A stretch of DNA of 64,000 nucleotides. Origin: Immundisolibacter cernigliae. Lineage in GTDB: Bacteria; Pseudomonadota; Gammaproteobacteria; Immundisolibacterales; Immundisolibacteraceae. A program made the position numbers and the translations under genes. Below are positions 1-64,000 of the stretch, piece after piece. The DNA lies in assembly GCF_001697225.1 (NCBI RefSeq), contig NZ_CP014671.1:930001-994000 (forward strand), written 5' to 3'. The notes below the pieces were generated by a model, which was not told where the DNA came from, did no database searches, and saw nothing but the letters and a program-made list of their open reading frames with translations. The number at the start of each line of letters is the position of its first letter. The first letter of the stretch is position 1.

Positions 1-351
1 GCCGGGCAGCAACTCGCCGTCCGCGAAGCGCTGCACGCGCCCGGCGACCAGACCCAGGCCGGGCACACCGCCGTCTTCCTCGCTGAACTCCAGCAGCGCC
101 TGCAGGCCAAGACAAATACCCAGGAATGGTTTGTTCAGCGCCGCCTCGCGCACCGCCTCGGCGAGGCCGTGACCGGCCAGGCGGGCGACACACGAGCCCA
201 TCGCGCCCTGACCGGGAAACACCACCCGCGCCGCGCGGCGGATCACGGCCGGGTCGCCACTGACCCGCACGCGCGCACCGACGTGCTCCAGCGCCTTGGC
301 CACCGACCGCAGGTTGCCCATGCCAAAGTCGATGACGACGGTGTCATTCAT
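1..351 (-). CDS. hisH: Imidazole glycerol phosphate synthase, glutaminase subunit HisH (partial, C-terminus off the window)
   Basis: HisH releases ammonia from glutamine and channels it to HisF for imidazole-glycerol-phosphate formation in histidine synthesis. The visible 117 codons begin MNDTVVIDFGMGNLRS, followed by a Gly-rich oxyanion region (FPGQGAMG) and the nucleophile motif GICLGLQ with the catalytic cysteine. These are hallmarks of class I glutamine amidotransferases. The start ATG at 351 lies 29 nt after the hisB stop, so the gene is co-transcribed with hisB. The catalytic His/Glu end is beyond base 1. The assignment is firm from motifs and position in the his cluster. Confidence 0.93.
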   Translation of the reverse strand, partial: MNDTVVIDFGMGNLRSVAKALEHVGARVRVSGDPAVIRRAARVVFPGQGAMGSCVARLAGHGLAEAVREAALNKPFLGICLGLQALLEFSEEDGGVPGLGLVAGRVQRFADGELLPG

Positions 352-380
352 GGCGCGTCAGGAAAACCGGCCGGTTGCTG

Positions 381-977
381 TCAAAGACTGCCCTTGGTCG
401 ACGGCACACTGCCGGCGGCCCGCGGATCGATGGCCAAGGCCGCACGCAGTGCCCGGCCGAAGGCCTTGAACACGGTCTCGGCGATGTGGTGCGCGTTGCC
501 GCCACGCAGGCAGTCGATGTGCAGCGTCACCAGGGCATGGTTGACGAAGCCCTGGAAGAACTCGCGCAGCAGGTCGACGTCGAAGTCCCCCACCCGGGCC
601 CGCGGATAGTCCACCGCGTAGACCAGCCCCGGCCGGCCGGAACAGTCCAGCACCACCCGTGACAGCGCCTCGTCGAGCGGCACGTAGGCGTGGCCGTAGC
701 GGGTGATGCCGGCGCGGTCGCCCAGCGCCTGCTGCACGGCCTGGCCGAGTGTGATGCCGATGTCTTCCACCGTGTGGTGGGCGTCGATGTGCAGGTCGCC
801 GGTGGCCTCGACCGTGATGTCGAGCCCGCCGTGGCGGGCCACCTGTTCGAGCATGTGGTCCAGGAACGGCAGGCCGCTGGCCAGCTTCGAGGCGCCGCTG
901 CCGTCCAGATTCACCTGAACCCGGATGTCGGTCTCGCGGGTGGTGCGCCGGATGTCGGCGCTGCGCTGGCTGTTCAT
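381..977 (-). CDS. hisB: Imidazoleglycerol-phosphate dehydratase HisB (monofunctional)
   Basis: This enzyme dehydrates imidazole glycerol phosphate to imidazole acetol phosphate in the cytoplasmic histidine pathway. The 198-residue product has the metal-binding histidine motifs typical of the family: [17 protein letters not shown] and [11 protein letters not shown] near the N-terminus, and [18 protein letters not shown] near the C-terminus. The length matches the single-domain enzyme, so the phosphatase domain fused to it in enteric bacteria is absent. The ATG at 977 overlaps the hisC stop in an ATGA junction, implying translational coupling. Start choice is clear because the family N-terminus (RRTTRETDI) follows directly. 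Confidence 0.96.
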
Positions 978-2080
978 ACCGTACCGGTCAAATGCGCCCG
1001 CAGGGCGGCAAGCAGGGCCTCGTTCTCGGCCGCCGTGCCGACCGTCACCCGCAGGCAATCGGTCAGCAGCGGATGGCCGCCATGGACGTTCTTGACCAGT
1101 ATACCGGCCTGTTGCAGCGCCCCGTGCGCGGCCGGCGCCTGACCGGGCGGCAGACGCAGCAGGATGAAATTGGCGTCGCTCGGGTAGACCGTGACGCCCG
1201 GCAGGGCCTTCAGTTCCTGCGACAGGCGATGGCGCTGCTCGCAGATGCGCGCCGCCTCGCCGGCCAGCCGGTCCGCGTGGGCCAACGCGAACTGCGCAGA
1301 CAGCTGCGTCAGGGTGTTGATGTTGTACGGCAGCCGAGCCTTGTCGAACTGCGCCAGCCAGTCGGGATGGCCGATCAGATAGCCCAGCCGCAGGCCGGCC
1401 AGCCCCACCTTGGACAGCGTGCGCAGCACCAGCAGATGATTGAACTCCAGCAGCCAGGGCAACACGCTGCGCCCGGCGAACGGGAAGTAGGCCTCGTCCA
1501 CCACCACCAGGCCGGGCGCGGCGCCGATCAGCGCGCGCAGCTCGGCCGGATCGAACAGCCCGGCCGTCGGATTGTTCGGACAGGCCAGATAAATCAGCGC
1601 CGGCTGGTGGCGCTCGATGGCCGCCCGCATGGCCGGCAGGTCCAGACCGAAATCCGCCCGCAGCGGCACGTCGATCACCCCCAGGCCCGCCACGCGCGCG
1701 ATCAGCGAGTACATCGAGAAGGTCGGCGTGGGCAGCAACACGCTGGCGCCGGGCCGGGCCAGACAGATGTCGATCAGCTGGATCAGCTCGTCCGAACCGT
1801 TGCCCAGCAGCAGCCCGCAGCCGGGCGGTACGCCCGCCTGGCGCGCCAGGGCCTGCACCAGCTCGGCCGGGTGCGGCAACGGGTAGCGGTTCAGTTCCAC
1901 GCCACGCAGGCCGGCCAGCCATTCTTCCTCGAGCCCACCCGGCCACGGATAGGGATTCTCCATGGCATCCAGCTTGAGCAGGCCCGCCGCCGGCGGCACG
2001 TGGTAGGCACTCAGTGCCCGAATTTCCGGCCGCAGCAAGGCGTCGATGCGCGCGGCCGTCGATGCCGTCGATCGGGTCAC
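974..2080 (-). CDS. hisC: Histidinol-phosphate aminotransferase HisC
   Basis: PLP-dependent transamination of imidazole acetol phosphate to histidinol phosphate. The 368-residue protein has the fold-type I aminotransferase layout: substrate region NPYPWPGG near residue 45, LGNGSDELI (phosphate/PLP binding), [17 protein letters not shown], and the PLP lysine in [16 protein letters not shown]. The start is GTG at 2080, which forms a GTGA overlap with the hisD stop. No ATG gives a sensible N-terminus. The gene lies between hisD and hisB, as in many gammaproteobacteria. Confidence 0.95.
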
Positions 2081-3372
2081 GACTGCTCCAGCCGGCATTC
2101 GGCCGAGCGCGCGTGGGCGCTCAGACCCTCGCCACGGGCAAGCTGCGCGGCCAGCGGCGCCAGCGCCGCAGCGCCGGCGGCGCTCAGACCGATCAGGCTG
2201 CTGCGCTTCTGGAAGTCGTACACGCCCAGCGGCGAGCTGAAGCGCGCCGTGCGCGCCGTCGGCAGCACGTGGTTGGGTCCGGCGCAGTAATCGCCGATGG
2301 CTTCCGGCGAGTAGGCACCCAGAAATATCGCCCCGGCGTGGCGAATATGCGGCAACAGGGCCTGCGGGTCGGCGACCGCCAGTTCCAGGTGCTCGGGCGC
2401 AAGATCGCTGGCCAGCGTGGCTGCCTCGACCAGATCGCGCGTCAGAATCAGCGCCCCGTGCTGGCGCAGCGCCGCCTCGACGATGGCGTGGCGTTCCAGC
2501 CCCGGCAGCAGGGCCGCCATGCGCTCGGCCACCCGGTCCAGATAGGCCGCATCCGGGCACAGCAGGATGGACCGCGCCTGCTCGTCGTGCTCGGCCTGCG
2601 CGAACAGGTCGTAGGCCAGCCAGTCGGCCGGGGCGCTGCCGTCGGCGACGATCACGACTTCCGACGGGCCGGCGATCATGTCGATGCCGACGGTGCCGAA
2701 CACCTGCCGCTTGGCGGCCGCCACGTAGCGGTTGCCCGGACCGACGATCTTGTCCACGGCCGGGACGGTCGCTGTGCCGTAGGCCAGCGCCGCCACCGCC
2801 TGCGCACCGCCGATGCGAAACACCCGATCCGCGCCGGCGATCCCCGCCGCCGCCAGCACCAGCGGGTTCTCGATACCACCCGGGGTGGGCGACACCATGA
2901 TGATTTCAGCAACCCCCGCCACCTTGGCCGGAATGACGTTCATCAGCACGCTCGACGGGTACGCCGCCTTGCCGCCCGGCACATACACGCCGACCCGGTC
3001 CAGCGGCGTCACACGCTGGCCGAGCACGCTGCCATCGGCTTCGGTGTACTGCCAGGACTCCTGGCGCTGGCGCTGGTGGTAAGCGCGCACGCGCCCGGCA
3101 GCGGCTTGCAGCGCGCTGCGCTGGGCAGGCGTAATCGCCGCCACGGCCGCGTCGAGGCGCGTGCGGGGGATTTCGAGGTCGTCTGCGCCGGCAGGAATCC
3201 AGCCGTCGAAGCGACGCGTGCAGTCCAGCAGCGCCTCATCGCCGTGCTCGCGCACCGCGCTCAGGATCGCCTGCACCGGCGCCTGGACTTCGAGATCGTC
3301 CGGCGCGCCAGCGGCCAGCAAGTTGGCGAAAGCGGCCTCGAAACCGGCCGCCCGACTGTCAAGCCGGCGCAT
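2077..3372 (-). CDS. hisD: Histidinol dehydrogenase HisD
   Basis: Two-step NAD-dependent, zinc-dependent oxidation of histidinol to histidine. The 431 residues match the family length. Visible hallmarks are [16 protein letters not shown], the PTPGG region, the glycine-rich [32 protein letters not shown] (zinc-ligand region) and APEHLEL. The ATG at 3372 overlaps the end of hisG by 14 nt, and the stop overlaps the hisC start, so this is an internal gene of one operon. Confidence 0.96.
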
Positions 3373-4000
3373 CGGCCACCTGCCGCGTCAGGGCTTCCAG
3401 TGCGCCGATCAGCTGTTCCAGCGCGGGCTGCTTGAGCTTCATCGAGGCCCGGTTCACGACCAGGCGCGAGCTGATGTTGGCGATATGCGCCAGCGGCGCC
3501 AGGCCGTTGGCGCGCAGCGTGTTGCCGGTATCGACCAGGTCCACGATGCAGTCGGCCAGGCCCACCAGCGGCGCCAGTTCCATCGAGCCGTACAGCTTGA
3601 TCGGCTCCACCTGCACGCCGCGCTCGGCGTAGTAGCGCTGGGTGATGTTCAGGTACTTGGTCGCCACGCGCAGGCGACCGGTCGGCAGCGCCACGTCTGC
3701 GCGTCCGCACACCATCAGCCGGCAGCGGGCTATCCCCAGGTCCAACGGCTCGTACAGACCCTCTCCGCCGTGCTCAAGCAGCACGTCCTTGCCGGCGATG
3801 CCGGCGTCAGCCGCGCCGTAAGCGACGTAGGTCGGCACGTCGGTGGCACGGATGATGATCAGCTGCACGCCCGGTGCTGTGGTATCGACGATCAGCCGCC
3901 GGCCGATGTCGCCCGCCGGCGCAATTCCCACCCGCGCCAGCAGCGGCAGGGTCTCGTCCAGGATGCGGCCCTTGGAAACCGCGATGCGCAGACCTTCCAT
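3359..4000 (-). CDS. hisG: ATP phosphoribosyltransferase HisG, short form
   Basis: First committed step of histidine synthesis: ATP plus PRPP to phosphoribosyl-ATP. The N-terminus [18 protein letters not shown] and the PRPP loop [14 protein letters not shown] are diagnostic. At 213 residues it is the short form, which lacks the C-terminal regulatory domain of the long enzyme. Short-form enzymes are known to need the HisS-like partner HisZ for activity and histidine feedback. No hisZ is present in this window. The gene follows murA by 7 nt (4001-4007), so it may be read from the murA transcript. Confidence 0.95.
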
Positions 4001-4007
4001 GACTGAC

Positions 4008-5646
<1,639 letters not shown>

Positions 5647-5677
5647 GGCCATGACCTCACGTGGGGGAGTGGGAGGT

Positions 5678-5914
5678 TTAACGCTGTTCCCAGGCGGCGC
5701 GCGTGAAGGTGCGCAGCGACAGGGCGTGCACCGCATCGTCGTGCATCTGCCCGGCCAAAGCCTGGTAGACCATCTGGTGCTGCTGCACCAGCCGCTTGCC
5801 GGCGAAGGCGTCACACACCACCACCGCCTCGAAATGGCGACCGTCGCCGTCGACAAGGGCCAGCGAGTCCGGCAGGCCCTTTTCGATGAGTTGCTTGATG
5901 GTTGCAGGGTCCAT
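5678..5914 (-). CDS. ibaG: BolA-family protein IbaG
   Basis: Small BolA-like protein of 78 residues (MDPATIKQLIEKGLP). The family conserved stretch is HHxx-like: GRHFEAVVVCDAFAGKRLVQQHQMVYQAL, ending with ALSLRTFT. BolA proteins pair with CGFS glutaredoxins in iron-sulfur trafficking. IbaG (YrbA) is the paralogue encoded next to murA and the mla genes, which matches this location. The downstream grxD gene begins 26 nt after the stop (TAA, 5680-5678). The ATG start at 5914 gives the expected N-terminus. Confidence 0.9.
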   Translation of the reverse strand: MDPATIKQLIEKGLPDSLALVDGDGRHFEAVVVCDAFAGKRLVQQHQMVYQALAGQMHDDAVHALSLRTFTRAAWEQR

Positions 5915-5979
5915 GACCGGGACTCTTGGCGTGCAGATCGCAACTGGGGAAGCGCAGGAGCAGCGGCGCCTTCCGGGCC

Positions 5980-6747
5980 TCAGCCGCGCAGCTTGTAGCC
6001 GCGCGAAAGCAGGCGCAGGCACAGTATACACAAGGCCGCATTGGCCCCGGCCATGACCGCCACGCTCAGCCACGGCGATACGTCCGAGTGGCCGAAAAAG
6101 CCGTACCGGAACCCGTCGATCAGATAGAAAAAGGGATTCGCGCGCGACAGCGCCTGCCAGGCCGGCGGCAGACTGTGGATGGAATAGAACACGCCGCTCA
6201 GATACGTCAGCGGCAGAATCACGAAATTCTGCACCGTTGCCACCTGGTCGAACTTGTCGGCCCAGATGCCGGCCAGCAGGCCGCAGGTGGCCAGCAGCCC
6301 GCCTCCGAGCAGGCCGAACACGAGCAGCAGCAGCGGATGCACCACCGTCGCGCCCAGATAGAAGAAGGCCACCACGTAGACGCCGATGCTGACCACCACC
6401 GCCCGCACCAGCGCCGCGCCCACGAAGGCGAGATAGAACTCCAGATGCGACAGCGGCGCCAGCAGCACGAACACGATGTTGCCGGTGACCTTCGAGAAAA
6501 TCAGGCTGGACGAGGTGTTGGCGAACGCGTTCTGGATGATGGTCATCATCATCAGACCCGGCACCAGAAACTGCGGATAGCTGACGCCGGGATACACCTC
6601 CACCCGACCGGCCAGCGCATGCGAGAAGATGAACAGGTACAGCAGCGCGCTGATTACCGGCGCGGTCACGGTCTGCATGAACACGACCGTGAAGCGCTTG
6701 ACCTCCTTCAGGAACAGCGTCCACAGGCCGGGCCAGTTGCCGATCAT
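5980..6747 (-). CDS. ABC-2 type transporter permease (YadH-like)
   Basis: Integral membrane subunit of an ABC exporter. The 255-residue protein has about six hydrophobic segments and the ABC-2 family features FLVPGLMMMTIIQNAFANTSSS, LTYLSGVFYSIHSLPPAWQ and NPFFYLIDGFRYGFFG, very like E. coli YadH. ATG 6747 is chosen over the upstream GTG (6765) because GAAGG lies 7 nt before it and it clears the preceding stop. It pairs with the ATPase gene just upstream. The substrate is unknown for this family. The pair is inserted between mlaB and ibaG. Confidence 0.92.
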   Translation of the reverse strand: MIGNWPGLWTLFLKEVKRFTVVFMQTVTAPVISALLYLFIFSHALAGRVEVYPGVSYPQFLVPGLMMMTIIQNAFANTSSSLIFSKVTGNIVFVLLAPLSHLEFYLAFVGAALVRAVVVSIGVYVVAFFYLGATVVHPLLLLVFGLLGGGLLATCGLLAGIWADKFDQVATVQNFVILPLTYLSGVFYSIHSLPPAWQALSRANPFFYLIDGFRYGFFGHSDVSPWLSVAVMAGANAALCILCLRLLSRGYKLRG

Positions 6748-6757
6748 GCCGCGACCT

Positions 6758-7683
<926 letters not shown>

Positions 7684-7687
<4 letters not shown>

Positions 7688-7977
7688 GGAGCAGCCAGGC
7701 TGGCGTCGATCTGATCCAGTTCGCTCACCTCGGCCAGGCTGCGCAGCGCCGCAGGAACGGCGGTGAATTCCACCTGTACGCCCTTTTGCCGGCCCAGGCG
7801 CAGCCACTCCACCAGCAGCGCCAGCGCTGCACTGTCGACCGCGGTGACGCCGGAAAGATCGAAGCTCAGCCGCTGGCGGGGCCGAAACAGCGGCGCGCTG
7901 TCCGCCAGGCGCGCGCTCACGGTCGCAAAGGTCAGCGGACCGTCGACCCGCACCCGGCCATCCGCGTCGACGTTCAT
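7684..7977 (-). CDS. mlaB: STAS-domain protein MlaB
   Basis: Cytoplasmic STAS-domain subunit that binds the MlaF ATPase in the MlaFEDB phospholipid transporter. The 97-residue protein has the STAS core SFDLSGVTAVDSAALALLVEWLRLGR, including the conserved D-S pair, and a C-terminal helix. The ATG at 7977 follows the mlaC stop by 10 nt. It is the last of the five consecutive mla genes. Sequence conservation of MlaB proteins is low, so the assignment rests on the STAS core plus position. Confidence 0.88.
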
Positions 7978-7987
7978 TGCGCGCCGA

Positions 7988-8596
7988 TCAGGAGTTGGCG
8001 CTGCGGTTGCGCTCGGACAGCTGCTTGAGCAGGCCATCCATGCCGTCGCGCTTGATGATGGCCGAATACTCGGACCGATAGGTCACCACCAGGCTGACGT
8101 TCTCGATGATCACGTCATACACCTTCCACTCGCCGCTGCGGTTGGTGAGCAGGTAGTCCACGCTCACCTTGGGACCGTCGGGACGGATGATCTCGGTACG
8201 CACGGTGACCCGATCGGCCCCGGCCGGCGCCTGCGCCGGCAGGTAATTGAGCTTCTCGCTGTCGTACTGGCGCAGCGCCGTGCCGTAGGTGCGCAGCAGC
8301 AGGTCCGAGAATTCGGCGATGAACTGCTCGCGCTGGGCCGGCGTGGCGGTGCGCCAGTTGGCGCCCAGCACCCACTGCGCGGTGCGCTCGCGGTCCAGGC
8401 GCGGGAACACCACTTCGCGTACCAGCGCGAACAGCGCATGGTCATCCTGGTAGCGGGCCCGGTCGCTGCGCAGGCTGTCGAGCACCCGCTCGGCCGTGTT
8501 GCGAACCACCGCTGCCGGATCATCGGCCGCCGAAACGAGCATCGTTGTGCCGCTCAAGGCCAGGCCCAGCAGGGCCGCGGCGAAACGCTTGATCAT
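7988..8596 (-). CDS. mlaC: Periplasmic phospholipid-binding protein MlaC
   Basis: Soluble periplasmic shuttle of the Mla pathway that moves phospholipid between the outer-membrane MlaA complex and the inner-membrane MlaFEDB complex. The 202-residue precursor begins MIKRFAAALLGLALSGTTMLVSA, a clear Sec signal peptide. The mature part contains the MlaC/Ttg2D hallmarks AQREQFIAEFSDLLLRTYGTAL and the EWKVYDVIIENVSLVVTYRSEY stretch. The start at ATG 8596 touches the mlaD stop (TGATG); GTG 8599 is an alternative. Confidence 0.95.
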   Translation of the reverse strand: MIKRFAAALLGLALSGTTMLVSAADDPAAVVRNTAERVLDSLRSDRARYQDDHALFALVREVVFPRLDRERTAQWVLGANWRTATPAQREQFIAEFSDLLLRTYGTALRQYDSEKLNYLPAQAPAGADRVTVRTEIIRPDGPKVSVDYLLTNRSGEWKVYDVIIENVSLVVTYRSEYSAIIKRDGMDGLLKQLSERNRSANS

Positions 8597-9075
8597 CACT
8601 TGCTTCCCTCTTTGTCACTCTTGCCGGCCTGCCCGTACAGGAACTGGCCGATCAGCTGCTCGATCACCAGTGCCGACTGGGTGATTTCGATTTCGTCACC
8701 GTCCTTGAGCGGGTCCGGCGCGCCGCCCGGATCGAGGCCGATGAATTGTTCGCCGATCAGGCCGGCGGTACGGATCGCCGCCACCGTGTCCTGCGGCAGG
8801 TTGTCGTAGCGGGCGGTAATGGCCAGTTTGACCACCGCCTTGAACTGTTCGTTGTCGAAATCGATGGCTGCCACGCGCCCGACCCGCACGCCGGCCACCG
8901 TGACCGGCGCCCGCACGCGCAGGCTGCCGATGTTCTCGAAGCGCGCCACCACGGTATAGGCGTCGCCATCGCGATACTCGGCCAGGTTGCTCGCCCGCAC
9001 CGACAAAAAAGCCAGCGCCGCCAGACCCAGCGCCACGAACAGACCGACCCACAACTCGACGGTACGCGATTGCAT
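8596..9075 (-). CDS. mlaD: MCE-domain lipid transport protein MlaD
   Basis: Inner-membrane anchored MCE protein that forms the periplasmic ring of the MlaFEDB transporter. One N-terminal transmembrane helix (about residues 7-27, LWVGLFVALGLAALAFLSV) is followed by a single MCE domain containing VTVAGVRVGRV and LIGEQFIGLDPG. The 159-residue length matches the family. It lies between mlaE and mlaC in the canonical order. Confidence 0.96.
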   Translation of the reverse strand: MQSRTVELWVGLFVALGLAALAFLSVRASNLAEYRDGDAYTVVARFENIGSLRVRAPVTVAGVRVGRVAAIDFDNEQFKAVVKLAITARYDNLPQDTVAAIRTAGLIGEQFIGLDPGGAPDPLKDGDEIEITQSALVIEQLIGQFLYGQAGKSDKEGSK

Positions 9076-9090
9076 GAAAGCGGATTCTCC

Positions 9091-9873
9091 TCAGGGCTCG
9101 CCGAACATCAGCGCGGTGAGCAAAAAGTCTGCGCCCAGTACCGCCAGCGAGGCGGTCACGACGGTGCGCGTGGTGGCGCGACCGACCCCTTCCGCGGTCG
9201 GCACCGCATCGTAGCCCTCGAACACCGCAACCCAGGTCACCACGGCGCCGAACACCACGCTCTTGATGACGCCGTTCAGGATGTCGTCGAAGAAATCGAC
9301 GCCGCTTTCCATGTGCGACCAGTAGGGCGCAGGGTCCAGTCCCAGCAGCTTCACCCCGACCAGATAGCCGCCCAGAATGCCGACCGCGCTGAACACCGCC
9401 GCCAGCAGCGGCAGACTGATGAAGCCGGCCAGCCAGCGCGGCGCCAGCACGCGCCGGAACGGGTCCACGGCCATCATTTCAAGCGCCGACAACTGCTCGG
9501 TGGCCTTCATCAGGCCGATCTCGGCGGTCAAGGCCGAACCGGCACGGCCGGCGAACAGCAGGGCGCTCAGAACCGGCCCCAGCTCCCGCACCAGCGACAA
9601 CGCCACCACGATGCCAAGGCTGCTCTCGGAGCCGAAATCGACCAGCGTATTGTAGCCCTGCAGGCCCAGCACCATGCCCACGAACAGGCCGGACACCAGG
9701 ATGATGACCAGCGACAGCACGCCGACGCTGAACACCTGCTTGGCCAGGCGCCGCGGCGCCAGGAACTGCGCCGGCACCGCCGCCAACAGCGGCAACAGGA
9801 ACCCGCCGGCCCGGCCGAGTCGGGCCAGACCCTCCAGCGTGCGCGCGCCCAGCCCTTGCAACGGACCGATCAC
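9091..9873 (-). CDS. mlaE: Phospholipid ABC transporter permease MlaE
   Basis: Integral membrane permease of the Mla phospholipid transporter. The 260-residue protein contains the MlaE/YrbE family core: GMVLGLQGYNTLVDFGSE, LVRELGPVLSALLFAGRAGSALTAEIG, and several hydrophobic helices. The start is GTG at 9873, forming a GTGA overlap with the mlaF stop, which supports translational coupling. It is followed by mlaD after 15 nt. Confidence 0.95.
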   Translation of the reverse strand: MIGPLQGLGARTLEGLARLGRAGGFLLPLLAAVPAQFLAPRRLAKQVFSVGVLSLVIILVSGLFVGMVLGLQGYNTLVDFGSESSLGIVVALSLVRELGPVLSALLFAGRAGSALTAEIGLMKATEQLSALEMMAVDPFRRVLAPRWLAGFISLPLLAAVFSAVGILGGYLVGVKLLGLDPAPYWSHMESGVDFFDDILNGVIKSVVFGAVVTWVAVFEGYDAVPTAEGVGRATTRTVVTASLAVLGADFLLTALMFGEP

Positions 9874-10697
9874 GACGCATCCGCCAGCAGGTCGTCGCGG
9901 TACTCGACCGCCGGGTAGTGAAAATGCACCGGGCCGTCGGGCTCGCCGCTCAGGAACTGGTGCACCATCGGTTCGGTCGAGGCCAGCAGATCCTCGGGTT
10001 TTCCATGGCCGATCACCTTGCCCTGCGCGATCACGTAGGCGTAATCGGCGATGCGGCAGGTCTCATGGATGTCATGCGACACCACCAGACTGGTCAGGCC
10101 AAGCGCCCGGTTCAGGGCGGCAATCAGCCGCGTCAGGATGCCCATGGAAATCGGATCCTGCCCGGTGAACGGTTCGTCGTAGAGGATCAGCATCGGGTCC
10201 AGCGCGATGGCCCGCGCCAGCGCCACGCGCCGCGCCATGCCGCCGGACAGCTCGCTCGCCATCAGGTCGCGCGCGCCGCGCAGGCCGACCGCCTGCAGCT
10301 TCATCAGCACCAGCGAGCGCAGCAGCGCCGGCGACAGGTCGGTGTGCTCGCGCACCGGGTAGGCCACGTTGTCGAACACGTTCAGGTCCGTCAGCAGCGC
10401 ACCGCTCTGGAACAGCATGCCGATCTGCTTGCGCAGCGCGTACAGGTCCGACCTGGACAAGGTGGTCACTTCCTGGCCGGCCACCTTGATGGAGCCGGCC
10501 TGCGGCCTGAGCACACCGCTGATCAGCTTCAGCAGCGTGGTCTTGCCGGTGCCGCTGGGGCCCATCACGGCGGTGATCCTGCCGCGCGGGATATCGAGGT
10601 CCACCCGGTCGAAGATGATCCGCGCGCCGCGCCGGAAACTGAGGCCACGGATCTGGATCAGCGGCTCAGCGGCGACACTGTCTTGGTTGTTATTCAT
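9870..10697 (-). CDS. mlaF: Phospholipid ABC transporter ATP-binding protein MlaF
   Basis: ATPase of the MlaFEDB complex. Walker A is GPSGTGKTT, the signature is ELSGGMARR, Walker B is MLILYDEPFTGQDP, and the H-loop is VVSHDIHETCRIAD. Length is 275 aa. The ATG at 10697 is the first good start after the intergenic gap and opens the long minus-strand operon running through murA and possibly the his genes. No strong Shine-Dalgarno is visible before it. Confidence 0.95.
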   Translation of the reverse strand: MNNNQDSVAAEPLIQIRGLSFRRGARIIFDRVDLDIPRGRITAVMGPSGTGKTTLLKLISGVLRPQAGSIKVAGQEVTTLSRSDLYALRKQIGMLFQSGALLTDLNVFDNVAYPVREHTDLSPALLRSLVLMKLQAVGLRGARDLMASELSGGMARRVALARAIALDPMLILYDEPFTGQDPISMGILTRLIAALNRALGLTSLVVSHDIHETCRIADYAYVIAQGKVIGHGKPEDLLASTEPMVHQFLSGEPDGPVHFHYPAVEYRDDLLADAS

Positions 10698-10723
10698 GGA
10701 GGGGTGTGCGGCAAGGGCGCGCA

Positions 10724-10753
10724 AGTCTCGGCCTTGCCCGCGGGCACTGTCAA
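10724..10753 (-). promoter_or_regulatory. Candidate promoter of the mla operon
   Basis: On the minus strand a perfect TTGACA (-35, plus coordinates 10748-10753) is followed after 18 nt by GAGACT (10724-10729), a weak -10. This would start transcription about 20 nt before the mlaF ATG. The -35 match is exact but the -10 shares only three of six consensus bases, so this is a candidate only. Confidence 0.4.
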
Positions 10754-10897
10754 CCGGCTGTAATTTCTGGAACCGCCATGCGCCGACGTCGCCTGCCAGA
10801 CCTGCGACGGCCGTTCGCACGCGCTGGCTCGTGGCGTTTGTGGCAAGCCGCGACGGCTGTTGGCCCAACGCGCGCGACGGTCAACAGAGGTGGAAAC

Positions 10898-12328
10898 CTA
10901 GGGCCCTTCCTTGCGCGGAAATCCGAACAGGCCGCGGTTGCGTATCAGTTCGGCCACAACCGGCGGTACCTGCCTGGCCCAACCCGGTGCATCGGCGCGC
11001 AGCGCCGGCAGTACCTGCCGCCAGTCGATGTCGAGCACCGCTTCGTTGGCACCGGCCAGGGCCAGAATCTGTCCGCCTTCGTACAGGTGGCGGTAAATGT
11101 GGTGCACCGCCGGGTTCGGATCGAAATTGTCGGCGGTGACCAGACTGCCATCGGCGGCGCGCCCCGGATAGACATACATCCAGGTCTTGTCGCAGAACAG
11201 GCGCCCGAAGGCCTCCAGGATGCCGCCCTCCAGGTCGGAGTAAAACTCGGGACTGAAGATGTCGCGCAGGTTGTCCAGCCGCGCGACGATGCCGATGCAG
11301 CCCTGCGTGTAGCGGCGCAGGAACGCCCGCAAGCGGAAGTAGCGCAGGTAGTCGGACACCAGCACGTGGTAGCCCAGCGCGGTCAGCGTGTCGACGCGGG
11401 CCAGGAAGTCGGCGTTGTTGACCTGATCGCCGTCCTCCATGACAGTGGCCATGGTCATCTCGGCCACCGGAAGCACGTCCTCGCGCTCACCGCCGGTCTG
11501 GGTGGCGAACGCCGCGATGCCGGCCCGGAACATGTCCTCGTGACGGCGTGTCACCGGGCGGAAATTCGAGCGCACGGCCAGCACGTCCTTGCGGCGCAGC
11601 GCCTCGCCGGGCTGTACCACATGGCCTTCCGGGTTGAACATGATTGCCCGCGTCAGCCAGCTGCGAATCAGGTGCAGGTTCAGCAGACGGCTTTCACATT
11701 GGGCAAAGGCCGGGCCGTTGAATTCGATCATGTCGATTTCGATGCGGTCCGAGCCGGCAATGGCGCCGCCCGAAAGATCATCGGCCAGGCTCTCGATCAA
11801 TTTCTCGGGACTGGCGGACAGATTGAAGGCGCCATAGATCAGGTTCACGCCCAGGATGCCGAGCGCCTCCTGCTGGGCGCGGGCATCCTCGTCGAGCATG
11901 CGCACATGCAGCACGATGTCGTTGGGCGGCCCGGCCGGCACCAGTTGCAGGCGCACGCCCAGCCAGCCGTGGCATTCCGAGCGGTGCTTGTAGCCCTGCG
12001 CTGCCACCGTGGCGGCGTAGGCAAAGAACGTGGTTTCCGTCTCACGGCGCCCTTCCAGGCGCTCGATCAGCAGCCCGTATTCATGCTCCAGCATGCGCTC
12101 CAGGCGCGGGCGGCTGACGTAACGTCCGCCCGGTGCACGGCCATAGATGGCATCCGAGAAAGCCATGTCGTACGCCGACATGGTCTTGGCGACCGTGCCG
12201 GCCGCGCCGCCGGCTCGAAAGAAGTAACGCGCCGTCTCCTGGCCGGCGCCGATCTCGACGATGCTGCCGTACTGCGCCGGATGCAGGTTGACTGCCAGCG
12301 CCTTTTGCAGGGCGCCTGGCGCTTCCAT
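10898..12328 (-). CDS. Conserved protein of unknown function, 476 aa
   Basis: Soluble-looking protein without signal peptide or transmembrane helix. It belongs to a strongly conserved bacterial family that I recognise by LQKALAVNLHPAQYGSIVEI, GAGQETARYFFRAGGAAGT, AKTMSAYDMAFSDAIYG and ILGVNLIYGA. From memory, database entries for this family carry inconsistent names (TonB-dependent receptor, nicotinate-nucleotide adenylyltransferase), none supported by visible motifs: there is no signal peptide, TonB box, beta-barrel pattern or HxGH nucleotidyltransferase motif. The ATG at 12328 is chosen over the adjoining TTG. It stands between mlaF and acnA as a single minus-strand gene. Function is unknown. 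Confidence 0.85.
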   Translation of the reverse strand: MEAPGALQKALAVNLHPAQYGSIVEIGAGQETARYFFRAGGAAGTVAKTMSAYDMAFSDAIYGRAPGGRYVSRPRLERMLEHEYGLLIERLEGRRETETTFFAYAATVAAQGYKHRSECHGWLGVRLQLVPAGPPNDIVLHVRMLDEDARAQQEALGILGVNLIYGAFNLSASPEKLIESLADDLSGGAIAGSDRIEIDMIEFNGPAFAQCESRLLNLHLIRSWLTRAIMFNPEGHVVQPGEALRRKDVLAVRSNFRPVTRRHEDMFRAGIAAFATQTGGEREDVLPVAEMTMATVMEDGDQVNNADFLARVDTLTALGYHVLVSDYLRYFRLRAFLRRYTQGCIGIVARLDNLRDIFSPEFYSDLEGGILEAFGRLFCDKTWMYVYPGRAADGSLVTADNFDPNPAVHHIYRHLYEGGQILALAGANEAVLDIDWRQVLPALRADAPGWARQVPPVVAELIRNRGLFGFPRKEGP

Positions 12329-12417
12329 CAACTGCGCTGGGGCGTGTGTCCGGCGGCAGGCGTCAGGTCATCCATGTCCCAGGTCCCCGTGTGGCGTCGT
12401 GCCGGCTGCCGGGCGGC

Positions 12418-15117
<2,700 letters not shown>

Positions 15118-15196
15118 GACGACTCCGAAGATTTACAGGTGACAGCCGGCTGCGAGGCCGGCCGGTCGCGCCGTGGGATGGGCGCGGGCGGGCTAG

Positions 15197-16639
<1,443 letters not shown>

Positions 16640-16641
16640 AC

Positions 16642-17112
16642 GTGCGCCGCGTCTTCGCCGTCGCCCTGCCCTGCCTGCTGGCCGCCTGCGCAACGGCGCC
16701 AGGACCTGCGCCGGTGGCGACGCCGGCCGCTGCCTGTCCGCCGCCGGTCGCCGCGCCGGCCAACGTCTTTGTGCGGATATTCGAAGGCGTGCTGACGCTG
16801 CCGCCCGGCTATGTCTTCGAGGGCAACCAAGTCGGCAGCAAGACGCTGTTCCAGGGCCCGACCGGCGCCGTGCGCATCGGCCCGCGGGCGGAACTCAAAT
16901 CCGGCTACATGGACTATGCGCGTGCCACGCAAAAATCCCGCGAACTGCGCTGTGGCCTTGAAATCCTGCGCCACGGCACCGACGCGCCGCCGCTGTGGCT
17001 GCTGCTGGGCAAGGAGCAATATGTGCTGGCCTACGACCAGGACCCACAGCAGGTCCCGGCCATGATCGACGGCTACTGCGCGTCGCTGGCGATCGGCAAC
17101 AAGACCCCCTGA
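16642..17112 (+). CDS. Small putative lipoprotein of unknown function
   Basis: A 156-residue product starting at GTG 16642, two nucleotides after the purB stop, so probably co-transcribed with it. The N-terminus MRRVFAVALPCLLAAC is a lipoprotein signal peptide with a lipobox ending in Cys, followed by a Pro/Ala-rich linker. The remaining ~120 residues form a compact globular domain (residues from FVRIFEGVLTLPPGYVFEG onward). I do not recognise its family. It is likely anchored in the outer or inner membrane facing the periplasm. Confidence 0.75.
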   Translation: MRRVFAVALPCLLAACATAPGPAPVATPAAACPPPVAAPANVFVRIFEGVLTLPPGYVFEGNQVGSKTLFQGPTGAVRIGPRAELKSGYMDYARATQKSRELRCGLEILRHGTDAPPLWLLLGKEQYVLAYDQDPQQVPAMIDGYCASLAIGNKTP

Positions 17113-17143
17113 GTCCGCACCCGTACCCGGGCACGGCAAACAC

Positions 17144-18154
17144 TCATGCCGGACAACCGGCGAGCGCCTGGCGCGCTGCGCCGAGCTGGCCGTGCACCTG
17201 CCCGACCGGCCGCGCCAGCAGGGCGAGGTGTCGAGGCAGCGGAACGGCCGCCGGCGACAGCGCCGCCAGCGTGGCAGTCACCGCGTCCGGGTCGTTGCAG
17301 ATCAGCAGGTAATCGCAGCCGGCGGCGAGCGCACGCCGGGCGCGTTCGACAAAGCCGCCAGCCCCGGCGGCGCCGGCCATGCCCAGGTCGTCGCTGAACA
17401 CGGCGCCATCAAAGCCCAGCTCGCCGCGCAGGACCTCCTGCACCCAGCGGCGCGAGAAGCCGGCCGGCTCGGCGTCCACGGCCGGAAACACCACGTGCGC
17501 CATCATCACCGACGCCAGACCGTCCGCAATCAGGCGCCGGTAGGGCAGCAGATCGGCCTCGATGGCATCACGGGAACGCTGATCGATCACCTGCGTCAGG
17601 TGAGTGTCGGCCGCCACCGCGCCGTGGCCGGGGAAGTGCTTGCCGCAGGCGGCCATGCCGGCCTGGGCCATGCCGGCCATGAAGGCGCCGGCCAGCAGGG
17701 CCGCCGCTTCGGGTTGCGCGTGAAACGCCCGGGCGCCGATGATCTCGCTGACGCCATAGTCCAGATCAAGCACCGGCGCGAAGCTCAGGTCGATGCCCAG
17801 CGCCACCAGCTCGGCCGCCATCACCAGCCCTCCGGCGCGCGCCAGCGCCAGGCCCCGCGCTGCGTCCTCATCGTAGGCCCGGCCATAGGCAGCCGCCGGC
17901 GGCAACGGCGTGAAACCGGGCCGCAGGCGCTGCACCCGCCCGCCCTCCTGGTCCACGGCGATCAGCAGCCGCGGCTCACGCAGGGCGTGGATGTCGGCAC
18001 ACAGCGCGCGCAGTTGCTCGGCATCGACGAAGTTGCGCTCGAACAGAATCACGCCGCCGATGGCCGGGTGCAGCAGCACTTGGGCATCGGCGGGCGTGAG
18101 CTGCGGACCGGGCAGACCGATCACCAGCGGACCGGGGGCGAGCGCTTTGGGCAT
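17144..18154 (-). CDS. nagZ: Beta-N-acetylhexosaminidase NagZ
   Basis: Glycoside hydrolase family 3 enzyme of peptidoglycan recycling that removes GlcNAc from anhydro-muropeptides in the cytoplasm. The 336-residue protein has the single-domain NagZ length. Diagnostic motifs are VDQEGGRVQRL, the catalytic-loop signature CGKHFPGHG with the His/Asp dyad region, and FSDDLGMAGA near the nucleophile. Its ATG lies 66 nt downstream of the mtaD stop, so the two may be one operon. It converges with the purB-lipoprotein unit across a 31-nt gap. Confidence 0.95.
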   Translation of the reverse strand: MPKALAPGPLVIGLPGPQLTPADAQVLLHPAIGGVILFERNFVDAEQLRALCADIHALREPRLLIAVDQEGGRVQRLRPGFTPLPPAAAYGRAYDEDAARGLALARAGGLVMAAELVALGIDLSFAPVLDLDYGVSEIIGARAFHAQPEAAALLAGAFMAGMAQAGMAACGKHFPGHGAVAADTHLTQVIDQRSRDAIEADLLPYRRLIADGLASVMMAHVVFPAVDAEPAGFSRRWVQEVLRGELGFDGAVFSDDLGMAGAAGAGGFVERARRALAAGCDYLLICNDPDAVTATLAALSPAAVPLPRHLALLARPVGQVHGQLGAARQALAGCPA

Positions 18155-18220
18155 GGGTGTCCTTGCGAGGTTTGGGTTTGGACCTGGGCAGGCCCGATGT
18201 CGACCGTGACTGAGAGTGGG

Positions 18221-19561
18221 CTAGCCGCTGTCCTGATTGTGGTCGGCGGCGCCGATGCGCTCGCCCCACTCGGCGGTTTTGGCGACGATGGCGGCCGCAT
18301 CCAGCGTGGTCAGGCGCCGCTCGTGCAGCAGGCGCCGGCCGGCCACCCACACGTCGGTCACCGCCTCGCGGCCGGCGGCGTAGATGATCTGCGAGATCGG
18401 ATCGTGCACCGGCTGACAGTGCGGGGCCGACAGGTCGAGCGCCACCATGTCGGCCGCCTTGCCGGGCACCAGCGAGCCGATTTCCTCATCCAGACCCAGC
18501 GCCCGGGCGCCGCCCAGCGTCGCCATGTGCAGCAGCGCAGGCGCCGGTGCCGCGGCGGCATCTGCGGCGCCCAGCTTGGCCAGCAGGCCGGCGGTCTTGA
18601 GCTCGCCCAGCAGGTCCAGATCGTTGTTGCTGGCGGCGCCGTCGGTGCCGATGGCCACATTCACGCCCGCCGCCAGCAGGGCCGGCAGGGGACAGGTGCC
18701 GGAGGCCAGTTTCATGTTCGATTCCGGGCAGTGGACGATGCTGGCGCCCTGCGCGGCCAGGCTGGCGATCTCGCCGGCCAGCAACTGCGTGGCGTGCACG
18801 CCGATCAGCCGCGGCGACAGCAGGCCCAGCTGCGCCAGCCGTTCCAGCGGCCGCATGCCGTAGCGGGCCTCGCTTTCGGCCACCTCGTGCGCCGTTTCGT
18901 GCAGGTGGATGTGCAGCGGCAGGTCGAGTTCTTCCGCAAACGTGGCGATGCGCCGCAGCGGCTCGTCGCTCACTGTATACGGCGCATGCGGCGCAAACGC
19001 CGTGCGGATCAGCACATGGCCGCGCCAGGCGTCGTGCAGGGCGATGCCCTTGCGCAGGTAGTCGTCGGCATCGGCGGCGTAGGCGCTCGGGAAGTCGATG
19101 GCGATCAGGCCGATCACCGCCCGCATGCCCGCCGCCGCAGCTACCTGAGCGGTCTCCTCGCCAAAAAAATACATGTCCGAAAAGCAGGTCACGCCGGCCT
19201 GGATCATCTCCGCCGCCGCCAGCGCGCTGCCGTCGCGCACGAACTGCGGCCCGACGAAGCGTTGCTCGGCCGGCCAGATGTGCTGCTGCAGCCAGGGCAT
19301 CAGCGGCAAATCGTCGGCCAGGCCGCGCAGCAGCGTCATGGCGGCGTGCGTGTGGGCGTTGATCAGGCCCGGAATCAGGGCATGGCGCGGCAGCTCCACC
19401 TGGACCAGATCCGCGAACTGTTCGCGCGCCTGGGCGCTCGGCAGCACGGCGAGGATGCGCCCGTCCCGAACCACCACGGCGTGATGGTCCAGCACCCGCC
19501 CGGCGGGCTCGACCGGAATCAGCCAGCGGGCGTGGGCCACGAAACTTGCAGAATCGTTCAT
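18221..19561 (-). CDS. mtaD: 5-methylthioadenosine/S-adenosylhomocysteine deaminase family amidohydrolase
   Basis: Zinc-dependent amidohydrolase of the TRZ/ATZ/MtaD family, acting on the adenine of MTA or SAH, or on related amino-heterocycles. The 446-residue protein shows LINAHTHAAMTLLRGLADD (metal His pair), HIHLHETAHEV, a further His before CPESNMKLASG, and GTDGAASNNDLDLL with the metal Asp. The ATG at 19561 gives the family N-terminus; an upstream in-frame TTG is less likely. The exact substrate cannot be settled from sequence, as guanine/atrazine-type relatives share these motifs. Confidence 0.85.
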   Translation of the reverse strand: MNDSASFVAHARWLIPVEPAGRVLDHHAVVVRDGRILAVLPSAQAREQFADLVQVELPRHALIPGLINAHTHAAMTLLRGLADDLPLMPWLQQHIWPAEQRFVGPQFVRDGSALAAAEMIQAGVTCFSDMYFFGEETAQVAAAAGMRAVIGLIAIDFPSAYAADADDYLRKGIALHDAWRGHVLIRTAFAPHAPYTVSDEPLRRIATFAEELDLPLHIHLHETAHEVAESEARYGMRPLERLAQLGLLSPRLIGVHATQLLAGEIASLAAQGASIVHCPESNMKLASGTCPLPALLAAGVNVAIGTDGAASNNDLDLLGELKTAGLLAKLGAADAAAAPAPALLHMATLGGARALGLDEEIGSLVPGKAADMVALDLSAPHCQPVHDPISQIIYAAGREAVTDVWVAGRRLLHERRLTTLDAAAIVAKTAEWGERIGAADHNQDSG

Positions 19562-19591
19562 CGGCTTGATCCGGAGCGGCAAAAAGTGCGT

Positions 19592-19619
19592 TTGCAGCGC
19601 GAAAACGCGGTGCTATAGT
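19592..19619 (+). promoter_or_regulatory. Candidate promoter of the leuA leader transcript
   Basis: TTGCAG (19592-19597) and TATAGT (19614-19619) are separated by 16 nt, each matching the sigma-70 consensus at four or five positions. Transcription would start near 19626, about 20 nt before the small leucine-rich ORF and some 260 nt before leuA. Confidence 0.5.
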
Positions 19620-19647
19620 GCCGGCGCTCCTCGCAATTGCAAATTCC

Positions 19648-19776
19648 ATGACCCGCGACCGCCAGCCTGTCCCTGCCCTCCCCGTCCGCGCCCCGCGCGG
19701 CGCCGGCCCGCGTGCGTCCGCTGCCCTGACCTGCCGGCCGCACGGCCTCCTGCCACTGACGCTGCGACTGCCGTAA
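19648..19776 (+). CDS. Putative leucine leader peptide upstream of leuA
   Basis: A 42-codon ORF in the otherwise gene-free gap between mtaD and leuA. Its C-terminus reads [10 protein letters not shown] and then TAA, giving five leucine codons (one CTC, four CTG) within the last nine codons. This clustering near the stop is what transcription-attenuation leader peptides look like. A short hairpin (CTGCC-gtaa-GGCAG, 19768-19781) spans the stop codon, and a second GC-rich hairpin (19836-19858) lies before leuA. The weakness is the absence of a good Shine-Dalgarno before the ATG; the predicted 5' leader is only about 20 nt. Confidence 0.5.
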
Positions 19777-19835
19777 GGCAGACACACGCACGCCCTGGCG
19801 AGGGCCCCCAGTACGCAACTCAATCAGACACCAAG

Positions 19836-19858
19836 GCCGCGCGGCAAAGCCCTGCGGC
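19836..19858 (+). terminator. Possible attenuator hairpin before leuA
   Basis: GCCGC and GCGGC arms (19836-19840 and 19854-19858) flank an inner GGC-aaa-GCC stem. The following bases (tgcccgttactgtt) are only moderately T-rich, so intrinsic termination would be weak. It is listed because of its placement between the leucine-rich leader ORF and leuA. Confidence 0.3.
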
Positions 19859-19885
19859 TGCCCGTTACTGTTCCGGAGACCGGTC

Positions 19886-21424
19886 GTGAGCAAGGACAAA
19901 CTGATCATTTTCGACACCACCATGCGCGACGGCGAGCAAAGCCCCGGCGCCGCCATGAGCCGCGAGGACAAGCTGCGCATCGCACGCGCCCTGGAGCGGC
20001 TGAAGGTCGATGTCATCGAGGCTGGCTTCCCGGCCTCCAGCCCGGGCGATTTTGCCTCCGTGAAGGCGGTGGCCGAGATCGTCAAGGACTCGCGCGTGTG
20101 CGCCCTGGCGCGCACCGGCGATGCCGACATCGACCGCGCCGCGGAGGCCATCAAGCCGGCGGTGGCGCCGCGCATCCACACCTTCATCGCCACTTCTCCG
20201 CTGCACATGGAAAAGAAGCTGCGCATGACGCCCGACCAGGTGGTCGAGGCGGCGGTGCGGGCGGTCAAGCGGGCGCGCCAGTACACGGACGACGTGGAGT
20301 TCTCGGCCGAGGACGCCGGGCGTTCCGAGATGGAATTCCTGTGCCGCATCTTCGAGGCGGTGATCGACGCCGGCGCCACCACCATCAACGTGCCGGACAC
20401 GGTCGGCTACAACCTGCCGCAGCAGTTCGGCGAGAAGTTCAGGTACCTGATCGAGAACATCCCCAATTCCGACAAGGCCATCTTCTCGGCCCACTGCCAC
20501 AACGATCTGGGCCTGGCGGTGGCCAATTCGCTGGCCGCCGTGATGGCCGGCGCCAGGCAGGTGGAGTGCGCCGTCAACGGCCTTGGCGAGCGGGCCGGCA
20601 ACGCCGCGCTGGAAGAGGTCGTCATGGCGGTGCGCACGCGCCAGGATCTGTTCCCCTGCGACGTGGGCGTCGACACCCGGCACCTGCTGGCCTGCTCGAA
20701 GCTGGTGGCGGCCATCACCGGCTTTCACGTGCAGCCGAACAAGGCCATCGTGGGTCTGAACGCCTTCGCGCACGAGTCCGGCATTCACCAGGACGGCGTG
20801 CTCAAGAGCCGCGAGACCTACGAGATCATGCGCGCGCAGGATGTCGGCTGGCAGGACAACCGCCTCACGCTGGGCAAGCTGTCCGGGCGCAATGCCTTCA
20901 AGCAGCGCATGAGCTCGCTCGGCTTCGAGTTCGCCAGCCAGGAAGAAATGGCCGAGGCCTTCCGGCGCTTCAAGGAGCTGGCCGACAAGAAGCGCGAGAT
21001 CTTCGACGAGGACCTGATGGCGCTGGTCACGGACATGGACCTGAGCCAGGCCAACGAGCGCATCAAGCTGGTCGGCATGAAGGCCTGTGCCGAGATCGGC
21101 GAGACGCCGCAGGCCACCGTGTCGCTGGTCATCGACGGCGAGGAGCGCAGCGCCACCGCCGAGGGCGACGGTTCGGTGGACGCCACCTTCAAGGCCATCG
21201 AGGCGATCGTGAATTCCGGCGCGCAGCTGCAGCTGTACTCGGTGCAGAGCATCACCTCCGGCACCGACGCGCAGGGCGAGGTCAGCGTGCGCCTGGCTCG
21301 CGACGGCATGGCCGTGAACGGCTCGGGCTCGGACACCGACATCGTGATCGCGTCGGCCAAGGCCTACGTCAACTGCCTGAACCTGGTGCTGGCGGCGCGC
21401 GCGCACGCCGCGGCGGGGGTCTGA
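19886..21424 (+). CDS. leuA: 2-isopropylmalate synthase LeuA
   Basis: First step of leucine synthesis: condensation of acetyl-CoA with 2-oxoisovalerate. The 512-residue protein begins with the catalytic [17 protein letters not shown]. It contains the metal-binding [16 protein letters not shown] and NGLGERAGN, and carries the C-terminal LeuA regulatory domain (from about residue 385) that binds leucine for feedback inhibition. The start is GTG 19886 with GGAG 8 nt upstream. No leuB/C/D genes follow, so leuA stands alone, preceded by a possible leucine attenuation leader. Confidence 0.95.
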
Positions 21425-21439
21425 GAGGCGGCTATACAA

Positions 21440-21465
21440 GGGCCGGGCGCGCAACCGCCCGGCCC
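21440..21465 (+). terminator. Terminator-like hairpin after leuA
   Basis: A perfect 10-bp stem (GGGCCGGGCG and its complement) with a 6-nt loop lies 15 nt after the leuA stop. A GCGCTTT stretch follows rather than a long T run. It probably terminates leuA transcription. Confidence 0.6.
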
Positions 21466-21544
21466 GCGCTTTACCCGGCGCCGCATCGATGCGAGATTTC
21501 CAGTGCCTGAATAATTCACGACCGTTCATGCACGGAGGAGAACG

Positions 21545-21580
21545 ATGACGACCAAGCCCACCCAGCAGGTGCAACCATGA
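21545..21580 (+). CDS. Eleven-codon ORF translationally coupled to the SDR gene
   Basis: An ATG at 21545 preceded by a strong GGAGGAG Shine-Dalgarno opens an ORF of 11 codons (MTTKPTQQVQP). Its TGA overlaps the SDR start in an ATGA junction. The SDR itself has no comparable ribosome-binding site, so translation probably enters through this mini-ORF. It could be a functional leader or the remnant of a larger gene. Confidence 0.45.
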   Translation: MTTKPTQQVQP

Positions 21581-22326
21581 GCGGCCAACTGGACGGACGG
21601 GTGATCTGGATCACCGGCGCCGGGCGTGGCCTGGGCCGGGCCTATGCCGAGGGACTGGCGCGGGAAGGCGCCACCGTCGCGGTGAGCGACATCGCCAATG
21701 TCGAAGAGGCCGTCGCGGCCATCGAGGCCGCCGGTGGCAAGGCCGCCGGCTTTATCTGCGACGTGACCGACGAGGCCGCCGTGATGCGCTGCGCGGCCGA
21801 CATCAAGGCGCAACTGGGCCCCATCGACGGGCTGGTCAACAACGCCGGCGCCTATCCGTTCGCACCCATCGAGCAGACCGACGGTGCCTTTCTGGAGCGG
21901 CTGTTCCGGCTCAATGTGTTCGGCACCTTTCATTGCATCCGCGCCGTCGTACCGGACATGAAGGCCCGCCGCCGCGGCAAGATCATCAACGTCACCTCGG
22001 CCACCTTCCATACCCCGCCGCCGATGTTGACCGCCTACGTGGCCACCAAGGGCGCGGTGATCGGCCTGACCCGCTCCCTGGCGCGCGAACTTGGCGAGTT
22101 CGACATCCAGGTCAACGTGATCGCACCGGGTCTCACCGAAACCCCCGGCGTGGCCGAGGCGTCGATCGGCGGCGACATGTGGACCGGCATCCTGGCCGCG
22201 CAGTGCCTGAAACGCCGCGAGCAGCCCGAAGACCTGGTCGGCACGGTGGTGTTCCTGTGCTCGCCGGCGAGCGATTTCATCACCGCCCAGACCATCAACT
22301 GCGACGGCGGCATGGGCGTGCACTGA
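21577..22326 (+). CDS. Short-chain dehydrogenase/reductase (SDR)
   Basis: Classical SDR oxidoreductase of 249 residues. The cofactor-binding TGAGRGLG lies at residues 13-20, the structural NNAG at about 88, and the catalytic Ser plus YVATK at about 140-155. An acidic residue at the end of beta-2 (SDI) suggests NAD preference. The family includes 3-oxoacyl-ACP reductases and many alcohol or cis-diol dehydrogenases, so the substrate is open. It is followed by hairpins and then the E1 alpha/beta genes, which may share a pathway. Confidence 0.9.
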   Translation: MSGQLDGRVIWITGAGRGLGRAYAEGLAREGATVAVSDIANVEEAVAAIEAAGGKAAGFICDVTDEAAVMRCAADIKAQLGPIDGLVNNAGAYPFAPIEQTDGAFLERLFRLNVFGTFHCIRAVVPDMKARRRGKIINVTSATFHTPPPMLTAYVATKGAVIGLTRSLARELGEFDIQVNVIAPGLTETPGVAEASIGGDMWTGILAAQCLKRREQPEDLVGTVVFLCSPASDFITAQTINCDGGMGVH

Positions 22327-22332
22327 GTCGAA

Positions 22333-22366
22333 GGTCCGGATGAGCCCGTCCCGGGCTCCCCGGACC
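22333..22366 (+). repeat. Compound hairpin 1 after the SDR gene
   Basis: GGTCCGG (22333-22339) pairs perfectly with CCGGACC (22360-22366), and an inner GAGCCCG/CGGGCTC stem continues the structure. It is the first of three adjacent inverted repeats between the SDR and E1 genes. Confidence 0.7.
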
Positions 22367-22400
22367 AAGGAAACCGAAACGTGTGAGTTTCGGTTTCCTT
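22367..22400 (+). terminator. Perfect 14-bp hairpin, rho-independent-like terminator
   Basis: AAGGAAACCGAAAC (22367-22380) and its exact complement (22387-22400) enclose a 6-nt loop. The right arm is T-rich (gtttcggtttcctt), so it can act as a terminator for the SDR transcript in either direction. Confidence 0.65.
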
Positions 22401-22401
22401 C

Positions 22402-22430
22402 ATCCTGGGCGCCCTGCCGGCGCCCAGGAT
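22402..22430 (+). repeat. Perfect 12-bp hairpin before the E1 alpha gene
   Basis: ATCCTGGGCGCC (22402-22413) and its complement (22419-22430) enclose a 5-nt loop. Together with the two preceding structures it makes a continuous array of three hairpins with almost no spacing, about 80 nt before the E1 alpha ATG. Confidence 0.7.
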
Positions 22431-22509
22431 GGCGGCACATCCCTGTGCCGCACCCGCTCTGCGGGTTACCGCCGGCCCGTCGAACATCATCCGCGAGGCA
22501 AGACTGCCC

Positions 22510-23508
22510 ATGCCCACACCCGATCCTGCCACGCAGCTCGAAATGTACCGGCGCATGCTGCGCATCCGGCGTTTCGACGAGACAGTAAAAACCCTCTTCG
22601 ACCGCGGCCGCATCCCCGGCTCGGTACACCTGTCGATCGGCCAGGAAGCCGAGGTCGTCGGCGCCTGCATGGCGCTGCGACGGGACGACACCATGGTCGG
22701 CAACCACCGCTCGCACGGCCACCCGATCGGCAAGGGCGCGGCGCTGGGTCCGCTGCTGGCGGAGATCCTGGGCAAGGCCACCGGCGTCAACGGCGGCAAG
22801 GGCGGCTCCATGCACCTGGCCGATTTTTCGGTCGGCAGCCTGGGCGAGAGCAGCATCGTCGGCAGCGGCCTGCCGGTGGCCGTTGGCGCCGCACTGGGGG
22901 CCAAAATGCAGGGCAGCGACCGCGTGTGTCTGTGCTTTTTCGGCGACGGCGCCTCGAACGAGGGCTATTTTCACGAGGCGCTGAACATGGCCAGCGCCTG
23001 GCAGGTGCCAGTGGTGTTCCTGTGCGAGAACAACGGCTACGGCGTGACCACGGCCTTTGGCCGCATCAGCCGGGTGCCGGACGTGGCAGCCCGCGCGGCG
23101 GCCTACGGCATCCCGGGCCAGATCGTCGACGGCCAGGACGCGCTGGCCGTCCATGCTGCCGTCGGGCAGGCCGTGCAACGCGCCCGCGACGGCGCCGGAC
23201 CTAGCCTGATCGAGGCCAAGACCTACCGCTACCCGCACCACTCCGAAGGTCCGCTGTACGACGCCATCGCCTACCGCGACGCATCGGAACTGGCCGCCTG
23301 GCAGGCGCGCGATCCGCTGCCGCTGTTCGCCCGGCATCTCGAGGACACCGGCATCGCCGACGCGGCAACGCTGACCGGCATCGAGCAGGCCATCGCTGCC
23401 GAAGTCGCCGCGGCGCTCGAATTCGCCCAGCAGAGCCCCTGGCCGGATCCGGCCGAGGCCCACCGCGGCCTGTACCGCACACCGATCGCCGGTTTCGACC
23501 ATGCGTGA
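22510..23508 (+). CDS. Thiamine-diphosphate-dependent dehydrogenase E1, alpha subunit
   Basis: Alpha subunit of a heterotetrameric 2-oxoacid or acetoin dehydrogenase E1. The 332-residue protein has the ThDP-Mg motif GDGASNEG...ENNGYG at about residues 141-180, the substrate-channel HRSHGHPIGKG, and NGGKGGSMHLAD. The length and N-terminus (MYRRMLRIRRFDE) resemble AcoA and branched/pyruvate E1 alpha. ATG 22510 is preferred to the upstream in-frame start inside the hairpin region. The beta subunit overlaps its 3' end by 8 nt. Confidence 0.9.
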   Translation: MPTPDPATQLEMYRRMLRIRRFDETVKTLFDRGRIPGSVHLSIGQEAEVVGACMALRRDDTMVGNHRSHGHPIGKGAALGPLLAEILGKATGVNGGKGGSMHLADFSVGSLGESSIVGSGLPVAVGAALGAKMQGSDRVCLCFFGDGASNEGYFHEALNMASAWQVPVVFLCENNGYGVTTAFGRISRVPDVAARAAAYGIPGQIVDGQDALAVHAAVGQAVQRARDGAGPSLIEAKTYRYPHHSEGPLYDAIAYRDASELAAWQARDPLPLFARHLEDTGIADAATLTGIEQAIAAEVAAALEFAQQSPWPDPAEAHRGLYRTPIAGFDHA

Positions 23509-24472
23509 GCTGACGTTTCTGGAAGCCATCCGCGAGGCGCAGGAACAGGAGATGGCGCGCGATCCGCGCGTGTTCATCCTGGGCGAGGACGTGTCCTTCA
23601 ACGTCTACGGCAGCACCGGCGGTCTGGCCGACCGCTTCGGCCTGGAGCGGGTGCGCGACACGCCGATCAGCGAGTCCGGCTTCACCGGCGTCGCCATCGG
23701 CGCGGCGCTGGTCGGCATGCGGCCGATCGTGGATTTCACCATCGCGTCTTTCATGTACCTGGCCATGGACCAGCTGGTCAGCATGGCCGCCAAGACCGCC
23801 TACATGTACGGCGGGCAGGCGCACGTGCCGGCGGTGTTCCGGGCCGCGCTGTTCTACAACGGCGGCCTGGCGGCGCAGCACTCGGACCGCAACTACGCCA
23901 TGTTCATGCAGGTACCGGGCCTGAAGATCGCCGTGCCGAGCTGCCCCTACGACGCCAAGGGCCTGCTCAAGACCGCCGTGCGCGACGACGATCCGGTGCT
24001 CATGTTCGAGGATGGCGCGCTGTGGGGCAGCCGCGGTGAGGTGCCGCAGGACGATTACCTGATTCCGTTCGGGCAGGCCGCCGTTCGCCGCGAGGGCAGC
24101 GATGTGACCGTCGTGGCCATCGGCTCGCGCGTGCGCGAGGCACTGACGGCCGCCGACACGCTGGCCCGCGAGGGCATCTCGCTGGAGGTGATCGACCCGC
24201 GCACGCTGGTGCCGCTGGATCGCCCGACGATCCTGGAATCGGTCGCTAAAACCGGCCGCGCGCTGGTAGTGGACGTGGGCCACAAAAGCTGCGGCGTGGC
24301 CGGCGAAATCCTTGCCACCATCGCCGAGGACGGCTTCTGGTCCCTGCGCGCGCCGCTGCGGCGCCTGACTGCGCCGGACATGCAGATACCGTTCTCGCCG
24401 GCACTGGAAAAAGGCTTCTACCCGGACGCGGCGCAGATCGTGGACGCCGCCCGGCGCCTGTTGCGGGAATGA
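23501..24472 (+). CDS. Thiamine-diphosphate-dependent dehydrogenase E1, beta subunit
   Basis: Beta subunit partner of the preceding gene, 323 residues. Family features are TFLEAIREAQEQEMARDPRV, FILGEDVSFNVYG, ISESGFTGVAIGAALVGMRP, and a C-terminal transketolase-like domain with VIDPRTLVPLD and EVPQDDY. The 8-nt overlap with the alpha gene indicates coupled translation. No E2 (lipoyl acyltransferase) or E3 gene follows, as the next gene is convergent gspM. The complex must therefore borrow E2/E3 from elsewhere or work differently. Confidence 0.9.
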   Translation: MRELTFLEAIREAQEQEMARDPRVFILGEDVSFNVYGSTGGLADRFGLERVRDTPISESGFTGVAIGAALVGMRPIVDFTIASFMYLAMDQLVSMAAKTAYMYGGQAHVPAVFRAALFYNGGLAAQHSDRNYAMFMQVPGLKIAVPSCPYDAKGLLKTAVRDDDPVLMFEDGALWGSRGEVPQDDYLIPFGQAAVRREGSDVTVVAIGSRVREALTAADTLAREGISLEVIDPRTLVPLDRPTILESVAKTGRALVVDVGHKSCGVAGEILATIAEDGFWSLRAPLRRLTAPDMQIPFSPALEKGFYPDAAQIVDAARRLLRE

Positions 24473-24514
24473 GCTGCAGGAATAAACCGCCCGGCCGCTG
24501 CGCCGGCCCGGCCA

Positions 24515-25012
24515 TCACTCGCGCGCCGTCGCGCGGGCATTGACCAGGCCGGGACCTGCGCCCGGCGCCAGACCCAGCGACTCCACCGCCACGCCCTGGG
24601 CGGCCAGTTCGGCCAACCAGGCGAGCACGCCGTCCGCCGGTGCATCGTTCAGCCACAGCTTGACGCTGCCGTCCGCGGCCGGCTCCAGCCTCGACAGATG
24701 CTCGCCCAGACCCGCCGCGCGCAGGCTGGCATCAAGGCGCACCGGCAGCGGACCGCCGGCATCCGCGCCCGCCGCCGCCGGTTGCCGGGCGCGCAGCGCC
24801 TGCACCTGCGGCGCCAGCTGTTGCAGCCAGGCAAGGTCGGCCCGCAGGCGGGCGTTGTCTGCGCGCAGGCGCTCGCGCGCCGCCTGCCACGGCGCCCACA
24901 GCAAGCCGTAACCGAGCAGCAGCGCCAGCACGGCCGCGGCCAGCAGCAGCAAACGCTGCTCGCGCGGCGCGAGCCGGCGCCAGCGCGCGGTCATTGCCGG
25001 CCAGCGACTCAT
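24515..25012 (-). CDS. gspM: Type II secretion system protein GspM
   Basis: Inner-membrane platform protein that partners GspL. The 165-residue protein has a short cytoplasmic N-terminus, one transmembrane helix (about residues 20-40, LLLLAAAVLALLLGYGLLW), a coiled-coil-like Arg/Ala-rich region and a small periplasmic ferredoxin-like domain. Sequence conservation in this family is low; the call rests on topology and on being the last gene of the gsp operon. Its ATG overlaps the gspL stop. Confidence 0.85.
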   Translation of the reverse strand: MSRWPAMTARWRRLAPREQRLLLLAAAVLALLLGYGLLWAPWQAARERLRADNARLRADLAWLQQLAPQVQALRARQPAAAGADAGGPLPVRLDASLRAAGLGEHLSRLEPAADGSVKLWLNDAPADGVLAWLAELAAQGVAVESLGLAPGAGPGLVNARATARE

Positions 25013-26172
25013 GGCTCCTCCTGCGTCGCCACAGCGCTGGCGCCGGGCGCCGGGCGCAGTACCAGCCGCGTGCGCACCACGCCGCCTTCGGCCACGGCCA
25101 TCGGCAGGTCGGCCTTTACCGCGCGCTCGGCCGCGAGGCGGGTTCGCAGGGCCTCCACCGCCGCCACGTCCGGCAGGCCGAATTCCAGCGTCAGGGCGCC
25201 GTCCCGGTAATCGAGCGCGGTCAGGATTTGCCCGGGCGGCAGCGCACGCGCTGCCACGGCGAGCAGCGGCAGCGCGCCGCCGCGGGCACCCCGATCCAGC
25301 AGTTTCAGGCGCCGCTCGGCCTGCGCCCGCAGGCTGACCGGGCGACCTTCTTCGGGAAACAGGCGCGTGAATTCCTCACCGATGGCGGTGCGCAGGGCGG
25401 CGTTCTGGCGGCCAAGGCGAGCCGTTTCGAGCAGCCCGCCGGCCAGCAGCAGCGCCAGCCACAGTCCGGCCAGCACCGCCGCCGGGCGCCACGGCCGCCA
25501 CTGGCCGGGCGGCCGCGCGGGTGCGTAGGCGCCCTGCAGCAAGTCGGGACTGGCCGGCGTGGGGGCGAGGCAAAGCGCCTGCTCGGCGGGCACTTCAATG
25601 ATCTGGGCGCCCAGCCCAGGCGGCGGCGGGGGGCCGCCCGGCGTTTGCAGCCAGCGCAGGCTCGGTGGTGCCAATGCCTCCAGCAGCGGCCCGATCTGCT
25701 GCGGGGCGCCGCACAGGCTGGCCTGGGCGCCCAGGCGTGCGGTCAGGTGATCGGGCTCGGCGAGCACGGTAAAGGCGTCGACCGGCAGCAGGGCCGCCAG
25801 CGGCGTGATGCCGGCGACCTTCAGCCCCGCTTCGCGCAGGCGGGCGAGCGCGGCATCGAGCTGCGCACGGCCGATCACGGCCAGCTCGGTCAGGCCGTCG
25901 GCGCGGCGCTTGCCGACCGCCACCTGCACGGCGTCCAGATCGCTCGCCAGCTGGTCTTCGAGCGCAAACATCGCCGCCCGGGCCAGCCGGGCGGCCGGCA
26001 GCCGCGGCAGGGTCTGCGCACTCACCCACACCTGCGGCGCGGCCAGCACGACGCCCACCGGCTCCCCGCCGGCGGCACTGGCGGCGGCCGCGGTATCGCC
26101 CTCACGCAGCGCGCCGCGCTCGAGCCACTGCCAGGCATCGGCGCCATCCCAGCGAAAATACTGCAGCGCCAT
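25009..26172 (-). CDS. gspL: Type II secretion system protein GspL
   Basis: Bitopic inner-membrane protein that recruits the GspE ATPase to the platform. The 387 residues comprise an actin-like cytoplasmic domain (about 1-235, ending near LCLAPTPASPDLL), one transmembrane helix (about 245-265, AAVLAGLWLALLLAGGLLE) and a periplasmic domain. The start ATG touches the gspK stop (TGATG). Position between gspK and gspM confirms the assignment. Confidence 0.9.
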   Translation of the reverse strand: MALQYFRWDGADAWQWLERGALREGDTAAAASAAGGEPVGVVLAAPQVWVSAQTLPRLPAARLARAAMFALEDQLASDLDAVQVAVGKRRADGLTELAVIGRAQLDAALARLREAGLKVAGITPLAALLPVDAFTVLAEPDHLTARLGAQASLCGAPQQIGPLLEALAPPSLRWLQTPGGPPPPPGLGAQIIEVPAEQALCLAPTPASPDLLQGAYAPARPPGQWRPWRPAAVLAGLWLALLLAGGLLETARLGRQNAALRTAIGEEFTRLFPEEGRPVSLRAQAERRLKLLDRGARGGALPLLAVAARALPPGQILTALDYRDGALTLEFGLPDVAAVEALRTRLAAERAVKADLPMAVAEGGVVRTRLVLRPAPGASAVATQEEP

Positions 26173-27086
26173 CAGCCCCCCACCTGCTCGCGGCGACGGC
26201 GCACGCGCACCTGACCGTCCTGCACCTGCAGCAGGCTGTCGCGCTGCAGGAGCAGTTGGTCGAGCGTGACCTGCGCCCGCACCGTGAACCAGTCCGAACG
26301 CACCGTGAGCCCGCCGCCGTCCAGCAGCACGCCGCTGAGCGCCGGGTCGCTCAGGAAGGCATCGAGACTGGCAAACGGCGTGGCCGCGGCGCGTGCCGCA
26401 AGATCGCGTGCCTGGCCCAGGCGCAGACCCTCGGCCAGGGCCATCAGCAGCAGCGGCGGCGCGCTGTTGACGTTGATCCCCGCCTGCGCCGGCAGCGCAC
26501 AGACCAGCGGCGCCAGCGCGGCGTAAGCCTCGGCGTCCATGGCCGGCAACAGGCGCAGCTCGGATACGTCGCCCAGCGGCGCATTGGCCGCGCGCATGGG
26601 CGGCCGGCGACGGCTGTAGGCATCGTCCTCGGCGCCGGCAAAGCGCGCGTTGGTGTCTTCGTCCAGCCAGTCGAGCAGCTGATCGGCGATGTCGGCCGAC
26701 AGGTCCAGCAGCTCCAGCAGGCGCCGCAAGCGCTGTTCGGCCAGGTCCGTCTCACCGGCCGGCAGGGACAGAGTGTTCAGGTTGAAACAGCCCTGTGCGT
26801 CCTGGACTTGCGCCTGGCCCGGCAGGTCCAGCGGCCAGGGGAGATCGATGTGTACCGGTGACGGCGCCGCCGCATCCGACGGTCCTGGCCGCAGCCGGGC
26901 CATCGCCAGATACTCACTGACGGTCAGGTACTCACTGGCCTGCGCGCGGCGCAGGACGTTGCTGCTGCGGCGGATGGCAAATTCCTCGTTCGAGGCCACC
27001 GCCACCGCCACCACGGTGGCGATCGTCATCAGCAGCAGGGCGAGGATCAGCGCTACGCCGCGCTGGCGCTGTGGGGTTCGCATCAT
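26172..27086 (-). CDS. gspK: Type II secretion minor pseudopilin GspK
   Basis: Large minor pseudopilin thought to cap the pseudopilus tip with GspI and GspJ. The 304-residue protein has an N-terminal leader QRQRG followed by the hydrophobic VALILALLLMTIATVVAVAVAS. It contains the GspK/T2SSK features RGQ-like NLNTL, a DWLDED motif with acidic calcium-site residues, and SELRLLPAMD. As usual for GspK, position +5 lacks the glutamate found in other pseudopilins. ATG 27086 overlaps the gspJ stop (ATGA). Confidence 0.93.
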   Translation of the reverse strand: MMRTPQRQRGVALILALLLMTIATVVAVAVASNEEFAIRRSSNVLRRAQASEYLTVSEYLAMARLRPGPSDAAAPSPVHIDLPWPLDLPGQAQVQDAQGCFNLNTLSLPAGETDLAEQRLRRLLELLDLSADIADQLLDWLDEDTNARFAGAEDDAYSRRRPPMRAANAPLGDVSELRLLPAMDAEAYAALAPLVCALPAQAGINVNSAPPLLLMALAEGLRLGQARDLAARAAATPFASLDAFLSDPALSGVLLDGGGLTVRSDWFTVRAQVTLDQLLLQRDSLLQVQDGQVRVRRRREQVGG

Positions 27087-27628
27087 GCTTCCCCCGCGAC
27101 CACGAACAGCCACTCGATCGGGCCAAACGGCCGGCCATCGAGCCTTACCGACACGGCCCGCTCAGTCCGACCCGTCTCGATGCCGACCGCGAAGTGCTGT
27201 ACCTCGTCCAGCACGCGTTGCGAATTCGGCCGGCTGCCGGGAACGCGATCCAGCACCGGCCAGGCATCGCGGTACAGCACGCCGTTTCGTACCTGCCAGC
27301 GTACGCGCTGCAGCTGCGCGCGCGGCTGATCGAGCGGGTTGCTCCAGGCTCCCTGGGTGATCTCGAGGCTGCCGTCCGGCGCCCGGCGCAACGGCGGCTC
27401 CGGATCGCCCAGTTCGTCCCGCGCCGGGCGGGCCACCAGCGCCTGACAGTCGCGCTCCAGCAAGGAATAAGCCAGCTGCAGACGCCCGAGGGCTTCCGCC
27501 CGACCGGCGAGCCGGTCGCGGGCCGCCAACAACTGCGCCAAGCTGCCGTAGGCAAGCGTCGCCAGCACCGCGAACACCGCCAGCGCCACCACCAGTTCGA
27601 GCAGCGTGAAGCCGCGCGCCGTCCTCAA
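27083..27628 (-). CDS. gspJ: Type II secretion minor pseudopilin GspJ
   Basis: Minor pseudopilin of 181 residues. A short basic leader MRTARG precedes FTLLELVVALAVFAVLATLAYG, the type IV pilin-like cleavage site and hydrophobic helix with Glu5. The C-terminal globular part contains the GspJ-typical LLERDCQALVARPARDELGD stretch. It overlaps gspI at its start and gspK at its end by a few nucleotides. Confidence 0.92.
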   Translation of the reverse strand: MRTARGFTLLELVVALAVFAVLATLAYGSLAQLLAARDRLAGRAEALGRLQLAYSLLERDCQALVARPARDELGDPEPPLRRAPDGSLEITQGAWSNPLDQPRAQLQRVRWQVRNGVLYRDAWPVLDRVPGSRPNSQRVLDEVQHFAVGIETGRTERAVSVRLDGRPFGPIEWLFVVAGEA

Positions 27629-28086
27629 AGCGGCGGCTCCGGTACCGGCCCCGACGCCCCGTCGGACGCGGGCTGCTGCTGCGACCCGGACTCCGGCGCC
27701 GGCCCCGGATTCGACATCGGCAGCGGCTCCACCGTCGGCCTCGGCAGGAATCCGGTCAGGCGTGCGAGAACTTCATCCTCGCCGACCCGGTGCACCACCA
27801 GCTCGAGCCGCCGCAGCGCCTCCTGGTCGTGAGCCTGCACCGTGACCTGCAGTCGCTGCCCCGCCAGTGCCTGCTGCCGCTCGGCGTGATCGCCCGCCAG
27901 ACCGTCCAGACGCAGGCGGCCGAGCGTGTTGTGCGCGGCCCAGGTGGCAAAGGTGCGCTCCTCGAGCCCTCGTTGCCGGCGCGCCGCGCCGCCGATCGCC
28001 GCCGTGGCGGCCGTGAGCGTGACCGCCACCACCACCAGCGCGATCAGCACCTCCAGCAGCGTGAAGCCGCGCATCGGCCCGTGCAT
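27625..28086 (-). CDS. gspI: Type II secretion minor pseudopilin GspI
   Basis: Minor pseudopilin of about 153 residues with cleavage site MRG/FTLLEVLIALVVVAVTLTA. The globular part includes the GspI hallmark FATWAAHNTLGRLRL. The last ~30 residues (from about residue 124) are an unusual Pro/Gly/Ser/Gln-rich tail not expected for this normally ~125-residue family. ATG 28086 overlaps the gspH stop; an internal ATG at 28074 is an equally possible start. Confidence 0.9.
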   Translation of the reverse strand: MHGPMRGFTLLEVLIALVVVAVTLTAATAAIGGAARRQRGLEERTFATWAAHNTLGRLRLDGLAGDHAERQQALAGQRLQVTVQAHDQEALRRLELVVHRVGEDEVLARLTGFLPRPTVEPLPMSNPGPAPESGSQQQPASDGASGPVPEPPL

Positions 28087-28592
28087 CAGCCGGCGACCCC
28101 GGGCGCGGTCACGGCAATTTCCCCGTCGGCCTGCGCACACACCTGCCAGACGCGCTGCTCGCGGCTCTCGACGGCGACGCAAAACGGCGTCGCCTCGCCG
28201 CTCGACAGCAGAAAGACCTGCGGTCGGTCGACGCCGTCCAGACTGCCGGCCAGCGCCACCGGGTAGCCGTCGACGCGCAGCGTCAGCTGCTGGCCGGCGC
28301 CGAGCCGGCGCGCGCGCAGCGGCTGGCGACCGGTCAGGGGCCGCCAGGTCTTGCCCGACAACTGCATGAAGTCGTAGCCGTCCCCGGCCAGGCGCAGGCC
28401 GAATTCGCGCCCGTCCAGCACTGCCTCGTCATGCGCCAGGCGCAGCGCCGCCGCCAGCGTACGGGCGTCCTGCTCCAGCCGCGCCGCGGCGCCGCCATCG
28501 CCCAGCGACAGGCGTGCGAAGGACAGGATCACACCGATCAGCGCCAGCACGACCACCAGTTCGAGCAGGGTGAAGGCATGCTGACGGTGCAT
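28086..28592 (-). CDS. gspH: Type II secretion minor pseudopilin GspH
   Basis: Minor pseudopilin of 168 residues. The leader MHRQHA precedes FTLLELVVVLALIGVILSFARLSLG; the residue before the cleavage site is Ala rather than Gly, which prepilin peptidases tolerate less well. The globular part has the GspH/FimT-like segment LAAALRLAHDEAVLDGREFGL. It starts 10 nt after the gspG stop. Confidence 0.9.
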   Translation of the reverse strand: MHRQHAFTLLELVVVLALIGVILSFARLSLGDGGAAARLEQDARTLAAALRLAHDEAVLDGREFGLRLAGDGYDFMQLSGKTWRPLTGRQPLRARRLGAGQQLTLRVDGYPVALAGSLDGVDRPQVFLLSSGEATPFCVAVESREQRVWQVCAQADGEIAVTAPGVAG

Positions 28593-28602
28593 GGATTCCG
28601 GC

Positions 28603-29040
28603 TCAGGGCTGCGCCCAGTTGCCAAGATCGGCATTCACGCCCTCGCCGCCTTCCTGGCCGTCGGCGCCGTAGCTCCAGATGTCGATCTCGCCGTGCAGGC
28701 CGGGGTTCAGGTACTGGTAGTCGCGGCCCCACGGGTCCTGCGGCATGCGATCCAGATACCCGCCGGCCTTCCAGTTGGGCGCCGGCGGCTCGCCGGAGGG
28801 CTTCTCGACCAGCGCCTTGAGGCCCTGGTCGGTGCCCGGATACACGTGGTTGTCCAGGCGGTACAGGTTCAGCGCCGCCTCGACGGCCTGGATGTCCTGG
28901 CGGGCCTTGATGACCCGCGCCTCGTCCGGGCGGCCCATGATCTTGGGCACCACCAATGCCGCCAGGATGCCCAGGATGACCACCACCACCATCACCTCGA
29001 TGAGGGTAAAACCGCTCTCGCTCGATCGGTAAGCACGCAT
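28603..29040 (-). CDS. gspG: Type II secretion major pseudopilin GspG
   Basis: Major pseudopilin that polymerises into the T2SS pseudopilus. The 145-residue precursor has leader [10 protein letters not shown] and mature [22 protein letters not shown], followed by the highly conserved [32 protein letters not shown] and a C-terminal [15 protein letters not shown] calcium-binding loop. The start codon forms a TGATG junction with gspF. Confidence 0.97.
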
Positions 29041-30251
29041 CACTTCACCAGTTGGTTGAGTTCGAAAATGGGCATCAGGATGGCCAGCACGATCACCAGC
29101 ACAGCGCCGCCCATGGACAGGATCAGCGCCGGCTCGAACACGCCCAGCAGCACCGCCACGGTGTTCTGCAAGGCGCGCTCCTGCAGCGTGGCGGCGCGTT
29201 CGAGCATCGCCCCCAGTTCGCCGCCGGCCTCGCCGCTGGCGATCAGGCGCAGGCTCATGGCCGGCAGCAGGCGCTCGCGGCGCAGCGCCTGATTCAGCGC
29301 CGCGCCCTCGCGCACGCGCTCGGCCGCGGCCTCGAAGCCGGCGCGCAGGTGCCGGTTGCCGACCACCCGCGCCGCCACGCGCAGCGCATCGACCAGATTC
29401 ACGCCGGCACCGACCAGCGTGCCCAGCGTGCCGGTGAAGCGCGCCTCGTCCAGACCCTTCATGAGCCGCCCGAGCAGCGGCAGGCGCAGCACACCGGCTG
29501 CAAACCGCAGCCGCAGCGCGGGCACGCGCAGCAGCAGTCGCATGCCGATCAACGCCGCCGCCAGCACCACCAGCAGCGCCGGCCCCCAGGTGCGCAGGAA
29601 GCCGCTGACCGCGATCATCGCGCGCGTGATCCACGGCAGCGCCTGGCCCATGCGGTCGAACACCTGCACGATTTCCGGCACGACGTAGGTCAGCAGGCCG
29701 ATCACGACGGCGATCGACACCACCGTCAGCGTGGCCGGGTAGAACAGCGCCAGCATCACCCGCTGCTGCAGGGCCTGGCGCTGTTCCATGAAATCGGCCA
29801 GGCGATCCATGACCGGCCCCATGCGCCCGGCCGCCTCGCCGGCGCTGACCGCCGCGCGGTAATACTCGGCAAAGCTGTGCGGGTGCTCGGCCAGCGCGGC
29901 ATTCAGGGAATGACCCTCCAGCACGCGGCTGCGCACGGCGGTCAGCACACGCTTCAGGCGCGGCGCCTCGGCCTGTTCGGCCACGCTGCGCAGGGTCTCT
30001 TCCAGCGGCAGGCCGCTGTCGACCATCACCGCCAGCTGGCGCGTCAGCAGCGCCAGTTCCTGGCCGTTCAGGTGCTCGCGGCGCAGCGAAAAGCCGGCCC
30101 CGGCGCGGCTGGCCCGCACCTCGGTCAGGTCCAGCGGCAGCAGACCCTGGCGGCGCAGCTCGGCACGCGCCAGGCGGGCCGAGTCGGCCTCGATCAGGCC
30201 GCGTGCATTGGCGCCGTCCGGACGCGCCGCGGTGTATTGATAGGCGGCCAT
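29040..30251 (-). CDS. gspF: Type II secretion inner-membrane platform protein GspF
   Basis: Polytopic core of the inner-membrane platform. The 403-residue protein ([13 protein letters not shown]) has two T2SSF cytoplasmic domains and three transmembrane helices, including [28 protein letters not shown] and the C-terminal [38 protein letters not shown] 30251 is favoured, giving the family N-terminus; GTG 30257, overlapping the gspE stop, is possible. Confidence 0.95.
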
Positions 30252-30253
30252 GG

Positions 30254-31765
<1,512 letters not shown>

Positions 31766-33661
31766 GCAGTACCTCCTCCAGCGCCGGCAGCATCGGCGCT
31801 GCACCCGGCGCCAGCTGTTCCCGGTCCTGGGCATCCAGCCGCTGCAGGCGCCGCAGGGCGTCGTACTTGTCGCCGGTGACGCGGGCGGTCACCTGGGCAT
31901 CGCGCAGCACCTGCGGGCGGATGAACACCATCAGGTTGGTCTTGCCGCCGGTGGTCGAGCTGTAGCGGAACATGCGCCCGATCAGCGGAATGGAGCCCAG
32001 CACCGGCACCTGCGATTCGCTGCGCCGCAGGCTGCTGTCCATCAGGCCACCGAGCACCACCATCTGCTGGTCCTGCACCACCGCCGTGGTGGTGATGGCG
32101 CGCTTGTTGGTGATGATGTCCGAGCCGACCGTGGCATCGCTGATGGACGACACCTCCTGCGCAATCTCCAGCCGCACGGTGCCATCCTGGTTGATCTGCG
32201 GCTTGACCTTGAGCTTCAGGCCGATGTCCTCGCGCTGGATGGTCTGGAACGGCGCGTTGTCCACATTGGCCGGCGTGCTGTAGGAACCGGTGATGAACGG
32301 CACGTTCTGGCCGACGATGATCTCGGCCTCGTGGTTGTCGAGCGTCACCAGCGAGGGCGTGGACAGCACATTGCTGCCGGTATCGGCCTGCAGTGCCCGC
32401 ACCAGCACGCCCATGGTGATGTTGGCGCCCAGGATGCTGCGCGTGCCGTCCAGAAATCCCAGATTCAGACCATCGCCCAGGTTGCCGAACGGATTCAGGT
32501 TGCTGCGATCCGCCCCGGCGCCGGTATTGTCGAAATTCGTGCCACCGATGACGCCGCGGTTGTTGTCGTAATCCACGCTGCCGCGCCACTGCACGCCAAG
32601 CTCGCGCGCCAGCGTGCTCGACACCTCCACCACCACCGCCTCCACCAGCAATTGCGCGCGCGGAATGTCCAGCTTCTGCACCACCGCCTCGATGGACGAC
32701 CACAGCCTGGGCGGGGCGGAAACGATCAGGGCGTTGGTGCCCGGGTCCGACTGCACCGTGGACAGACCGCCCGAAGGATCGGTCTCGCCCTGAGCCGCGG
32801 GCACTTTCTGCAGGGCATTGATGACGCCCTCGAGCACCGATTTCATGTCCTCGGCGTTGGCATAACGCAGGTAGACGACGTGGATGTTGCCGCTGCGGTC
32901 GGCCTGCGGCAGGTCCAGATTGGCGATGATGGCGCGCAGGGCCAGGCGCGTGTCGCGACTGCCGCCGATCAGCACGCTGTTGCTGCGCTCGTCGGCCACG
33001 AAAGCGCCGCGCGCGTTGCCGCCTTCGCCGCCGGCGGTGCGCTGCTGCAGGGTTTCCAGCACGCGCACGACCTCGGTGGCGGTGGCGTTTTGCAGGGCCA
33101 CCGTCTCCACGTCGCCGGTGGCTGGCAGGTCCATGCGGCGCACGATTTGCGCCAGGCGCTCCACGTTGGCGGCGGCGTCGGAAATGATCAGCGTGTTGCT
33201 GGCCGGCGCCGCCGCCAGGTGCGCGTCCTTCGATAGCAGCGGCCGCAGCACCGGCACCAGCGCTGCCGCCGGAACATTTTCGAGCTTGATCACCCGCGTC
33301 GCCGGGGCGTCGCCCCGTGCTTCCGGCGCAGCGCCAAAGGGCGCCTCGGTGCGGGCGCTGGTGTCCGGCAATATCTTGGTCATCGAACCGCTGGGCACGG
33401 CCACGAAACCGTTGACCTTCAGCACCGACAGGAACACCTCATACAGGGCGTCCTTGTCCAGTGGGCCGGGCGATACGACGTTGACCGTGCCCTTGACCCG
33501 GGGATCGACTATGAAACTGCGGCCGGTGGCCTCGGCCACCAGCTCCACCAGCGCCAGGATGTCGGCGTCCTTCAGGTTCAGCGTCACCGGCTCGGCTACC
33601 ACAGTCAGCGCACACCAGGCCAGGAACAGTCCCGCCAGGCGGGCACGCAGCGCAGCAACGG

Positions 33662-34186
33662 TCATCGAAACCTTTTTCTCATCAGTTCGGCAGGGGTGGC
33701 CGCGCTCGCGGAGGGCGAGGCGGATTCAGGCACCTGCGGGCGCAGGAGCAACAACTCGCGCTGCCCGCGACGGCGCAGCAACACGCGATCGGCTTGAATC
33801 TCCAGCAACTGCGCATCCGCCGGCAGCTGCGCGCCGACGCGGTACAGCCGCTGCTGCTGGCCAGGCTCGCCGATCAGGGCGTAGCCTTCGGTTCCGGGCG
33901 CGAACCAGATGCCCCCCAGCACCAGGTTGGCCCGGGTTTCAGGCGCCGCCTGCGCCACGGCATCGGACGCCGGCTGACCGAACAGATGCCGGTCGATGAT
34001 CAGCGACACATCCGCCCCGGACGGCGGCGCCACAGGCTCGGCCCGCACCGCAGCGGCCGGGCCTTCCAGGACCTCCTGCCGGCTGCGCCACAGGTCGAAG
34101 CCGGCCTGCGCCAGGAGCCCGGCAAACAGCACGGCAGCCACGCGTGCCGGTAAGCGCTGCGGCCCCGCGCTGCTCGCCACCTTCAT
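33662..34186 (-). CDS. gspC: Type II secretion protein GspC
   Basis: Bitopic inner-membrane protein linking the platform to GspD. The 174-residue protein has a transmembrane helix (about residues 13-31, VAAVLFAGLLAQAGFDLW) and a periplasmic HR domain (IIDRHLFGQ ... NLVLGGIWFAPGTEGYALIG ... VGAQLPADAQLLEI). A PDZ domain is absent; the short C-terminal tail ends ELMRKRFR. It is the first gene of the operon, with GGAGG 12 nt before the ATG. Confidence 0.92.
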   Translation of the reverse strand: MKVASSAGPQRLPARVAAVLFAGLLAQAGFDLWRSRQEVLEGPAAAVRAEPVAPPSGADVSLIIDRHLFGQPASDAVAQAAPETRANLVLGGIWFAPGTEGYALIGEPGQQQRLYRVGAQLPADAQLLEIQADRVLLRRRGQRELLLLRPQVPESASPSASAATPAELMRKRFR

Positions 34187-34513
34187 GCCGTCTCAATCCT
34201 CCGGACGCTGGCGCGCGGCGCGAGCGGTTTCGAACCAGGGCGCTATGCTCGCCGCGGACCTTTACAGTTCCCTTACAGTCGCTGCGCCGGTTCCCGGCAG
34301 CAGGATGCACTCGCCGCCTCATCGGCGGACCGCCGCGGCCGTTCGGTAACACAAATGAAACAGCCCAAGATTTCAGCTGCATCCGGTCGGACGCACGACC
34401 GGATTGGGCTCACATAGCCGCCCTGCCCCTCCTGCGCGCGGTCTGGCCCGCTGTCGCCAGATTGCGATCCGCCTTCCCGGCGCTCCCATCCGGCTCATGA
34501 CGAACCGTTCATA
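34187..34513. other. Divergent intergenic region gspC - rlmI
   Basis: This 327-nt gap holds the upstream signals of both flanking genes. On the minus side it has the Pho-box-like repeat and the gspC ribosome-binding site (GGAGG near 34199). On the plus side no convincing -35/-10 pair was found. CATAAT just before the rlmI ATG would imply a start very near the codon. No coding potential beyond chance ORFs was seen. Confidence 0.6.
34261..34278 (-). promoter_or_regulatory. Pho-box-like direct repeat upstream of the gsp operon
   Basis: Read on the minus strand, CTGTAAG and CTGTAAA are separated by GGAA, an exact 7-4-7 arrangement with 11-bp periodicity, like PhoB sites (consensus CTGTCAT-n4-CTGTCAT). 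It lies 75 nt before the gspC ATG, and a CATAGC hexamer that could act as -10 follows 13 nt later. Five of seven bases per half-site fit at best. Confidence 0.35.
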
Positions 34514-35743
34514 ATGCCGTTCCACCCATCAGTCGGACCGCCCATCGTGAGCTTTGCACCGCTGCGCCTGAAACGTAACGAAGAGCGGCGCCTGCGTGCC
34601 GGGCATCTGTGGGTGTTCAGCAACGAGGTGGACATCGCCGCCACGCCGCTGACGGCCTTTTCACCCGGGCAACTGGTCACCATCGAGAGTTCCCGTGGCG
34701 GGCCGCTGGGCACCGCTTACGTCAACCCGCGTTCACTGATCTGCGCGCGTCTGCTGTCGCGCCGGGTGCTGGGCAACGCCGATGCAGTGACGGCACTGCT
34801 GCAACGGCGCCTGGCCGACGCGCTGACGCTGCGCCAGCGCCTGTACCGCACGCCGCATTACCGTCTGGTCCACGCCGAGGGCGACGGCCTGCCGGGCCTG
34901 GTGGTGGACCGCTACGGCGACCACCTGGTGATGCAGGTCAGCACCGCCGGCACGGAAGCCCTGCGCGACGCTGTCGTCGGCGCCCTGGTCGAGCTGCTCC
35001 AGCCGGCCGGCATCCTGGCCCGCAACGACGGCTTCGGACGCGAGCTGGAAGGCCTCGCTACCGGCGACCCGCAGGTGTTGTACGGCAGCGTGCCCGAGTT
35101 CGGCCAGGTGCTGGAGGGTGGGCTCGACTTCACGGTACCGCTGCACGGCGGCCAGAAATCCGGCTGGTACTTCGACCAGCGGCCAAATCGCGAGCGCCTG
35201 CGTGCCTACGTCGGCGACGGCCGGGTGCTGGACGGGTTCTCGTATGTCGGCGCCTGGGGTCTGCAGGCCGCCGCCGCCGGCGCCACGCAGGTGCTGTGCG
35301 TGGACGCCTCAGCCCCGGCATTGGCATTGCTCAGCGACAACGCGCAGCGCAATGGCTTGGGCAACACCGTCGAAACCCGCCAGGGCGATGCCTTCGACGT
35401 GCTGGCCTCCCTGCTGGACGCCGGCGAGCGTTTCGATCTGGTCGCTGTCGACCCGCCGGCCTTCATCAAGCGCAAGCGCGATGCCGAGGCCGGCATGGAG
35501 GCCTACCAGCGCCTGAATCGCCTGGCCATGCAGCTGGTCGTGCCGGGCGGCTTTCTGGTCAGTGCGTCCTGCTCACATCACCTGCCGGAGGCCGATTTCC
35601 GGGATCTGCTGCGCCGCGCGGCGCTGCCCCTGAACCGCCGCCTGCAGATGCTGGAACGCGGCCACCAGGGCGCCGACCATCCGCAGATGCCGGGCATGCC
35701 GGAGGCCGATTACCTGAAAGTGGCGTTCTGCCGCGTGTTGTAG
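34514..35743 (+). CDS. rlmI: 23S rRNA m5C methyltransferase RlmI family
   Basis: SAM-dependent methyltransferase of the RlmI type, which modifies cytosine 1962 of 23S rRNA in E. coli. The 409-residue protein has an N-terminal PUA domain (RAGHLWVFSNEVD), an EEHI-like linker, and a Rossmann domain with VLDGFSYVGAWGLQAA, DPPAFIKRKRD and the catalytic-cysteine motif SASCSHH. The in-frame GTG at 34547 (SFAPLRLKRNE) matches the usual family N-terminus better than ATG 34514, so the first 11 residues are uncertain. Confidence 0.92.
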   Translation: MPFHPSVGPPIVSFAPLRLKRNEERRLRAGHLWVFSNEVDIAATPLTAFSPGQLVTIESSRGGPLGTAYVNPRSLICARLLSRRVLGNADAVTALLQRRLADALTLRQRLYRTPHYRLVHAEGDGLPGLVVDRYGDHLVMQVSTAGTEALRDAVVGALVELLQPAGILARNDGFGRELEGLATGDPQVLYGSVPEFGQVLEGGLDFTVPLHGGQKSGWYFDQRPNRERLRAYVGDGRVLDGFSYVGAWGLQAAAAGATQVLCVDASAPALALLSDNAQRNGLGNTVETRQGDAFDVLASLLDAGERFDLVAVDPPAFIKRKRDAEAGMEAYQRLNRLAMQLVVPGGFLVSASCSHHLPEADFRDLLRRAALPLNRRLQMLERGHQGADHPQMPGMPEADYLKVAFCRVL

Positions 35744-35753
35744 GGGCCGGCCC

Positions 35754-36632
35754 GTGGCGTTCGAACTGCACATCGGACACCCCCTGGCGGCGGAGCTGCT
35801 GCGTTTGCTGCAGGACGAAATCGGCGGCGCGCTGGGCGAGCTGGCTGATATACCAGATGAGGCAGCCATACACGCCGCCCGCCGGCACATAAAGAAAGCC
35901 CGCGCAACCCTGCGCCTGCTGGGCGGCAATGCGCATCACCACTCGCTGGCCGGCTGCGAAGGCGGATTACGCGCCGCCGGTCGTGCCCTGGCACCCAGCC
36001 GCGACGCCGCCGTGCTGCTGCGCACGATCGACGCGCTGAGCAGGGCGCGCCCGCCGAAGGCGACTGCCAGTGCCCTGCAGGCCTTGCGCCAGGCCTGGCA
36101 GGCACCCGGCACCCCACAGCTGGACGCCGGGGACCTGACAGCCGCGCGCCTCGCGCTGCAGGAATCCGCCGCCACACTGACCGAGCATGCGGCAGGCGCC
36201 TGGGATTTCGACACGCTGGCGCGGGGATTCGCCGCCAACTACCGCGCGGGCCGCCGCGCCCTGAAACGGGCGCTGCGCAGTCCCGACGCCGAGCGCCTGC
36301 ACGCCCTGCGCCGGCAGCTGAAACATCACCTCTACCACCTGCGCCTGCTGCGACCGCTGTGGCCCGGGCCGCTGGGCGCCCTGCATGCGCAGGCCGACCG
36401 GGCCGCGGAGCTGCTCGGCCTGCACCACGACTGCGCCGTGCTGCGCGAGCGGCTTGCCGGCAGCACCCTGCCGCCGGCCGACCGGATACGCGTGGACACG
36501 CTCGCGGCGAAGCGCCAGGACAGCCTGGCGCCCGAGGCGCTTGACATCTGCCAGCGGCTTTACACCGAAGGCGGCGGCAGCTACAGGCGCCGCCTGAAGA
36601 CCTGGTGGCGGTGCGCCACGCGAGCGCGATGA
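35754..36632 (+). CDS. CHAD domain-containing protein
   Basis: A 292-residue alpha-helical CHAD-domain protein starting at GTG 35754, 10 nt after rlmI. Conserved histidines and basic residues are visible in HAARRHIKKARATLRLLGG, LHALRRQLKHHLYHLRLL and LLGLHHDCAVLRERL. CHAD domains bind inorganic polyphosphate and are often linked to polyphosphate metabolism. No polyphosphate kinase or CYTH/VTC domain accompanies it here. The last codon overlaps a REP element. Confidence 0.88.
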   Translation: MAFELHIGHPLAAELLRLLQDEIGGALGELADIPDEAAIHAARRHIKKARATLRLLGGNAHHHSLAGCEGGLRAAGRALAPSRDAAVLLRTIDALSRARPPKATASALQALRQAWQAPGTPQLDAGDLTAARLALQESAATLTEHAAGAWDFDTLARGFAANYRAGRRALKRALRSPDAERLHALRRQLKHHLYHLRLLRPLWPGPLGALHAQADRAAELLGLHHDCAVLRERLAGSTLPPADRIRVDTLAAKRQDSLAPEALDICQRLYTEGGGSYRRRLKTWWRCATRAR

Positions 36633-36657
36633 TCGCCCGGCATAGCCGGGCTCCTAC
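36631..36657 (-). repeat. REP element 1 (GTAGGAGC head)
   Basis: Read on the minus strand: GTAGGAGCCCGGC-tat-GCCGGGCGATC. A GTAG tetranucleotide head is followed by a perfect GCCCGGC/GCCGGGC stem. It is one of four related copies flanking the glutathione transferase gene, and it begins within the CHAD stop codon. Confidence 0.75.
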
Positions 36658-36962
36658 AGTTTTCCGATAGGGCCCAAAATCAGCGGCTTACCGACGCCGA
36701 TCCTGGCGGCGCGTCCCTGCGCCGCGCGCCGACCTCAGAACGCAAACTGCCAGCCTGCATTCAGGGTCCAGTCATTGGCCGGCTGCGGGTCGTCAAGTTC
36801 CTGATACACCGGGCGCAGAAACTCCAGCGTCGGACGCTGGCCCTGCCGGGCGCCGCAAGGCGCAGATGCATGCCGATGAATTCGGCGCGGGAGTGTGGCC
36901 AGCCGGCGCGCATTTGAGAATGCGACATACTGTCGCAGCGGGCATTCGCGGGAGCACAGACG
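36633..36962. other. Intergenic region CHAD - GST, with REP element and gene remnant
   Basis: This 330-nt gap contains REP element 1, about 80 nt of unremarkable sequence, a minus-strand remnant of a beta-barrel gene (36735-36851), and the upstream region of the GST gene. No clear promoter hexamers were identified. Confidence 0.6.
36735..36851 (-). pseudogene. C-terminal remnant of an outer-membrane beta-barrel protein
   Basis: The minus strand encodes PTLEFLRPVYQELDD, then NDWTLNAGWQFAF and a stop. Alternating hydrophobic residues and a terminal phenylalanine are the signature of the last beta-strand of outer-membrane proteins. Upstream in this frame the sequence turns into the antisense of the GST gene, so only about 40 codons of the original gene remain. 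The parent family is not identifiable. Confidence 0.4.
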
Positions 36963-37565
36963 ATGCAGCTGTATGGCTATTTCCGGTCCGGCAACACGCG
37001 CAAGGTGCGGCTGTGCCTGGCGGAGCTGGGAGTCCACTGCGAGCTGGTGACGGTGGATCTGGCGGCCGGGGAACAACGTTCCGCGGACTATCTGCGGCTG
37101 AATCCGAACGGCGTGGTGCCGACGCTGGTGGACGGCGAGCTGGTGCTGTGGGAGTCGTCGGCCATCCTGCTGTACCTGGCCGAGAAATACCCGCATGGCC
37201 AGCTGTTGCCGCAGGCGCTCGACGAGCGCGCCCGCGTCTACAAGTGGCTGGTGTGGCAACCGGCCACCTTCAACCCGCCGCGCCAGCGCCTGACAGCGGA
37301 AATGGCCAAACCCGAAGCGGCGCGCGACGCACAGGCGATCGCCGCGCTGCGCGCAACCGTCGACCGGAACCTGGAAATCCTGGCCGAGGCGCTGGGCGGT
37401 AACGATTACCTGCTCGGCCGTTACACGCTGGCCGATCTGGTGATGCTGCCGCACCTGGCGGCACTGCGTGATGCGGGCCTTGCCCTGCCGGGCACCGTGC
37501 ATCGGTATCTGGATCGCCTGGCGGCCCGACCGGCCTGGCAGGCAATCCAGAACTGGCCGGGCTGA
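36963..37565 (+). CDS. Glutathione S-transferase family protein
   Basis: Cytosolic GST of 200 residues. The N-terminal thioredoxin-like domain has MQLYGYFRSGNTRKVRLCLAELG with the Ser/Asn catalytic site, NPNGVVPTLVDGELVLWESSAIL (cis-Pro and the glutathione-binding Glu-Ser pair), and an all-helical C-terminal domain from about residue 87 with YTLADLVMLPHLA (N-capping box). It resembles beta/theta-class bacterial GSTs involved in detoxification. It is flanked on both sides by REP elements and is probably monocistronic. Confidence 0.93.
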   Translation: MQLYGYFRSGNTRKVRLCLAELGVHCELVTVDLAAGEQRSADYLRLNPNGVVPTLVDGELVLWESSAILLYLAEKYPHGQLLPQALDERARVYKWLVWQPATFNPPRQRLTAEMAKPEAARDAQAIAALRATVDRNLEILAEALGGNDYLLGRYTLADLVMLPHLAALRDAGLALPGTVHRYLDRLAARPAWQAIQNWPG

Positions 37566-37575
37566 AAAGCCGCCG

Positions 37576-37602
37576 GATCGCACAGCGAAGCTGCGCTCCT
37601 AC
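37576..37602 (-). repeat. REP element 2
   Basis: Minus-strand GTAGGAGC head, stem GCGCAGC-ttc-GCTGTGC and GATC tail. It lies 10 nt after the GST stop and is nearly identical to the copy at 37667-37693. Confidence 0.75.
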
Positions 37603-37632
37603 ACTGAGCTGCGGCCACGGCCGGGATCGGTT

Positions 37633-37658
37633 GTAGGAGCCCGGCTTGCCGGGCGATC
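37633..37658 (+). repeat. REP element 3
   Basis: Plus-strand GTAGGAGCCCGGC-tt-GCCGGGCGATC. It has the same stem as element 1 in opposite orientation, and is paired head-to-head with element 2 as in BIME-type clusters. Confidence 0.75.
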
Positions 37659-37666
37659 AGACAAAC

Positions 37667-37693
37667 AATCACGCAGCGAAGCTGTGCTCCTAC
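37667..37693 (-). repeat. REP element 4
   Basis: Minus-strand GTAGGAGC head with stem GCACAGC-ttc-GCTGCGT. It is located between element 3 and the 3' end of pyc, and may help protect or terminate the pyc transcript. Confidence 0.75.
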
Positions 37694-37709
37694 ATTGCGG
37701 GGCGGAGCC

Positions 37710-40700
37710 TCAACCCAGCTCGCACAGCAGGTCGCCGGCGCGCACCGTGTCGCCGACCTGCACCGCCAGACGCTTGACCAGGCCGGCATGCGGCGCCGCC
37801 ACCAGATTGACCATCTTCATGGCCTCAGTGGTGACCAGCCGCGCGCCGGCGGCCACCGCCTCGCCCTCCCGCACGTGCAGCGCCGCGATCTTGCCGGCCA
37901 TGGGCGCGGCGATGTGGTTGGCATTGTCCGGGTCGGCGCGCTCGCGCTGCTGTCGCTTGCCGGCCACCGAGCGGTCCTGGATGACCACGTCGCGGCGGCG
38001 GCCATTGAGCTCGAAGAACACCTGCCGCGTGCCGTCCGGTTCCATTTCGCCAATCGCCAGCAGCTTGACGATCAGGGTCTTGCCCTCGTCGATGGTGACC
38101 ACGCCCTCCTCGCCGGGCTTGAGGCCATAGAAGAAGATCGGCGTGTCGATGACCGACACGTCCCCGCAGCGCTCGACGAAACGCGCGTAGTCGCGAAACA
38201 CCTGCGGAAACATGGCCTGTGCCACCAGGTCCTCGTCGCTCAACTTGCGATGGCCGGAGGCCTTGCGCGCGGCCTCGAAGTCGTAGGCTTTCAGCAGCGC
38301 GCCGGGGCGCTTCTTGAGCGGCTTCTCGCCCTTGAGCACCGCCTTTTGCAGCGCCCTGGGAAAGCCGCCATCCGGCTGGCCCATGCGACCGGCCAAAAGA
38401 TCGACGAAGGCATCCGGGAACGCCAGTTCCGCGCCGCGGGCGATGACATCGTCCGGCGTGAGGTCGTTCTGCACCATGAACAGCGCCATGTCGCCGACCG
38501 CCTTGGACGAGGGCGTCACCTTGACGATGTCGCCCAGCATGTCGTTGACCATGCGGTAGGCGCGCTTGACCTCGTCCCAGCGCTCGCCAAGACCCATCGA
38601 GATGGCCTGGGTGCGGAAGTTCGAATACTGGCCGCCGGGCATTTCGTGCTCGTAGACGTCGGCCGAGCCGGCCTTGAGGCCACACTCGAACGGCGCATAG
38701 GCCTCGCGCGCCACCTCCCAGTAATCGGCCAGCGCCTGCAGGCCGTGCGGGTCGATGCCGGTGGCCCGCTCGCCGCTGGCCAGGGCATAGACCAGCGCGT
38801 TCAGCGACGGCTGCGAAGTGGTGCCGGACATGGACGACAGCGCGCCATCGACGATGTCCACCCCGGCCCGCGCCGCCTCCAGCAGCGTGGCGACGGCGTT
38901 GCCGGCGGTGTCGTGGGTGTGCAGGTGCACGGGCAGATCGACGGCGTTTTTCAGCTCCGTGACCAGAATCCGCGCCGCGTCGGGCTTCAGCAGCCCGGCC
39001 ATGTCCTTGATGGCCAGGATGTGCGCGCCGGCGCGCTCGATCTGCCGTGCCCGCTCCACGTAGTACGGCAGCGTGAACTTGCTGCGTTTGCCGTCGCTGA
39101 TGTCGCCGCTGTAGCAGACGGCGGCCTCGGCGACCTTGCCACACTCCACGACCTTGTCGATGCTCGGGCGCAGGTTTTCGACCTGATTGAGGCAGTCGAA
39201 GATGCGGAACACGTCGATGCCGTTGCCGGCCGCCAGCTCGATGAAGCGCGCCACCACGTTGTCCGGGTAGTTGGCGTAACCGACCGCGTTGCCGGCGCGC
39301 AGCAGCATCTGCAGCAGCGTGCCCGGCATGCGTCGGCGCAGCACGCGCAGCCGCTGCCACGGGTCCTCATGCAGGAAGCGGTAGGCAACATCGAAGGTGG
39401 CCCCGCCCCACATCTCGTGCGAAAAGAAGCCGGCCGTCAGGTGCGCCGTGGCATGCGCCACGCGCTCGATGTCGTAGCTGCGCACGCGCGTGGCCAGCAG
39501 CGACTGGTGCGCATCGCGAAAGGTGGTGTCGGTCAGCAGGACGGATTTTTGCTCCAGCACCCAGCGGGCGAGTCCCGCCGCGCCCTGCTTCTGGAACGCC
39601 GCGAACGCCGGCGAGGTCGGCGGCGCCTCGTGCGTCACTTTCGGCAGCGGCGCGGCATGCACGAGCTTGGGGATCAGCGCCCGGTCCACCTCCGGCGCGC
39701 CGTTGACGATCACGTCACCCAAATAGGCCAGCAGCTTGTTGGCGCGGTCCTGGCGCGGGCGGAAGCGGAACAGCTCCGGGTGGTCCTCGATGAAGGTGGT
39801 GTCGCACTCGCCCTTCAGGAAGGTCTCGTTCTGCAACACGTTTTCCAGGAACGGGATGTTCGTCTTCACGCCGCGGATGCGGAACTCGCGCAGCGCGCGC
39901 AGCGCCTTGGCCGCCGCCTGGTCGAAATCCAGCGCGAAGGCCGACACCTTGATCAGCAGCGAGTCGTAATGCGGCGACACCACCGCACCCTCGAAGCCGG
40001 AACCGGCGTCGAGGCGAATGCCGAAGCCCTCGCCGGCCCGAAAGGCCGTGATCTGGCCGGTGTCCGGGGCAAAGTTGTTGGCCGGATCCTCGGTGGTGAT
40101 GCGCACCTGGATGGCGCAGCCGCGGCGCTCGACGGCCTGCTGGCTGGGGATGCGGATGGCGTCCGAGTCCAGGCGATGGCCCTCCGCGACGCGAATCTGC
40201 GCCTGCACCAGGTCGCGGCCCGTAATCAGCTCGGTGATGGTGTGCTCGACCTGGATGCGCGGGTTGACCTCGATGAAGTAATGCCGGCCCTGGCGATCGA
40301 GCAGAAACTCCACCGTGCCGGCGTTGCTGTAGTCCACCGCGGCGCAGATCTTCAGCGCGTCCGCGCACAGGGCCTGGCGCTGCGCCTCGCTCAGCGTGAA
40401 GGCCGGGGCAATCTCGACCACCTTCTGGTGGCGGCGCTGCACCGAGCAGTCGCGCTCGAAAAGGTGCACGCGGTTGCCGTGGCGGTCGCCCAGAATCTGC
40501 ACCTCGATGTGCTTGGGGCCTTCCAGATACCGCTCGATGAACACCTTGGCGCTGCCGAAGGCGGCCTGGGCCTCGGCCTGCGAGCGGGCCAGCGCGTCGC
40601 GCAGGCCGGCCTCGTCGCGCACGATGCTCATGCCCCGCCCGCCGCCGCCCATGGCCGCCTTCACGATCAGCGGATAGCCCGCCTCGGCGGCAAAGGCCAG

Positions 40701-41171
40701 CGCCTGTGCCTGCGTCTGGACCGCGCCGTCGGTGCCGGGAATGACCGGCACGCCGGCGCGGATGGCGACGTCGCGGGCGTAGACCTTGTCGCCCATCGAT
40801 TCGAGCACCTGCGACGAGGGCCCCACGAAAACGATGCCGGCCGCCTCGCAGGCGCGCGCGAAGTCGGCGTTCTCCGACAGGAAACCATAGCCGGGGTGGA
40901 TGGCGTCCACCTCGCGAGCCAGCGCCAGCTCGATGATCTCCTCGAAATCCAGATAGGCGCGCACCGGCTCCTTGCCGACGCCGACCAGGTAAGCCTCGTC
41001 CGCCTTGTAACGGTGCAGGTGCAGGCGGTCCTGCTCGGAATAGATGGCCACCGTCTGGATGCCCATTTCCGTGCAGGCGCGAAACACGCGAATCGCGATC
41101 TCGCCTCGGTTGGCGACCAGCAGCTTGCGGAAGCGGCGCGGCGCAGGGTGTTTGCTGCCGGTTTTCGGCAT
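37710..41171 (-). CDS. pyc: Pyruvate carboxylase
   Basis: Anaplerotic, biotin-dependent carboxylation of pyruvate to oxaloacetate. The 1153-residue single-chain enzyme has three modules. The biotin carboxylase/ATP-grasp domain is at about 12-470 (KLLVANRGEIAIRVFRACTEMG, GGGGRGMS, IEVNPRIQVEH). The carboxyltransferase TIM barrel is at about 540-830 (TTFRDAHQSLLATRVR, NYPDNVV, HTHDTAGN). The C-terminal biotinyl domain has the target Lys at about 1119 (EAMKM). ATG 41171 is the first start before the conserved N-terminus. It stands alone, downstream of a DapA-like gene's terminator. Confidence 0.96.
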   Translation of the reverse strand: MPKTGSKHPAPRRFRKLLVANRGEIAIRVFRACTEMGIQTVAIYSEQDRLHLHRYKADEAYLVGVGKEPVRAYLDFEEIIELALAREVDAIHPGYGFLSENADFARACEAAGIVFVGPSSQVLESMGDKVYARDVAIRAGVPVIPGTDGAVQTQAQALAFAAEAGYPLIVKAAMGGGGRGMSIVRDEAGLRDALARSQAEAQAAFGSAKVFIERYLEGPKHIEVQILGDRHGNRVHLFERDCSVQRRHQKVVEIAPAFTLSEAQRQALCADALKICAAVDYSNAGTVEFLLDRQGRHYFIEVNPRIQVEHTITELITGRDLVQAQIRVAEGHRLDSDAIRIPSQQAVERRGCAIQVRITTEDPANNFAPDTGQITAFRAGEGFGIRLDAGSGFEGAVVSPHYDSLLIKVSAFALDFDQAAAKALRALREFRIRGVKTNIPFLENVLQNETFLKGECDTTFIEDHPELFRFRPRQDRANKLLAYLGDVIVNGAPEVDRALIPKLVHAAPLPKVTHEAPPTSPAFAAFQKQGAAGLARWVLEQKSVLLTDTTFRDAHQSLLATRVRSYDIERVAHATAHLTAGFFSHEMWGGATFDVAYRFLHEDPWQRLRVLRRRMPGTLLQMLLRAGNAVGYANYPDNVVARFIELAAGNGIDVFRIFDCLNQVENLRPSIDKVVECGKVAEAAVCYSGDISDGKRSKFTLPYYVERARQIERAGAHILAIKDMAGLLKPDAARILVTELKNAVDLPVHLHTHDTAGNAVATLLEAARAGVDIVDGALSSMSGTTSQPSLNALVYALASGERATGIDPHGLQALADYWEVAREAYAPFECGLKAGSADVYEHEMPGGQYSNFRTQAISMGLGERWDEVKRAYRMVNDMLGDIVKVTPSSKAVGDMALFMVQNDLTPDDVIARGAELAFPDAFVDLLAGRMGQPDGGFPRALQKAVLKGEKPLKKRPGALLKAYDFEAARKASGHRKLSDEDLVAQAMFPQVFRDYARFVERCGDVSVIDTPIFFYGLKPGEEGVVTIDEGKTLIVKLLAIGEMEPDGTRQVFFELNGRRRDVVIQDRSVAGKRQQRERADPDNANHIAAPMAGKIAALHVREGEAVAAGARLVTTEAMKMVNLVAAPHAGLVKRLAVQVGDTVRAGDLLCELG

Positions 41172-41333
41172 GGATGTCGACCTCGGGGAAACCACTGAAT
41201 GACAAGCGACAACGGCTCGCCCGGCGACGACCGGGAACCGTCGAACTGTGTGTGCAAAAGCGATGCCAGCATAGCAGCGGGGGGCTGCCCGCTGACCCAC
41301 GTGATCACGCAGCCGCTGCAAGGCATCAAACAA

Positions 41334-41376
41334 CGTCGCAGCGCAGCCTTGCGCTGCGCTGCGCTGCGCTGCGACG
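41334..41376 (-). terminator. Terminator of the DapA-like gene
   Basis: A perfect 13-bp inverted repeat (41334-41346 with 41364-41376) encloses a loop that includes part of a (GCGCT)n tract. On the minus strand it is followed by TTGTTTG. A smaller GGGGCA-TGCCCC hairpin sits between it and the gene's stop codon. Confidence 0.65.
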
Positions 41377-41390
41377 CGGGGCAATGCCCC

Positions 41391-42380
41391 TCAAGCCGCC
41401 TTCAGGTCTTCCTCGACAATGGCGCCGGCACCGAGCAGCGCGTCCCGAATGCGCTCCTTGGTGGCCTCGTCGCAGGTCGGCGCCAGCGGCGGGCGACACA
41501 CGCCCATCCTGAAGCCCAGCAGTTCCATCCAGTACTTGATCGGCGCCAGGGCGTAGGTGTTGCGCGTGACCAGCGGCATCATGAAGACCTCAGTCAGCAG
41601 GTCGCGCATGGGTTCGAGTTCGCGGTAGATGGGCAGCGCCTCGTTGAAGTTGCCGGCGTTGGCCAGTTCCACCAGTTCGAAGAAGCGGTTGCGCTTGCGG
41701 CCATACATGATGACTTCGAGCGTGCCGAAGATGCACTGGGCGCCGTGCACGATGCGGTCCCACAGATAGAACGACTCCATCGGCTCGGTGACCACGATGC
41801 GGTCGCCGCACAGCTTGCGCATGGCGATGCTGTCGGCCGGGTTGCTGACGCCGTTCTTGATGCCGACGATCATCGGCAGGTCGGCCAGGCGGTTGATCAG
41901 GCCGTGGTTGAGCACCACGCCGGCGGTCGGCGTCTGGTAGAGCACGATGGCCAGCGGGCTGTGGTCGTTCAAATACTTGTAGTAGCCGTAAAGATCGGCA
42001 TCCGAGCGCAGCTGGATGACCGGATTGATGACCTCGATCAGGTCGTAGCCGAGCTTGTCCAGGAACTTGGCCTTCTCGATCACCGTGAACGGCGAGGGAT
42101 CCAGAATCACCGAAGTCAGCATCATGCGGCCGCGGTTGGCGCTGGCGCAGATTTCCGTGTAGCGGTTCCACTCGGCCGGGGTCATGTTCCAGCCCTCGGC
42201 CATGTTGCCGCCGGTCATCAGGCCGTACAGGCCGATCTCGGCATATTTGTCGACGTTATAGGCAAGGCCCGCCTCGTCCAGGCTGAAATCCGCCTTGAAC
42301 GGGGTGGTCGGGGCATTGGTGGAACCGACCATGTGCTGGCGGGCCCACTGCTTGGCTTCCTGGCTTGTGTACTTGGCCAT
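41391..42380 (-). CDS. Dihydrodipicolinate synthase (DapA) family aldolase
   Basis: Class I (Schiff-base) aldolase/lyase of the DapA/NAL superfamily, 329 residues. The catalytic tyrosine is in IVLYQTPTAG and the Schiff-base lysine in IVGIKNG. The family also includes N-acetylneuraminate lyase, 2-keto-3-deoxy-sugar aldolases and hydratase-aldolases of aromatic degradation. The long N-terminus (KQWARQHMVGSTNAP) and CRPPLAP near the C-terminus argue against housekeeping DapA. The substrate is open. The neighbour on the other strand is a DOPA-dioxygenase-like gene. Confidence 0.88.
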   Translation of the reverse strand: MAKYTSQEAKQWARQHMVGSTNAPTTPFKADFSLDEAGLAYNVDKYAEIGLYGLMTGGNMAEGWNMTPAEWNRYTEICASANRGRMMLTSVILDPSPFTVIEKAKFLDKLGYDLIEVINPVIQLRSDADLYGYYKYLNDHSPLAIVLYQTPTAGVVLNHGLINRLADLPMIVGIKNGVSNPADSIAMRKLCGDRIVVTEPMESFYLWDRIVHGAQCIFGTLEVIMYGRKRNRFFELVELANAGNFNEALPIYRELEPMRDLLTEVFMMPLVTRNTYALAPIKYWMELLGFRMGVCRPPLAPTCDEATKERIRDALLGAGAIVEEDLKAA

Positions 42381-42478
42381 CGGGTTTCTCCTCGTGAACG
42401 GGAAACCGCATGGTATAGCCGGTGGCCGATAATCGTCGCGGCGGATCGCGATACCGAAAAAGCATGGAGATCGAGGCG

Positions 42479-42862
42479 ATGCAGGAATTTTTAGTCGTAC
42501 TGCCGCAAACGACGGCCGAGTACCACGCGCACGTGTATTTCGACCCCGCCACCCGCCCGGCGGCAGCCTGGCTGCGCGAGGAACTGGAACGCCGCTTCCC
42601 GGTGCGCATGGGCCGCTGGCGCGAGCAGCCGGTCGGCCCGCACAGCAAGCCGATGTATCAGGTGGCCTTCGGGCCGGAGCTGTTCGGGCAGGTGGTGCCG
42701 TTTCTGATGCTCAATCGCCAGGGCCTGGACATCCTGATCCACCCCGAGTCGGGCCTGGGCCACGCCGACGATCACGCCGTGCGCTGCGCCTGGCTGGGCG
42801 ACAAGCTGCCGCTGGACATCGCGTTTCTGGAGCGCATCGACGCCGGCGAGCTGCCCGCGTGA
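42479..42862 (+). CDS. DOPA 4,5-dioxygenase family protein
   Basis: Small protein of 127 residues of the DOPA 4,5-dioxygenase-like family (metal-dependent ring-opening oxygenases in plants and fungi; bacterial function mostly unknown). Conserved elements are EYHAHVYFDPATR and ILIHPESGLGHADDHAVRCAWLG, with the histidines that would ligate metal. ATG 42479 is preferred because GGAG lies 9 nt upstream; ATG 42464 is an alternative. It overlaps the lpxK start (GTGA). Confidence 0.82.
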   Translation: MQEFLVVLPQTTAEYHAHVYFDPATRPAAAWLREELERRFPVRMGRWREQPVGPHSKPMYQVAFGPELFGQVVPFLMLNRQGLDILIHPESGLGHADDHAVRCAWLGDKLPLDIAFLERIDAGELPA

Positions 42863-43908
42863 GTGGATTCACCCGGCGCCTGATCGAGCGCAGCTGGCAG
42901 CGGCGCTGGTGCCTGTGGCTGCCGCCGTTTCCGCTGCTGCTGGCGCCGGCGGCCCTGTTTGGCGCCACAGTGGCGCTGCGCCGGGGTCTTTATCGGCGCA
43001 GTCTGCTGCCGCGCACGCGCCTGCCGGTGCCGGTGATCGTGGTCGGCAACATCGGCGTCGGCGGCAACGGCAAGACGCCGTTCACGCAGTGGCTGGTGCA
43101 ACTGCTGCAGGATCGAGGCTACCGGCCGGCGGTCCTGAGCCGTGGTTACGGCGCCCGCAAGGGGCCACGGCCGCTGCGCGTGGACGCGTCGCTCAGCGCC
43201 ACCGAGTGCGGTGACGAGCCGCTGCTGCTGGCGCAGGCCACCGGCGCGCCGGTGTACGTGGACGCCAACCGCGTCCGCGCCGGGCGCCGCGCCATCGCCG
43301 ACGGCGCCGATGTGCTGGTGTGCGACGACGGCCTGCAGCATTACCGCCTGCGGCGGGATGTCGAAATCGTGCTGGTCGACGGACAGCGACGTTTCGGCAA
43401 CGGCCTGCCGCTGCCGGCCGGGCCGCTGCGGGAGCCGCGCTCGCGCCTGACCGAGGCGGACTTCGTGGTGGTCAAGGGCGAGGGCAAGGCCGGCGAGGTC
43501 AGCATGCAGTTCGTCAACTTTCGCCTGCGGCGCCTGCAGAACGGCGCGCTGTTCGAGCCGGGCACCTTCGCCGGACGGACGGTGCACGCCATCGCCGGCA
43601 TCGCGGCACCGGACGGGTTCTTCGACAGCTTGCGACGCCTGGGCATGATCGTGATCGAGCATCCGCAGCCGGACCATGCCGTTTTAGGCGCACAGATGCT
43701 GGATTTTGGTGACGATCTGGCGGTCGTGATGACCGGAAAGGATGCCGTAAAATGCCAGCCGTTCGCCCATTCGCGCTGCTACGCGCTGGATTTCGACGTC
43801 CGGCTCGATGATGCCTTCGCCGCCCGCCTGCTGGAGAAACTCGGCCGTGGACAAAAAACTGCTCGACATCCTGGTCTGTCCGCTGTGCAAGGGCCCGCTG
43901 GTGTATGA
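42859..43908 (+). CDS. lpxK: Tetraacyldisaccharide 4'-kinase LpxK
   Basis: Phosphorylates the 4' position of the lipid A disaccharide precursor at the inner membrane. The 349-residue protein has an N-terminal membrane-associated helix ([19 protein letters not shown]), the P-loop [24 protein letters not shown] and [21 protein letters not shown]. The start is GTG 42859. Its last ~20 codons extend 62 nt into the following gene in another frame. Gene order lpxK - UPF0434 - kdsB is conserved in gammaproteobacteria. Confidence 0.95.
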
Positions 43909-44026
43909 CGCCAAGGCGCTGGAATTGATCTGCAAGGTCGATCGGCTGGCCTACGCCATCGTCGACGACATTCCGGTGATGCTGATCGACGAGGCGCGCC
44001 AGATTCCGGCCGAGGTCGAGCTGTAG
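43847..44026 (+). CDS. UPF0434/Trm112-like small protein (YcaR family)
   Basis: A 59-residue protein starting at GTG 43847 ([20 protein letters not shown]). The CPLC pair and the C-terminal [21 protein letters not shown] match the YcaR/Trm112-like family. Trm112 proteins are zinc-binding methyltransferase activators in eukaryotes; the bacterial role is not established. It overlaps lpxK by 62 nt and precedes kdsB by 8 nt, the canonical context. Confidence 0.9.
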
Positions 44027-44034
44027 GCCCGCGC

Positions 44035-44799
44035 ATGGACTTCACGGTCATCATCCCGGCCCGTTACGCGGCCACGCGCCTGCCGGGCAAGCCGCTGGCG
44101 GACCTGGGCGGCCGGCCGCTGCTGCAGTGGGTTCACGAACGCGCGCTGGCCAGCGGCGCGGCGCGGGTGGCGGTGGCGACCGACGATGCCCGCATCGAGG
44201 CCGCCGCGCGGGCCTTTGGCGCCGAAGTCGTGATGACCTCGCCCGAGCACCGCAGCGGCACCGACCGCATCGCCGATGCGGCCCGCCAGCTCGGCCTGCC
44301 GGACGATGCCCTGGTGGTGAACGTGCAGGGCGACGAGCCACTGATGCCGCCGCCGCTGATCCGCCAGGTGGCCGGCAATCTGGCTGCGCATCCGGCCGCC
44401 GACATGGCGACCCTGAGCCAGCGCATCCTGACCCTGTCCGATCTGGCCAGCCCGCACGTGGTGAAGGTGGTCTGCGACCGCGAGGGCTATGCGCTTTACT
44501 TCAGCCGGGCGCTGATCCCGCAGCCGCGCGACGGCATGCCGGAAGCGGAACATCTGGCCGACGCGGTCCCCGGCTGGCAGCGGCACATCGGCATCTACGC
44601 GTATCGCGTGGGCTTCCTGCGCGCCTTCGTGCACTGGCCGCCGGCCGCCATCGAAAGCACCGAAATGCTGGAACAGCTGCGCGCGCTGTGGAACGGCGCC
44701 AGCATCCACGTGGCCGAGGCCTGTGCGCCGGCGCCGGTCGGCGTGGACACGCCAGACGACCTGGCGCGCCTGCGCGAGCGGGTCGCCCAAGGCGGCTGA
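44035..44799 (+). CDS. kdsB: 3-deoxy-manno-octulosonate cytidylyltransferase KdsB
   Basis: Activates KDO as CMP-KDO for lipopolysaccharide inner-core synthesis. The 254-residue protein has the nucleotidyltransferase motif [22 protein letters not shown], plus [24 protein letters not shown] and [11 protein letters not shown], all diagnostic. It follows lpxK and the UPF0434 gene in one transcription unit. Confidence 0.96.
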
Positions 44800-44814
44800 A
44801 ACCGCCACGGCGGC

Positions 44815-45555
44815 TCAGGCCGCGCCGCGCTCCCACTCGAAGCGCGGCAGCTCCAGGAAGGCCCGTTTCAGGCCCTCGTTCCAGCCCTGCTGTACGCCCA
44901 TGTACAGCGGCGAGTCGCCGGCCAGGCTCAGGCGGCGGCTGACGCGCAGCTCACCGGCCACGCAGATGGCCACATCCAGCGGCGGTCCGACCGAGATGTT
45001 GGCGCGGATGGTCGAGTCCAGCGACACCAGCGCGCAGCGGGCTGCGTCGTCGAGCGTGGTGTCGGCCGCAATGATGCGGTCCAGGATCGGCTTGCCGTAC
45101 TTGGTCTCGCCGGTTTGCAAATACGGCGTTTCCGGGGTGGCGCTGATGTAGTTGCCCTGCGGGTAGACCAGACAGATTTCATGACCGGCTCCCGCCACCT
45201 CACCGCCGATGATGAAGCTCGCCTCGGCGCTCACGCCGCTGCGCTCGAGCGCATCCGCGTGTTCCTTCTGGACGCGGTAGCTCACGTCGCCCAGATGCTC
45301 GGCGGCCTCGAAGACGTCGGCGACGGCGCCCAGACCGACGCCGGCCGGGTCCTTGAACTCGCGTCGCAGGCTGTGGATCACCGCCTGGCTGGTGGCCAGG
45401 TTGCCGGCACTGAGCACCACGAACACCCGCTCACCGGGCCGCTCGAACACGTGCATCTTGCTGTAGGTGCTGACCTGGTCGACGCCGGCATTGGTGCGCG
45501 AGTCGGATGCGAACACCAGGCCGGCGTTGACCTTGACGCCGACGCAGTAGGTCAT
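44815..45555 (-). CDS. Proteasome-type protease, Anbu (ancestral beta subunit) family
   Basis: Bacterial proteasome homologue of 246 residues. The sequence begins MTYCVGVKVNAGLVFASDSRTNAG: removal of Met exposes Thr as the N-terminal nucleophile, followed by the beta-subunit fold. Further family features are FVVLSAGNLATSQ, FIIGGEVAG and ALVSLDSTIRANISVGPP. ATG 45555 is chosen to place Thr at position 2. Anbu genes usually lie with ATP-grasp, alpha-E and transglutaminase-like genes; none is present here, as it is convergent with kdsB and divergent from a permease. Confidence 0.88.
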   Translation of the reverse strand: MTYCVGVKVNAGLVFASDSRTNAGVDQVSTYSKMHVFERPGERVFVVLSAGNLATSQAVIHSLRREFKDPAGVGLGAVADVFEAAEHLGDVSYRVQKEHADALERSGVSAEASFIIGGEVAGAGHEICLVYPQGNYISATPETPYLQTGETKYGKPILDRIIAADTTLDDAARCALVSLDSTIRANISVGPPLDVAICVAGELRVSRRLSLAGDSPLYMGVQQGWNEGLKRAFLELPRFEWERGAA

Positions 45556-45668
45556 GGGGGGTCTCGCGCTGAATGGGCCGGGGATTATAGGGAAACGCCG
45601 GGGCGCTTTCATTTATCCGGCAAGTCCGGAATCATGCGATCTGACCAAACAGCCGGGGAGCACGCACG

Positions 45669-47051
45669 ATGACGCAGGGCCTGACGCGCAAGAAATCCAT
45701 CAGCGCCGCGCTCGTCAATGGCGAGCATGGCCTGGCGCGCAGCCTGTCGGGACTGGACCTGACTCTGCTTGGCATCGGCGCCATCATCGGCGCGGGCATT
45801 TTCGTGCTCACCGGCGTGGCGGCCGCCACCAAGGCCGGGCCGGCGCTGTCGCTGTCGTTCGTGGTGGGTGCCTTCGCCTGCGCCTTCGCGGCGCTGGTGT
45901 ACGCCGAATTCGCGTCCACGGTGCCGCTGTCCGGCAGCGCCTACACCTACACCTACGTCACGCTGGGCGAGCTGCCGGCGTGGATCATCGGCTGGGATCT
46001 GATCCTGGAGTACGGGCTGGCCTGCGCCACGGTGGCGATCGGCTGGTCGGGCTATTTCCTGCGCCTGCTGGCCGGGCTTGGCATCACGCTGCCGGCGCAG
46101 CTGGTCGGCGGCCCCCTGCAGGGCGGCTACATCAACCTGCCGGCCTTCGGCGTGATGCTGCTGATCAGCGGTCTGCTGGCGCTGGGCGTGCGCCAGACCA
46201 GCCTGGCCAACGGCCTGATCGTGGTGCTCAAGCTGGCCGTGATCGGCATTTTCCTGTTCGCCGCCGTACCGCATGTGGAGCCGGCCAACTGGCAGCCGTT
46301 CATGCCGTTTGGCTGGGAGGGCGTGATGGCCGGCGCCGGGTTGATCTTTTTTGCCTACATCGGCTTCGATGCGGTATCGACCGCCGCCGAAGAAGCAAAA
46401 AATCCGCAGCGGGACATGCCGATCGGCATCATCGCCTCGCTGGTCCTGTGCACGCTGATCTACATCGCCGTCACCGTGGTGCTGACCGGCATCGCGCCGT
46501 ATACCTCGCTGAACGTATCGGACCCGATTGCCTTTGCCCTGTCCGGGGTCGGCGAACGCTTCGCCGCCGGTGCCACCGCCATCGGCGCGGTGGCCGGCCT
46601 GACCTCGGTGCTGCTGGTGATGATGTACGGCCAGACGCGCGTGTTCTACGCCATGTCGCGCGACGGCCTGCTGCCCAAGGCCTTCTCGACCGTGCACCCG
46701 CGCACGCGCACGCCGGCGCGCACCATCCTTGCCACCGGCCTGGTGATCGCCATTGCCGCCGGCGTGCTGCCGATTCACGAAGTGGCGTCGCTGGTCAACG
46801 TCGGCACGCTGGCGGCCTTCATCATGGTGTCGCTGGCGGTGCTGTACCTGCGCCGTGCCCAACCGGACCTGCACCGACCGTTTCGCACGCCGTTCATGCC
46901 GTGGGTGCCGATCCTGGCCATCGTGTCCTGCGGTTATCTGATCGCCAGCCTGGAGGCGGTGACGCTGTGGCGCTTCGTGGTCTGGATGCTGATCGGCGTG
47001 GCGCTGTATTTCGGCTATGCACGCCAGCGCAGCGTGCTCGGGCGCGCCTGA
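45669..47051 (+). CDS. APC-family amino acid permease
   Basis: Inner-membrane secondary transporter of the amino acid-polyamine-organocation superfamily, 460 residues with about 12 hydrophobic segments. The APC signature GIGAIIGAGIFVLTGVAA in TM1 and FFAYIGFDAVSTAAEEAKNP in TM6-7 place it near the cationic amino acid transporter (YfnA/CAT) group. GGGGAG precedes the ATG by about 9 nt. Substrate specificity is not deducible. The outer-membrane efflux gene begins 24 nt downstream. Confidence 0.9.
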   Translation: MTQGLTRKKSISAALVNGEHGLARSLSGLDLTLLGIGAIIGAGIFVLTGVAAATKAGPALSLSFVVGAFACAFAALVYAEFASTVPLSGSAYTYTYVTLGELPAWIIGWDLILEYGLACATVAIGWSGYFLRLLAGLGITLPAQLVGGPLQGGYINLPAFGVMLLISGLLALGVRQTSLANGLIVVLKLAVIGIFLFAAVPHVEPANWQPFMPFGWEGVMAGAGLIFFAYIGFDAVSTAAEEAKNPQRDMPIGIIASLVLCTLIYIAVTVVLTGIAPYTSLNVSDPIAFALSGVGERFAAGATAIGAVAGLTSVLLVMMYGQTRVFYAMSRDGLLPKAFSTVHPRTRTPARTILATGLVIAIAAGVLPIHEVASLVNVGTLAAFIMVSLAVLYLRRAQPDLHRPFRTPFMPWVPILAIVSCGYLIASLEAVTLWRFVVWMLIGVALYFGYARQRSVLGRA

Positions 47052-47074
47052 CGCGAAAGCCGGGCCCAGACACC

Positions 47075-48493
47075 GTGCCGCGCCGACCACGACACGCAAC
47101 GCTGCTGCTGTTGGCAACGGCCTTGACCGGCTGTTCGCTGGCGCCGCACGAACCGCCGCCGGCAATCGCCCTGCCCGCCGGCTGGAACGATCCGGTCATC
47201 GGCCAGGATGCAGCCGCGCCCATGGCCGACTGGTGGCGCCGGTTCGGCGACCCAGCGCTGGATGCGCTGGTCGCGCAGGCGCTCGAATACAACCTCGATC
47301 TGGCGCTGGCCGCCGCGCGCATCGAAGAAGCACGGGCGCAGCTTGGCGCCAGCCGCGCCGAGCAGTGGCCGACGCTCGATGCGCAGGCCGATGCGTCCCG
47401 CCAGCGCAGTGCCAGCGGCAACGGCAGTCTTGGCAACGCCGGCGTGCGCGAGCTTTACAGCGTGGCGGGCGTGCTCGGCTACGAACTGGACCTGTTCGGC
47501 CGCCTGCGCAGCGCGACCGACGCCGCCCGTGCGCGCCTGCTCGAATCCACCTACACCGCCGACGCGCTGCGCCTGACGGTGGTGACCGACGTGGTCAGCG
47601 CCTACCTCGACCTGCGTGCGGCCGAACGCCAACTGGCCATCACCGACGCCACCGTGCTGTCCCGCCAGGAGGCGCTGCGCCTGCAACGCGCGCGGCTGCG
47701 TCTTGGGGCCGACACGGAACTGACGCTGCGCCAGGCCGAAGCAGCGCTGGCCGCTGCCCGCGCCCAGGCCGCCAGCCTGCGCGAGACGCTCGGCCGGACA
47801 CAGACGGCGCTGGCAGTGCTCAGCGGCGCCTCGCCACAGGCGCTGTTCGACGGGCAGCCGCCGCCCGGCCAGTTCGCGACCCTGGACCTGCCCGGCGAGT
47901 TTCCCGGCGTGCTGCCGGCGCAGCTGCTCGAGCGCCGGCCAGACATCCGCGCCGCGCAGGCCGCGCTGCGCGCAGCCGATGCCGATATCGGCGCCGCGCG
48001 TGCCCTGTGGTTCCCACGCATCAACCTGACGGCGCTGATCGGCTCGGACGCGCTGCGCGTGGGCGATCTTTTCAGCGGCCAGGCGGCCAGCTGGTCGCTC
48101 GGCAGTTCCCTGGTGGCGCCGCTGCTCGACTTTGGCCGCGCCGAGGCCCAGGTAGCCGGCGCGCAGGCCCGGCGCGCGCAGTCGCAGGCGCTGTACCGGC
48201 AGACGGTGCAGACGGCATTTCGTGAAGTGCGCGACGCGCTGACCTCCCTGCGCGAGGCGCAGGCCCGGCAGCAGGCGCAGACCGATGCCGTCGCGGCGCT
48301 GACCCGGGCGCGCGAGCTGGCCGGCCTGCAGTATCTGAGCGGCCGGGGGCTTTATCTGGACGTGCTGGATGCCGACCGCAGCCTGCTCACGGCGCAGCTG
48401 GACCTGACCGCCGCCGCGCGCGATGCCCGCGTGGCCGCCGCAACGCTGCACAAGGCACTGGGCGGCGACTGGCCGGCGCCGGCGCCAAGCTGA
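47075..48493 (+). CDS. RND efflux outer-membrane lipoprotein (NodT/OprM family)
   Basis: Outer-membrane factor of a tripartite efflux system, 472 residues from GTG 47075. The N-terminus has a lipobox (ATALTGC). Two TolC-like repeats are visible: WWRRFGDPALDALVAQALEYN, LGYELDLFGRLRSA, and, in the second half, LLERRPDIRAAQAALRAADADIGAARALWFP. Long coiled-coil helices fit the periplasmic tunnel. A matching RND pump and adaptor are encoded 3.3 kb away on the opposite strand and may use this channel. Confidence 0.92.
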   Translation: MPRRPRHATLLLLATALTGCSLAPHEPPPAIALPAGWNDPVIGQDAAAPMADWWRRFGDPALDALVAQALEYNLDLALAAARIEEARAQLGASRAEQWPTLDAQADASRQRSASGNGSLGNAGVRELYSVAGVLGYELDLFGRLRSATDAARARLLESTYTADALRLTVVTDVVSAYLDLRAAERQLAITDATVLSRQEALRLQRARLRLGADTELTLRQAEAALAAARAQAASLRETLGRTQTALAVLSGASPQALFDGQPPPGQFATLDLPGEFPGVLPAQLLERRPDIRAAQAALRAADADIGAARALWFPRINLTALIGSDALRVGDLFSGQAASWSLGSSLVAPLLDFGRAEAQVAGAQARRAQSQALYRQTVQTAFREVRDALTSLREAQARQQAQTDAVAALTRARELAGLQYLSGRGLYLDVLDADRSLLTAQLDLTAAARDARVAAATLHKALGGDWPAPAPS

Positions 48494-48502
48494 CCCCGCG
48501 CC

Positions 48503-49287
48503 GTGGCTGAGCCCATCACGGCCCGCGACTTGGCCGTCACGACAGAAACCTTCCTGCTACCGCGCGACAGCATGCCCGACCCATACCTGATCGACCTGCG
48601 CGAGCATCCGAATCCGGCATTGCTGGCCGCCTTCGAGGATTTGTATCGGCGCACCTTCACCGATCCTGCCGAGCGCGAGGACCCGGCGCAGTGGCCCCCC
48701 GGCTGTATGGCGAGCTGCCCGCGCCGCAGCCGCGCATGCACCTGCTGGTCGCCATCGACGAGCAGGGCCGAAACCTGCTCGGCGGCATCGCGTTCGAGTA
48801 TTACCGCGACAGCCGCTGCGGCCTGCTGACCTATCTGGTGACCGCGGCCGACTCGCGCCGGCGTGGCCTTGGCCGGCGGCTCGTGCAGGGCGCACTGGCG
48901 CGGCTGCAGCAGGAGGCCGAGGCGCACGGCACGTCCCTGCGCGGCGTATTCGCCGAAGCCGAAGACCCGGACCAGGTCGGCCCGGAGGGCAACGCCATGC
49001 CGCCCGCCGAACGCCTGACGGCGCTGGCGCGACTGGGCGCGCGGCGGATCGATGTGCCGTACGTGCAACCGGCACTCGAGGGCGGCAGCGGGCCTTGCCG
49101 GCACCTGCTGCTGCTGGTCTTCCATCCGCCCTCCGGCGCCGTCCCGGCCGCTGTGGTGCAAGGGTTTCTGCACGAGTTCTATCGGGCGCTCGGAATCACG
49201 GATCCGGCGGCGGATGCCGATTTTCGCGCCATGCAACGGGCGCTCGCCCAGCGGGCCGATTGCGCCGTGACGATCGCCGCCCGGTAA
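48503..49287 (+). pseudogene. GNAT-family acetyltransferase with a -1 frame disruption
   Basis: Two overlapping frames together make one GNAT protein. The first runs from GTG 48503 (or ATG 48571, MPDPYLIDLREHPNPALLAAFEDLYRRTF) to about 48700. The second, 48691-49287, continues RLYGELPAPQPRMHLLVAI and carries the acetyl-CoA motif DSRRRGLGRRLVQGAL. The frames join if the ribosome or polymerase slips -1 on the run of six C at 48695-48700. This may be a mutation, a sequencing error or deliberate slippage. Alternatively the second frame could start at GTG 48691 as a truncated protein. It lies between the efflux gene and a 486-residue unknown protein, probably in one transcript. Confidence 0.7.
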
Positions 49288-49341
49288 TGCCCGCCCACAC
49301 CGCAGCAGCCCGCAATTCAGCCACCGCCCAGCGAGCAAACG

Positions 49342-50802
49342 ATGCCAGACCTGAGCCAAGCACCGGGACCGGACAACCCCACACTGAACATCGCAATGGC
49401 GGCGGTGTGCCTGCATTTCGTCGAGAACCCAGCGGAGTCGGTACCGCCGTTCGTGTACCCGTCCGGCAGTGTGTTCCAGTCGATGGAACTGGACCTGCTG
49501 GCCTACCGCTTCCAGGATCCCCCGCCGTTCGGCAGCGACATCGAAGCGCATCCCCCGCAGCGGCGGCCGATCCTGATCGAGTACCCGAAACAGTTCACCT
49601 ACCACTCCGAGGGGCGTGCCCCGCAGCTGCGCATCGAGGCGCCGTTGCGCCGCGCGGAGCTGCTGGTCAGCTCGACGCGTTTTGCGGCCTGCGGCCGGCG
49701 CATCTGGCATCTGGTGATCACCCCGCGCGAGGGCGAGACCTTCAGCGAATACGACCTGATCATGCTGATCCACCTGTACGACGGCCGCACGGAACGCACC
49801 GGCCTGCGTGAGCAGATCCGCTTCCGCTTGGACGATGCAGACTCCGCCGGCTGCCTGGTCTCGGAACTGCCGCGGCGCCTCGGGCTGCCGCTGCAGGCGA
49901 ACGACGATCCCGAGCTCAAATGCGGGACGCTGCAACTGCTGATCGGCAACGACGACGGCGACGCCGCAGCCAAGACCGACGAACCGCGGCCGAACGTGTT
50001 CGACACCCTGCGCAGCGCCCGTGAAGCGGACGGCGACGAGGCTGCACAACGGCTCAAAACCTGGATGCGCGAGGACTGCCCACAGCGGCGGCAGATCATG
50101 GCCTACTGCGGCATCGTCACCGGCATCTTCGACTTCGAAAAAATCGACGACGAGGAGGCGCTCGACACCCTGGAGCCGACCTTCGCCGCGTCTTCGTCGT
50201 TCCTGCGCATTCACCGCCGCACGCTGATCAGCATCGCCGATGACGACCGCGGCATGCGCGAATGCTGGAACAGCATCGGCATCAGCCCGTACCTGATCCT
50301 GCCCCACGCGGCATTGATCTACAACGAAACGCTGGTGGACTGGGCCGAGCGCGGCATCAGCGCGGCGCTGGCCGATCATGGCGCCCGACTCGGCGCCCTC
50401 GAGGACGCCCATTTCGACGCCGACAGCCACCTGAGCGCGCTGTATCTGCCGAATGTTTTCAATTACGTCACCGAACGGTCCCTGTTCGATGCCGGCGACC
50501 TGTGCCGCGGTTCGAATGCCCGGCGCACGGCCGTGCTGGCGAAGCTGGATCAGCTGAAAAACCAGATCGAGATCGTGCGCGAACACCAGCGCAAGGGCGG
50601 CGAGACCATCATTCAGATGCTGCTGGCGGTGATCTCGCTGCTGCAGGTCAAGAGCGTGATCGCGGAAATTTTCGGCTGGGAGCCAAACCACGCCGGGGTA
50701 TGGCTCGCGTTGAGCATCGGCATCCTGATACTCACCGCAGTGGTCTGGTGGTCCTACCGCAGAGGCTTGCCGAAACGCATCGGCAAGTCCGCATCGGGCT
50801 GA
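49342..50802 (+). CDS. Unrecognised protein with two C-terminal membrane helices, 486 aa
   Basis: I do not recognise this family. The first ~400 residues are a soluble, acidic region rich in charged residues, with a possible beta-rich N-terminal part (AAVCLHFVENPAESVPPFVYPSG). A helical, coiled-coil-like stretch follows (LAKLDQLKNQIEIVREHQRKGG). Two hydrophobic segments lie at about 425-446 and 454-473, then a basic tail (YRRGLPKRIGKSASG). A large cytoplasmic domain feeding a long helix and two terminal TM helices resembles CorA-type topology, but no GMN motif is present. It follows the GNAT gene by 54 nt. Confidence 0.8.
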   Translation: MPDLSQAPGPDNPTLNIAMAAVCLHFVENPAESVPPFVYPSGSVFQSMELDLLAYRFQDPPPFGSDIEAHPPQRRPILIEYPKQFTYHSEGRAPQLRIEAPLRRAELLVSSTRFAACGRRIWHLVITPREGETFSEYDLIMLIHLYDGRTERTGLREQIRFRLDDADSAGCLVSELPRRLGLPLQANDDPELKCGTLQLLIGNDDGDAAAKTDEPRPNVFDTLRSAREADGDEAAQRLKTWMREDCPQRRQIMAYCGIVTGIFDFEKIDDEEALDTLEPTFAASSSFLRIHRRTLISIADDDRGMRECWNSIGISPYLILPHAALIYNETLVDWAERGISAALADHGARLGALEDAHFDADSHLSALYLPNVFNYVTERSLFDAGDLCRGSNARRTAVLAKLDQLKNQIEIVREHQRKGGETIIQMLLAVISLLQVKSVIAEIFGWEPNHAGVWLALSIGILILTAVVWWSYRRGLPKRIGKSASG

Positions 50803-50840
50803 AACCGCGCCACCGGCACGGCACCGGGCACGCCCCCGAC

Positions 50841-51782
50841 TCAGGCGCAGGGAAACAGGCTGCCGCCGTTGGCCTCATGCCAGCGCTGGATGCTGCCCCA
50901 GATGTCCTGCGCGGTTTCCGCGTACCAGAAAAGCTCCCGGTCTTCGGGATCGATGACGCCCTCGTCGACCAGAAAGTCGAAATCGACCGCCCGTCGCCAG
51001 TAGCTCTCCCCGACCAGCACCACCGGCACCGGATGGATCCTGCGTGTCTGGATCAGCGTCAGGGTCTCGAACAGCTCGTCGAGTGTGCCGTAACCGCCCG
51101 GAAAGGCCACCAGCGCCCGTGCCCGCAGCAGGAAGTGCAGCTTGCGCATCGCAAAGTAGTGGAAGCGAAAACACAGCCGCGGCGTGATGTAGGGGTTCGG
51201 GTACTGCTCGCGCGGCAGGCTGATGTTCAGACCCACCGACTTGGCGCCCACGTCGAAGGTGCCACGGTTGGCCGCCTCCATGATGCCCGGCCCGCCGCCG
51301 GTCATCACCACCACCCGGCAGTCCTGCGGCCCGTCACCGGCGCAGCCGACCAGGCGCCCCAGTTCGCGCGCCACGTCGTAGTAATGACTCTTGGCGGCAC
51401 GCCGCTTCGCCACCGCCAGCTGCTCGGCCAGCGCCGTGTTGCCCGGCTCGGCCGCCAGGGCGGCGCGGCAAGCCTCGACATCGCGCTCGGCCACTGCCGG
51501 TTCGCTGATGCGGGTGCCCCCGAACACCACGATCGTGTGACGTATGCCGTGCTCGCGCAGCAGCAGTTCCGGCTTTAGGTAGTCGACGTGCAGGCGCAGG
51601 CCGCGGGTGTCCTCCTGGCTCAGGAAATCCGGGTCCTGGTCGGCGATGCGGTAGCTGGGGCTGTCCAGGATGGCCTGCACGCGCTGCGGCGCGGCCGGAT
51701 CCTCGGAAGCCGGCTTCGGATGCTGCTCCGGCAGCGGCCTTGCCCGCTGCTCGGTCGGCGGAGGCGGCGGCTGACGGCTCAT
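50841..51782 (-). CDS. LOG-family protein (TIGR00730-like, nucleotide-binding Rossmann fold)
   Basis: Member of the LOG (lysine decarboxylase-like) family, 313 residues. The diagnostic motifs are VMTGGGPGIMEAANRGTFD and FPGGYGTLDELFETLTL, the nucleotide 5'-monophosphate phosphoribohydrolase signature (PGGxGTxxE). An extra ~75-residue Pro/charged N-terminus and the length fit the longer bacterial subgroup, whose substrates are less clear than for plant LOG. Its start overlaps the stop of the RND pump gene (ATGA), so it is the last gene of the efflux operon. Confidence 0.9.
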   Translation of the reverse strand: MSRQPPPPPTEQRARPLPEQHPKPASEDPAAPQRVQAILDSPSYRIADQDPDFLSQEDTRGLRLHVDYLKPELLLREHGIRHTIVVFGGTRISEPAVAERDVEACRAALAAEPGNTALAEQLAVAKRRAAKSHYYDVARELGRLVGCAGDGPQDCRVVVMTGGGPGIMEAANRGTFDVGAKSVGLNISLPREQYPNPYITPRLCFRFHYFAMRKLHFLLRARALVAFPGGYGTLDELFETLTLIQTRRIHPVPVVLVGESYWRRAVDFDFLVDEGVIDPEDRELFWYAETAQDIWGSIQRWHEANGGSLFPCA

Positions 51783-54700
51783 GCCGAGGCGGGACGACGC
51801 GCCGCTCGACGCGCGCGCAGACGCAGCACACCGTGCTCAACCAGCGAGTACACCACCGGTACCACCACCAGCGTGAGCAGGGTCGAGGACACCATGCCGC
51901 CGATCACCGCCACCGCCAGCGGGCCGTTGGTATCGGAGCCCGCACCGACACCGAAGGCCGCCGGCAGCATGGCCAGGATCACCGTCAGCGAGGTCATCAG
52001 CACCGGGCGCAGGCGCACCGGACATGCCTCGCGCAGGGCCTCGCCGATGCTCTTGCCCTCGTCGCGCAGCTGGTTGGTCAGGTCAACCAGCAGGATCGAG
52101 TTCTTGGCCACCAGGCCCACCAGCAGCACCAGACCGATCATCGAATAGATGTTCAGCGTATGGCCGGCCAGCCACAGCGCCGCCAGCCCGCCGACCATCG
52201 CCAGCGGCTGGGCCACCATGATGATCAGCGGCTGCAGGAAGGAATCGAACTGGCTGGCCAGCACCATGTACAGCATCACCAGCGCCAGCACGAAGGCGGT
52301 GGCGACGAAACCCATGGTCTGGCTGAACTCGCGCGCCGAGCCCAGCAGCTTGATCGAATAGCCCAGCGGCAGAACCTCGGCGGCGACGCCCTGCACCTTC
52401 TCGACCGCCACGTTCAGGGGCATTTCCGGATTGTTGTAGAAACGCGCCGCGTACTGCAGGTCGAAGCGGTCGATGCGCGCCGGGCCGGGCTTCTCGACGA
52501 AGCGGGCCACGGTGTCCAGGCGCACCAGCTCGCCGTTGCCGGCGCGCAGGAAAATCTTGCGCAGGTCATCGGGCGTCTCGAAGGTCCCGTCGGGTGCCTT
52601 CAGGCGCACGTCGTAACGCTCACCATCGCCCGGATCGTCGTTCCACTTGGCGATGTCCATGCCGCCGGCCAGCACGTTGGCTGCCATTGCCACGTCGCGG
52701 CTGGACAGGCCCAGCGCCGCCGTGCGCGTGCGATCGATCTCGAGGCGCAGCTGCGGCATGTCCAGCAGCAGGTCCAGGTCGATGAAACCGAAGCCTGGCA
52801 TCTGCATCAGGCGTTCGCGCATCTGCACCGCATACTCGCCGACCCGCGTGAGGTTCGGCCCGCGCACCGCAAACTGCAGGGTCTCGCCGCGCTGGCCGCC
52901 GATGGCCGGTGTCGGCACGGCAAAGGCGCGCACACCGGGCAGGCTGCCCAGCTGCGGGCGCAGGCGGGCGATGACCTCATGCTGGCTGATGGCGCGTTCG
53001 TCGCGCGGCGTGATGGTGACGAAAACCATGCCCTCGTTGGCCTGCGCCGTCGTGAACAGGCCAATGGCGCCGAAGGTGTACAGCACCGTCGGGTCGGCCT
53101 CCAGCACCTGCTCGATCATCTGCAGGCGCGAGTTGGTGTACTCGACGCTCGAGCCGAGCGGGGTCTTGAAGATCACCATGAAGCGGCTCTCGTCCTCCAC
53201 CGGGACGAACTCCTTGCCGATCGCGCCGAAAAACCAGCCGCTGCTGGCCACCACTACCAGGGTTGCTGCAACCACCCCCCAGCGCCAGCGCAGGCCGGCA
53301 TTCAGCACACGCCGGTAAAAGCGATCCATGGCCTCGAAAAAACGGCCGAATGCACCGTAAAGACGGCCGTGGCTGTGGCTGACGTCCAGGTAGCGCGAGC
53401 ACAGCATGGGCGTCAGCGTCAGCGACACGAACCAGGACACCAGTACGCCGAACACCACCACCACCGAGAACGAGCTGAAGAAACGCCCGATCATGCCGCC
53501 CATGAACACCACCGGCACGAAGATGGCGACCAGCGACAGCGTGGCGGCCAGCACCGCGAACATCACCTGTTTGGTGCCCTCGATGGCCGCGCTGCGCGGG
53601 TCCGGGTCGATGTGCTCGCGGTGGCGGTGGATGTTCTCCAGCACCACGATGGCGTCGTCCACCACCACGCCGACCAGCAGCAGCAGCGCCAGCAGGGTCA
53701 TGGAATTGAAGGTGTAGTCCAGAAAGTACATCACGGCGATGGCGCCCAGCAGCGACACCGGAATGGCGGCGGCGATGATGAGCGTGGCCCGGAAGCTGCG
53801 CAGGAACAGCAGCACCACGGCCCCGGCCAGCAGCGTGCCGGAGATCAGATGCTCCTTGAGCGCATCGACCATCTCGACGATGAAGATCGAGTTGTCGGTG
53901 CCCTGCCGGATCTCGATACCGGCCGGCAGCTGGGGGATGATTTCCGTTTTCAGGCGCTGCTGGACCTCGTCGACGATGGCCACGGTGTTGGCGCCGGTCA
54001 CCTTGACGATGCCCATGCCGACCACCGACTGCCCGTCGCGCCGCGCCAGACGCCGGTAATCGGCCATGCCGTCGATGACCTCGGCCACCTGCGACAGGCG
54101 GATTTCGGCGCCGTCCTCGTAGCCGATCACCATGTTCTGCAGCTCGCGCGGGCTGTGGTACTCGATATCGAGCTTCAGCAGCCGCTCCTGCGTGCGCGAG
54201 GTGACGAAGCCACCGGGCAGCAGCAGGTGCTCGTTGCGAAACGCATCCAGCACGTCCTGCACCGTCAGGCCGTGCGCGCTCAGGCGCTCCGGGTGAACCT
54301 CGACGCGGATGTTGCGGGGGCGCAGGCCGCCGATGCGGATGTCGCCGACGCCGTCGATGGTTTCGATCTGGCGGCGCAGCGTGTTGGTGACAAAGGTGTT
54401 CAGCTGCTGCAGCGTGCGATCGCCCAGGATGTGCAGCCACAGGATCGGCGTGGCGTCTGCCTCCACCTTGGCCACCACCGGCGGGTCGGCGTCGTCGGGC
54501 AGGTCGGCCACCACCTGGCTGACCTTGGACTGCACCTCCTGGAAGGCGACGTCGATGTCCTTTTCCAGCTTGAAGGTGATGGTCACCTGCGACACGCCGG
54601 GCGTGGAACTGGACTGGATGTAGTCGATGCCGGGCACGCTGTTGACCTGGCGCTCGATGATGTTGGTGATGCTGGCGTCGATGACCTCCGGGTTGGCGCC

Positions 54701-54856
54701 CGGCTGGGTGGTGGTCACCGACACGATCGGGAAATCGATATGCGGAAAGCGGTCCACGCCCAGCGCGCGGTAAGCGACGATGCCAAACAGCACGATCACG
54801 CCGCTCAGCATGTACGCCAGTACATGCCGGTTGATGGAAAGTTCCGGCAGACTCAT
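51779..54856 (-). CDS. RND efflux pump, HAE1/AcrB-type inner-membrane transporter
   Basis: Proton-driven RND exporter of 1025 residues with the duplicated 6-TM plus large periplasmic loop layout. The N-terminus has RFPHIDFPIVSVTT and GANPEVIDASITNIIE. TM4 contains GVVVDDAIVVLENIHRHRE with the Asp-Asp pair of the proton relay. The second half has LVGLVAKNSILLVDL and the C-terminal GMVSSTLLTLVVVPVVYSLVE. It overlaps the adaptor gene upstream (4 nt) and the LOG gene downstream. The substrate range is unknown. Confidence 0.94.
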   Translation of the reverse strand: MSLPELSINRHVLAYMLSGVIVLFGIVAYRALGVDRFPHIDFPIVSVTTTQPGANPEVIDASITNIIERQVNSVPGIDYIQSSSTPGVSQVTITFKLEKDIDVAFQEVQSKVSQVVADLPDDADPPVVAKVEADATPILWLHILGDRTLQQLNTFVTNTLRRQIETIDGVGDIRIGGLRPRNIRVEVHPERLSAHGLTVQDVLDAFRNEHLLLPGGFVTSRTQERLLKLDIEYHSPRELQNMVIGYEDGAEIRLSQVAEVIDGMADYRRLARRDGQSVVGMGIVKVTGANTVAIVDEVQQRLKTEIIPQLPAGIEIRQGTDNSIFIVEMVDALKEHLISGTLLAGAVVLLFLRSFRATLIIAAAIPVSLLGAIAVMYFLDYTFNSMTLLALLLLVGVVVDDAIVVLENIHRHREHIDPDPRSAAIEGTKQVMFAVLAATLSLVAIFVPVVFMGGMIGRFFSSFSVVVVFGVLVSWFVSLTLTPMLCSRYLDVSHSHGRLYGAFGRFFEAMDRFYRRVLNAGLRWRWGVVAATLVVVASSGWFFGAIGKEFVPVEDESRFMVIFKTPLGSSVEYTNSRLQMIEQVLEADPTVLYTFGAIGLFTTAQANEGMVFVTITPRDERAISQHEVIARLRPQLGSLPGVRAFAVPTPAIGGQRGETLQFAVRGPNLTRVGEYAVQMRERLMQMPGFGFIDLDLLLDMPQLRLEIDRTRTAALGLSSRDVAMAANVLAGGMDIAKWNDDPGDGERYDVRLKAPDGTFETPDDLRKIFLRAGNGELVRLDTVARFVEKPGPARIDRFDLQYAARFYNNPEMPLNVAVEKVQGVAAEVLPLGYSIKLLGSAREFSQTMGFVATAFVLALVMLYMVLASQFDSFLQPLIIMVAQPLAMVGGLAALWLAGHTLNIYSMIGLVLLVGLVAKNSILLVDLTNQLRDEGKSIGEALREACPVRLRPVLMTSLTVILAMLPAAFGVGAGSDTNGPLAVAVIGGMVSSTLLTLVVVPVVYSLVEHGVLRLRARRAARRPASA

Positions 54857-55941
54857 GCGCCACCTTCCTGCACCCGCACGGATGCACCGTCGGTCAGAAA
54901 GCCGGCACCGTCAACCGCCACCCGGGCGCCGGCCTCCAGCCCGGACAGTATCTCCACCGTGCCGGCGCGGTACACGCCGGGCTTGACCGTGACGGCACGC
55001 GCCTTGTCGCCCTCGATCACGTACACGGTCGGCCCGGCCGGGCGCAGCACCACGGCGGTTTCAGGCACCGTCATCGCCTGCTCCCGACGACCGAGAATGA
55101 CCTCGCCATCGACACTGGCGCCAGCCTTCCAGCCGCCCGGGTTGGGCAGATCGACCAGCACCAGCAAGGCACGGTTGTCCTGGCCGACGGTGGGGCGGAT
55201 CTCGCTGATGGCGGCCTCGACCACCGTGTCCGGTGCCGAGGGCGAGCGCAGGCGCACCGGCAGACCGGGTTTGAGCACGTCGGCCAGCGCCTCCGGGTAC
55301 GGCAGGGCCACGCGCAGCAGGCGATCGGTGCTCAGGCGCACGATCGGCGCCCCCACCGCGACGTAGTCCCCAACGTTGACCATGCGCGCCGACACGGCGC
55401 CGTCGATGGGCGCCGTCACCCGGCCGCGGGCCAGGTTGCGCGTGGCTTCCGACAACTGCGCCTGCGCGGCGGCTCGCTGGCTGCGCAGGGCCTGCAACTG
55501 GGCACGAGCGTCATCGAGCGCGTTCTTGGCGAAAAAATCGCTTTTCGCGAGGGTCTCGTAGCGCTCGACCAGGCGCTCCTGCTGGGCGATCAGGGCTGCC
55601 AGGCGGCCGATCTCGGCCTGCGCCGAACCCTGCCGCAGGCGGTAGTCCTCGCTGTCGAGCTCGATCAGGGTCTGTCCCTTGCGCACCTCGTCGCCCACCT
55701 CGACCTTGACACTGAGCACGCGCCCGGCAACCTCGGCCGCCACCACCGGCTCGACCAGGCTCTCGATCTGGCCGACGCTGCTTTCCAGCGTCTCCACCGG
55801 CGCCATGCCGACCTGCGTGGTGGTCACGAGAATGCCGGGCGGCTTGACGGCGGCCTGTTCCTGCTTGCCGCAGGCAACCAACGCGAAGGCGAAAACGAGG
55901 ACCGCGGGCACGGTCCGCACGAACGGGCGCAAAGCTGGCAT
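54853..55941 (-). CDS. RND efflux periplasmic adaptor (membrane fusion lipoprotein)
   Basis: Adaptor connecting the RND pump to an outer-membrane channel, 362 residues. The signal peptide ends in a lipobox (FALVAC), so it is anchored to the inner membrane. The biotinyl-lipoyl-like hairpin (VAAEVAGRVLSVKVEVGDEV and GRVTAPIDGAVSARMVNVGDYV) flanks a coiled coil (about residues 95-165), followed by beta-barrel and membrane-proximal domains. ATG 55941 is chosen because it begins the signal peptide. It is the first gene of the adaptor-pump-LOG operon. Confidence 0.93.
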   Translation of the reverse strand: MPALRPFVRTVPAVLVFAFALVACGKQEQAAVKPPGILVTTTQVGMAPVETLESSVGQIESLVEPVVAAEVAGRVLSVKVEVGDEVRKGQTLIELDSEDYRLRQGSAQAEIGRLAALIAQQERLVERYETLAKSDFFAKNALDDARAQLQALRSQRAAAQAQLSEATRNLARGRVTAPIDGAVSARMVNVGDYVAVGAPIVRLSTDRLLRVALPYPEALADVLKPGLPVRLRSPSAPDTVVEAAISEIRPTVGQDNRALLVLVDLPNPGGWKAGASVDGEVILGRREQAMTVPETAVVLRPAGPTVYVIEGDKARAVTVKPGVYRAGTVEILSGLEAGARVAVDGAGFLTDGASVRVQEGGA

Positions 55942-56206
55942 GGAAGCTGTTCTTGGTCTGTGGCTGGGGGAAATCGGGCAACGCCGCGGGCAAGCCGCCA
56001 CGGCGATCCGTTCGACATCCTGTCCGAACGATGGTTGCGCACGGCACGCAAGTGAAATCATCTGGCTGGAGAATCACGCGGGCGGCCCTGCCCACGTCGG
56101 TGCGCGCCGGGCTGTTCGGAACCCCGTCGAGGGGCGCCAGGTGGGCCGGGACGCGCTGTTTTATAGCACAGCCAATGCACATCCCTGACCGGCCGTTTGG
56201 TCCGGA

Positions 56207-56937
56207 TCAGGCCGGCGCCGGCCGCCATGGGCGCTCCCGCGCCAGCGCTGCCCGGCGCTCGCGATGGTCCGGCAGCGCCGCCGCCAGCAGGGCGTAAAAC
56301 CGCGGCCCGTGGTTCATTTCCCGCAGATGACACAGCTCGTGCAGCAGCACGTAGTCGATCAGCGGCTGCTCCAGAAGCACCAGGCCCAGGTTCAGCGTGA
56401 TGTGGCCATCGGCCGCGCAGCTGCCCCAGCGAGCACGCAGACGCACGATCCGCGGCGGCGGCAGGGCCCGCCCTGACAACCAGGGCAACGCAGTCGCCAG
56501 GGTCGCGAGCCGTGGCGGCAGCAGGGCCTGCGCCTGGCGGCGGTACCAGCCATCGAGCGCCCCGCTGACCGTCGGCGCGTGTTCCGGCGCCGGCACCGAC
56601 ACCTGCAGGCAGCCGTCCTGCAACTGCACCCGCGCGCGGCCGACGGCCAGCTGCAAGGGGTAGCCCTGGCCAAGATACCGCTGCTGGCTGCCGGGGCCGA
56701 AATCCGGGGCAGCTGTCATTCGGCGAGCGCGACGCTCGAGCTGGCCGGCAATCCAGCGCCGGTGGCGGTGCAGGATGTCCGGCAACAAGCGCGCCGGCAG
56801 GCGCAGCGGCACGCGCAGTTCGAGCACGCCGTCGGCGCTCACGCGCAGCGCATAGGTACGCCGCCGGGCGCGCAGCACACGGCAAGCGAGCCGCCGGCCG
56901 TCCAGCTCGAAGGCTAGCGGGACAGCGACGTCCCCGG

Positions 56938-56941
<4 letters not shown>
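56207..56941 (-). CDS. M48-type metallopeptidase, YgjP/DUF45 family
   Basis: Zinc metallopeptidase-like protein of 244 residues. The active-site region reads YVLLHELCHLREMNHGPRFYALL, that is HExxH with a downstream His, near residues 201-223. RARWGSCAADGHITLNLGLVLL, preceding it, is the other family hallmark. E. coli YgjP is a relative; the biological substrate is unknown. ATG 56941 overlaps the glgX stop in an ATGA junction. Confidence 0.9.
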
Positions 56942-59088
<2,147 letters not shown>

Positions 59089-59170
59089 GTCAGAACGCCA
59101 GGCCGGGGAGGTGGGCAGCGGCAAGCATTGATCGGACCAGTGCCACACACCACGCCCGACCTAACAGAAT

Positions 59171-59317
59171 GTTGAAAAAGCCCATCCATGGGCTTCTTCA
59201 ACTCGCCTCGTCGCGGTACACGCCCGCGACGGGCTCCATGAATCAAGCACGAAGTGCTTGATTCATGCTGGGGCATCCTGCCCCGGATGGGCAGCGCTGG
59301 ATAAATCAGCGCCGCCC
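59171..59317. repeat. Array of five consecutive hairpins
   Basis: Five inverted repeats follow one another almost without gaps. They are 59171-59202 (14 bp, one mismatch), 59210-59230 (7 bp perfect), 59237-59267 (14 bp perfect, 3-nt loop), 59268-59286 (6 bp perfect plus two), and 59289-59317 (GGGC and GCGCTG arms with their complements). The array fills the gap between the RIO kinase stop and the upstream side of glgX. Terminator function for the RIO kinase gene is likely for at least one of the hairpins. Confidence 0.75.
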
Positions 59318-60171
59318 TAACGCTGGGCAGCCGCCTCGCGGCCGGCCTGGCGCAACTCGGCTTCAAGGCGCGCCGCTTCGATCTCGCGCATCACATCGCC
59401 CACATTGGCCGGCGTAGTGTCGGCCTCCACGTGGCCGGTCAATACGCTGTCCGGGTGCAAGGTGCCGGCCGCGTACAGCTGCCAGATCTCTGGCCCATAG
59501 GCCCGCCCCTGCAGCTGCGGCGCGAAACGGCCCAGGTACTCACCAAGATTGCTCACGTCCCGCTCCAGCAGGGCGCGGGCGCTGTTGTTGGCGGTGGCAT
59601 CGACCACCTGCGGGAGGTCGATGATGACCGGCCCGTCGGCCGTCAGCAGCACGTTGAACTCCGACAGATCGCCATGCACCATGCCGGCGCACAGCATCCG
59701 CACCACGTCGGCCAGCAGCCGCGCGTGGCAATCGAGCGCCTCCTCGGCCGTCAGGGGCAGATCGCCCAGGCGCGGCGCGGCGTCGCCGGCCGGGTCGGTG
59801 ATCAGCTCCATCAGCAGCACGCCGTCGAACAGTCCATACGGCTGGGGCACCCGAACGCCGGCCGCGGCCAGCCGGTACAGCGCGTCGACCTCGGCGCTGT
59901 GCCAGGCGGTTTCCGCTTCGCGGCGGCCGTAGCGGCTGCGCTTTTCCATGGCCCGCATCTGCCGGCTGTTGCGGGCCTTGCGGCCTTCCTGGTACGCCAC
60001 GGCCTGACGAAAGCCGCGCTGCTGGGCATCCTTGTAGACCTTCGCGCAGCGCAGCTCCTCACCGCAGCGCACCACGAACACAGCCGCTTCCTTGCCGCTG
60101 CGCAGCGGACGCACGACGGCGTCGATCAGGCCGTCTTCGAGCAGGGGCAGCAGCTGCGGCGGGACTTTCAC
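59317..60171 (-). CDS. RIO-type serine/threonine kinase
   Basis: Atypical protein kinase/ATPase of the RIO1 family, 284 residues. It contains LRSGKEAAVFVVRCGEELRCAKVYK (ATP-binding Lys), the catalytic loop MVHGDLSEFNVLL and the metal-binding VIIDLPQVVDA (RIO IDxPQ motif). Bacterial RIO proteins are rare relative to those in archaea and eukaryotes, where they act in ribosome maturation; the bacterial role is not established. It lies between glgX and yajQ on the same strand. Confidence 0.92.
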   Translation of the reverse strand: MKVPPQLLPLLEDGLIDAVVRPLRSGKEAAVFVVRCGEELRCAKVYKDAQQRGFRQAVAYQEGRKARNSRQMRAMEKRSRYGRREAETAWHSAEVDALYRLAAAGVRVPQPYGLFDGVLLMELITDPAGDAAPRLGDLPLTAEEALDCHARLLADVVRMLCAGMVHGDLSEFNVLLTADGPVIIDLPQVVDATANNSARALLERDVSNLGEYLGRFAPQLQGRAYGPEIWQLYAAGTLHPDSVLTGHVEADTTPANVGDVMREIEAARLEAELRQAGREAAAQR

Positions 60172-60225
60172 GGCGTCAGCACCGTCCGTCCGGGCCGGCG
60201 TCTAACCGAACGGGCAGGCGCGTGT

Positions 60226-60711
60226 TCAATCGCGAAAATTCACGAACTGCAGCGGCAGGTCGAAGTCTTCCTGCTTGCGCAGCAGGGCAATGACGGTCTG
60301 CAGGTCATCGCGATTCTTGCCGGACACGCGCAGCTCGTCGCCCTGGATGGCGGTCTGCACCCTCAGCTTGGCGTCCTTGATCAGCTTCACCAGTTTGCGG
60401 GCGTGGTCGGCGTCGATGCCCTGGCGCACGGTTATGGTCTGCGTCGCCCGCTGGCCGACTTCCTGCACCTTGCCGTAATCGAGCGACTTGAGGTCCACGC
60501 CGCGCTTGGCCATGCGCATGCGCAGCACCTCCAGCAATTGCTCGATCTGGAAGCGGTTGGGTGCCTCGGCGGTCATGACCTCCTCCTTGAGCGTGACCCT
60601 GGCGCCGGAGTCCTTGAAATCGAAGCGCGTGGTCAGCTCGCGGTTGGTCTGGTCGACCGCGTTGGCGACCTCATGCAGGTCGGCCTTTGAAACGACGTCG
60701 AATGACGGCAT
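60226..60711 (-). CDS. yajQ: Nucleotide-binding protein YajQ (UPF0234)
   Basis: Protein of 161 residues, YajQ family. It begins MPSFDVVSKADLHEVANAVDQ, with TTRFDFKDSGARVTL, VTVRQGIDADHARKLVKLIKD and the C-terminal LRKQEDFDLPLQFVNFRD. A homologue in Xanthomonas binds cyclic di-GMP; others bind nucleotides or tRNA. ATG 60711 matches the family start. It is downstream of rne on the same strand, separated by 84 nt. Confidence 0.96.
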   Translation of the reverse strand: MPSFDVVSKADLHEVANAVDQTNRELTTRFDFKDSGARVTLKEEVMTAEAPNRFQIEQLLEVLRMRMAKRGVDLKSLDYGKVQEVGQRATQTITVRQGIDADHARKLVKLIKDAKLRVQTAIQGDELRVSGKNRDDLQTVIALLRKQEDFDLPLQFVNFRD

Positions 60712-60795
60712 GGCTAGTCCCGTTACGTGTTCCAGAAATGGCAAGAATCGAAAACGCGGCCGACGCGCACGGACAAGCGCCAGTCACGCCGATTG

Positions 60796-63279
60796 TCAGC
60801 CCGCGTGCGCGTCCTTGTCCTGTGCGGCCGGCGCAACGACCGTCTCGACCTGCATGAACGGACTGCTCGCAGGAACCTGCGACGGCACCGGCGCCGGCGG
60901 CTCGAAGGCCGGTTCGGGCGGCGGGTCGGGCTCCCACCCGGACTGCGGGCTTTCCTGAGCCGGCGGCGGCTCGATGGGCGTTACCGGCGCCCAGGGCACG
61001 TGCTCCGGCGGCTGGAGTTCCGCAGCCAACGGTGCGTAGTCGGTTACCGGCGGCGACATCGCTGGCTCGAAAACCGGCGTGTCGAACTGGACGTCCCGGC
61101 TCACCTCAAACGCCGGGGCAACGACTGCAGGCACCACAACGGCAATCGGCGCCGACGGGATATTCGTACCCCATTCGGGTTGGACGGCGACCGGTTCGCG
61201 CGGCTCGGGCGCGACCGGCGACACAGGGCGCGCCTGCGCGTCAGGGACGTTGTTCCTGGGCTCGGCGCCACCCTGGCCCTGTCCGCGTTGACCCCCGCGG
61301 CGGCCACGGCTGCGACCGGATTTACCCTCGCGCGGCTCCCGTTGACCATCGCGGGCCGCCGGATCGCGATGCGTGTCGCGGGGCATGGACGAATCACGCT
61401 GGCTGTCGCGTTGGCCATCGCGCACAGCCGGCTGGTTGCGCGGCGCCGCTGGCGCCTGAGGCCGCTGCGCGTTGCCGCCCTGGCGGCCGCGGTCCGGGCG
61501 GGCGTCCCGCTCCGCACGAGTCGTGGGTAGTTCAGGGCGCGGCGGACGGTTTCGCGGATGACGCTGCGGGGCCTGCTCCACCGACACGGGCGGCTGATAG
61601 CCAACCAGACTGCGCCACAGGCGGGTGAACAGGCCAGCCTGCGGCTGTGGCGCCGCCGCTACAGTTGCCTCAACCGGACTTGGCGGCGGCGCGCTGCGCA
61701 CCAGGCGCTGCACGGCCGCCGGCTGCGCCACGATCGCCGCCGGTGCGGCAGCCGCTTCCGGCGCCGGCACGGTCAGCGCCAGTTCATGGCTGGGCGTATC
61801 CAGCAGGCGCTTGTTCAGGTCCTGCACGCGCGTGCGGTCGAGCTCGTAATGCGGGGTTTCGAGCGCCGGGTTGGGCAGGATGATGGGGTTCACGCCCAGG
61901 CGCTGACCCAGCTCGGACACCGCGTCACGCTTTTCGTTGAACAGATAGGTCGCCACCGCCACCGGCACCTGCACCGCCAGGCGACCGGTGCGCTCCTTGA
62001 GGGATTCTTCCTCCAGCAGGCGCAGCACGTGCAGGGCGGTCGACTCCACGCTGCGGATGGTGCCCTGGCCCTCGCAGCGCGGGCAGGTGATGTGGCTGGT
62101 TTCCTTCAGCGAGGGACGCAGGCGCTGGCGCGACATTTCGAGCAGCCCGAAGCGCGACAGCTTGCCCAGCTGGATGCGCGCCCGGTCGTGCTTGACCGCC
62201 TCCCGCAGGCGGTCTTCCACCGCCCGCTGGTTGCTGCTTTTCATCATGTCGATGAAGTCGATCACGATCAGCCCGCCCAGATCGCGCAGCCGAAGCTGGC
62301 GGCCGATCTCGTCGCAGGCTTCCAGATTGGTGTTGGTGGCCGTCTCCTCGATGTCGCTGCCGCCCGTGGAGCGCGCCGAGTTGATGTCGATGGCGGTCAA
62401 CGCCTCGGTATGGTCGACCACCAGCGCACCGCCGGAGCGCAGCGGCACCTCGCGCCGGTGCGCGGTCTCGATCTGGTGCTCGATCTGGTAGCGCGTGAAC
62501 AGCGGCACCTTGTCCTGGTACAGCTTCAGCTTGGGCAGGCTTTGCGGCATCAGCTGCTGCATCAGCGCGCGGGCCTCCTCGTAGGTGGCCTCGTCGTCGA
62601 TCAGCACTTCGCCGATGTCATCCCGGAAGTAGTCACGGATGACCCGCGCCACGACGTTGTTTTCCTGGTAGATCAGGAACGGGGCGGACTTGCCGGTGCT
62701 GGCCGCATCGATGGCGTTCCACAGCTCGACCAGGTGGTCCAGATCCCACTGCAGCTCGGCCAGGCTGCGCTCGGCGGCCACCGTGCGCACGATGACGCCC
62801 ATGTTGGCCGGCAGTTGCAGTTGCCCCAGCAGGTCTTTGAGTTCCGCCCGGTCATCGCCCTCGATCTTGCGCGACACGCCGCCGGCGTCCGGACTGCACG
62901 GCATCAGCACCAGATAGCGGCCGGCCAGGCTGACATGCGTGGTCAGGGCCGCGCCCTTGGTGCCGCGCTCTTCCTTCTCGACCTGGATGGTGACTTCCTG
63001 GCCTTCGCGCAGTTGGCGGGCGCCCGGTTCGCCGTTCGGGCCCTGCAGATAGGTCGCAGCGACTTCCTTCAGCGGCAGAAAGCCGTGGCGGGTGCCGCCA
63101 TAGTCGACGAAGGCCGCTTCCAGACTCGGCTCGACGCGGCGCACGATGGCGCGGTAGATGTTGCCCTTTTTCTGGTTGCGGTTCGGCGATTCGATATCGA
63201 GGTCAAACAGGTGTTGGCCATCGACGATGGCCACCCGCAGCTCTTCCGACTGGCGGGCGTTGAACAGAATTCGTTTCAT
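60796..63279 (-). CDS. rne: Ribonuclease E
   Basis: Endonuclease and degradosome scaffold, 827 residues. The N-terminal catalytic half begins MKRILFNARQSEELRVAIVDGQ and has the S1 domain (YRAIVRRVEPSLEAAFVDYG). The DNase I-like domain carries both catalytic aspartates (ALTAIDINSARSTGG and GGLIVIDFIDM) and the zinc-link CPRC. The C-terminal half (about residue 515 onward) is disordered, Pro/Arg/Gln-rich, typical of the scaffold. It is divergent from rluC. Confidence 0.96.
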   Translation of the reverse strand: MKRILFNARQSEELRVAIVDGQHLFDLDIESPNRNQKKGNIYRAIVRRVEPSLEAAFVDYGGTRHGFLPLKEVAATYLQGPNGEPGARQLREGQEVTIQVEKEERGTKGAALTTHVSLAGRYLVLMPCSPDAGGVSRKIEGDDRAELKDLLGQLQLPANMGVIVRTVAAERSLAELQWDLDHLVELWNAIDAASTGKSAPFLIYQENNVVARVIRDYFRDDIGEVLIDDEATYEEARALMQQLMPQSLPKLKLYQDKVPLFTRYQIEHQIETAHRREVPLRSGGALVVDHTEALTAIDINSARSTGGSDIEETATNTNLEACDEIGRQLRLRDLGGLIVIDFIDMMKSSNQRAVEDRLREAVKHDRARIQLGKLSRFGLLEMSRQRLRPSLKETSHITCPRCEGQGTIRSVESTALHVLRLLEEESLKERTGRLAVQVPVAVATYLFNEKRDAVSELGQRLGVNPIILPNPALETPHYELDRTRVQDLNKRLLDTPSHELALTVPAPEAAAAPAAIVAQPAAVQRLVRSAPPPSPVEATVAAAPQPQAGLFTRLWRSLVGYQPPVSVEQAPQRHPRNRPPRPELPTTRAERDARPDRGRQGGNAQRPQAPAAPRNQPAVRDGQRDSQRDSSMPRDTHRDPAARDGQREPREGKSGRSRGRRGGQRGQGQGGAEPRNNVPDAQARPVSPVAPEPREPVAVQPEWGTNIPSAPIAVVVPAVVAPAFEVSRDVQFDTPVFEPAMSPPVTDYAPLAAELQPPEHVPWAPVTPIEPPPAQESPQSGWEPDPPPEPAFEPPAPVPSQVPASSPFMQVETVVAPAAQDKDAHAG

Positions 63280-63609
63280 CGGGAAATTCTCGTGGCAGAC
63301 GCCTCACGGCGTAGCGCGTGCCGGACGGCAGCGCCCCCAGGGGCGCAGGCTCATGGGCCGGCATGCCGCAACGCGGCGCGACGCGGGGATCGGGAACAGG
63401 GCCTCCGGCGAGGGCGGTCCGCGAGGACTGGCGCAGGAGGAATAGAATGGCTCGCACAAAATCGGTTGCAGCGGCGCCGGCGCGACACGCCGACGAAACG
63501 GACACGGCAAACATCAGGCGGTCCCAGGCATTGCGCCCGAGACACTGAATCACCGCCCAAATCTTTTTGATCATGAAGATGGCCACTGCGCCGACAACAT
63601 TAACACGCG
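63280..63609. other. Divergent leader region rne - rluC
   Basis: This 330-nt region separates rne from rluC. It contains a perfect GCGCCC hairpin (63331-63346) near the rne side and no obvious sigma-70 hexamers on either strand. Its length matches the long 5' untranslated region known for rne in E. coli, which mediates autoregulation, but I could not recognise the corresponding stem-loops by eye. Confidence 0.5.
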
Positions 63610-64000
63610 ATGACAGGGCTTAATACAGGCACCGACGCCGCGCCCGGCCGGGCGGTGGCGTACGTGAACGTTGCCGATGACCAGGCCGGGCAGCGGGTCG
63701 ACAACTTCCTGATGGCGCGCTTTCGCGGCCTGCCGCGCAGCCGGGTGTATCGCCTGCTGCGCCGCGGCGAGGTGCGCGTCAACGGCGGTCGCATCGGCCC
63801 GGAACACCGACTGCAGGCCGGCGACCGGGTGCGCCTGCCGCCGGTCGACCTGCCGCCGCCCCGGCCGCCCGGGGAAGCGCCCGACCATCAGCTGCGCGAG
63901 CTGACCGGCAGCATCCTGTTCGAGAACGAGCGCCTGCTGGTGCTGGACAAACCCGCCGGCCTGGCCTGTCACGGCGGCAGCGGGGTCAGCTTTGGCGTGA
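63610..64000 (+). CDS. rluC: 23S rRNA pseudouridine synthase RluC (partial, C-terminus off the window)
   Basis: The visible 130 codons start at ATG 63610. They include an S4 RNA-binding domain (GQRVDNFLMARFRGLPRSRVYRLLRRGEVRVNGGRI) and the beginning of the catalytic domain (LLVLDKPAGLACHGGSGVSFGV). The GGSGVSFG sequence after the KPAG motif is characteristic of RluC, which modifies positions 955, 2504 and 2580 of E. coli 23S rRNA. The catalytic aspartate lies beyond the window. Divergence from rne is the conserved arrangement. Confidence 0.92.
   Translation, partial: MTGLNTGTDAAPGRAVAYVNVADDQAGQRVDNFLMARFRGLPRSRVYRLLRRGEVRVNGGRIGPEHRLQAGDRVRLPPVDLPPPRPPGEAPDHQLRELTGSILFENERLLVLDKPAGLACHGGSGVSFGV

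Follow-up and report, generated by a model that had tools for sequence, protein, structure and literature searches.

The leuA leader locus

The window examined here is a 64,000-nt stretch of the Immundisolibacter cernigliae genome (G000:C1:930001-994000, from a single 3.24-Mb contig), and it was compared with relatives within the Gammaproteobacteria in the genome-taxonomy sense. It carries a gene that we take to be leuA, a name that follows an earlier, sequence-only reading of the window and the recognised family start LIIFDTT.RDGEQ; of 56 relatives, 38 have a LeuA homologue, with identities of 48-98%. The region in front of this gene is very probably a leucine leader of some kind (Table 1). 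The sequence-only reading had described it as a leucine attenuator consisting of a well-placed promoter, a 42-codon ORF with five Leu among its last nine codons, a hairpin across the stop codon of that ORF and a second hairpin before leuA. All four of these parts lie where it had placed them, and the promoter is close to consensus. Its two reservations, a poor ribosome-binding site (RBS) and a weak T run, were likewise well judged, as no Shine-Dalgarno (SD) site precedes the leader ATG and the G+C-rich hairpin before leuA is followed only by TTACTGTT, the best T run present and not a proper one. The most conserved RNA part of the leader, a putative pseudoknot between the two hairpins, was overlooked.

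Table 1. Parts of the leuA leader locus, numbered from the first nucleotide of the window
Feature	Position	Strand	Details	Basis
Sigma-70-type promoter	19591..19619	+	TTTGCA-N17-TATAGT; -35 TTTGCA 19591-19596; -10 TATAGT 19614-19619; spacer 17 nt	sequence; retained in 3/3 genomes of the genus
Leader ORF, 42 aa, without SD site	19648..19776	+	ATG at 19648, TAA at 19774-19776	sequence, genus comparison, class-wide leader statistics
P1 hairpin	19768..19781	+	CTGCC-GTAA-GGCAG, stop codon inside loop	folding, class-wide conservation
Possible P1 extension	19763-19766 / 19787-19790	+	TGCG / CGCA	sequence
Predicted H-type pseudoknot	19792..19817	+		motif counts against shuffles, covariation of the pair flanking S1 and of S2
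Pseudoknot S1	19792-19796 : 19801-19805	+	GCCCT : AGGGC	sequence
Pseudoknot S2	19798-19800 : 19814-19816	+	GCG : CGC, within conserved ACGCA 19813-19817	sequence
Third hairpin before leuA, not convincing as terminator	about 19835..19859	+		folding, terminator scan
leuA RBS and start	19875..19888	+	GGAG 19875-19878, seven nucleotides 5' of the GTG start at 19886	sequence; retained in 3/3 genomes of the genus
leuA, 2-isopropylmalate synthase (name assumed), putatively regulated gene	19886..21424	+		512-aa ORF

Conservation and restriction to leuA

Relatives lacking a Leu-rich ORF at this place were among the findings that the sequence-only reading said would count against it. In the leuA upstream regions of the class the Leu-rich ORF end and the stop-codon hairpin do recur: when regions were scanned for a hairpin, close to a stop codon, at which an ORF ends with three or more Leu codons, 104 of 149 scored as leaders, compared with 7 after shuffling, and the remaining 45 leuA genes scored none. 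Within the genus, comparison with two sister genomes (LeuA 98% and 91% identical) revealed that the promoter, the ATG, the first residues, the LRLP-stop end, P1, the CCTGGCGAGGGC element, ACGCA and the leuA RBS are nearly invariant, and that the rest of the leader region drifts. Outside the genus just the Leu-rich end, P1 and the promoter appear to be retained, always before leuA.

A covariance model, R1, was built from 44 sequences and run over 232 genomes of the class, and among the matches listed at E <1e-6 all but one lie directly 5' of leuA. The window is the sole strong match in its own genome (1.9e-12), the next (0.006) falling inside coding sequence, and the five matches opened from outside the training set were all located upstream of leuA with in-frame Leu leaders. 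An exact search with the 20-mer CGACTGCTGCCGTAAGGCAG returned eight matches in 84,980 species genomes, every one directly upstream of leuA; the records come from Nevskia, Ectothiorhodospiraceae and further Gammaproteobacteria, one of them titled merely as a bacterium. In a sample of the phylum R1 gave only weak matches outside the class, and those opened had no leuA nearby; candidate occurrences before other genes or beyond the class were rejected, as the matches were weak and the opened ones proved to be Leu-rich coding or repeat sequence. The element thus appears restricted to leuA. The one exception among the strong matches is a second leader copy on a 6.7-kb contig (G086:C96:4383-4459), which has no leuA after it in the stretch read; it would be explained by contamination, by a break in the contig or by displacement of the copy.

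No related Rfam family was found over the whole window at gathering scores or over 19500-19950 at E 10, and eight loci taken from this genome and its relatives gave no match either. Literature searches, whose reach did not extend to subscription papers, returned no paper on the element.

A leader peptide without a Shine-Dalgarno site

Leucine accounts for 47% of the last ten codons of the class leaders versus 9% of the codons before them and 4.5-7.7% when the other frames are read. The scan itself demanded three or more Leu codons, so that the shuffled count given above is the fair test. The peptides end in ...LRLLP, ...LLLLP, ...LRLPR, ...LLPLRG and similar sequences before the stop. Within the genus the start codon, the N-terminal residues MT[RH][DN]R.PV and the C-terminal LRLP-stop are retained, and a 123-nt insertion in the leader of one sister genome (G002) keeps the frame, adding 41 codons. 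This pattern of conservation, together with the in-frame insertion, suggests that the leader ORF is translated.

When the best promoter before each leader was taken, most class leaders were found to be preceded by TTGGCA-N17-TATAGT or something close to it. In 47 leaders (about 45%) the first in-frame ATG follows the -10 box after 6-8 nt, and in none after 13-18 nt, and the ATG stands 6-7 nt after the -10 box in all five newly opened covariance-model matches, read by eye. A spacing of 6-8 nt places the predicted transcript start at the AUG, and the leader mRNA is therefore probably leaderless in about 45% of the leaders. Among 38 leaders with a longer 5' part just one has a correctly spaced SD-like tetramer. 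The window leader, with 28 nt between the -10 box and the ATG and no SD, is not itself predicted to start leaderless. Absence of an SD site before the leader ORF appears to hold throughout the class, and the poor RBS remarked on in the window thus reflects the rule among class leuA leaders.

The stop-codon hairpin and the predicted pseudoknot

The short P1 segment of the window folds with a z of -2.7, none of 200 shuffles being equally stable; over its whole length the leader is no more stably folded than its shuffled counterparts (z 0.05). P1 recurs upstream of leuA across the class, and in four leaders (L006, L019, L028 and L030) the hairpin is retained with the stop codon outside its loop. 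That P1 persists where the stop codon has moved indicates that it is kept for its own sake.

Downstream of P1, CCTGGCGAGG (at most one mismatch) closely followed by ACG[CT] occurs in 42 of the 149 leuA upstream regions and in 0-1 after shuffling. In this element loop and stem are equally well conserved, and the GCG of the loop complements the CGC within ACGCA. Next to the S1 stem the flanking pair varies freely (C-G, G-C, A-U, U-A), and the loop helix S2 varies with compensation in about eight lineages. The conserved element CCTGGCGAGG…ACGCA is best read as a small H-type pseudoknot. The canonical S2 would comprise only three pairs; the case for it lies in conservation and in the alternative helices of relatives. 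Pseudoknots of the same geometry with other loop helices are seen in leaders that lack the canonical sequence: ACG:CGU (L087, L100), GGUGG:CCACC (L030), GGCGG:CCGCC (L019), GGCGA:UCGCC (L024), GCGUGA:UCACGC (L017), GGGCUG:CAGCCC (L053), UGGCGAC:GUCGCCA (L079) and GUCCGG:CCGGAC (Nevskia and relatives, L153, L154). When all leaders were scanned for pseudoknots in general, they separated poorly from shuffles; a stricter scan of the non-canonical leaders gave 14 of 71, compared with 4.6 +/- 2.1 shuffled (maximum 10 in 60 shuffles), from which about ten non-canonical pseudoknots are real and a few are chance, and single weak cases such as L056 and L137 are not to be trusted. A sizeable share of the leaders (for example L008, L010, L011, L021, L058 and L077) have a simple G+C-rich hairpin in place of the pseudoknot.

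Terminator and antiterminator searches

Strong T-rich intrinsic terminators are not commoner before leuA than expected by chance, with one in 104 leaders versus 1.2 in shuffles; the same detector, used on E. coli as a positive control, finds the leu terminator at once. Weak hairpin-T sites (5 of 8 T) were counted in 15 of 104 leaders versus 4.1 shuffled. The 3' arm of P1 has no excess complementarity to downstream RNA, so that no antiterminator helix was found and the textbook 2:3 helix is missing. A conserved intrinsic terminator before leuA thus appears to be absent. The earlier proposal of a leucine attenuator is in this way divided: its leucine-codon leader stands, and the terminator-based part finds no counterpart in these counts. 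The second hairpin on which it had relied is present throughout the genus, but its sequence is not conserved, and the T run is lost in G002. One leader, L208 (G126:C153), differs from most in the class in having AGGTTTTTTTT shortly before leuA, possibly a weak intrinsic terminator.

Possible pairing between the Leu run and the leuA RBS

Complementarity between the Leu-codon run and the leuA RBS exceeds that of GC-matched permuted partners (z 3.0 in leaders with the pseudoknot, 2.4 in those without) and that of codon-shuffled leaders (z 2.3, p 0.015), with helices of up to 11 bp such as GTGGCTGCTCC:GGAGCAGCCAC in L063 and TTCTCCTAAAT:ATTTAGGAGAA in L112. When a ribosome-sized stretch is masked, predicted RBS accessibility rises most if the mask lies on the Leu run (+0.05 +/- 0.011), an effect that may be due in part to CUN runs matching GGAG sites in general; in the window species the mask leaves accessibility unchanged. 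The Leu run also showed complementarity to an unrelated control region, the 5' part of the leader about 70-130 nt before P1, with a larger z of 4.0 in a single test; this signal proved weak and heterogeneous on splitting, and pairing with that region was rejected. Given this larger value and the lack of an effect in the window, the signal for pairing of the Leu run with the leuA RBS across the class is modest and only suggestive. Pairing of the Leu run with the pseudoknot, present in the window's own fold, was rejected as a general feature, there being no excess of it class-wide.

A model of leucine sensing and its rivals

The leader, P1, the promoter, the absence of an SD site, the covariation of the predicted pseudoknot, the restriction to leuA and the lack of a conserved intrinsic terminator all emerge from sequence comparison; translation of the leader, ribosome stalling in it and the direction of control we infer. 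The best overall explanation, to which we assign a probability of roughly one half, is a cis-acting leucine sensor of leuA, most likely read out at translation. Transcription would start at about 19626, and the 42-codon leader would be translated without an SD site; many relatives would begin it at a leaderless 5' AUG. With Leu-tRNA in short supply a ribosome would stall in the Leu codons just before P1, and with Leu-tRNA plentiful it would reach the stop codon in the P1 loop and depart, its position on the leader setting whether leuA is expressed. A free Leu-codon run, with its CUN repeats, would pair with the purine-rich leuA RBS, the intervening RNA being folded into P1 and the pseudoknot, and a ribosome stalled on the run would free the RBS. 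This readout through the RBS is itself tentative, and we regard it as somewhat less than an even bet. That the class as a whole shares a sensor of new build, with a leaderless or SD-less peptide, a stop-codon hairpin, a pseudoknot essential for control, no intrinsic terminator and no entry in Rfam, seems to us a shade short of evenly balanced.

The main rival to the RBS readout is Rho-dependent attenuation, in which Rho would gain access to the C-rich, G-poor RNA after the pseudoknot once a ribosome has completed the leader, and would be blocked by a ribosome that stalls in the Leu codons or by the structures that such a ribosome permits. We hold this to be unlikely, yet a serious alternative. 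It agrees with the lack of an intrinsic terminator, and the RNA after the pseudoknot is rich in A and C, poor in G (A 31, C 29, G 19, T 20 percent) and at times wholly unstructured, for example in L109 and L119; the excess of C over G is, however, just moderate, rut sites cannot be proven from sequence, and the complementarity of the Leu run to the RBS would be left without a role. Classical attenuation through a (weak) intrinsic terminator before leuA, as the sequence-only reading had proposed, we consider improbable. A strand 1 that holds the control codons, a 1:2 loop that holds the stop codon, the G+C-rich hairpin with its short T run in the window and the surplus of weak hairpin-T sites are all as it would have them, but T-rich terminators at chance level, a T run missing within the same genus and the lack of 2:3 complementarity speak against it. 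It is very improbable that the ORF has nothing to do with leucine, whether as the gene of a functional small protein or as a chance reading frame that is not translated, even though its N-terminal part is retained within the genus and its translation is a prediction, for beyond the genus the parts retained are those named above, always before leuA, in numbers far from the shuffled expectation of merely 7 in 149.

Relation to known leaders

Leucine attenuation is taught from E. coli. Many other gammaproteobacterial lineages would have a different leuA leader, lacking an SD site and an intrinsic terminator and often carrying a conserved pseudoknot, which we regard as a variant build of the leucine leader-peptide control region, its function being deduced from nucleotide and codon patterns throughout. 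For annotation such leaders would amount to a new RNA family; they would also offer a natural collection of gammaproteobacterial peptides that are probably leaderless, and a system in which to test how a stalled ribosome can control a gene without a terminator. The enterobacterial leu leader (RF00512, E. coli leuL) is similar in placing a Leu-codon leader peptide upstream of leuA and differs in its strong terminator (ACCCGCGCCATTGCGCGGGT followed by a T run). The RF00512 model scores E. coli at 145.8 bits and finds no match in the window even at E 10, and R1 does not detect the E. coli leu leader.

A similar arrangement is the LEU element of actinobacterial leuA, for which a Leu run, a pseudoknot and pairing to the Shine-Dalgarno box have been proposed (Seliverstov et al. 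2005, PMC1262725), and where leader mutations had some effect, though not one consistent with classical attenuation (PMC1262725). In layout, common to both are the position upstream of leuA, a leader ORF containing a Leu-codon run, a pseudoknot, here a predicted one, and the lack of a terminator (PMC1262725), and in the present leaders, too, the putative pseudoknot lies between the leader codons and leuA. The LEU element belongs to another bacterial group; here a hairpin encloses the stop codon, the predicted pseudoknot is marked by a conserved sequence of its own, and the Leu run/Shine-Dalgarno pairing proposed there is here just statistically suggested (z 2.3-3.0) and not seen in the window. 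Attenuator peptides translated from an mRNA that starts at their AUG are described for Corynebacterium ilvB (PMC5784534) and Sinorhizobium meliloti trpL (PMC7298713), which concern other genes and amino acids and have known start sites, whereas the leaderless starts reported here are predicted, and for relatives only. The ilvB-OMG and ilvB-II motifs (PMC10272879) are conserved RNAs before branched-chain amino-acid genes that have been reinterpreted as leader-peptide uORFs; they differ in preceding ilvB, and the window leader is matched by no Rfam family.

A -10-like TA[CGA]AAT is often found about 30-45 nt before leuA, for example in L015, L038, L042 and L051, and some species may possess a second promoter downstream of the leader.
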